This document shows, in pieces, positions 1 to 32,804 of a stretch of DNA of 32,804 nt. Every line of letters starts with the position of its first letter. The first letter of the stretch is position 1. This DNA comes from Candidatus Thiodiazotropha endolucinida (GTDB lineage Bacteria > Pseudomonadota > Gammaproteobacteria > Chromatiales > Chromatiaceae): the NCBI RefSeq assembly GCF_001715975.1, contig NZ_MARB01000034.1:1-32804 (forward strand), in the 5' to 3' direction. Position numbers and translations under genes: made by a program. The notes under the pieces were generated by a model. The model had not been told where the DNA came from, searched no databases, and saw only the letters and a list, made by a program, of their open reading frames with translations.

Positions 1-147
1 ATCAATCGCTAGATTGAGCGGTAATTACACCGCCAAACGAATTTGACGGCTGACGACGGGTAAAAATCAACAGCCTGCTAGTATTAAAGAATACCTAAAA
101 ATGTACAATGATTCATCGTGTATCAGCATCCCGGATCGGTAGGGTTT

Positions 148-1305
148 ATGCCATTTCCAGACTACAACGGCGGCAGCATTGTCAATTTGATGGCATCATT
201 GCAGGGGGCAATGGGTGGTGACCGCCACAGTTATCCGCCACTCGATCTTCTGGCGTCCCTGCCACTCGGGTCATACCGTAAAATCCTGCTCTGGGTGGTG
301 GACGGTTTGGGTTTCAACTATCTTCGTGCACATCCTGAAGCCGAGACGCTGAATGCCCATCTCAAGGGTTCGATAACCTCTGTCTTTCCACCAACCACTG
401 CCACAGCGGTAACCACCTTCCTCACCGGCGATGCGCCACAACAGCATGGCCTGACCGGTTGGCATGTCTACTTCAGGGAGTTGGGTGCTGTGTTGGCGGT
501 ATTGCCCGGACGGCCAAGATATGGCGGAGTCACGCTGGGAGAGGCAGGGATCGACACCGGGATCTTGCTTGGACACACACCTTTCAGCGATAAAATCGCC
601 TGTGACTCAGTCATGCTGTCGCCGGCCTATATCGCCGATTCGGATTTTAACCGGGCCCACCTCGGCAGGGCGCGCCTGGTGAGACACCGGAACCTGCCGG
701 AACTCACCAGTCAGATTGCAGAATTGCTTCGTGAGGGTGATGAACGTTATCTCTATGCCTACTGGTCCGAACTGGATAGTATTGGCCACCGGTCAGGTAT
801 CTGGAGCGAAGAGGCTAAACGCCATCTGCTGGATATCGATCAAGCGTTCAGTTATCTACTGGAACAATGCCGCGGCACCGATAGCCTGATTATTGTCTGC
901 GCAGACCATGGCCAGATCGACACCCAGCCGTCTGACAGGATTTCACTTGATGATCATCCGGGACTACTGGAAATGCTCAGTTTGCCACTTTGTGGTGAAC
1001 CGCGTGCTGCCTATTGTTATCTGTGGCCTGGCTGCGAGAATGCTTTTGATGATTATGTGAAAAGTGAATTCGCGGGTAAGGCGATTGCATATCCATCAAG
1101 TGAACTGCTCGATAAGAGCTGGTTTGGTCTTGGGGCACCCCATCCACAGTTATCATCGCGCATTGGAAATCGTCTGCTATTGATGCAGGAAAACCACACC
1201 ATCAAGGACTGGCTTGCTCAAGAAAAACGATATGATTTGGTGGGTGTGCATGGGGGGCTTAGCAGCAATGAGCTGTTTGTGCCATTGATACTGATGGAAA
1301 TGTGA
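148..1305 (+). CDS. alkaline phosphatase superfamily protein (nucleotide pyrophosphatase / type I phosphodiesterase-like)
   Basis: This is a metal-dependent phosphodiesterase or pyrophosphatase of the alkaline phosphatase superfamily; its substrate is unknown. Superfamily motifs are visible in order. A first metal-binding Asp lies in LLWVVDGLGFNYL. A Thr-rich nucleophile loop is FPPTTATAVTTFLTGD, followed by HGLTGW. The later metal ligands are in ELDSIGHRSG, CADHGQID and GVHGGLSSNE. There is no signal peptide or membrane segment, so it should be cytoplasmic. The frame opens at a GTG at 118, but the ATG at 148 is preferred: it has a TAGGG upstream and begins with the PDYNGGSIVNLMASL segment I would expect at the N-terminus. 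That gives 385 residues. It converges on the lipoprotein gene that follows. The fold assignment is firm; the reaction is inferred. Confidence 0.85.
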   Translation: MPFPDYNGGSIVNLMASLQGAMGGDRHSYPPLDLLASLPLGSYRKILLWVVDGLGFNYLRAHPEAETLNAHLKGSITSVFPPTTATAVTTFLTGDAPQQHGLTGWHVYFRELGAVLAVLPGRPRYGGVTLGEAGIDTGILLGHTPFSDKIACDSVMLSPAYIADSDFNRAHLGRARLVRHRNLPELTSQIAELLREGDERYLYAYWSELDSIGHRSGIWSEEAKRHLLDIDQAFSYLLEQCRGTDSLIIVCADHGQIDTQPSDRISLDDHPGLLEMLSLPLCGEPRAAYCYLWPGCENAFDDYVKSEFAGKAIAYPSSELLDKSWFGLGAPHPQLSSRIGNRLLLMQENHTIKDWLAQEKRYDLVGVHGGLSSNELFVPLILMEM

Positions 1306-1357
1306 TCCTTAGATCTTCACTCATATCCTTATGGGTGAAGAATGATTGGATTAACAA

Positions 1358-1672
1358 TTATCGACAAATGTTAAAAACTTGACGATTGAAGATTATTAGA
1401 CATGATCCTTTTGCTTCTATGATCGTGTGCACATTTATAATCGCATTGACTGGTAGATGCTCTTCAGGGAAATTTATAGGTTTTCCTCTAATAATTTGAC
1501 CCTCTTTGTCCAATACTTCTAATTTGCCTGAAGCGGCATTAAATTGAATTGAGTATACGAATTTATCAGTTTTGTCATCAGTCGGTTTTTTATACATCTC
1601 TGCGCAAGCTGTAATTGTCGACGCAAAGAAAACGATTAGAGTTAGTAATACACAATTTCTTAGTCGTTTCAT
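1358..1672 (-). CDS. small putative lipoprotein, function unknown
   Basis: This is a 104-residue protein with a basic N-terminus, a hydrophobic stretch (about residues 7-20) and a lipobox-like ITAC ending near residue 23, so it is probably an exported lipoprotein. The mature part is short and polar, with a central KLEVLDKEGQIIRGKPINFP segment that suggests a small beta-rich domain. I recognise no family. It lies 36 bases downstream of the large FecR-TPR-barrel gene on the same strand, so co-transcription is possible. The region is more AT-rich than the upstream phosphodiesterase gene. Coding potential is supported by the clean signal sequence and by a GGAGCATCGAA-type ribosome site before the ATG. 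Confidence 0.6.
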   Translation of the reverse strand: MKRLRNCVLLTLIVFFASTITACAEMYKKPTDDKTDKFVYSIQFNAASGKLEVLDKEGQIIRGKPINFPEEHLPVNAIINVHTIIEAKGSCLIIFNRQVFNICR

Positions 1673-1708
1673 TTCGATGCTCCTCTTGGTGTGAGTAATA
1701 TACCTAAA

Positions 1709-4700
1709 TTAACGGAAGGAAAAGGATATTTGTCCAAAAACAGTGCGCTCTGAACTGAAGGAAGAAGGAGATGCCGAAGTCTCAACTGCCAAGCTGTCGT
1801 AGCTGTTTCTATCTTCGAAATCAAACTCTTCATCAAAGACATTTTTAACCCCTAACGAGATGAGTCCGTATTTCTCGGGTAAACGATAAGAAACTAGCAA
1901 ATCAGTTATCCAAAATCTATCTTCTGCATTTTGAGGGGGGTCATCAAAGGTGCTTTCCTGGAACACCCCTTTCTGGTTGATATACGTTGAAGTCACATTA
2001 ACAATATAACCAGATGGATGATAATAATTTACCCCTATCGGCAAGCGATGTGTCTCTAATTCAACAACACCATCTGGGGATATGCCACTGTATTCTGTAG
2101 AGCTGACATTGGTTGCTGAGTCCAATTTACTGAAGTCATATTCCAAGCTAAAGCTTAAATATCTCTGAGGTGACCAATTCAGCCAGGCATTTGCGCTGGA
2201 CTCATCAAATTCAACATCAATTACTGATTCGGTAAAGGTATTTATGTCAATTAACTCAAAAGGTGTTTCACCCTCACGGTAGAGCCCTCTAATACCTGCT
2301 GTAAGTGATGGTATGAGTTCTTGGGTAAAGCCTAAACCGTAATTCCAAGTATCTGTTTGCCGAAATTCATCATAGATCTGGTTGAAACCTGCTATGTGAG
2401 TCGGTTCAAGTGTTTGGTAAAAGGATGCAGTGATTGCACTCGAGTTTGTTCTGAAAGCTGCGGCGTAAATCTTTGACTTTTCAGTGACTGACCACTGAGC
2501 GCCCAGTTTTGGAAGTATTGTGGTTTCCTCCTCAGAAAATATTTCACTATTACTCCTAGCTGCAGAGAGACCAGTTGTAAGTTGCAGCATTTTTGAAGGC
2601 TGGTAAAAATAATAGCCATAAAGTCTAATTTGCTTTTCTGTAAAATTAACGCGGCTAGTACAATCAGGAAAAGGCAGCAGACAGGGAAGAGGTGAGAAAT
2701 CAAATGTTATGGCAGAGTTTTGATTGTCACGATTGTAGTTTATTCCGCCTATGAAACGATGCGAGACGCCATCGTGCAGGATTTGCAGATCGTGGATATT
2801 AAGTTTTGTATCTATTTTCCTGAGTGTGCCTGTGCCATCAGATGCTGATGTCTGCAGGGTGTCGTCAATCTCTGTATTTCTTGTGTTGAAGAGAACAAGT
2901 GTTTGAGGGGAAATGGCGTGGTTTACACCTATTCGGTAATTCATGATTTCGGTGTTTACTCGTAAGTTACTGTCAACAAGCAAGCTTGGCAGCAATCTCT
3001 GGGCAACATCCCCTTTATCCACTTCATCCTGACTGACTTCAATCTGGAATGAGGTAGCATTAGATATTGCTAATTGGGTGAATATGTTGTAGATATCCTG
3101 CTCATAATCCGCATTCGTTTTGAATCCTTCAGTTTCTGTATGATATTGCCCAACACTAAACGCGAAGCGATCATGCAAACCAGCGAGAATAGCATCGTTA
3201 GCCCATGTTTCTTCCTCAGCAACGGATGCATCAAATTGAAACGCCAAGCCATTGCGTGTAAAGAGTGGGTTGTATTCGTTGTATGAAAGATCACCGGGGC
3301 CATTTCCATCGAGCAAGCCCAAGTTTGAGTTGCTCAACTGAGGCTGTAATGGATCAAGATTAAGGGGTTGTGTCATCTTAGATTGCAACAGTTCACTCTG
3401 TCTGGCTGCATCAAGGTTGGTAAGACCCGAATAACTGTCAGCTAGTAATCGATGGGCAGAGTGGTTACTCGGATCCTGTGCCAGTGCATCGATCGCCTGG
3501 AGGCGCGCTTGTTGCTCAAAATTCAGATCGTTATATATTCTACCCAGAGAAGCACTGCGGGCAGCCTCATCCTTGTCTAAGAGTTGTCGCGAGCGGTATA
3601 CACCTCTGCTGTCATTCAGTTCAATAGCCCTCTTTTGTGCATGCAGGGCCTCAACTGGACGATTGCTGGACTGTAGAAGTATCGAATCATAGAACCAAGC
3701 CGTTGGGTCATAAGGGTCGATGTCCTTCGCTATAGCAAACTGCTGGGATGCCAAGCTATTGCGCTTTTCTTCGTAATAGGCCTTGCCCATATAGCTGCGA
3801 AGCAGTGCATTGTTTTGGTCTAGCAGTACGGAGGTTTCGATCCTCTCACGGCCAGATTCCAAAGCGCCTTGGCGAATCTCCAGTAAACCTAGACCGAGGT
3901 GGGGCAGGGGGGCGGCTGAATCGAGTGCGATGGCCTTTTCGAATGCCGTTTCTGCAGCGTTCAAATTGATATCCCGCAGAGAAGCGAACCCGAGAACGGT
4001 ATGTGCTAGTGAAAGCTCGGGGTTGATCGTGATTGCTTGATTGGCGGCTTCCCGGGCGGATCTCGTGTGACCTGTCATTAACCAGACTTCAGCAAGACGC
4101 GCTTGTGCCAAAGCGTTTTGCGGTGCGAGTTCCGCGGCCTTCTTGCTATTGGCCAGGGCGGCCGGAATGTCGAACATGGCCTGATTGACATAGGATTGCG
4201 CCATATAGGCTGCTGCTGACTGACTATCCTGCTGCAAAGCCTGTTTTGCCAGTTCGGTGGCCTCTTCCAGACGATTCTGCACAATTGCCTTGATTGCTTT
4301 TTGAGCCAGGGTATCGGCTTTACCTGGGGCCTCGGGTAGAGAAGGGTAGTAGAGTGCCCACGCAACAGCCTCGAAGGGTTTGACGACCTCAATTCGAACC
4401 GGCTGTTGATCGGCTGATGCCCGGGCGGCCTGATTTGCACTCAAATCGATTGAGCCGGCTTCATTTGCAGCTATCACAGTGCCTTCCAGAACCGTAACTT
4501 CGGTCCCCTGGTTTCGTATGCGAATCACAAACTCTGTGCCCTCAATGGATGCGTTCACATAGGGTGTTTTGACCTCCAGGCTCTTTGGTGTGCGGCTGAT
4601 GAAGTGCACAGCACCTCGAAGCAGGTCCAGGAGGGATGGCGTAGTCTTTCCGACCTGGGTAAATGTCAGCGCGGAATCTCGATCCAGACGCAGCAAGGTA

Positions 4701-4951
4701 TCGTTGGTCAGGCGAACGGCAGCCCTGCCATCGTGTAGTGTTCTTATGGCGTCACCGGCGCAGAATTGATCGTCAAGCACCACTTGTTGCCAGGTTTCCT
4801 GGCCGTCTCTTTTCTTTTCTGCACTGCCTTCCAGGGAGACCACTTGAGCCACATGGCTGCACTCGGCTGAAAAGAGTTGCTGCGAAAAGACCAGGATGAA
4901 AATGAGAAATAGAAATTTCGCGAGCATTGTGGCCTGTTTGCAATGCTGCAT
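1709..4951 (-). CDS. FecR domain + TPR repeats + outer-membrane beta-barrel fusion protein
   Basis: A 1080-residue exported protein with three joined modules. After a signal peptide (about residues 1-29, ending FSAEC) comes a FecR-type domain (about 35-170) with the pattern CAGDAIRTLHDGRAAVRLTND, then LEVKTPYVNASIEGTEFVIRI and VTVLEGTV. Residues ~205-500 are helical TPR repeats (for example AYMAQSYVNQAM, LAQARLAEVWLMTGH, AHTVLGFASLRDINL). The C-terminal ~500 residues are rich in alternating beta strands. They end with a TonB-receptor-like barrel signature, LGVKNVFDEEFDFEDRNSYD, and a final phenylalanine-containing strand FGQISFSFR. No plug domain or TonB box is seen. The start is supported by GGGGATCAAT before the ATG. 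The module combination suggests an outer-membrane port or sensor with a periplasmic TPR/FecR part; substrate unknown. Confidence 0.8.
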   Translation of the reverse strand: MQHCKQATMLAKFLFLIFILVFSQQLFSAECSHVAQVVSLEGSAEKKRDGQETWQQVVLDDQFCAGDAIRTLHDGRAAVRLTNDTLLRLDRDSALTFTQVGKTTPSLLDLLRGAVHFISRTPKSLEVKTPYVNASIEGTEFVIRIRNQGTEVTVLEGTVIAANEAGSIDLSANQAARASADQQPVRIEVVKPFEAVAWALYYPSLPEAPGKADTLAQKAIKAIVQNRLEEATELAKQALQQDSQSAAAYMAQSYVNQAMFDIPAALANSKKAAELAPQNALAQARLAEVWLMTGHTRSAREAANQAITINPELSLAHTVLGFASLRDINLNAAETAFEKAIALDSAAPLPHLGLGLLEIRQGALESGRERIETSVLLDQNNALLRSYMGKAYYEEKRNSLASQQFAIAKDIDPYDPTAWFYDSILLQSSNRPVEALHAQKRAIELNDSRGVYRSRQLLDKDEAARSASLGRIYNDLNFEQQARLQAIDALAQDPSNHSAHRLLADSYSGLTNLDAARQSELLQSKMTQPLNLDPLQPQLSNSNLGLLDGNGPGDLSYNEYNPLFTRNGLAFQFDASVAEEETWANDAILAGLHDRFAFSVGQYHTETEGFKTNADYEQDIYNIFTQLAISNATSFQIEVSQDEVDKGDVAQRLLPSLLVDSNLRVNTEIMNYRIGVNHAISPQTLVLFNTRNTEIDDTLQTSASDGTGTLRKIDTKLNIHDLQILHDGVSHRFIGGINYNRDNQNSAITFDFSPLPCLLPFPDCTSRVNFTEKQIRLYGYYFYQPSKMLQLTTGLSAARSNSEIFSEEETTILPKLGAQWSVTEKSKIYAAAFRTNSSAITASFYQTLEPTHIAGFNQIYDEFRQTDTWNYGLGFTQELIPSLTAGIRGLYREGETPFELIDINTFTESVIDVEFDESSANAWLNWSPQRYLSFSLEYDFSKLDSATNVSSTEYSGISPDGVVELETHRLPIGVNYYHPSGYIVNVTSTYINQKGVFQESTFDDPPQNAEDRFWITDLLVSYRLPEKYGLISLGVKNVFDEEFDFEDRNSYDSLAVETSASPSSFSSERTVFGQISFSFR

Positions 4952-5420
4952 ATTGATCCCCTGCTATCGTTTTTATAGATCCAAAATCTTACTGGAAATG
5001 TGTGCCTGGCAAGGCAACGAAAATTTCCATTACACGTAGCTATATAGTAACGAATATTTACAAAGATGCGAATTTATTTCATATCTGCCAAGTGTATTGG
5101 CTCTCTTTTTTAATGTAATTTATATCTTCCCTGCCTTAAGTCTGTCTCAACACGAAAAAATGCCCGATAGAGTCGATAAATAATGGCAGTAAGACTTAGA
5201 TTTATAAGGGTTTTGATTGTCGGGATATTTTACCCCCGTTTCTATTATATACATTAGAAATATACAGTAAGTGTTTAATTTAAAGATTGTAAATTAAATA
5301 TGGCTTGAGTTGTGCATTTATTTCATAAAAGCATCATGTTATGACAAGGGTGTTAAGAAAACTGACATTGTTGGTTTTTTGACAGTTGAGCATTAGGCCG
5401 GTTTTTCTAAAACGACAACA
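4952..5420. other. AT-rich gene-less stretch between divergent genes
   Basis: About 470 bases separate the divergent FecR-TPR-barrel and wall-hydrolase genes. The sequence is strongly AT-rich with many short TATAAT-like words, so both promoters probably lie here. I could not fix a -35/-10 pair with confidence, and I see no RNA gene, repeat or ORF with coding character. Confidence 0.5.
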
Positions 5421-6092
5421 ATGAAAAACAACAACCTTCAGCACAGTCAAGATGACAGCTATCCGCCTAAGGTAGTGTTGTTCTTACTCGCCATTATCAG
5501 CACTGGCAATGCGATGGCTGAAGAGATCATTGAACCAATGAACTTGGAAGATGATCTCCGGCACTGGCACGCTCTATACCAACCTCCCGAGGTATCAGAG
5601 ATTTCAAAAGAGATCGATTGTCTGGCACGAAATATCTATTTTGAAGCACGCAGCGAATCGGAACAGGGACAGCTCGCAGTGGGCCATGTTGTCATGAACC
5701 GGGTTGCGCATGAAGGCTATCCGGATTCAGTCTGCGCCGTCGTCAAGCAGGGAGGGGAGAAGAGACGTTACCGGTGTCAATTTTCCTGGTGGTGCGATGG
5801 ACGTTCTGATATACCCATGAATAAAAAAGCCTGGCAGCGGTCGCAGGATCTTGCCGAGGCGGTCTATAGAGGGCAATCCAAAGATCCGACTGATGGTGCG
5901 CTTTGGTATCATGCGGACTATGTGAATCCTGTATGGAGTACAGCGCTGGTATTGGGCAAGAAAATCGGACAACATCTTTTCTATTTGAGCAAAAAACGGC
6001 CTGTATATGCCATGAATTCAGCTACAAGGTTACAGTCGAAAATCGATCCAGTCAGCACTGTGGAACAGTCGCTTGGCTTTCCCGCACTTTAA
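5421..6092 (+). CDS. cell wall hydrolase, SleB family (Hydrolase_2)
   Basis: A 223-residue protein with a hydrophobic export segment (KVVLFLLAIISTGNAMAEE, about residues 17-36) followed by a SleB-type catalytic domain from about residue 50. The family pattern is clear: LARNIYFEARSESEQGQLAV, where the Glu in YFEAR is the usual catalytic residue, then HVVMNRV, PDSVCAVVKQ and CQFSWWCDG. The late segment GALWYHADYVNPVW is also typical. Members cleave peptidoglycan as lytic transglycosylase-like enzymes outside the cytoplasmic membrane. In a non-spore-former such proteins act in general wall turnover. The gene is transcribed alone and converges on the carbonic anhydrase gene, with a 12-base gap. 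Confidence 0.88.
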   Translation: MKNNNLQHSQDDSYPPKVVLFLLAIISTGNAMAEEIIEPMNLEDDLRHWHALYQPPEVSEISKEIDCLARNIYFEARSESEQGQLAVGHVVMNRVAHEGYPDSVCAVVKQGGEKRRYRCQFSWWCDGRSDIPMNKKAWQRSQDLAEAVYRGQSKDPTDGALWYHADYVNPVWSTALVLGKKIGQHLFYLSKKRPVYAMNSATRLQSKIDPVSTVEQSLGFPAL

Positions 6093-6104
6093 AGTATCGC
6101 CATC

Positions 6105-6668
6105 CTACTCCGGAATGGGTACTTCGATAAGTTTTCCTGTTTTACAGTTATAGATATAACCGTATATCGGTATGCCATCCGGTACCAATGGATGATTGCG
6201 TATTCTTTGCACATCCTCGACAACACTTTTTGCATTGTCCGAGATGGTCAGCCAATTGATGAACCTGCCTTCGATAGAACCGCTACCATCAGCGGAGTCA
6301 TGCCAACCATCGGCATCGACAGTTGCCGTTTTAAGACTGCTGGCGAGCAGGTCGCCCATGATTTCATTGGTGAATGTCAACATGCCGCAATCGGTGTGAT
6401 GGATAACAAACCACTCCTTGGTTCCAAGCAGCTTATAGGAAATGACAAGGGAACGGATTGCATCGTCGCTTGCTCTTCCTCCGGCATTGCGAATAACATG
6501 CGCGTCGCCTTCAGATAAACCGGCAAACTTTGCCGGGTCGAGTCTTGCATCCATACAGGTTAGCACAGCAAATCGGCGCCCCGGCGGCATGGGAAGCTCA
6601 CTTTTATCACCAAAACCCTTTGCATATTTTGCGTTTGCAGTTATAACCTCATCGCGAATTTTGCTCAT
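6105..6668 (-). CDS. beta-class carbonic anhydrase
   Basis: A 187-residue cytoplasmic enzyme interconverting CO2 and bicarbonate. The zinc site and catalytic dyad of the beta class are visible: CMDARLDP (Cys38 zinc ligand, Asp40-Arg42 dyad) and HHTDCGML (His90 and Cys93 ligands). The [17 protein letters not shown] segment between them is characteristic. The length matches the short bacterial beta-CA type. The start has a GGGGATAAGCC ribosome site. In a presumed autotroph the enzyme could feed carbon fixation, but there is no carboxysome or RuBisCO gene nearby, so that role is inference. Confidence 0.9.
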
Positions 6669-6848
6669 GGCTTATCCCCCGGTTACAGTTTTCCTTACTA
6701 ACTATGATCACTATTTGACAGGTATCTCGCCCTGGTTATTGATCACAATTTATCGGGTAATTGAATCTAAAGCAGGTTTTTTCAAATGATTAAAAAAAGA
6801 GCGGGGCGGTGATGAATACAGGCATAAAAATCACCATCTCAATTCTGG

Positions 6849-7790
6849 CTATTCACTCCACTTGAACAGCAGACCGTCCGGGTGAAAGGCATACCACGCA
6901 AACCAGAAGGCGATGACCGTGGGTATGGTTTTACCCTCAGCATCGATTGCGCTTGCTGTCTGGTTATCGATATCGTATTCGATTTCAATCGATTCGCCAC
7001 CCACACTGTCCGCTATTCTGCCAGATGTTTTCGCTAGTTCAGCAAAAGGGTAGGCTTTGAAGACCCCACCGATATTCACACCCAAAACACGTTCCTTTGG
7101 ATGGTAGCCCTTTGCGGCAAATTCAACCGGAAAATAGATCGAGCGGTTAGTTTCGTAGTCACCATAGGGAGACCGTCGATAGTTTCTTGCGAAACCGGTA
7201 TCATCAGATAACACTTGAGAGTCCGGATGCCTCTTAATCCAGTCAGACCAGGTTGTGTGATACAGAGCAATGGGCTCCAGGCGCTCACCTTTGAATTTAC
7301 CGCTGATGGCCTGCATTTTGATCTGCGACCACAAAGATTCTGATGTCCGGTCATACAGCAGCACATCACTGTTATAGAGTAATCCCGACACACCGAAGCT
7401 TAGCGGTCTATTGTTATGCTCAGCCTTGAATGCGATTCCCGTACCACATAGCGGGCAGAAGGTGACGGCAACGGGTTGGCTCCCAAATCGGTCATTGACA
7501 ATCTCATGCCAATTCATGATGGCAATCGGATAGGCCCTGACAAAACCATTATGGGAAAGACCAAGAACACGATCTTCAGGTTGGAGGAAATCAACCTTAC
7601 TAACGGGTAAGAACTTAGGATTGTCGATGGAGGGAATACCATCTTTAGGAGGACCGCCAGGCAATATTTGTTCGATCGGCACCAATGCATCTGTTACATC
7701 AAATCCGCTTTTATAGCTTCTTGCTTCAGCCGGACCGATATATATGCCGCCTGCCAAAAAAAGTAGGGTTATAAGCCTGTTGAATGCCAT
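6849..7790 (-). CDS. DUF3179 domain-containing exported protein
   Basis: The protein has 313 residues if it starts at the ATG at 7790; a GTG at 7799 is an alternative start. It has a short signal peptide (LITLLFLAGGIYIGPAEARS) and the complete DUF3179 pattern: VLGLSHNGFVRAYPIAIMNWHEIVND, PVAVTFCPLCGTGIAF, LSFGVSGLLYNSDVLLYDR, SLWSQI and later RVLGVNIGGVFKAYPF. The conserved CPLCGTG cysteines and the WHEI histidine suggest a redox or metal site, but the family has no established activity. It follows the HD-GYP gene with only a few bases between them, so the two are translationally linked. Confidence 0.85.
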   Translation of the reverse strand: MAFNRLITLLFLAGGIYIGPAEARSYKSGFDVTDALVPIEQILPGGPPKDGIPSIDNPKFLPVSKVDFLQPEDRVLGLSHNGFVRAYPIAIMNWHEIVNDRFGSQPVAVTFCPLCGTGIAFKAEHNNRPLSFGVSGLLYNSDVLLYDRTSESLWSQIKMQAISGKFKGERLEPIALYHTTWSDWIKRHPDSQVLSDDTGFARNYRRSPYGDYETNRSIYFPVEFAAKGYHPKERVLGVNIGGVFKAYPFAELAKTSGRIADSVGGESIEIEYDIDNQTASAIDAEGKTIPTVIAFWFAWYAFHPDGLLFKWSE

Positions 7791-7801
7791 ACCGATCACA
7801 C

Positions 7802-8710
7802 TTACGCTATCACCAGGGCTGCGGCAGATGTGGCCACATATTCACCAATCAGATCCATATCCACCTTTGGTTGAAGGGATTTTACCGAACCCTTACGTCC
7901 GGTAGGGTGGATTGAAATGCGACTATTGTTTTTTTCTATTATCGCTTCTGCGGCACAATTTGGGCAGTAAGTGAGTTCGCCGCTTTTCTGACTGCGTCTC
8001 ACGACAATGGTGGGTCCGCATGTGAGACAATTCTGAATGGGAATACCCTGGTCCGTATGCCCTAGAATCGTGTTCATTCGGCCGGAATGGGCAAGTTCGA
8101 TAAAAAGATGTCCAAAATTGCCGTCGAATTGGGTATGCAGGTTCAATTTAATATCTTTCAAGGCCTGATCAAGGGGTAAACTGTGACGATAGGGACGGGT
8201 ACTGGTCATTGCATCGAAGGCATCGCAGATACTTACGATTCGGGAGTCGATTGACAGATTGCCCTCGTCCAGTCCAAATGGATAGCCGGCGCCATCGGGA
8301 CGTTCATGATGATGAAGAATGGCGTTTTTCACCAATGAGGCCAACGGGTGCCCGATCAATATTCTCGCTCCAATTTCGGGATGGTTCATAATGGTTTCGT
8401 ATTCGTCGTCATTCAATCTTCCCGGCTTCTTCAGGATTGAATCAGGAACGCTTATCTTGCCCAGATCATGGAGGAAACCTCCAAGGGTGATCCGTGCCAC
8501 TTCGTATTTATTTAAACCCAGCGATTCGGCAAGCAGTCGACAGTATTGGGATACCCGCCATAAATGACCGCCGGAATAGGGATCGCGGGCTTCCACCATC
8601 CAAGCCATGACCAACAGTGACTGTAATAGTGGTTTCATTCCACGCTGTCGTAATTCGGAAGTATAATCCGGCTCAAACAAGGATTTTGCTGCAGGTAGAA
8701 GACTGATCAT
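7802..8710 (-). CDS. HD-GYP domain protein with C-terminal zinc ribbon
   Basis: A probable cyclic-di-GMP phosphodiesterase or related HD-GYP hydrolase of 302 residues. The HD-GYP core lies at about residues 35-210. Its motifs are DPYSGGHLWRVSQYCRLLAE, GGFLHDLGKISVPDSILKK, HPEIGARIL, the GYP loop HHERPDGAGYPFG and ICDAFDAMTSTRPYR. After the catalytic domain comes a Cys4 zinc ribbon, NCLTCGP then YCPNCA, which is unusual for stand-alone HD-GYP proteins. There is no membrane segment or receiver domain. The frame extends to a TTG at 8740; the ATG at 8710 has GAGG nine bases upstream and is preferred. The gene is directly followed by the DUF3179 gene. Confidence 0.87.
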   Translation of the reverse strand: MISLLPAAKSLFEPDYTSELRQRGMKPLLQSLLVMAWMVEARDPYSGGHLWRVSQYCRLLAESLGLNKYEVARITLGGFLHDLGKISVPDSILKKPGRLNDDEYETIMNHPEIGARILIGHPLASLVKNAILHHHERPDGAGYPFGLDEGNLSIDSRIVSICDAFDAMTSTRPYRHSLPLDQALKDIKLNLHTQFDGNFGHLFIELAHSGRMNTILGHTDQGIPIQNCLTCGPTIVVRRSQKSGELTYCPNCAAEAIIEKNNSRISIHPTGRKGSVKSLQPKVDMDLIGEYVATSAAALVIA

Positions 8711-8740
8711 TTTCCAGTGCCTCACAGTTGTGCAATCCAA

Positions 8741-9286
8741 GCCAAGTCAATCTCCTTAACTGGTTCGCTACGACGCGATTGACTACACGAATCACAGTAA
8801 AGTATACGCACGCTATCGGTCTGTGGATTCATATAGAATTACCCTGCTTGATTCAGGGTAATGTCGATATCGAGCAGCAACCTGGAACGAGTACTGACTT
8901 GTTTAAAATAAACTGGATCGACTAGGGCCTGTTAAGACTAATCCGGTGGGCTCTGCTGGTGGATAGAGACGGGGGTAATTAAGGTACGTACTGATTGTGA
9001 GTGGGAGGTGGTTTCTCAGTATGCAACCACTTCCGACGCTAGGCTTGGAGAAAATGCTGGGGCAGACGATCGTCACTGACCAGGGGATGCTGGATGAACC
9101 CATATGGCGTTGGCCGGCTATGAAAAAGTGGCATTAAGGTTCCATTCAGTTTTGAGGTGCTAATGTTCACAATGTCAGTTACTTGATCGAATGAACAGCC
9201 GTTTTTCACTCTCGTTACGGAATCTTTGGCTATATTGGTTAGCAAATATGTTTTCCCGGAAAGGTATGTATTGAGAGGCTTCATAT
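8741..9286. other. gene-less stretch carrying a repeat terminus
   Basis: About 545 bases lie between the divergent HD-GYP and NlpC/P60 genes. Apart from the repeat copy at 8923-8960 (separate entry) I see no coding-like ORF, RNA gene or clear promoter pair. GAGAGG at 9273-9278 is the likely ribosome site for the TTG start at 9287. Confidence 0.45.
8923..8960 (+). repeat. copy 1 of a dispersed repeat terminus
   Basis: TAGGGCCTGTTAA, one differing base, then ACTAATCC is repeated at 32681-32702 with a single mismatch over 22 bases. Both copies then contain CTGCTGG about 10 bases further on. Both follow the same pattern on the + strand and begin with TA. This looks like the end of a mobile or MITE-like element; here only the end is recognisable. 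Confidence 0.55.
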
Positions 9287-9859
9287 TTGAACAGATCATC
9301 TTATCTGAAATCATTAAGTATCACTGCAACTGTTAGCCGTTACCTGTACAGGTCTTTTATTGTTGTAATGTGTATTGTGTTTGCCAGTGCGCTGTTTTCA
9401 GGATGTGCCTCGGTATCGAAAACACCCGCCAGCGCAACTGAGCGTTCCAGATCCGACAATCAGGGATTATCTTTTATACCTGTTATTCACCCCGCAGTAA
9501 AGATCGCAGAAAACCTGAAAGGCGTACCCTATCGCTATGGTGGGGTTACCCCAAAAGGTTTCGACTGCAGCGGCCTGGTTCACTATGCATACCATAAAGC
9601 CGGCATAAAGATTCCAAGAACAACACGGGATCTATACCGGGTGTCCCGGCGACTGCCTATCGAGCAGGCCAAACCCGGTGATTTACTGTTTTTCAAGATA
9701 AACTCGCGCAAGTTATCGCATGTGGGACTCTACGCCGGAAACGGACGGTTTATCCATGCCTCGACCGGGCAGAATCGTGTTGCCGACGGTTCGCTCGAAG
9801 ATCCATACTGGCGTGACCGCCTGATAGGGATAGGCCGGCTTCCAGTTGATCGGATGTGA
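9287..9859 (+). CDS. NlpC/P60 family lipoprotein (peptidoglycan endopeptidase)
   Basis: A 190-residue lipoprotein with a long N-terminal region, a hydrophobic signal (VVMCIVFASALFSGC) and a lipobox LFSGC that places Cys41 as the lipidated residue. The NlpC/P60 domain covers about residues 70-188. The catalytic Cys lies in GVTPKGFDCSGLVHYAY, the His in LSHVGLYAGNGRFIHAS, and the third polar residue in the following strand. The family cleaves gamma-D-Glu-DAP bonds in peptidoglycan (Spr/NlpC-like). The start is a TTG with GAGAGG eight bases upstream; an internal ATG at residue 28 would cut the signal sequence, so the TTG is favoured. The gene is transcribed alone. Confidence 0.88.
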   Translation: MNRSSYLKSLSITATVSRYLYRSFIVVMCIVFASALFSGCASVSKTPASATERSRSDNQGLSFIPVIHPAVKIAENLKGVPYRYGGVTPKGFDCSGLVHYAYHKAGIKIPRTTRDLYRVSRRLPIEQAKPGDLLFFKINSRKLSHVGLYAGNGRFIHASTGQNRVADGSLEDPYWRDRLIGIGRLPVDRM

Positions 9860-9976
9860 ATGAAATTCCTTATATCAACTTTTTTACATTTTCGAACAAT
9901 ATTCGGGAATGGATTCTCATAATTCAGCTTACCTATGTGGTACGTTTTTCCCAAATGTAGAGAGGAATGAGGAATA

Positions 9977-11593
9977 GTGACTATGCCACGAATCTCCAAA
10001 CTTATTGCATTGGTTTCACTGACATGCATCTTGGCTATCAGTCTGATTTCCTGCGGCGGCGGTGGCGGCAGTAGCGAAACTACGACGCCGACTTCAACAT
10101 CGGCTCAACGCACCGGTACGGTCGGTATTCTTCTGACCGACAAGCCCGCCGACCCATCGCTGTTTGTGGCCATGAACGCCACCATAGAGCGGATGGGATT
10201 GATTGGGTCCGAAAATGGTGATGAGGTAACGCTCTTTTCCGATGAACCTCAGACGATCGATCTTCTCAGCCTGAAGAATGAGTCGATTCCCTTCACCTTC
10301 CGGGATGATGTGCCCGTGGGTACTTACTGCAAGATTCGTTTAATCCTGAGCGATCTTGAACTGGTGCTGGCCGACGATACCCCGGATGATCTGACTGACA
10401 ATGAAACCTATCACCCAAACCTGCCGGGCAATGGCAAACTTGATCTGCTCGCGCGTGATTGCTTCACGGTCGAGGAGGGCAATGTAATAACCGTACAGGT
10501 CGATATGGATGGTGGTAATTCGATTCATATCACCGGAAACAACAACGGGTACAATTTCAGACCAGTTGTATTTGTTGATGTTCTTGAGGAAGGATTCGAA
10601 AGTAAGCTGGTTCGCTTGGAGGGCGAAATCACCGAAGTGATGCCTGATGAGAATTCCCTGTTGATATGTGACGCCCTGCCCATGCAGCAAACAGCGAGTA
10701 TGGAGTGTGTCGAGATTAAACTGGGTGACGATACGGCTTTCTTCGACAATCTGAATTATAACGGTGAACCTCGTTCTCTCGATGAACTGCTGTTGGAGGA
10801 GAATTTGGGTGAAGTGGTGGTTGTTGTGGGCTGGCCCGATCATCAGGTGATGCCCCATGTTGATGTGGATGTTGATATTCCCCGGGGCCACCTTCCATCT
10901 CCCGGCGAGTGTCGACTTTGGATGATCGATGAACCTCCCGGTCTACAATCCCCTCCAGGTGACTGCGAATTATTGGAAGAACAAATAACAGATGTTTCCG
11001 TTCTGGTGGATCACGAAGGTGTGGTGAGCGACAGATATCACCCCCTGATGGAAGTGGATGCCCTGGTCATTGAGTTGGGTGATTTTCTTCAGGTGGAGGG
11101 TGAAGTCGCTGCTGATGCCGATATCAGCGGATTTGGTATGAATGTCACTGAAAGCGGCTCGGTTGTGACAGCTGGGCCGCTTGATGTCATGTTTCATCAG
11201 GATGAGCCCGGTATCAATGGCACCAGGATCGTCTCCAAGTCGGGCGACATACTGGATTATCTGGAGGTTACCGTGCCCCGCAAGGTTCAGGTTGACGGCG
11301 TACTCGACCTGACAGGTACCGAAGCCGTACTCAAAGCTGCGTTGGTGATTATCGATACCACTACTGAAGAGAACGATCAGCAGATCACCGGTACTATCCT
11401 TTCGATTGGTGCAAACGGCTTTGTCCTGTCTCCCGAAGAAGGTACTGTATGTGGTATTGCTACCACTGACTTGGCGGTTACATACGCTGATGGTGTTGAT
11501 TTTCTCACCGTTGTCATCACCGATACGGTCAGTGAAATCTCACAGGACGGTACGCTTGAGGTCGGCCAGGATGTGGGAATAAACGGCAGCTGA
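9977..11593 (+). CDS. DUF4382 domain lipoprotein with C-terminal DUF5666-like repeats
   Basis: A 538-residue lipoprotein with a signal sequence and lipobox ISLISC followed by a Gly/Ser/Thr linker. Residues ~47-200 fit DUF4382: GTVGILLTDKPADP, then FTFRDDVPVGTYCKIRL. The remainder contains acidic beta-rich segments resembling DUF5666 (LVRLEGEITEVMP, QITGTILSIGANGFVLSP). The start is a GTG after AGAGAGGAATGAGG; an ATG two codons later is equally possible. The stop TGA at 11591-11593 is suspicious: the same frame continues for 19 codons reading SADGYIAESVVILDDQRIP and ends at a TAG (11651-11653), which looks like the natural end of a DUF5666 unit. No enzymatic role is known. Confidence 0.8.
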   Translation: MTMPRISKLIALVSLTCILAISLISCGGGGGSSETTTPTSTSAQRTGTVGILLTDKPADPSLFVAMNATIERMGLIGSENGDEVTLFSDEPQTIDLLSLKNESIPFTFRDDVPVGTYCKIRLILSDLELVLADDTPDDLTDNETYHPNLPGNGKLDLLARDCFTVEEGNVITVQVDMDGGNSIHITGNNNGYNFRPVVFVDVLEEGFESKLVRLEGEITEVMPDENSLLICDALPMQQTASMECVEIKLGDDTAFFDNLNYNGEPRSLDELLLEENLGEVVVVVGWPDHQVMPHVDVDVDIPRGHLPSPGECRLWMIDEPPGLQSPPGDCELLEEQITDVSVLVDHEGVVSDRYHPLMEVDALVIELGDFLQVEGEVAADADISGFGMNVTESGSVVTAGPLDVMFHQDEPGINGTRIVSKSGDILDYLEVTVPRKVQVDGVLDLTGTEAVLKAALVIIDTTTEENDQQITGTILSIGANGFVLSPEEGTVCGIATTDLAVTYADGVDFLTVVITDTVSEISQDGTLEVGQDVGINGS

Positions 11594-11684
11594 AGTGCGG
11601 ATGGTTATATTGCCGAAAGCGTTGTGATTTTGGATGATCAACGTATTCCGTAGGTATACTCCAGTACCCTCCTCATAAAGAATC

Positions 11685-11701
11685 CCCGCACGATGTGCGG
11701 G
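11685..11701 (+). terminator. possible terminator hairpin after the DUF4382 gene
   Basis: A perfect 7-bp stem CCCGCAC / GTGCGGG with a GAT loop lies 32 bases past the TAG of the extended reading frame. Only a weak T-rich stretch follows, so its efficiency is uncertain. Confidence 0.4.
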
Positions 11702-11940
11702 TATTCGTTCCCATCAAATCTCAGTTATTTCATTGCTTGCTGTACAGCCAATATCACTTTTGATCGAGTATCTTCAATCTTTTTGAAAAATCCCGAAATA
11801 ATCTAAAATATTGAAATATATGTCTGTCATATGGTGAAGCTATATGGTACGGAGTTTTCTTGTATACCTTAGCAGTGCTTTGAGTACAATAAGCTAATCC
11901 ATACTGTACAAAGACAGCCTTGGGCGAATGGAAGATAAAG
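11702..11940. other. AT-rich upstream region of the small exported protein
   Basis: The roughly 240 bases between the hairpin and the next gene hold no convincing ORF. The segment is AT-rich and probably contains the promoter of the following gene, but no clear -35/-10 pair could be chosen. Confidence 0.35.
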
Positions 11941-12312
11941 ATGAAGAAACGCGCTATAACCTGTCTATTATCCTTGCTCTCTACGCATCCTTCTGTACAT
12001 GCCGGAGAGGCAGATGTAGTCGATGTGGCTATAAAGAATAGAGGGGCCAATATCTATGATTTTTCTGTAACGGTAATGCATCAGGATACCGGTTGGGATC
12101 ATTATGCCAATCGCTGGGAGGTATTGGATGAAAAGGGTGTCATTTTAGGCACAAGGACGCTTCATCATCCGCATGTCAATGAACAACCGTTCACCCGTCG
12201 CTTATCGGGGATTCATATTCCATCAGAGACAAAATCAGTCGTTATTCGATCGCATGACTCGGTCCATAAATACGGTGGTGCGACTGTGACAGTGCAGTTG
12301 CCAATGAATTAA
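11941..12312 (+). CDS. small exported protein of unknown function
   Basis: A 123-residue protein starting at ATG 11941 with MKKRAITCLLSLLSTHPSVHAGEADVVD, a normal signal peptide cleaved after VHA; the frame could extend to a TTG at 11920. The mature part (VAIKNRGANIYDFSVTVMHQDTGWDHYANRWEVLDEKGVILGTR) looks like an immunoglobulin-like beta sandwich. It ends with SVHKYGGATVTVQLP. I recall similar small periplasmic proteins as conserved hypotheticals but cannot name a function. GGAAG precedes the start. It converges on the HTH gene. Confidence 0.7.
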   Translation: MKKRAITCLLSLLSTHPSVHAGEADVVDVAIKNRGANIYDFSVTVMHQDTGWDHYANRWEVLDEKGVILGTRTLHHPHVNEQPFTRRLSGIHIPSETKSVVIRSHDSVHKYGGATVTVQLPMN

Positions 12313-12362
12313 ACACGTCATGGCTTGTTTGAGTGACTGGCTGCAAAAGGGTAGATCGTTTA

Positions 12363-13142
12363 TCAGGTTTTACCGCTGTTTCTTGTTCTCTTATGGTGCG
12401 ATTCAGATTTGCGCAATGAATCGAACAACCCATAGGACCAGGGGCGCATTGCGATCACTACTGTGGTTCCGTCCCGGTCATCCAGGGGCAGCTTCGCATC
12501 ATCGTCATTCAATTCATCGAACTCCCTGGCGAGATGTTCCATTTTACGTTGAAACACACGATTCGAGCTTTCGGCCAACATGCCGTTTATCACAATCAAT
12601 CTTTCATTCTGGTGGTCAAACCGGGAAGCGAAAAATTCCGCTTCAATCTTTTCCTGGAAGAAGCGCTGAATCGGCCCGTTTTCCTGCCATTTGAAGTTGC
12701 GGGCGACGAGTAGCTTGACTCTGTTTTTAGGTAAAAGCTCTATCAGACGCAACCGGTCGAGTTTGGCCAGCTGTTGTATGCATCTGGTCTCGGATATGTG
12801 GAAACGCGCTACGATATCATCCAGTGACCAGCGGTTGAGCACACAGACCGTGACCAGCAGCAGTTCGAGATTTCCCGCAATCTCAGCTTCCTGTTCAACG
12901 GTCAACCCGGAGATAGCCGTCGCACCAGCCCACTCATTCATCTCCTGTACCAGGTCGGAGATCTCCATCTCCATTATCTGGCAGACTTGGTCCAGGCGCT
13001 CCAGGGTAAAGCGACGTTTGGCGAATAGCCGTTTCACGTTCGCCTCAGAGAGATCCAAATGGCGCGCCACATCCGCATAGGTCATCCCGTGTGCTTTGAG
13101 GCTGCGTTTCAGGGCATCGATAAGTTGAAGCGTTTGGGCCAT
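12363..13142 (-). CDS. XRE-type HTH transcriptional regulator
   Basis: A 259-residue DNA-binding protein. Residues ~5-65 form a Cro/CI-type helix-turn-helix: ALKRSLKAHGMTYADVARHLDLSEANVKRLFAKRRFTLERLDQVCQIMEMEISDLV. The C-terminal two thirds contain helical segments (SLDDIVARFHISETRCIQQLAKL, possibly a second winged HTH) and a basic-acidic tail; no ligand-binding domain is recognised. It lies 100 bases downstream of the ArfA-like gene on the same strand, so it could be the last gene of the RNA-repair operon or have its own promoter (AT-rich spacer). If it is part of the operon it is a candidate regulator; that is inference. Confidence 0.8.
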   Translation of the reverse strand: MAQTLQLIDALKRSLKAHGMTYADVARHLDLSEANVKRLFAKRRFTLERLDQVCQIMEMEISDLVQEMNEWAGATAISGLTVEQEAEIAGNLELLLVTVCVLNRWSLDDIVARFHISETRCIQQLAKLDRLRLIELLPKNRVKLLVARNFKWQENGPIQRFFQEKIEAEFFASRFDHQNERLIVINGMLAESSNRVFQRKMEHLAREFDELNDDDAKLPLDDRDGTTVVIAMRPWSYGLFDSLRKSESHHKRTRNSGKT

Positions 13143-13166
13143 GATAAAATGATAAGGTATTAATTA

Positions 13167-13172
13167 ATTATA
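13167..13172 (-). promoter_or_regulatory. possible -10 element upstream of the HTH gene
   Basis: On the minus strand a perfect TATAAT lies 25 bases before the ATG of the HTH regulator, within an AT-rich spacer. No good -35 at 17 bases was found, so this is only suggestive of a promoter separate from the upstream operon. Confidence 0.3.
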
Positions 13173-13243
13173 CTGATAGATGAAATCAAACATCTGATTC
13201 TAAGTATAGTAGCTTAATATGAGCCAAAGCGCTAAGAGCTGTA

Positions 13244-13435
13244 TTACCCTGCTGTTGACGCAAGTGCATGGTCTTCTCTCAGTACACAATATGTACTCAG
13301 AGAAGACCATGCCTTGCGCAGGTTCTGCTTAGCCTTACGGCGTTGTGCCTTGTTGGTTGTGTCGTGTACACCACCCTTGCGCAGCATCGGATGGTTATGC
13401 AATGGATTTCGTGGTTTGCGTGTTTTGTTTTTCAT
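13244..13435 (-). CDS. ArfA-like small basic protein (putative alternative ribosome-rescue factor)
   Basis: A 63-residue, strongly basic protein: NPLHNHPMLRKGGVHDTTNK then AQRRKAKQNLRKAW. The start at 13435 has AGGTAATTGAG just upstream; the frame extends further but without a site. The pattern P-(M/L)-(L/F)-R followed by a Lys/Arg-rich stretch and a conserved Trp resembles ArfA, which rescues ribosomes stalled on nonstop mRNA together with RF2. The strongest support is RNA structure. The last codons (about 40-59) fold into a long hairpin (13259-13318), as in E. coli arfA, where RNase III cleavage of a coding-region hairpin yields a nonstop mRNA and an active truncated protein. The gene lies 47 bases after rtcB. 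The homology is weak by eye, so the name is provisional. Confidence 0.5.
   Translation of the reverse strand: MKNKTRKPRNPLHNHPMLRKGGVHDTTNKAQRRKAKQNLRKAWSSLSTYCVLREDHALASTAG
13259..13318 (-). promoter_or_regulatory. long hairpin inside the 3' coding end of the ArfA-like gene
   Basis: The arms pair almost perfectly: an outer 6-bp stem CGCAAG/CTTGCG, a one-base bulge, a 14-bp stem GCATGGTCTTCTCT/AGAGAAGACCATGC, one C-C mismatch, an inner 6-bp stem AGTACA/TGTACT and the loop CAATA. It spans codons 40-59 and leaves the reading frame open. A stem of ~26 bp is a plausible RNase III substrate. There is no T-tract, so it is not a standard terminator. Confidence 0.8.
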
Positions 13436-13461
13436 CTCAATTACCTCTGTGTTGAAATAAA

Positions 13462-13481
13462 TGGGCCGGTGCCCCGGCCCA
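13462..13481 (-). promoter_or_regulatory. intercistronic hairpin between rtcB and the ArfA-like gene
   Basis: A perfect 8-bp inverted repeat TGGGCCGG/CCGGCCCA with a 4-base loop lies between the rtcB stop and the next ribosome site. It resembles the hairpin after the slipin gene and may stabilise or separate messages. Confidence 0.5.
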
Positions 13482-13482
13482 C

Positions 13483-14688
13483 TTATCCCTTGACGCACAG
13501 CACCTGTTTCAGGGTGTGCACCACTTCAACCAGATCGCTCTGGTTCGCCATTACCTGATCGATATCCTTGTAGGCGCCCGGGATTTCGTCGATGACTCCC
13601 TTGTCCTTACGGCATTCAACCCCCCGGGTCTGGGATTCGAGATCCGCCCGGTTGAACTGCCGCTTTGCCTTGGTGCGCGACATGCGACGCCCGGCACCGT
13701 GTGAGCAGGAGCAGAAGGACGCTTCACTGCCCTTGCCACGCACAATGTAGGATTTGGCGCCCATGGATCCGGGGATGATCCCCAATTCTCCTTCGCCGGC
13801 ACGAATCGCGCCTTTGCGGGTGACATAGACATCAGCACCGAAGTGATGCTCCCGCACAACATAGTTGTGGTGGCAGTTGATCGCCTCCTTGGTGATTGAA
13901 AAGGGCGGCAGCTGCAGAGCCAGGGCATCCAGGATCTGCTGCATCATTTCGCGGCGATTGATCATGGCGTAATCCTGGGCCCAGGCAACAGCTTCGACAT
14001 AGTCATCGAAGTGCTGCGCCCCCTCAGTGAAGTAGGCCAGGTCCCTGTCGGGCAGCCTTCCCAGCTGATCGCCCATATCCTTGCGCGCGAGATTGATGAA
14101 GTAGCGTCCGATGACATTGCCGATGCCGCGTGAACCGGAGTGCAGCATTACCCATACCGCCTCGTTTTCATCCAGACAAAGCTCGATGAAGTGATTCCCG
14201 CCGCCCAGGGATGCCAGCTGTCGAATCCAGATGTCGTAGGGACGCTTTCGCTGCATCTTGGCGATTGCAGGATGCTTGCCGAGAATCTGATCCAATCGCT
14301 TGGCCAATGGAACAATGGTTGAGCGCTTCACCGGATCACGGTCATGCATACCGAATCCAACCGGAATCGCCTGTTCGATACGATTACGCAGCATACGCAG
14401 GCTGTCAGGCAGTTCGGAGGCGGTCAGGGAGAGACGGATGGCGTTCATACCGCACCCGATATCCACTCCGACCGCTGCTGGCACGATGGCGCCTCTGGTG
14501 GGGATCACCGAGCCGACGGTGGCGCCTATACCCGCATGGACATCCGGCATCGCCGCAACATGGTGATGGATAAAGGGCATCTGGGATACGTTCACCAGCT
14601 GGTTTAGTGCCGTCGATTCGGTATCCCCGGTCCAGATATGGACCGGCACCCTGCCTTTGTTGAGAGTTTGTAGAATAGGCATTGTCAT
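13483..14688 (-). CDS. rtcB: RtcB family RNA ligase
   Basis: RtcB seals RNA ends carrying 2',3'-cyclic phosphate or 3'-phosphate to 5'-OH ends, using GTP and Mn2+, acting on cleaved tRNAs or other RNAs in the cytoplasm. At 401 residues it is the shorter RtcB type. Visible motifs are HHHVAAMPDVHAGIGATVGS, AVGVDIGCGMNAIRL (metal ligands Asp76 and Cys79), GGGNHFIEL, MLHSGSRGIGN, HHNYVVREHHFG and ELGIIPGSMGAKSYIVRGKG. The guanylylated histidine lies in CSHGAGRRMSR. The start is ATG 14688 or the ATG two codons later, which has better spacing from AAGGA. The gene follows the 315-residue unknown gene after 5 bases. No rtcA or rtcR is seen nearby. Confidence 0.95.
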   Translation of the reverse strand: MTMPILQTLNKGRVPVHIWTGDTESTALNQLVNVSQMPFIHHHVAAMPDVHAGIGATVGSVIPTRGAIVPAAVGVDIGCGMNAIRLSLTASELPDSLRMLRNRIEQAIPVGFGMHDRDPVKRSTIVPLAKRLDQILGKHPAIAKMQRKRPYDIWIRQLASLGGGNHFIELCLDENEAVWVMLHSGSRGIGNVIGRYFINLARKDMGDQLGRLPDRDLAYFTEGAQHFDDYVEAVAWAQDYAMINRREMMQQILDALALQLPPFSITKEAINCHHNYVVREHHFGADVYVTRKGAIRAGEGELGIIPGSMGAKSYIVRGKGSEASFCSCSHGAGRRMSRTKAKRQFNRADLESQTRGVECRKDKGVIDEIPGAYKDIDQVMANQSDLVEVVHTLKQVLCVKG

Positions 14689-14693
14689 ATTCC

Positions 14694-15641
14694 TTATAGT
14701 TCAAGTTTATAAAAAAGGGGTTCGATTTTCCCTCGACGCAAGCGTTTGATTGTGCGTCTGTCACTGAGCATGCCGGGGAGTTGTTCCGTCTGTTCGAAAC
14801 AGAACTGTCTCGGCAGAGCGCTGTACAGCGACTTGGGGGGCAGGTAGTGGCCGTTGATGCGTTTCAGGTAGTTCCCGACTTTCCAGCTGTGATACCAGAT
14901 CTGTTTCAATCCCAACTCTCTGTTGACGAAATCCACAGTGGCAGCGAGCATGGCCTGGCTCCACTCCTTGAGCAGCGGTTCCACGAACTCAAGATAACGA
15001 CGTGCAGATGCGGCGGTGGTTTTGAAATCGCCACAATCCATTACATGCTCGTCCCTGTCACACCTGTCGAGCCACTTATGCAGCCAGGCGGTATCTCTGA
15101 CCCAGTCACTTTGAACCTCTTCGATCAATACCTCATCTCTGTCGAGATCGATATCGAGGCGTGACCAGGCCAGAGTCTCCCGGTAATAACTGCGATCACC
15201 CCTCCCCAACACCGGATGTCCCCAATAGTTGAAGACACCATCCCGGGTAGGGTGGATCAGTTTCTGCAAAAGGCTGTCATGCTGGTGATTGAAATTGAGT
15301 CGCAGTACCAGGTTGACGCCTGGCCGCGATGTTTGCGCATAACGGTCTGATTTACTCCCCCACACACCTGCGGTGACCAGGTAGGTGGTGCCCGGCTCCT
15401 GCCAATAGCTGACTAACAGATCACTGTTTAAGCGTCCATTGCCACAGCTGCTTAGTAGAGCGGCGATAGAGGATTTGTTCAGCAGCCTCCCAAAGTTGGA
15501 TCCCTTAAGGGTTTGAATGGTCGCATGCCGCTTGACCGCAATCTGCAGCAGTTGCACTGCATAGTAGTCCCGGCAGTAGGGGTAGAGTGTTCTCTCCTTA
15601 GAAAAATAGGCAAACAACTCCTCTATTTCGTTCTGGTCCAT
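14694..15641 (-). CDS. unrecognised protein of the rtcB-slipin operon
   Basis: A 315-residue protein with no signal or membrane segment, between slipin and rtcB. I recognise no family. Notable segments are the N-terminal ERTLYPYCRDYYAVQLLQIA, a central FNYWGHPVLGRGDRSYYRET followed by LAWSRLDIDLDRDEVLIEEVQSDW, and a C-terminal aromatic/basic part IWYHSWKVGNYLKRINGHYLPP. Conserved-looking His, Asp, Glu and Arg residues in the centre (EVLIEEVQSDW) could form an active site; the composition fits a nucleic-acid-acting enzyme, but that is inference. GGAGAG precedes the ATG. The tight coupling (5 bases) to rtcB indicates a shared task. Confidence 0.75.
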   Translation of the reverse strand: MDQNEIEELFAYFSKERTLYPYCRDYYAVQLLQIAVKRHATIQTLKGSNFGRLLNKSSIAALLSSCGNGRLNSDLLVSYWQEPGTTYLVTAGVWGSKSDRYAQTSRPGVNLVLRLNFNHQHDSLLQKLIHPTRDGVFNYWGHPVLGRGDRSYYRETLAWSRLDIDLDRDEVLIEEVQSDWVRDTAWLHKWLDRCDRDEHVMDCGDFKTTAASARRYLEFVEPLLKEWSQAMLAATVDFVNRELGLKQIWYHSWKVGNYLKRINGHYLPPKSLYSALPRQFCFEQTEQLPGMLSDRRTIKRLRRGKIEPLFYKLEL

Positions 15642-15738
15642 GATTGCTCTCCTTCGTTGATTGGACGCAGGTGGGTTGATGGAAATGGGTTAAATGGATT
15701 ATTCGCATGGTTAACTCCTGGTCTATTTAGGTTGAATT

Positions 15739-15759
15739 GCCCGGCCCTCTGGGCCGGGC
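15739..15759 (-). promoter_or_regulatory. intercistronic hairpin after the slipin gene
   Basis: A perfect 9-bp stem GCCCGGCCC/GGGCCGGGC with a TCT loop (plus-strand sense) lies just after the slipin stop. No T-run follows on the minus strand, so it is more likely an mRNA stabiliser or processing site than a full terminator. Confidence 0.55.
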
Positions 15760-15767
15760 GGTTGGGG

Positions 15768-16910
15768 TTACACCGAGATCTTCACAGTGTCGTTGAGGAC
15801 GCCGTCGAGACCGCCGAAGACGGTCAGACGATCCACCTTGTCGGTCACCTTCTCCAGAGTCTCCAGCTCCTTGAGGCGCAACAGGGTGGGGTTCTCGTCC
15901 ATCAGCTTTGCAGTGTTCAGCAGCGAACGGGTCGCCGCGGTCTCCTCGCGCCGCTTGATGACATTGGCCTGTGCAGCCTTCTCGGCCTGCACCACCTGGT
16001 TGAGAATCTCCTTCATCTCACCGGGCAGGATCACATCCTTGAGACCGACACTGCAGAGCTCGAAGCCGTTCTCCGCGGCCTTGCCGGCAACCTTGTCGAA
16101 CACCTCCCGGTCGACCCGCTCCTTGTCCTCCAACAGCTTGTCGAGCTCGCGGGAGCCTACCGCCTGCCGCAGTGCGAATTGCAGTTCACGGTAGATCCAG
16201 TCGAGGGGCTGCTGCAGCCTGTTGCGCGCCTTTACCGGGTCCAGGATCTGGTACTGGGCTCCCAGGTTGAGACGCAGCGAGACCTTGTCACGGGAGAGAA
16301 TCTCCTGCCCCTGGACCTCCATCGCCTGGATACGGGTATCCAATTGCTCCACACTGACGTGTCGCTTCAGCGCCCAAAAGGCGTGAAAGCCCGGCTTCAG
16401 GGTCTGGCGCAACTCACCGTCGATCAACAACAGGCCGACATAGTGATCCATAACCTCGGCGGTCTGGATGTTGGGCTGCAGCTCTCGCGCCACTACACCA
16501 CCACGGGTACGAAACACCGCATCCACGAGGTCCTTGGGGACAACCAGACCGTTGCGCAGATCGATCCGCTCTACACGCAGGGTGTAGGGGAGTTTCCAAT
16601 AGACCCTGCGCTCACCCGGCGCCAACAGCTCGATGAACTTGTCGTCCCGATAGACAAGACCGATCTGGTTGTCGGCCATGTCCGCCAGTTCCAGGTAAGG
16701 GCTCAACAAATCGCCCGCCCCCTTCATCAGGATCTCGGTGTTCTTGTTGGCGCATACTGCCTGGCCCAGGTCGTGCAGTTCGATCCGTACATGGCCGAAT
16801 GGGTCGAAGTGGCGGTAGACACCCGGCTCCAGCACCTTGATCAGCTGACTGTCACGAAACAGAAAACCGCGCTCGTGCTGGGCCACAACGATGCGCTTGT
16901 ATGCAAACAT
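15768..16910 (-). CDS. slipin (SPFH / band 7 family) protein
   Basis: The protein has 380 residues from the ATG at 16910, which has AGGAG seven bases upstream; the longer open frame has no such site. The band-7/SPFH domain is in the second half (VSVEQLDTRIQAMEVQGQEILSRDKVSLRLNL to VGSRELDKLLEDKERVDREVF), followed by the typical helical segment LKDVILPGEMKEILNQVVQAEKAAQANVIKRREETAATRSLLNTA. No N-terminal membrane helix is present, unlike most slipins. The N-terminal half holds three similar units (about residues 10-36, 82-106 and 157-180) of the form hGLhhRDxxLhxxLxPGxhxxF. Slipins assemble into oligomers and recur beside rtcB in RNA-repair loci. The function here is unproven. Confidence 0.9.
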   Translation of the reverse strand: MFAYKRIVVAQHERGFLFRDSQLIKVLEPGVYRHFDPFGHVRIELHDLGQAVCANKNTEILMKGAGDLLSPYLELADMADNQIGLVYRDDKFIELLAPGERRVYWKLPYTLRVERIDLRNGLVVPKDLVDAVFRTRGGVVARELQPNIQTAEVMDHYVGLLLIDGELRQTLKPGFHAFWALKRHVSVEQLDTRIQAMEVQGQEILSRDKVSLRLNLGAQYQILDPVKARNRLQQPLDWIYRELQFALRQAVGSRELDKLLEDKERVDREVFDKVAGKAAENGFELCSVGLKDVILPGEMKEILNQVVQAEKAAQANVIKRREETAATRSLLNTAKLMDENPTLLRLKELETLEKVTDKVDRLTVFGGLDGVLNDTVKISV

Positions 16911-17235
16911 TGTTTTTCTCCTCAGTTTGTAAAAGTGATTGAAATTGCCTTTTCGAAGCGCACGATAAACCCAGCTAAACACGACATACTTAGTCGCCGG
17001 GTTAAATAATATGCACTTCGGAAAAGCGCGGCCCCACATCCGCAGCGCGGGCCCGGATGGGACGATCGGGTGGGTGAAATCGCGGTCGCTGCCACGACCC
17101 GTGCACTCCCTTGCCGGACCGTTTGGCGATGGCGATCTCACTGACCCGTCGCGCCATGTCGGGCACAGGCCCTGCGGGTGGTGCAGGTTTTTGTCCAAAG
17201 CACTCAGCGTTGAAACCTGCCGGGACGTTGCTTGG
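16911..17235. other. GC-rich leader between tRNA-like genes and slipin
   Basis: About 325 bases on the minus strand between the RNA genes and slipin. The open frame that runs through it continues the slipin frame but lacks coding character. Several short GC-rich inverted repeats occur (for example GGTCG/CGACC near 17083-17100 and CCTGC/GCAGG near 17170-17190), so a structured leader RNA is possible. I see no independent gene. Confidence 0.4.
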
Positions 17236-17248
17236 ATAGTGAGTCAGT

Positions 17249-17286
17249 GCGGAGTCGAACCGCGGGGTCGTAAACCCTTACCATCT
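17249..17286 (-). ncRNA. collapsed tRNA fragment (T-arm plus anticodon-like hairpin)
   Basis: On the minus strand a 3-bp hairpin GGG/CCC with the 7-base loop TTTACGA is followed at once by a T-arm, GCGG-TTCGACT-CCGC (17249-17263). The variable region and most of the D-arm are absent, and no matching 5' acceptor strand is found. It looks like a decayed or deliberately reduced tRNA directly downstream of the UUA tRNA-like gene. Confidence 0.45.
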
Positions 17287-17358
17287 AGGGATAGGAGGAG
17301 TCGAACCTCCGACAGATCGAGTTAAAGTCGATTGCTCTACCCACTGAGCTATATCCAG
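17286..17358 (-). tRNA. tRNA-like gene with anticodon UUA (would read ochre UAA)
   Basis: A full cloverleaf can be drawn on the minus strand. The D-arm is GCTC-AGTGGGTA-GAGC. The anticodon arm is ATCGA-CTTTAAC-TCGAT (perfect stem, seven-base loop, anticodon TTA). The variable loop is CTGTC and the T-arm is GGAGG-TTCGACT-CCTCC. Acceptor pairs 3-7 match (GGATA/TATCC) but pairs 1 and 2 do not, and no CCA is encoded. The anticodon corresponds to stop codon UAA. The overall sequence is closest in look to tRNA-Lys-type tRNAs, so it may derive from one. Whether it is charged, a decoy for nucleases or a pseudogene cannot be told. Confidence 0.65.
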
Positions 17359-17466
17359 TTGGAGTCTTCAGGAACATCTCGTGCGGTACACAGGGTTGCA
17401 GGGCAAGCTGTGCCGGTGGGTCATGCGGAGACCCAGCCGCTGTCACTCAAGTATTCAATGAGGACC
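17359..17466. other. spacer with an anticodon-arm-like hairpin
   Basis: This spacer on the minus strand holds a hairpin TGGGTC/GACCCA, extended by CGG/CCG past a bulge, with the 7-base loop TCCGCAT (about 17416-17445). It could be a structured part of the RNA transcript. No ORF is supported. Confidence 0.35.
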
Positions 17467-17502
17467 TGGTACATCCGTCAGGTATCGAACCTGAACGGAT
17501 GA
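17467..17502 (-). ncRNA. tRNA minihelix (acceptor stem + T-arm) ending in CCA
   Basis: On the minus strand a 6-bp acceptor-like stem CATCCG/CGGATG directly encloses a T-arm TCAGG-TTCGATA-CCTGA and ends T-ACCA, that is a discriminator A and encoded CCA. There is no D-arm or anticodon arm, so the fold is the top half of a tRNA, as in tRNA-like 3' ends of tmRNA, Y RNAs and viral RNAs. It begins six bases after the TGA that closes the restored SEC-C frame, so it could cap the 3' end of that message or be released by RNase P. Confidence 0.65.
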
Positions 17503-17507
17503 GTGAT

Positions 17508-17755
17508 TCATGGTCTGAAATAGTGGTCTCTGTTGGCACCGTCAAAGCGTTTGCTCTGCAGGCAGCAACGCTTAAAATCTGATACCAGAGCCGCAGGGAC
17601 AGGGATCGTTACGGCCCAGCTTTTCCGTCAGCTCTTTGTCACCGTGTACTACGCGATCACCACGCTTTACCTTTATTTCAGAGGGGTAACCCTTGCGCCG
17701 TTTGTTCATGGTTTCGAAAGGATGATTGATCCATCTTTTGCCTGTGCGTTTTCAT
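17508..17755 (-). pseudogene. SEC-C zinc-motif protein interrupted by two +1 frameshifts
   Basis: Removing one base from each of two short homopolymers gives an 81-residue protein. It begins [20 protein letters not shown] and ends with a textbook SEC-C motif [18 protein letters not shown], where the four Cys bind zinc. The start has a strong GGAGG six bases upstream (17762-17766). The first shift is in AAAA just after the ATG (17749-17752). The second is in TTTT (17574-17577), turning GGT ATC AGA TTT AAG into a premature TAA before the CC pair. As an alternative, translation could begin at the ATG at 17709 (MNKRRKG), leaving a single shift. SEC-C motifs occur in SecA and in small proteins that contact the ribosome or nucleic acid. 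Real decay, sequencing error and programmed +1 slippage at UUU-UAA are all possible. Confidence 0.7.
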
Positions 17756-17788
17756 CTTGAACCTCCGCTAAAGTGATTGGTTGAGGTT

Positions 17789-17865
17789 TGGTAGGGACGG
17801 TGAGATTCGAACTCACAACCAGCAGGGTCTAAGCCTGCCGCGTCTTCCAATTGCGCCACATCCCC
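17789..17865 (-). tRNA. tRNA with anticodon UAG and short variable loop, CCA encoded
   Basis: A well-formed cloverleaf. The acceptor is GGGGATG/CGTCCCT (two G-T pairs) and the D-arm GCGC...CGC has three pairs. The anticodon arm is GCAGG-CTTAGAC-CCTGC, giving anticodon TAG. The variable loop is the short TGGTT, the T-arm is GTGAG-TTCGAAT-CTCAC, and discriminator A is followed by encoded CCA. Anticodon UAG would read the Leu codon CUA, yet bacterial tRNA-Leu has a long variable arm, which this lacks. Its identity is therefore undetermined; it is the first RNA element of the island. Confidence 0.75.
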
Positions 17866-18108
17866 TTATAGATTGTTATGGGCGGCTTATTCAACCACCC
17901 GGTTTGGTCCGCCCCCCTATGGCAGGCTGACCGGTGCTTCGGGATCCCATCTCCTCCCCTGGCACTGCACTGCCGCGCTTGTCGAGACGACTCGAACAGC
18001 AGCACTACCTCTTGTCCCTGGTGAGGCTGGCAACACCATTCCCGGCCCGTAACCGAGAACAGGGGGACGAGGCTTGCTTGGTATCTGCCCCAAGCGGCCA
18101 AAATCGGG
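17866..18108. other. GC-rich stretch between boxA leader and first tRNA
   Basis: About 240 bases without a credible gene; an open frame of 90 codons crosses it on the minus strand but runs into the tRNA and has no coding character. Short palindromes (for example TCGAG/CTCGA near 17982-17995) suggest a structured leader RNA. Confidence 0.35.
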
Positions 18109-18133
18109 CCCTGTCCATGATCCGGACAGGGCA
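18109..18133 (-). promoter_or_regulatory. strong hairpin downstream of boxA
   Basis: A perfect 9-bp inverted repeat GCCCTGTCC/GGACAGGGC with a 7-base loop lies 17 bases after the boxA on the minus strand. There is no T-tract, so it is an RNA structural element rather than a typical terminator. Confidence 0.6.
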
Positions 18134-18149
18134 GTTTGTAGTTTCCAAA

Positions 18150-18162
18150 TTGTTAAAGAGCA
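18150..18162 (-). promoter_or_regulatory. rrn-type boxA antitermination element
   Basis: TGCTCTTTAACAA on the minus strand is identical to the core boxA of E. coli rRNA leaders, which loads NusB-NusE and suppresses Rho termination of untranslated RNA. It points towards the tRNA-like genes, fitting transcription of structured untranslated RNA. It could also be a relic of an rrn spacer. Confidence 0.65.
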
Positions 18163-18195
18163 TCCCGAGTTACCACCCGAGTTTTCCCGGGCAAT

Positions 18196-18233
18196 AAAAA
18201 ACCCCCGGGGTTTGCACCAACCGGGGGTTTTTT
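18196..18233. terminator. bidirectional Rho-independent terminator
   Basis: A 13-base inverted repeat AAAAAACCCCCGG ... CCGGGGGTTTTTT with a 12-base loop carries A and T tracts at both ends, so it can terminate in either direction. It lies upstream of boxA on the minus strand. Confidence 0.8.
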
Positions 18234-18235
18234 CC

Positions 18236-18265
18236 GGAAGGTGTCAGTTATTCATGACACCTTCC
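18236..18265. repeat. perfect 11-bp inverted repeat
   Basis: GGAAGGTGTCA and TGACACCTTCC flank an 8-base loop directly beside the terminator. It could be an operator for the divergent HTH gene or part of an attenuator; no T-tract follows. Confidence 0.55.
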
Positions 18266-18546
18266 TGCAATGCTCTGGAAAAGTGTCAGGTCACAGCGGC
18301 TTCGTCCTCGTTACCGAGCAAAAAGCCAGGCGCTTTTAGTTGTATCAACAGATACGCTGAACACAGCGACGCACAAGCAGGCCCACTCCGCAGGGCTGCT
18401 GATGTGTCGGTGTCGTATAAGCATGTTGAATTCATCGTCGGTTCCTGTTTCGGTTTTCCGGGAGAGTCCCGGTCATCCGGGGCTTTCCAAATCTTGGGGC
18501 GCAAGTATAATCGGCAGATCTCAAATTGCAATAGTATTTTTTGCAA
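18266..18546. other. upstream region of the phage-repressor-like gene
   Basis: About 280 bases without a supported gene. It probably holds the promoter of the HTH gene at 18547 and, on the other strand, the one for the RNA island, but no clear -35/-10 pair was found. Confidence 0.35.
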
Positions 18547-19173
18547 ATGACAAAATTAAATCCAAGCAGCAAATCGCGTAGCAAAGACCCCGTGGCGGTT
18601 AAGATCGGCAAGCGCATCGCCCAGGCGCGCCGGATGGCCGGCTTCAAGACCGCAAAGGCATTCCGAGACAAGCTGCCAAAGTGGCCGGAGAACAGACTCT
18701 CCTGGTACGAGGCGGGTTACTCGATGCCCCATCCCGGTCATCTGGAAATCATTGCCAGGATTACCGGCACATCGGCCTGCTGGATCATGTTCGGCCTTGG
18801 TCCAATACGCTCGGGAGAACGGGACCTGCAGGCAGTGAGGCACCAGAATCTGGTCTATCTGTTTCGAGAAGCGGAAGCAGGCAAAGCTGAAACAGTCAGT
18901 AGGTTTTTGTTGAGTATCAAGCTTGAAGCCAAGCAACTGGCCAGCTATATCGACAACCCTTTCAAACATATTGGAGAACGATTAGCACGTAGTATTGAAA
19001 AGGCTTGCGGAAGGCCTCGTAAGTGGCTTGACGAACAGCATATTGAATCCGATGGGCTTTGTGTCTCGTTTCCTGATGATTTACGAGAATTGATGACACT
19101 CTATTCAGAGATGGATGCGAAGGGCAGGCAAATACTAATCGAGCTGGCACAGACCATATTTAAACACTCCTGA
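18547..19173 (+). CDS. phage-repressor-like HTH protein
   Basis: A 208-residue DNA-binding protein with a Cro/CI-like helix-turn-helix at about residues 15-85 (IGKRIAQARRMAGFKTAKAFRDKL, then ENRLSWYEAGYSMPHPGHLEIIARITG, ACWIMFGLGP). The C-terminal half is not a LexA/CI protease domain; it carries helices (FKHIGERLARSIEKACGRPRKWLDE) that may be a second DNA- or protein-binding part. The TTG at 18541 two codons earlier is an alternative start; no Shine-Dalgarno site is evident. The gene is divergent from the RNA island and near two tail-tube genes, suggesting either a phage-derived regulator or a regulator of the island. Both are inference. Confidence 0.75.
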   Translation: MTKLNPSSKSRSKDPVAVKIGKRIAQARRMAGFKTAKAFRDKLPKWPENRLSWYEAGYSMPHPGHLEIIARITGTSACWIMFGLGPIRSGERDLQAVRHQNLVYLFREAEAGKAETVSRFLLSIKLEAKQLASYIDNPFKHIGERLARSIEKACGRPRKWLDEQHIESDGLCVSFPDDLRELMTLYSEMDAKGRQILIELAQTIFKHS

Positions 19174-19268
19174 CCTTTTACTTGAAATTCATCCGCAATC
19201 CTTCTTCGACCAAGTTCGGAAAATAGAACCAGAAAGCCTGGAGGGTCTTATGTGGTATTCTTGTGAGA

Positions 19269-19718
19269 TCATTCCAGTATCAACCCTTCATGCACAATCT
19301 CGATAGTCTCAATGGCAACATCGTTCGAGCTGGCATTAAGATCACCCATTGAGTACTTTGATACCCAGGCATTACGCAGTTTCCAAGTAAATGCAGGTTG
19401 TTGTTCATCATTCAGCAGATGGATAGTCACATTGCGTCGACTGCCTGTGCTGGATTGTGCGCTTTCGGTAATCCATTCGAATAAATCGAGAGTACCGATC
19501 AAGCCGCGCTTTAAGGTAACAGGGCCATATTTTGTCAACCCAGGTAACTTTACCGGACTTTCAGTGCGGTCATTACCTGCACGGTACTCAATGACCTGGA
19601 TTTCCATTGAGAGGCCGCTTACCTCACTGAAGCCTGCCCTGGCATCCTGCGGGTCGTCGCCACCAATCGAGACCAGGAAGTTAAAGGCACCATAGGGTGT
19701 TTCTGACTGAATGGCCAT
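19269..19718 (-). CDS. phage tail tube protein (T4 gp19-like)
   Basis: A 149-residue tube protein of the contractile-tail family. Recognisable segments: PYGAFNFLVSIGGDDPQDARAGFSEVSGLSMEIQVIEYRAGND, LPGLTKYGPVTLKRGLIG, LFEWI and the terminal VAIETIEIVHEGLIL. Such proteins stack into the inner tube of contractile phages and extracellular injection systems. GGAGAAGCC precedes the ATG. The upstream gene on the same strand is a second, divergent member, 12 bases away. No sheath, baseplate, spike or ATPase gene occurs in the window. Confidence 0.88.
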   Translation of the reverse strand: MAIQSETPYGAFNFLVSIGGDDPQDARAGFSEVSGLSMEIQVIEYRAGNDRTESPVKLPGLTKYGPVTLKRGLIGTLDLFEWITESAQSSTGSRRNVTIHLLNDEQQPAFTWKLRNAWVSKYSMGDLNASSNDVAIETIEIVHEGLILE

Positions 19719-19730
19719 GGGGCTTCTCCT

Positions 19731-20195
19731 TTATTTGAGATCCGAATCTTGTAACCAGCATAAAGAACGGTAGCAAAGAGTTAGTGTTTCATAGGCCGGA
19801 CCTGCATTCATGGCATCCAAATTCGGCCCCCGCCATGCTTCGATCCAGCAGTTGTATAGCCGCCAGCAATTGACCGGCTTATCTGTATGCTTGTCCAGCA
19901 TACAAATTGTCATTGTCCGAAGGTCTTTTGCACGACAAAGATTGGCTTTGTGCCAATCGAAAAAGAAGTGATCACTATCTATTACCCTGCGCAGCTCAAT
20001 TCGATTGGTTTTGATATCAAGACACAGAAAACCAATCAATTTCATCAGAGGCGAGGGACGGGCAGTTGCATGTCTGGTGGAGCTTATGCCAGAGATACTC
20101 GAGAAAGCTACGTCTCTGCGTGAGCAATCAGATTTGGAGCTGTCGATAGTTACCGTGAATCGGTTGTTGAGTAACGGCAATTGATTATCAGGCAT
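19731..20195 (-). CDS. divergent tail tube-like protein
   Basis: A 154-residue protein that I read as a diverged tail tube protein. It opens LLNNRFTVTIDSS, has a FSSISGIS segment where the neighbour has FSEVSGLS, and ends AYETLTLCYRSLCWLQDSD, matching the terminal strand pattern of the neighbour. The middle (IELRRVIDSDHFFFDWHKAN) aligns with the VTLKRGLIGTLDLFEWI region. It contains eight cysteines, unusual for this family. It forms a two-gene unit with the gp19-like gene. Homology is judged by eye and needs profile confirmation. Confidence 0.65.
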   Translation of the reverse strand: MPDNQLPLLNNRFTVTIDSSKSDCSRRDVAFSSISGISSTRHATARPSPLMKLIGFLCLDIKTNRIELRRVIDSDHFFFDWHKANLCRAKDLRTMTICMLDKHTDKPVNCWRLYNCWIEAWRGPNLDAMNAGPAYETLTLCYRSLCWLQDSDLK

Positions 20196-20466
20196 GAGTT
20201 AGGCCAATACTCCGTATTGGAAATCGTTGATTTTTCATTATCTGATTCCTATGCAATCAAAGGCTAGCAGTTGCCTATGTTATGTCAATCATCCACTGTG
20301 GATTTTGTTCCCGGACTCTCTAAAAGACATTTGACCTTCCAAGTGGCGAAAACACCACACAAGGAGCACTAATAGAACTGGACTGCTGATGGTTTCAGGG
20401 TTGATACCTATGCTGATTTTAGCCATTTTTTCAATCTGGCTTACACTCTAGACAAGGATTGAAAAG
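20196..20466. other. AT-rich intergenic region
   Basis: About 270 bases between the divergent tube-protein pair and the lipase-like ORF. I see no gene, RNA or clear promoter pair; TATTATC-like words occur in both directions. Confidence 0.35.
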
Positions 20467-20904
20467 TTGAATAAGACGATGGTACATGTCACCGACATCC
20501 ACGAAGTCAATGCTGAACGCATCAGGCTTTTAATTGAATGCTGTATACAGGCCTATAATACCTTTTCTGATAAAGATCTTTCGCACTGTGAACGTGCCCG
20601 GGTAACTGTACCTGATGGGTTTGAGTTACTGGATTGCTGGAGCGGTGTGGATAGTGTATATGGACGGGACGAGACAGTCGAGACGTATGGTTTGGTGTTT
20701 CGGTCATCGACCGCTCCATGGCGTTATGTCTTTAATCAGATTGGATCATATTCTGGTTCTTGGGGTGCCATATGTTGTCGGCAGGTGGAAGGATATCATC
20801 AGAAAATAGCATCAGCACCAGCCATTATGCCCAAACGGCTGATCTTACTCTGTAAAAAAGCGATATATCGGACAGGTTATTGGGTCAGTGTTAACAAACC
20901 CTAG
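20467..20904 (+). CDS. hypothetical protein, possibly a truncated lipase-family remnant
   Basis: A 145-residue ORF starting with TTG or the ATG six bases on. Residues ~45-90 (RVTVPDGFELLDCWSGVDSVYGRDETVETYGLVFRSSTAPWRYVF) resemble the N-terminal part of class 3 lipase-like proteins, where the next segment would be the AFRGTD strand. Here the following sequence (NQIGSYSGSWGAICC) does not match and no serine nucleophile motif occurs. It may be a decayed or recombined gene. The stop overlaps the end of the convergent regulator gene by four bases. Confidence 0.45.
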   Translation: MNKTMVHVTDIHEVNAERIRLLIECCIQAYNTFSDKDLSHCERARVTVPDGFELLDCWSGVDSVYGRDETVETYGLVFRSSTAPWRYVFNQIGSYSGSWGAICCRQVEGYHQKIASAPAIMPKRLILLCKKAIYRTGYWVSVNKP

Positions 20905-21638
20905 TTGAGATCGATAGATATATTCTGCCCTTTAAGCACGCAAGGTTTCTCCGGTTCCAGCCCGTAGATGGATTCCAGGTGAGCGAGGGATCTCAACAGA
21001 TTTTCGTCCAACACCTGAATTTCATTGCTTTTTGTCTTGAGAATATTCTTTGTCGAAAGGTTCTGAAGAATTCTTGAAAACGTCTCGGGTTTCATTGAGA
21101 GTCGTGCCGCCAGTACTCCCTTGGCGGCAGGCAGTGTGAAGTGATCCTGGCCAACATCCTCCATTCTGTGCAACAGCAATGCGCACAATCTGGTGGTGGC
21201 GCTCTGCAGCGTCAGATCATCGATCTCTTTGATGAGCCCGCGTAATCTCTGACTCATGGTGCCCATTATTCGGAAGCAAACCTCGATTGATCCGCTCAGT
21301 ATCTGCAGGAAGCGTCGATTATCAAATGAGATGACTTTTGCCGGTCCAAGTGCTTCGGCGCTCACAGGATAGATGGGATGTTCCATGAACATAAGCGCTT
21401 CCGCAAAGGTATTGCCCGGCTGAATGATATCGATAATTTTCTGATCACCGTTGGATGAAACACGAAACAGTTTTATCTGTCCGCCGATCACCAGAAAAAA
21501 GCGATTTGCCTCATCGCCTGTTTCAAACAGTGATTCGCCATCCTTGAGGGTTCCTGTATGGCTGCTCTCCATGACCTGTCTGACTTGATCGTCATCCAGG
21601 GCGGAGAAAAGGTGGGCCATTCGAATGTCAATGTTCAT
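20901..21638 (-). CDS. Crp/Fnr family regulator, DNR/NNR type
   Basis: A 245-residue regulator with a cyclic-nucleotide-binding-like sensor domain (about residues 10-125: ETGDEANRFFLVIGGQIKLFRVSSNGDQKIIDIIQPGNTFAEALMF), a dimer helix, and a winged HTH near the C-terminus (AAKGVLAARLSMKPETFSRILQNLS). The FNR-type N-terminal cysteine cluster is absent, as in DNR/NNR, which sense NO through heme. The HTH carries E-(T)-FSR, the specificity helix of FNR-like proteins recognising TTGAT-N4-ATCAA. It is divergent from norC and lies next to two such sites, so control of norCB and the nir operon is likely. ATG 21638 is chosen over the GTG just before it. Confidence 0.85.
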   Translation of the reverse strand: MNIDIRMAHLFSALDDDQVRQVMESSHTGTLKDGESLFETGDEANRFFLVIGGQIKLFRVSSNGDQKIIDIIQPGNTFAEALMFMEHPIYPVSAEALGPAKVISFDNRRFLQILSGSIEVCFRIMGTMSQRLRGLIKEIDDLTLQSATTRLCALLLHRMEDVGQDHFTLPAAKGVLAARLSMKPETFSRILQNLSTKNILKTKSNEIQVLDENLLRSLAHLESIYGLEPEKPCVLKGQNISIDLN

Positions 21639-21804
21639 CACTTGAAGCCAGTATCATGTCAGGGTAACACGTGGTGGTCCTTGTCATATTTGCCAGTGGA
21701 TAGAACAATGTCAATTACCTAAAAAGTGTTATATCCCAACGGCCAATACCTCGCATACGGGCAGCGACTATTAATAAGTCTGGCTGAAATTGACATTTTT
21801 CTGT

Positions 21805-21818
21805 TTGACAAAGATCAA
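21805..21818. promoter_or_regulatory. FNR/DNR-type box 1 in the regulator-norC intergenic region
   Basis: TTGAC-AAAG-ATCAA matches the FNR/DNR half-site pattern in both arms. It lies between the divergent regulator and norC and could serve either gene. Confidence 0.6.
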
Positions 21819-21968
21819 GGCATCTCAATTCTTTAGCACTTATCAAGGGCGTTTGTACAATCATCCGCCTATCTGTTTTGCCTGAGTTAGCCGCCTATGT
21901 GGCAGCTTTCGGCGAATACGTGCCCTTCAGGCGCTCTTCATCCTGTTGATGTCCCGATATAAACCCAT

Positions 21969-21982
21969 TTGACACATGTCAA
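21969..21982 (+). promoter_or_regulatory. FNR/DNR-type box 2 upstream of norC
   Basis: TTGACACATGTCAA is a perfect 14-base palindrome of the DNR/NNR class, centred about 72 bases before the norC ATG. An activator centred at -41.5 would place the transcription start near 22017. Confidence 0.7.
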
Positions 21983-22047
21983 GGTAGGGAAGGGTGTCTG
22001 TTTTCTAATAGCGGGGACTCAATCAAGACAGGCTTGGGAGGAGAGTG

Positions 22048-22500
22048 ATGGCACAAGCGTTCACGAAGGAGATGTCGCGGAACATCTTTTACGGGGGTAC
22101 GGCGTTTTTCTTTCTGTTGTTTTTGGCGCTGACCTTTGACACCCATCTGGCGTTGCCGGATCGGGACAATCGCGAGGCGTTGGACCCGACCACGGAGCGG
22201 GGGCAGATGATTGCCCTGGGGAAGAAGGTATGGGAGGAGAACGACTGTATCGGCTGTCACACGCTCCTGGGCGAGGGGGCCTATTTTGCGCCGGAGCTGG
22301 GCAATGTTTACCAGCGTTACGGAAACAGCAAGGAGGCGATCATGGCGTTCATCAAGGGACGTCCGGTGGAGGGGATACCGGGTCGTCGCAGCATGCCGCA
22401 GTTCAACCTGACCGATGAGGAACTGAAGGCGGTGGCGGAGTTTCTGCAGTACAGCTCTGAGATTGACACGGCGGACTGGCCGCCGAACATTCAGGGTTAG
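22048..22500 (+). CDS. norC: nitric oxide reductase cytochrome c subunit NorC
   Basis: NorC is the membrane-anchored cytochrome c subunit of cNOR, which reduces 2 NO to N2O and passes periplasmic electrons to NorB. The 150 residues comprise a single N-terminal transmembrane helix (FYGGTAFFFLLFLALTF, about 14-30) and a periplasmic heme c domain. Heme is bound at CIGCH (67-71) with a distal Met in GRRSMPQFNLTDEEL. The start ATG follows GGGAGGAGAG, and a GTG three bases earlier is less likely. norB begins 38 bases downstream. The gene is rich in GCG/GGC codons compared with its surroundings. Confidence 0.95.
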   Translation: MAQAFTKEMSRNIFYGGTAFFFLLFLALTFDTHLALPDRDNREALDPTTERGQMIALGKKVWEENDCIGCHTLLGEGAYFAPELGNVYQRYGNSKEAIMAFIKGRPVEGIPGRRSMPQFNLTDEELKAVAEFLQYSSEIDTADWPPNIQG

Positions 22501-22517
22501 TGGTGCTGACAGAGTAG

Positions 22518-23978
<1,461 letters not shown>

Positions 23979-24008
23979 ATAAACACGACCAACCGATAGC
24001 AACCCCCT

Positions 24009-24047
24009 GGCCGGACGGTGAGATGGCATCAACCCGTCCGGCTTTTT
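24009..24047 (+). terminator. Rho-independent terminator after norB
   Basis: A 9-bp stem GCCGGACGG/CCGTCCGGC followed by TTTTTT lies about 30 bases after the norB stop. This separates norCB from the nir operon. Confidence 0.85.
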
Positions 24048-24195
24048 TATGGGCAGCCTGTGTCCTTCAGGTCATTTCTGTTTTTTTCTACTACTAAGGG
24101 AGTAATTTTGATGGCAGGAAACGGCTGTTTTTGGATAAGCGGGCAGGATAGATTCGCCCCCCATTAAGCGCCTTGTATTTTAGGCGTTTTTCACT

Positions 24196-24209
24196 TTGAT
24201 CTTTGTCAA
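24196..24209 (+). promoter_or_regulatory. FNR/DNR-type box upstream of the nir operon
   Basis: TTGAT-CTTT-GTCAA lies about 167 bases before nirE, in a gene-less 390-base gap. It matches the boxes before norC, indicating common control by the DNR-type regulator. The rest of the gap shows no gene. Confidence 0.65.
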
Positions 24210-24369
24210 GGATGGTTAGCCACGGAATCATAAAGTGGCTATCAGAGCAATGGATCGGCGGTCATGCGGAATGTATAAATCGTATGAGATCCAGTCCGGC
24301 GTCGAATCGATTTCGATAATCATGGACTTGCCGGTGCGAATCAAGCCAATACGTTGACAGGCGCATCTT

Positions 24370-25158
24370 ATGAAAACAGAAGGGGTTGTCTATCTGGTAG
24401 GTTCGGGGCCCGGTGATCCGGAACTCTTGACCGTTAAGGCATTTCGACTGATGCAGTCAGCCGATGTTGTGGTCTACGATCGCCTGGTTTCACCGGAGAT
24501 CATGGAAATGATCCCTCCCGGTGTTTCCCGCATTGCTGTAGGCAAGTCACCGGGCATGCACTGTGTGCCACAGCATGAGATCAACTCGCTGTTAACCCGA
24601 TTGGCAAAAAAATCCCGCACAATCGTACGTCTCAAGGGCGGCGATCCCTTTGTCTTTGGACGGGGTAGCGAGGAGGCACTGCATCTGCGTCAACACGGTA
24701 TCCGCTTCGAAATCGTACCTGGGATCACGGCCGCATCCGCAGTCAGTTGTTATGCCGGCATCCCCCTGACACATCGCTCAATGAGCCGGGGGGTAAGGAT
24801 GGTGACCGGTCATTTCCGTGACGGGGAGGCGCTGGATCTTGACTGGGAGAAACTGGCGGATGAGAGCGCGACCTTGGTGGTTTATATGGGTTTGTCGAAT
24901 ATCGAGACAATCACCCAACAGTTGATGTACGCAGGTCGTGCGGCGGACACACCGGCAGCCGTGATCCAGGAAGGCACCACGCCCCGCCAGCGTATGGTTC
25001 AGGCAACGCTCTCTACGCTGAGTCGCGAGGTGGAACAGGCGCGGCTCAGTTCGCCTGTAATGATCATTATCGGTGAGACGGTGGCGCTGGCCGATCAACT
25101 TGCCTGGTACCAGACCCAGGAGATGAGCGATGAAACAACCTGTCTTGATCATTGCTAG
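24370..25158 (+). CDS. nirE: uroporphyrinogen-III C-methyltransferase (NirE/CobA type)
   Basis: A 262-residue SAM-dependent enzyme that methylates uroporphyrinogen III at C2 and C7 to precorrin-2, the first dedicated step towards heme d1. Family motifs: VYLVGSGPGDPELLTVKAFRLMQSADVVVYDRLVSPEI, VRLKGGDPFVFGRGSEE, VPGITAASAVSCYAGIPLTHR and TLVVYMGLSN. There is no siroheme-synthase CysG domain, so it makes only the precorrin. It is the first gene of the nir cluster, and its end overlaps the start of nirC by 29 bases, so the two are translationally coupled. The nirE assignment rests on context. Confidence 0.92.
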   Translation: MKTEGVVYLVGSGPGDPELLTVKAFRLMQSADVVVYDRLVSPEIMEMIPPGVSRIAVGKSPGMHCVPQHEINSLLTRLAKKSRTIVRLKGGDPFVFGRGSEEALHLRQHGIRFEIVPGITAASAVSCYAGIPLTHRSMSRGVRMVTGHFRDGEALDLDWEKLADESATLVVYMGLSNIETITQQLMYAGRAADTPAAVIQEGTTPRQRMVQATLSTLSREVEQARLSSPVMIIIGETVALADQLAWYQTQEMSDETTCLDHC

Positions 25159-25447
25159 CCTCCTGTTCCTGGCCCAGTCCGCTTCAGCCGCCGGGATTCC
25201 CGAACCGAGGCGCATCGAGCTGCTCAACCTGCTTAAACACGATTGCGGATCCTGTCACGGTCTCTCCCTGAAGGGGGGACTGGGTCCGCCACTGACACCA
25301 ACGAAGCTGCAAGGCAAACCGGTCGACTTTCTCGCTGCCACCATCCTCTATGGCCGTACGGGTACCCCCATGCCGCCCTGGCGGCCATTTCTCACAAACA
25401 GAGAGGCTGATTGGCTTGCACAGCAGATCAAAGAGGGTGTGCAATGA
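25130..25447 (+). CDS. nirC: periplasmic cytochrome c, NirC-like
   Basis: A 105-residue cytochrome c with a signal peptide (LIIASLLFLAQSASAAG) and a heme-binding CGSCHG at about residues 38-42, with a distal Met in GTPMPPWRPF. NirC is a small periplasmic electron carrier in nir clusters and is linked to heme d1 maturation or electron transfer to NirS. The gene overlaps nirE and its stop overlaps the start of nirF (ATGA). Name by position and size; the family is broad. Confidence 0.82.
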   Translation: MKQPVLIIASLLFLAQSASAAGIPEPRRIELLNLLKHDCGSCHGLSLKGGLGPPLTPTKLQGKPVDFLAATILYGRTGTPMPPWRPFLTNREADWLAQQIKEGVQ

Positions 25448-26616
25448 GAATGCGGCTTTTCACAATCATTTTCCTGCTGACCTTCTCGCCCTTGTTGAAC
25501 GCCACTGAATGGAGAGGTACAGGTGATCTCGGGGTGGTCGTGGAACGTGCGGACGGAAGCCTTCAGGTCATCGAGACAACCGGTAACACCATCCTGGGTC
25601 GTATCGAGGGATTGGGCGATCTCTCTCACGCCTCGGCCGTGTTCTCCCGGGATGAGCGGTTTGCCTATCTCTTTGGGCGGGACGGGGGGCTGACTAAAGT
25701 CGACATATTGCAACGAAAAGTGGCCGCCCGTGTCGTCCAGTCCGGTAACAGCATCGGGGGGGCGATATCACAGGACGGCCGATTGGTGGCGGTCTCCAAC
25801 TACGAACCGGGCGGCGTGCGTATCTTCGATGCCGTCAGTCTTGAAATGGTGGCCGATATCCCGGCAACCTACGGAGATGGAAAACAGTCGAAAGTGGTTG
25901 GATTGGTCGACGCACCGGGCAATCGATTTGTTTTCAGCCTGTGGGATGCCGGCGAAATCTGGATGGTCGATATGAGTGATCAGGCAAAACCCGTCGTGAG
26001 GAAATTCATGGACATCGGCCTGCAGCCCTATGATGCCCTGATCACACCGGATGGCCGTTACTACATTGCCGGACTCTATGGGGAAGACGGCCTGGCCCTC
26101 CTGGATCTGTGGAATCCGGATAAGGGGCCGCGCCGGATTCTGGCTGACTACGGTAAAGGTGAGCAGAAGCTGCCAGTCTATAAGATGCCACATCTTGAAG
26201 GTTGGGCTATCGCAGGTAAACGCTTGTTCATTCCTGCTGTGGGCCAGCATCAGGTGTTGGTCGTCGATACCGATAGCTGGCAGGAGGTCGGTCGACTCGA
26301 TGTCCACGGTCAACCCGTCTTCGTGATGGCGCGCCCCGATGGCCGACAGGTATGGGTCAATTTTGCCTTTCCCAATAACGACACCCTGCAGATTATCGAC
26401 ACTCAGAGCCTTGAACTGATCACCACACTGAAGCCGGGAAAAGGCGTATTGCATATGGAGTTCGAACCCCGGGGTGAAGAGGTCTGGGTCTCCGTACGCG
26501 ATATCGACAGGCTGCAGGTCTACGATACCGATACCTTTTCTCGTCGCGCCGATTGGCCGGTACTCAAGCCCTCCGGGATCTTTCTCACTTCCCGGGCCCA
26601 CCAAATTGGACTTTGA
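25444..26616 (+). CDS. nirF: heme d1 biosynthesis protein NirF
   Basis: The protein has 390 residues from the ATG overlapping the nirC stop (ATGA). It has a signal peptide (LFTIIFLLTFSPLLNATEW) and then a beta-propeller fold of the NirS/NirN d1-domain type (GDLGVVVERADGSLQVIETTGNTILGRI, FSRDERFAYLFGRDGGLTKVDI, MPHLEGWAIAGKRLFIPAVGQHQVLVVDT). NirF acts in the periplasm late in heme d1 formation. Ends LKPSGIFLTSRAHQIGL, typical of the family. nirG follows two bases later. Confidence 0.93.
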   Translation: MRMRLFTIIFLLTFSPLLNATEWRGTGDLGVVVERADGSLQVIETTGNTILGRIEGLGDLSHASAVFSRDERFAYLFGRDGGLTKVDILQRKVAARVVQSGNSIGGAISQDGRLVAVSNYEPGGVRIFDAVSLEMVADIPATYGDGKQSKVVGLVDAPGNRFVFSLWDAGEIWMVDMSDQAKPVVRKFMDIGLQPYDALITPDGRYYIAGLYGEDGLALLDLWNPDKGPRRILADYGKGEQKLPVYKMPHLEGWAIAGKRLFIPAVGQHQVLVVDTDSWQEVGRLDVHGQPVFVMARPDGRQVWVNFAFPNNDTLQIIDTQSLELITTLKPGKGVLHMEFEPRGEEVWVSVRDIDRLQVYDTDTFSRRADWPVLKPSGIFLTSRAHQIGL

Positions 26617-26618
26617 TC

Positions 26619-27104
26619 ATGGTTGCGCAAAAAGAGACCATCCTTGATCGACCCTTGAACGCCTTGGAGCGTCGGTTGTTGAATGACTTCCAGGACGGTT
26701 TTCCACTGACGCCACGTCCGTTCCGGACCATCGCGGAACGCGTGGGAAGCACGGAGAGTGAAGTGATGACAACGATACTCAATCTACAGTCACAGCGACT
26801 GATCAGCAGGGTGGGGCCGGTTTTCCGCCCAAATCGAGTGGGGGCCAGTACCCTGGCTGCGATGGAAGTACCTAAGGAGCGGTTGGAACAGGTTGCCGAC
26901 ATTGTCAGCAGTTATGGTGAAGTCAACCACAACTATGAGCGGGAGCATAGTCTGAATCTCTGGTTTGTGGTCACCGCGGAAGACAGAGTGTCGTTGAACC
27001 GTGTACTCAGGGAGATTGAAAAGAGATCGGGACTTGAGGTAATTGATCTGCCGATGGTGGAGGATTTCTACATCAACCTGGGATTTCCCCTGCAATGGAC
27101 CTGA
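26619..27104 (+). CDS. nirG: siroheme decarboxylase subunit, NirG/NirD type
   Basis: A 161-residue Lrp/AsnC-like protein with an N-terminal winged helix (RRLLNDFQDGFPLTPRPFRTIAERVGSTESEVMTTIL) and the D/G-type signature RVGPVFRPNRVGASTLAAMEVP. The catalytic-type histidine motif VNHNYEREH is followed by LNLWFVVT. Together with NirH, NirD and NirL it decarboxylates 12,18-didecarboxysiroheme precursors on the way to heme d1. The RVGPVFRPN-GAST motif is the reason for NirG over NirD, but the two are close. It overlaps nirH by ten bases. Confidence 0.8.
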   Translation: MVAQKETILDRPLNALERRLLNDFQDGFPLTPRPFRTIAERVGSTESEVMTTILNLQSQRLISRVGPVFRPNRVGASTLAAMEVPKERLEQVADIVSSYGEVNHNYEREHSLNLWFVVTAEDRVSLNRVLREIEKRSGLEVIDLPMVEDFYINLGFPLQWT

Positions 27105-27652
27105 GAGAACTGTCACAACTGTTGGAACCCGATCCACTGGATCTTGATCTGGTGCATGCCATTCAGGGCGGATTGCCGCTGGTTGAGCAGCCCTATGCCC
27201 AGATCGCTAGCGAATTGAACATCACGGAGGCGGAAGTCATTAGGCGTCTCGGGCGCTTGCTGGAGACAGGTGATATCAGGCGGCTCGGTGTTGTGGTGCG
27301 TCATCGGGAACTCGGTTATCGCGCCAATGCCATGGTGGTCTGGGATGTGCCTGACGATCGTGTGTCCGAAATCGGTCGGCTGCTGGGCCGGCAATCCTGC
27401 GTCACACTCTGTTACAGAAGGCCAAGACGACCCGGCCGTTGGCCCTATAATCTCTTTTGCATGATTCATGGCAGAAGCAGGGAGGGTGTGTTGCGTAATC
27501 TGGACCGGTTGATCCATGACTGCAATCTTGGATGGATCACCCACGATGTCTTGTTCAGCCTGCGGCAGTTTAAACAGCGGGGCGCGAAATATATCAGTGA
27601 ACGTGATGGATCCGTCAAGGGGTCCGATCAAACGCCGGCGAGTCTCTCTTAG
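27095..27652 (+). CDS. nirH: siroheme decarboxylase subunit, NirH/NirL type
   Basis: A 185-residue Lrp/AsnC-like protein. The HTH-like part is LDLVHAIQGGLPLVEQPYAQIASELNITEAEVIRRLGRLLETGDI. The second part is RRLGVVVRHRELGYRANAMVVWDVPDD and VTLCYRRPRRPGRWPYNLFCMIHGRSRE. The VVRHRELGYRANAM and TLCYRR segments favour NirH, whereas NirL has PNHYRLGFKGNGM. It pairs with the preceding NirG in the heterodimeric decarboxylase. The stop is 15 bases before nirDL. Confidence 0.8.
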   Translation: MDLRELSQLLEPDPLDLDLVHAIQGGLPLVEQPYAQIASELNITEAEVIRRLGRLLETGDIRRLGVVVRHRELGYRANAMVVWDVPDDRVSEIGRLLGRQSCVTLCYRRPRRPGRWPYNLFCMIHGRSREGVLRNLDRLIHDCNLGWITHDVLFSLRQFKQRGAKYISERDGSVKGSDQTPASLS

Positions 27653-27666
27653 GAATCGGTATCAAT

Positions 27667-28656
27667 ATGCAACAGACGCTGACATCATTTGAACGACAGT
27701 TGATCAACCGTTTCCAAGGCGGTGTGGATTTAACTAATAGACCCTTTCGCGAGATGGCCAAAGCACTTGACTCCGAAGAAGACACTGTCCTGGGATCGGT
27801 ACAGTGCTTACTGGAGAGGGGATGGCTTTCCCGCTTCGGCCCACTCTACAATGCTGAGCGGCTGGGAGGCAGCCTGGTTCTCGCGGCGATGTCCGTACCC
27901 GATGCGAAATTCGACAAGATAACGGAGCAGGTCAACGTTTTAGCGGCCGTTGCCCACAACTATCGACGGGATCATTGGCTGAACATGTGGTTCGTGTTGG
28001 CAACCGACACCACGGACTCGATGCAGGCAACAATCCAGCAGATCGAAAGCGAGACAGGACTGCGGGTCTACGCCTTTCCAAAAGAACAGGAGTTCTATCT
28101 CGGTCTGTGGTTCGAAATGGGTGATGACGGCAGCCTCAACACCCGCTCTATTCCCGCTGTTGCGGCGACGGAGGCATTCGACCTGGACGACCTTGACCGA
28201 CGGATCATCGCCGAGACACAACAAGGTCTGCCACTCACGCACGATCCTTGCCAGACCCTGGCATGGCGTATCGGCTGCTGGCCGAGCGAGGTGGTTACCC
28301 GGATGGATAAAATGCTCCAGTCCGGCGTTATTCGTCGTTTGGGCCTGGTGCCCAACCACTACCGCCTCGGCTTCAAAGGCAACGGTATGACCGTGTGGAA
28401 TATACCTGATGATCAGTTACGCGAGGCAGGTGAGCGGATTGGCGCCATGGATTTCGTCAGCCACTGTTATGCCAGGCCGCGTCACCTGCCCGATTGGCCT
28501 TACAACCTGTTCGCCATGGTGCACGGCAGGGATCGCGGCGACGTCATGCAGAAGGTTAACGAATTGAGCCTACAACTGAGAGAGTACAACCAGGGACATG
28601 AGGTGCTTTTCAGTTCCGCCGTGCTGAAGAAGACCGGTATGCGGCTCGCCTTTTAG
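27667..28656 (+). CDS. nirDL: fused siroheme decarboxylase NirDL
   Basis: A 329-residue fusion. Residues ~1-155 are a NirD-type unit (RFGPLYNAERLGGSLVLAAM, VAHNYRRDHWLNMWFVLAT). Residues ~175-329 are a NirL-type unit (RRLGLVPNHYRLGFKGNGMT then VWNIPDDQ, FVSHCYARPRHLPDWPYNLF). NirDL fusions are known, for example in Paracoccus. With NirG and NirH separate, the cluster supplies all four subunits in three genes. Reaction: decarboxylation of siroheme to didecarboxysiroheme in heme d1 synthesis. Confidence 0.88.
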   Translation: MQQTLTSFERQLINRFQGGVDLTNRPFREMAKALDSEEDTVLGSVQCLLERGWLSRFGPLYNAERLGGSLVLAAMSVPDAKFDKITEQVNVLAAVAHNYRRDHWLNMWFVLATDTTDSMQATIQQIESETGLRVYAFPKEQEFYLGLWFEMGDDGSLNTRSIPAVAATEAFDLDDLDRRIIAETQQGLPLTHDPCQTLAWRIGCWPSEVVTRMDKMLQSGVIRRLGLVPNHYRLGFKGNGMTVWNIPDDQLREAGERIGAMDFVSHCYARPRHLPDWPYNLFAMVHGRDRGDVMQKVNELSLQLREYNQGHEVLFSSAVLKKTGMRLAF

Positions 28657-28665
28657 GATTTGATT

Positions 28666-29835
28666 ATGTTTCGCATCAGTCGTTACCTGCATGCCCTGAC
28701 CCAACCGGCCGCATCTGTTCGGCGCCCGGTAAAACCGACGGGCCCGGTTGTCATCTGGAACCTGGTCAGGCGCTGTAACCTGACTTGTCGCCACTGCTAT
28801 GCCACCTCGGCGGACAAGGATTTTCCGGGTGAACTGACAACCTCTGATGTCTTCAATGTCATGGATGACCTGAGGGATTTCGGCGTCCCCGTGTTGATCC
28901 TTTCGGGTGGTGAACCGTTGTTGCGACCCGATATTTTCGAAATCTCGCAGCGTGCCAAGTCAATGGGTTTCTACGTGGGTCTATCCAGTAACGGCACGCT
29001 CATCAATGAAACCACAATAGCCGATATCGCCGAAGTCGGTTACGACTATGTGGGGATCAGTATCGACGGCATGCGGGATACCCATGACCGGTTCCGTCGC
29101 AAACAGGGTGCCTTCGATGAGTCGATTCGAGGGATCAGATACTGCAGGGATGCCGGTCTTAAAGTCGGCCTGAGATTTACCCTGACCCAGGATAATGCTG
29201 CCGAGTTGCCGGATCTTTTACAGTTGATGGACGATGAGGGTATCGACAAATTCTATCTTTCTCACCTGAACTATGCCGGACGCGGCTACAAAAACCGGAA
29301 TGACGACGTTCATCATCGAATTACCCGGGAGGCCATGAATCTCCTCTTCGCCACTTGCTGGGATGATGTGCAAAAGGGACGCAAAAGGGAGTTTGTTACC
29401 GGTAACAACGATGCGGATGGTGCTTATCTGTTACTCTGGGCAGCGCACCATCTGCCGCAACATCACGCCAGGTTGCAGGAAATGGTCTCCCGATGGGGCG
29501 GCAATTCGAGCGGTGTCAATATCGCCAATATCGATAATGAAGGCCGGGTACATCCCGACACCATGTGGTGGGACTATACGCTCGGCAGTGTCAAAGAGCG
29601 TCGTTTTTCAGAGATCTGGCAGGATACCAGTGAACCCCTGATGGCCGGCCTGAAACAGAAAACGCGACCGCTGGAGGGGCGTTGCGCCGAATGCACCCAT
29701 CGGTCGATCTGTGGCGGCAACAGCCGTACCCGCGCATGGCGACTCACCGGCAATCCATGGGCGGAAGATCCGGGTTGCTATCTCACGGATGATGAGATCA
29801 AGCCCCCGCCGAGTATTCGGGTAGCGACAGGCTGA
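28666..29835 (+). CDS. nirJ: radical SAM heme d1 biosynthesis protein NirJ
   Basis: A 389-residue radical SAM enzyme that replaces propionates with the oxo groups of heme d1. The CxxxCxxC cluster is NLVRRCNLTCRHCYA (Cys37, 41, 44). The glycine motif is ILSGGEPLLRPDIF. A C-terminal SPASM-like part holds auxiliary-cluster cysteines (GRCAECTHRSICGGNSR, DPGCYL). The start ATG 28666 follows TAGGATTTGATT. The gene comes 9 bases after nirDL. Confidence 0.94.
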   Translation: MFRISRYLHALTQPAASVRRPVKPTGPVVIWNLVRRCNLTCRHCYATSADKDFPGELTTSDVFNVMDDLRDFGVPVLILSGGEPLLRPDIFEISQRAKSMGFYVGLSSNGTLINETTIADIAEVGYDYVGISIDGMRDTHDRFRRKQGAFDESIRGIRYCRDAGLKVGLRFTLTQDNAAELPDLLQLMDDEGIDKFYLSHLNYAGRGYKNRNDDVHHRITREAMNLLFATCWDDVQKGRKREFVTGNNDADGAYLLLWAAHHLPQHHARLQEMVSRWGGNSSGVNIANIDNEGRVHPDTMWWDYTLGSVKERRFSEIWQDTSEPLMAGLKQKTRPLEGRCAECTHRSICGGNSRTRAWRLTGNPWAEDPGCYLTDDEIKPPPSIRVATG

Positions 29836-29866
29836 AAAGCATGCATCGTTTACTGGCCTGGCATCC

Positions 29867-30334
29867 ATGAGAATGAAAAGCTGTTGTATTCCGGCGGCGC
29901 TTTTATTGCTGGTGGTTGCGGGACTTCTATACAAGTTCCTTTGGCGGGGAGAGGTGGCGCCCGCCAGTGACGGACGCAGTGCGATCCTGATGCCTCAACA
30001 AGAGCGGGATCTGGTACTCAGGGAGATGCGGGGATTCTTACAGGCAGTACAGGCAATTCTCGTTGCAGCCGACAGGGGAAATACACAGGGTATCGTGGAT
30101 GCGGCCCGGGAGGTGGGTGCGACTCAACAACAGGGTATGCCAGGGACATTGGTTAAGCGATTACCGGCTGGATTCAAGATGCTGGGTTTTGATACCCATC
30201 GTCGATTCGACCAATTGGCGCTGGATGCAGAACAGCTGGGGGACACACAACACAGCCTGCAGCAACTGGCCAAATTGATGACGAACTGTGTCTCTTGTCA
30301 TGCCAGCTACCGGATAGATTCAATCAATGAGTAA
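29867..30334 (+). CDS. membrane-anchored cytochrome c'-like protein
   Basis: A 155-residue protein with one N-terminal transmembrane segment (IPAALLLLVVAGLLYKFL, about 8-25) and a helical domain ending in CVSCHASYRI (about residues 142-151). That C-terminal CxxCHxxYR arrangement is the cytochrome c' / four-helix-bundle type. It sits between nirJ and nirN and overlaps the longest possible nirN frame. A role in electron supply or NO binding during nitrite reduction is inferred from position; I cannot assign it to a named nir gene. Confidence 0.75.
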   Translation: MRMKSCCIPAALLLLVVAGLLYKFLWRGEVAPASDGRSAILMPQQERDLVLREMRGFLQAVQAILVAADRGNTQGIVDAAREVGATQQQGMPGTLVKRLPAGFKMLGFDTHRRFDQLALDAEQLGDTQHSLQQLAKLMTNCVSCHASYRIDSINE

Positions 30335-30350
30335 TATACAAGGCTCGCGG

Positions 30351-31937
30351 ATGGATTCATTGCTATCGAAACAGGATTGCCATGAGATTGTGCCGGCATT
30401 GCTTGTTACATTTCTATTGCTGATCTTTCTGTATGCCGGTTCGGCATATGCTGAAGTCGTCGATGAGCTTTATCTGAAATTTTGCGCCGAATGCCACGGC
30501 GCAGACAGGCTGGGAGGCCAGGGTCCGGCACTGCTACCCGAGAATCTGCATCGTCTGCGTCCTGCCAAGGCGCACAAGACAATTGCCGAAGGCCGGCCGG
30601 CCACGCAGATGCCACCGTTCAAGGAGCGATTGAGTGATAGCCAGATCGAAACACTGGTCAAACATATCTATACACCCCTGGATGATATACCACAATGGGG
30701 TATGCAACAGATTTCAGCCAGTCGAATCGAACATCACAAACCAGGGACACTGCCGGATCAGCCGCGCTTCGAGGCCGATATAGAAAATCTGTTCGTGGTG
30801 GTGGAACTCGGCGATCACCACGCGACGCTGCTGAACGGCGATACCTTCAAACCGATCCATCGTTTCCCGACCCGCTTCGCCCTGCATGGTGGACCTAAAT
30901 ATGCGCAGGGCGGTCGTTATGTCTATTTTGCCTCCAGAGACGGTTGGATCAGCAAATTCGATATCTATAACCTGACCTACACCAGCGAGGTGAGGGCAGG
31001 CATCAACACCCGTAATCTGGCCGTTTCTCATGATGGCCGTTTTGTCATGGTAGCCAACTATCTACCCCATAGTCTGGTCGTGCTGGACGCGGAAGACCTT
31101 AAACCATTGAAGGTCATTCCGGTGATAGATGACAAAGGCAATTCATCCAGGGTCAGCGCCGTTTATACCGCCGATCCCCGTTCAAGTTTCATCGCTGCGT
31201 TAAAGGATATTACCGAGGTCTGGGAAATCAGTTATGAGATACCGCCTCCCAAAGGATTTGGTAGGTGGATGCACGACTACAGGGAGGATTCGGGCGAACC
31301 GGGAGTTACCGATCCGTTTCCAGTCCGCCGGATCCGGGTGAAAGATTACTTGGACGATTTTTTCATCACCCAGGATTACACACAGATTGCAGGTACCGCG
31401 CGGGATGGCAGCGGACAAGTTGTTGATCTCGATATCGGGCGGGCCGTGCAGGCACTCGAGCTGCCCGGCATGCCGCACCTCAGTTCCGCCATTACCTGGC
31501 GCAGCGGTGATCGCCACGTCATGGCCACGCCCAATATCAAGGCGAACAAAGTGACCGTAATCGACACTAAAAGCTGGGAGGTAATCAAAGAGATACCAAC
31601 ATTGGGACCCGGTTTTTTCATGCGTAGCCACGAGCAGAGCCCGTATGCCTGGGTGGATGTCTTTTTCGGTAAGGAGAGAGACGCCATGCATGTTATCGAT
31701 AAGCAATCCCTGGAGATCGTCAAGACCCTGCGTCCTGCCGAGGGCAAGACCTCGGCACATGTGGAGTTTACCAAGGATGGGCAGTACGCCCTTGTCAGTG
31801 TCTGGGATGATGACGGTGCATTGGTGGTCTACGATGCAAATAACTTCAATGAGGTGGAACGTCTGTCAATGAAAAAGCCGTCCGGCAAATACAATGTCCA
31901 CAATAAACTGACACGCTCCTCAGGGACCAGCCATTGA
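30351..31937 (+). CDS. nirN: heme d1-binding dehydrogenase NirN
   Basis: A 528-residue periplasmic protein with a signal-type segment (LLVTFLLLIFLYAGSAYAE) and a cytochrome c domain (CAECHG at about 45-49, distal Met in TQMPPF). A d1-type eight-bladed propeller follows (LAVSHDGRFVMVANYLPHSLVVLDAEDL, MPHLSSAITWRSGDRHVM, ALVSVWDDDGALVVYD). NirN oxidises dihydro-heme d1 and hands it to NirS. The ends of its propeller resemble NirF more than NirS. The start is taken at ATG 30351 (AAGG seven bases before); ATG 30327 is possible and would overlap the upstream gene. It is the last nir gene in the window. Confidence 0.85.
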   Translation: MDSLLSKQDCHEIVPALLVTFLLLIFLYAGSAYAEVVDELYLKFCAECHGADRLGGQGPALLPENLHRLRPAKAHKTIAEGRPATQMPPFKERLSDSQIETLVKHIYTPLDDIPQWGMQQISASRIEHHKPGTLPDQPRFEADIENLFVVVELGDHHATLLNGDTFKPIHRFPTRFALHGGPKYAQGGRYVYFASRDGWISKFDIYNLTYTSEVRAGINTRNLAVSHDGRFVMVANYLPHSLVVLDAEDLKPLKVIPVIDDKGNSSRVSAVYTADPRSSFIAALKDITEVWEISYEIPPPKGFGRWMHDYREDSGEPGVTDPFPVRRIRVKDYLDDFFITQDYTQIAGTARDGSGQVVDLDIGRAVQALELPGMPHLSSAITWRSGDRHVMATPNIKANKVTVIDTKSWEVIKEIPTLGPGFFMRSHEQSPYAWVDVFFGKERDAMHVIDKQSLEIVKTLRPAEGKTSAHVEFTKDGQYALVSVWDDDGALVVYDANNFNEVERLSMKKPSGKYNVHNKLTRSSGTSH

Positions 31938-31986
31938 TCAGGACTGATCGGATTAGTGTTTACAGACCCTCGGGAGGTAGAGACAG

Positions 31987-32547
31987 ATGCGATTGAATTT
32001 CAAAGTTTTCATGATTTGTAACCTACTCTTATTCGCTTCATCCGGTGCATGGTGTAGTGAATTGACGATTCAGGCAGAGAATATCACCGTTGAGGATGGG
32101 GATACCCTAATAATCAGCTTTGCCGACGGCAAGGAACGGGTTCAGCTGATGGATATCGATGCACCGGAAGATACCGAAAATGCAAAATTCAAGCTCGACA
32201 TGCGTAGAACCGGCATGGATTACGACACGTTGTTCTCACTTGGGGCAATTGCGACCCAGCACTTGGTCAAACTGATAACCGGTGAGGATAGTTTTACCCT
32301 GCAGTATCAGCCGGAAAAGCGGGATAGATATGGCCGGTTGCTTGGCATTTTGATGGATAAAGAGGGTGTTTCCGTGAGTGAACGGATGGTGTTGAACGGA
32401 TATGCTATCGTCAAGCCAACAGGTGCAGAAAATCCCGCTCATCCTTATCATGCATTACAACGTAATGCCCAGGAGGAAATGCGGGGGCTATGGGGCTTGC
32501 TGCCCAAGCAGGCCCAACTCTGGGCAGGCGCTTCGTTGAAGCGTTGA
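31987..32547 (+). CDS. thermonuclease (SNase-like) exported nuclease
   Basis: A 186-residue exported protein with signal peptide FMICNLLLFASSGAWCSE and a staphylococcal-nuclease-like domain: ITVEDGDTLIISFADGKERVQLMDIDAPED (metal Asp and first Arg) and RDRYGRLLGILMDKEGVSVSERMVLNGYAIV. The catalytic Arg-Glu-Arg positions of SNases appear at RVQ, SVSER and the late R. It follows nirN by about 50 bases but has no link to nitrite metabolism. GGGAGGTAGAGAC precedes the ATG. Confidence 0.85.
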   Translation: MRLNFKVFMICNLLLFASSGAWCSELTIQAENITVEDGDTLIISFADGKERVQLMDIDAPEDTENAKFKLDMRRTGMDYDTLFSLGAIATQHLVKLITGEDSFTLQYQPEKRDRYGRLLGILMDKEGVSVSERMVLNGYAIVKPTGAENPAHPYHALQRNAQEEMRGLWGLLPKQAQLWAGASLKR

Positions 32548-32680
32548 TAGATCTGATTTTCAAGGTGAAGTCACCCATCGCCTGAATCCGGCTTGTTCCC
32601 GATCATGTGTTATGCGGCTATCTCTGCTCAGCAGGGTAGCAAGGCGGGGATAGTCATGGCCATATTGTTTGAAGTTGTAT
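32548..32680. other. gene-less stretch before the terminal repeat
   Basis: No ORF or RNA is supported in these bases; they separate the nuclease gene from the repeat element. Confidence 0.35.
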
Positions 32681-32804
32681 TAGGGCCTGTTAACACTAAT
32701 CCAATACACCCTGCTGGGGCTGTTTTTGTGCCCAGCAAGGCAGAATGAGCGAGGTGTAGTTATGCTACATGAGCGAATGATAACGCCGCTGGGCGCAAAA
32801 ACAG
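32681..32804 (+). mobile_element. start of a hairpin-rich repeated element (MITE/IS-like)
   Basis: Begins with the same terminal sequence as 8923-8944 (one mismatch in 22). It then forms a large hairpin: arms CTGTTTTTGTGCCCAGC (32720-32736) and GCTGGGCGCAAAAACAG (32788-32804) pair over 17 bases with one G-U. Inside is a smaller hairpin GTAG/CTAC and two similar ATGAGCGA words. No transposase is in view, and the element is cut by the window end. Confidence 0.6.

Follow-up and report, generated by a model that had tools for sequence, protein, structure and literature searches.

The window, a 32,804-nt contig stretch from Candidatus Thiodiazotropha endolucinida, a clam symbiont, contains what looks like an inducible RNA-repair operon, with all of its elements on the minus strand: a boxA, a Leu(UAG)-like tRNA, a SEC-C ORF, a T-arm minihelix, a cloverleaf with a UUA anticodon, a collapsed element, slipin, P315, and RtcB, in that order (Table 1). 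A preliminary description of the locus had listed these elements, and each was confirmed in the sequence; its label of an ArfA-like gene is the exception.

Table 1. Features of the operon and of the divergent regulator in the window
Feature	Position	Strand	Evidence or remark
XRE-like regulator HTH210, ATG at 18547	18541..19173	+	Divergent from operon; HTH_31/HTH_3 matches under cut-off
Candidate promoter TTGCAA-16-TATACT	18504..18531	-	Motif search and leader alignment
Attenuator-like hairpin GAAGGTGTCA..TGACACCTTC and GC-rich stem with T-run, 5' of boxA	18195..18264	-	Alignment of 9 leaders
rrn-type boxA TGCTCTTTAACA	18151..18162	-	Sequence
Structured leader RNA	17905..18099	-	Pairing prediction over 8 loci
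Class-I tRNA-Leu(UAG)-like RNA	17789..17865	-	ARAGORN, Rfam RF00005
SEC-C motif protein, 45 aa	17572..17709	-	Pfam SEC-C 2.9e-6
T-arm minihelix, ACCA end	17467..17501	-	Sequence; T-arm TCAGG-TTCGATA-CCTGA
Slipin-proximal tRNA-like cloverleaf, UUA anticodon	17286..17358	-	ARAGORN, Rfam RF00005
Collapsed second element (mini-elbow): GGTAA, short hairpin, T-arm	17241..17285	-	T-arm CGCGGTTCGACTCCGCA, 4/5 pairs
Repeat-SPFH protein annotated slipin	15768..16910	-	Band_7 9.5e-29
P315, 315-aa protein	14694..15641	-	21-member alignment A3
RtcB RNA ligase	13483..14688	-	Pfam RtcB 7.9e-129
Small basic ORF, RN..PLLRKGGVH motif	13244..13435	-	A6 family; strong hairpin inside 3' end

The regulator HTH210 is conserved beside the operon, being present in sister loci and 41 to 47% identical in L071, L075, L125, L024, and L025. 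A motif similar to the candidate promoter occurs in the aligned sister leaders (nine leaders); the count of promoter-like sites in the region is no proof alone, since it was 4 against 3.1 in shuffled sequences. Terminator-like sites numbered 8 against 5.0 in shuffles, and a terminator-type search also picked up the stem with a T-run at 18213 to 18199. The boxA TGCTCTTTAACA, which we take to be the rrn motif, recurs exactly (12/12) in L022 and L021, and its core, CTCTTTAACAAT, was found in L017 and L019. Loci with and without slipin keep the structured leader RNA, for which 59 pairs were predicted over eight loci, 6 of them changed on both sides (-72.75 kcal/mol; covariation share, -0.84). A canonical rtc operon would have RtcR adjoining; no RtcR match was obtained around the window slipin, and 14 of 51 slipin loci have one.

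RtcB matched PF01139 as a full-length domain over residues 30 to 401. For P315, neither Pfam nor NCBIfam yielded a family at E values up to 1, and there was no convincing PDB match. The ORF at 13435 to 13244 resembles ArfA in being short and basic and in carrying a strong hairpin (z = -9.3) within its 3' end, ArfA having a hairpin toward the end of its coding sequence as well. Searches with it and its 11 homologues, at E values up to 10, returned neither an ArfA model from Pfam or NCBIfam nor an ArfA chain from the PDB. The ArfA label is thus unsupported, the 3' hairpin being the one feature that speaks for it.

Both the Leu-like RNA (58.7 bits) and the UUA cloverleaf (59.1 bits) were reported by RF00005 and called by ARAGORN. 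The former has a short variable region, all seven acceptor pairs, and an encoded CCA. The cloverleaf, which is the slipin-proximal one, has five of seven acceptor pairs, no CCA, and a 7-nt anticodon loop with U33 (CTTTAAC). Its anticodon at the equivalent position in the four slipin-bearing sister loci is UUA, UUU, UUU, and CAU, and because it varies among orthologues, the ochre-reading function first proposed for this RNA is unsupported. Model R1 matched the collapsed element at 22.3 bits only (17249 to 17283). Searches of the window and of 11 related loci at gathering scores reported RF00005 as the sole Rfam model, and hence no YrlA.

Homologous slipin loci do not lack such RNAs, so the preliminary description withstands the refutation it had itself proposed, a consistent absence of the RNA elements from homologous loci. 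Of 51 slipin genes, taken from many Pseudomonadota, 49 are preceded on their coding strand by a T-arm module, compared with 0/51 on the opposite strand and 22/510 shuffled sequences; the two loci with no T-arm in the stretch examined are L129 and L178, the latter covered for about 100 nt. Tandem pairs, sought at a pitch of 40 to 85 nt and found at 46 to 77 nt, are present at 42 of the 51 loci (minus strand, 0/51; shuffles, 0/1,020). ARAGORN at its default setting called a plus-strand tRNA-like RNA in 37 of 50 slipin leaders and overlooked the other 13, with no calls on the minus strand (0/50) or in shuffles (0/250). A covariance model was made for the collapsed element from its counterparts in other genera; in held-out relatives it gave five strong matches, all of them before a slipin gene, 369 to 376 nt 5' of it. 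Over 43 loci the 3' end of the tRNA-like RNA is 182 to 834 nt (median, 365) from the slipin start codon, and where RtcB comes first (L124, L126, L130, L134, and L138) the RNA is still ahead of slipin. The leaders range from those of E. coli and Citrobacter, with only one T-arm of four pairs, to L075, with 20 tRNAs between regulator and slipin, and L130, with 14 (relaxed setting); several array tRNAs in related loci have CCA and full stems. As far as genome sequences can tell, the pairing of tRNA-like RNA and slipin recurs across the Pseudomonadota, strand specific and structurally conserved, and we hold its linkage and structure to be highly probable.

The slipin-proximal element keeps the elbow of a tRNA. 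In 36 deduplicated elements, the T stem and anticodon-stem positions 1 to 4 are paired in 35 to 36, the latter with three to four pair types, and GG is present in every D loop, giving a cloverleaf with a D/T elbow. On the same 36 elements, gathered by a finder that is itself biased to paired stems, 18 of 21 pairs exceeded all 500 re-deals. The second element, compared over eight loci from other genera, has double-sided changes in 11 of 13 pairs, including 9/9 outside the T-arm. Set against 27 ordinary tRNAs from the same genome, slipin-proximal elements seldom have a full 7-bp acceptor stem (7/43 versus 26/27) or an encoded CCA (5/43 versus 27/27), and they differ in the presence of A34 (10/43 versus 0/27). 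A 7-nt anticodon loop with U33 is present, as in the window element, in 22/43 versus 27/27; eight of their loops are not 7 nt long, and U33 occurs in 22 of the 35 that are. GNRA-type caps replace the anticodon loop in L158, L162, L170 (in its upstream partner), and L179, and in L075, L130, and L164, loci with arrays, the slipin-proximal element is likewise deviant. Judged by acceptor stem, CCA, and A34, it has lost features expected of a decoding tRNA, and the drift of its anticodons implies that these RNAs would neither decode nor act simply as anticodon bait. The preliminary reading of the locus as an RNA-repair neighborhood with tRNA mimics was correct, with a slipin-proximal mimic that is without decoding marks.

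The gene with which these mimics associate is slipin. None of 21 RtcB loci without slipin had an upstream tRNA (ARAGORN default), whereas 15 of the 51 slipin loci bear the RNA with no RtcB in the stretch examined, some being cut by contig ends, as do five further slipin loci. Within the genus, the leaders of the slipin-less L018, L020, and L021 hold no recognizable tRNA-like RNA, and the Leu-like tRNA has decayed in L015 and L016, which also lack slipin and whose P315 and RtcB are 96 to 98% identical to those of the window. L024 and L025 have tRNA-Tyr(GTA) 5' of P315 and no slipin in the stretch examined; slipin with tRNA-like RNAs is found elsewhere in their genomes (L202 and L205). Because slipin-less RtcB loci lack the RNA and RtcB-less slipin loci keep it, we assign the mimics to slipin; by this distribution they go with slipin and not with RtcB or a rescue factor. 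For the 15 loci with no RtcB in the stretch examined, a "repair" role would be guilt by association.

The slipin family has Band_7 in all 12 members, and thus an SPFH domain, with a PH stomatin as its best PDB chain (6.7e-29). A hydrophobic membrane anchor is typical of slipins and stomatins; no membrane segment was found in these 12 members, whose top 19-residue hydropathy is 0.73 to 1.44. Three internal repeats match one another (R1-R2, R1-R3, and R2-R3; hhalign, 96 to 97%; E, 1.9e-9 to 4.4e-11), compared with 1.4% at most for 12 control segment pairs, and probably form beta-sheets. The predicted protein is soluble looking, with a layout like that of the major vault protein, and a cage is plausible. 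The major vault protein, as portrayed in PMC13347060 and PMC12624060, is an SPFH protein that is not tied to a membrane; beta-sheet repeats come before its SPFH domain, and small RNAs associate with it. The two share repeats before SPFH and the lack of a membrane anchor, and the bacterial protein would likewise have a small RNA; they differ in that two repeats lie ahead of the SPFH start in the bacterial protein versus nine in the vault protein, and no bacterial particle is known. Searches at E values up to 10 returned no vault chain from the PDB and no vault family from Pfam.

The best explanation, to which we give an even chance, is that tandem tRNA-like RNA and repeat-SPFH slipin form an RNA-protein pair that is the central novelty of the operon. 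Somewhat more tentatively, the RNA may act in trans as a tRNA mimic. It would be transcribed together with slipin and trimmed out by tRNA-processing enzymes, a step for which RNase P and RNase Z are not certain because most slipin-proximal elements have eroded acceptor ends. Its elbow and T-arms would hold it in or on a slipin ring or cage, where damaged tRNA to be repaired by RtcB and, where present, RlaP could find in it a docking scaffold, a competitor, or a placeholder. In an unlikely extension, slipin would be a mini-vault protein of bacteria. This soluble repeat-SPFH protein would form cages, have a tRNA-like RNA of the vault type to itself, and enclose either damaged tRNAs or stalled translation complexes for repair by RtcB/RlaP.

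Strict placement before slipin suits a cis-acting leader just as well as a trans partner. The tandem element in the 5' leader of the slipin mRNA might be cut by tRNA-processing or tRNA-cleaving enzymes and so set the slipin level, slipin output then reporting tRNA damage or load on the processing machinery. We regard this as a serious, if less probable, alternative: wherever found, the element is on the same strand and 5' of slipin, even where slipin is not the first gene, and the window operon is further equipped with boxA and an attenuator-like stem. A two-element structure with an intact elbow exceeds the needs of a cleavage site, however; the Leu-like and Lys-like elements farther upstream, which have a full acceptor stem and a CCA, resemble released RNAs; and RtcR already senses damage in loci such as L100, L158, and L163, yet the RNA is kept there.

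It is improbable that the window RNAs are relics of an operon that formerly held backup tRNAs against destruction of the host's own. Real arrays do exist in L075 and L130, and in Anabaena a stress-induced tRNA operon shares its repressor with rtcB and a slipin gene, by the account in PMC10272220. Against this, the slipin-proximal element is deviant even within arrays, its stems covary rather than decay, and the Leu-like RNA decays upon slipin loss. The poorest candidate is a bait or sensor offering cleavable anticodon loops to anticodon nucleases, with RtcB resealing them; RtcB is a neighbor, and some elements have UUU or CAU anticodons, which are nuclease targets. A competitive-inhibitor role has been proposed for Salmonella YrlA (PMC7790460). 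The bait idea is weakened by the GNRA-type caps and by a 7-nt U33 loop in only 22 of 43 elements, as well as by anticodons that vary between sister loci and by RNAs that occur with no RtcB in the stretch examined.

To our knowledge, Y RNAs with Ro60 are the only tRNA-mimicking RNAs of RNA-repair operons; no TROVE/Ro60 family match was found among the nine window proteins scanned. In topology the window RNAs differ from YrlA, being linear and in tandem, with the acceptor open. The rsr-yrlBA-rtcBA operon of Salmonella and Deinococcus, RtcR controlled in Salmonella, is as presented in PMC7790460 an RNA-repair operon that likewise combines RtcB with a noncoding RNA containing a tRNA-like domain; there the partner of YrlA is Ro60/Rsr, versus an SPFH protein here. 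Table 1 of PMC10272220 places the trn tRNA operon, rtcB, slipin alr0740, and the HNH gene all8564 in the Anabaena TrcR regulon, the same parts list of tRNAs, RtcB, slipin, and HNH, but spread over several loci under one repressor and, in that account, with no description of a slipin-adjacent tRNA mimic. Pseudomonas aeruginosa PaFlo8 is an SPFH gene within an rtcA/rtcB/rtcR locus (PMC13086221), and there no RNA element is described, "tRNA" having no occurrence in the main text of that paper.

The recurrence of the tRNA-like RNA ahead of slipin in many related bacteria suggests that slipin has an RNA partner not described so far. If this is true, Y RNAs would be joined by a second kind of tRNA-like RNA that differs in structure, pairs with SPFH proteins across the phylum, is reduced in E. 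coli, and makes up a new RNA family; some odd genomic "tRNAs" with impossible anticodons would be explained, and there would be a handle on the role of SPFH proteins in RNA repair. Were the mini-vault reading also true, the combination of an SPFH cage and a tRNA-like RNA would be of ancient origin and in principle shared with eukaryotic vaults, and the parallel would make an old puzzle, the purpose of vaults and vault RNAs, testable in bacteria.

The window is an entire contig of a 4.49-Mb genome, to which the nearest named organisms are Candidatus Thiodiazotropha and further symbionts of bivalves. The order of elements in its RNA-repair operon is given in the table. The hairpin and stem that precede boxA resemble an attenuator with antitermination after it. 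The leader RNA that follows boxA is retained in sister loci of the same genus with and without slipin, closes at its 3' end with a GGTCCGC..GCGGACC hairpin, and had no match in an Rfam search at gathering scores. In one sister locus (L021), which is also without slipin, this conserved leader RNA is interrupted by an insertion of about 260 nt with complementary ends (MITE-like, judged by eye). Two neighboring T4 gp19-like genes, of the tail-tube or contractile-injection-system kind, adjoin the operon.

Features of the operon and its flanks in the window
Feature	Position	Strand	Remarks
T4 gp19-like genes (two)	19269-20195	-	
HTH210, XRE-like gene	start 18541		divergent from operon
Promoter-like site	18531-18504	-	
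Hairpin with T-run, intrinsic-terminator-like	18264-18195	-	between promoter-like site and boxA; 9 leaders aligned
boxA	18162-18151	-	
Structured leader RNA	18099-17905	-	195 nt, highly conserved
Leu(UAG)-like tRNA	17865-17789	-	class I
SEC-C ORF		-	45 aa; between Leu(UAG)-like tRNA and minihelix
T-arm minihelix	17501-17467	-	
UUA cloverleaf	17358-17286	-	
Collapsed T-arm element (mini-elbow)	17285-17241	-	
slipin		-	first gene after collapsed element
P315 (315-aa protein)	14694-15641	-	after slipin
RtcB (RNA ligase)		-	after P315
Small basic ORF		-	after RtcB
Near-perfect long hairpin	13244-13330	-	inside 3' end of small basic ORF; z -9.3

The tRNA-like elements accompany slipin, which encodes an SPFH protein, across the Pseudomonadota. 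A slipin profile search (E up to 1e-60) matched 20 of 369 class genomes and 23 of 398 phylum genomes; these matches, loci from named records, and the sister loci made up 51 slipin loci, some ending at contig edges, and a 52nd (L070), with a slipin fragment only, was left out. In the 1.3 kb preceding slipin, ARAGORN at default settings found a tRNA-like RNA on the same strand as the gene at 37 of 50 loci (one locus had too little sequence), on the other strand at none, and in 0/250 shuffles; with -ps90 the figures were 43/50, 2/50, and 4/250. A T-arm pattern preceded slipin at 49/51 loci (other strand, 0/51; shuffles, 22/510), and two T-arms spaced 40 to 85 nt apart (46 to 77 nt observed) did so at 42/51 (other strand, 0/51; shuffles, 0/1,020). 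Among 21 RtcB loci without slipin, four of which offer less than 500 nt, none had a default ARAGORN match upstream of RtcB and one had a T-arm. RtcB lay within the stretch examined at 32 of the 51 slipin loci, and 15 of the 51, some cut by contig ends, bore the RNA without RtcB in that stretch. The gene for RtcR, the rtc operon regulator, was present at 14/51; a strict either/or of RtcR and tRNA-like RNA was rejected, nine of the 51 loci having both RtcR and an ARAGORN match.

Closely related loci serve as a natural experiment. Of 40 genomes searched, 13 encode P315, the window's own among them, and all 13 belong to one genus; the other 12 P315 loci form the sister set, and these and their congeners are not independent of each other. 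Slipin and tRNA-like RNAs co-occur in the window, L017, L019, and L022. Slipin is absent from L015, L016, L018, L020, and L021, and the leaders of these five loci gave neither an ARAGORN match at -ps90 nor a T-arm. The two loci closest to the window, L015 and L016 (P315 96 to 97% and RtcB about 98% identical), retain a remnant Leu-like tRNA with a broken T stem, a pattern that fits slipin-dependent constraint on the tRNA-like RNA. An exception to the strict rule is provided by L024 and L025, which have one tRNA-Tyr upstream of P315 and no slipin in the stretch examined. Anticodons vary across the four slipin-bearing loci, being UAG, CAG, CAG, and UAG in the first tRNA-like element and UUA, UUU, UUU, and CAU in the second, and because of this variation we rejected the preliminary description of the UUA cloverleaf as an ochre-reading tRNA.

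The slipin-proximal cloverleaf retains its elbow. One overlapping alternative ARAGORN call each in the window and in L022 was set aside before its features were counted. Among 36 deduplicated slipin-proximal elements, in which pairing percentages lean upward because ARAGORN itself favors paired stems, T-stem pairs were formed in 35 to 36, anticodon-stem pairs 1 to 4 likewise in 35 to 36 (with three to four pair types), and D-stem pairs in 32 to 35, and all 36 had GG in the D loop. Acceptor pairing decays outward (position 5, 34/36; position 6, 33/36; position 1, 17/36). When the 3' letters were re-dealt 500 times, 18 of the 21 pairs scored higher than in every re-deal, the exceptions being T1 (invariant), T2 (nearly invariant), and A1 (weak). 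We compared features needed for decoding with those of 27 ordinary tRNAs from the window's genome, out of 42 others that Rfam found there. A complete acceptor was found in 7/43 slipin-proximal elements versus 26/27 ordinary tRNAs, CCA in 5/43 versus 27/27, a 7-nt anticodon loop with U33 in 22/43 versus 27/27, and A34 in 10/43 versus 0/27; in some loci a GNRA-type cap replaces the anticodon loop. In the upstream tandem partner a full acceptor (8/15) and CCA (5/15) were commoner than in the slipin-proximal element, and a 7-nt loop was present in only 6/15.

The mini-elbow next to the cloverleaf, aligned from eight loci, has four parts: hairpin, GGTAA-like stretch, tetraloop hairpin, and T-arm. 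Double-sided changes occurred in 11/13 pairs; the T-arm had served to pick the eight sequences, and the pairs outside it, which are free of that choice, covaried in 9/9 cases. R1, a covariance model built from these eight loci, all outside the window's genus, returned from 40 relatives five matches at 48 to 60 bits that had not been used for training, all 369 to 376 nt upstream of a slipin gene that was 56 to 57% identical to that of the window. These matches come from five Thiodiazotropha genomes (L201 to L205) with a second slipin lineage, preceded by Lys(CUU)-, Leu(CAG)-, and Asn- or Ile-type tRNA-like RNAs and then a mini-elbow, with neither RtcB nor P315 in the stretch examined. Among 274 class genomes the five top matches (62 to 81 bits) were training loci. 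The sixth, at 37 bits, came from L129, about 1.3 kb ahead of its slipin; no other slipin locus with ample sequence had failed the T-arm scan. At low scores R1 is unspecific: with an E cutoff of 0.01 it matched 95/274 class genomes, and with a cutoff of 0.1 it matched 37/40 relatives; because four weak matches inspected (31 to 35 bits) were Ser or Leu tRNAs, only matches above about 45 bits were taken as evidence. The window's own element, being shorter, scores only 22.3 bits and is assigned by its position, its T-arm, and the GGTAA motif.

Several neighboring genes recur. A nucleotidyltransferase in L099 is RlaP (Pfam PF10127, 1.5e-96), and homologues follow slipin or RtcB in other loci. In Escherichia coli, megablast with the slipin-RlaP segment (L099 9995-11919) gave at least 80% query coverage in 1,617 of 5,426 complete genomes; the strain examined has a single, remnant-like, four-pair T-arm 192 nt upstream of slipin. 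An HNH gene occurs in L071, L075, L124, L130, L133, L164, and L168. True tRNA arrays are found in L130 (14 tRNAs) and L075 (20 tRNAs); the latter (2452-6412) lies between an XRE-like gene and slipin-P315-RtcB, and an HNH endonuclease is located inside it, as is the small basic ORF. The small basic ORF, found again beside P315 or slipin in several families, had been called ArfA-like, a family assignment that did not hold in searches of Pfam, NCBIfam, and PDB; the hairpin in its end may represent nonstop-type control. In the class sample, P315 is conserved across 11 families, its own being one. It had no match in plasmid and phage collections or PDB, no convincing Pfam family, and a weak match to PHROG 2591 in 7 of the 21 members of its family alignment (best, 0.015), through an E-E-Q-D-W stretch. 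PADLOC gave no convincing anti-phage defense match for the window's proteins, its only matches being the HTH259 protein to HTH models (E, 0.01 to 0.035) and the SEC-C ORF to the SEC-C motif (best, 1.2e-4).

The slipin protein itself has no hydrophobic segment in 12 members (maximum 19-residue hydropathy, 0.73 to 1.44). Three of its regions are mutually repeat-related (hhalign, 96 to 97%; E, 1.9e-9 to 4.4e-11), a value that did not exceed 1.4% in 12 control pairs, and the third runs into the SPFH domain. The major vault protein, as outlined in the cited accounts (PMC13347060, PMC12624060), shares this layout of repeats and SPFH domain without a membrane anchor. Because sequence searches of PDB chains and Pfam families found no vault homology, we regard the likeness as a parallel, not as membership.

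Our comparative sequence analysis demonstrates linkage of the RNAs to slipin, their strand, their structure, and dependence on slipin; it also shows that the slipin-proximal element has lost features expected of a decoding tRNA. We found no description of tRNA-like RNAs beside slipin in the open-licence full-text literature searched; an earlier mention may exist elsewhere. Rfam searches at gathering scores, covering the window and 11 related loci, did not report YrlA, for which a competitive-inhibitor role has been suggested in Salmonella (PMC7790460). The main rival explanation is that the RNA is a cis leader controlling slipin. We favor the model in which the RNA would be an elbow-shaped tRNA mimic, acting in trans as a partner of a slipin assembly. 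The operon may serve to repair or sequester damaged tRNA. In Anabaena, genes for a slipin and an HNH protein rise in concert with rtcB and a tRNA operon once the repressor TrcR is removed (PMC10272220), an independent hint that these parts may work together.
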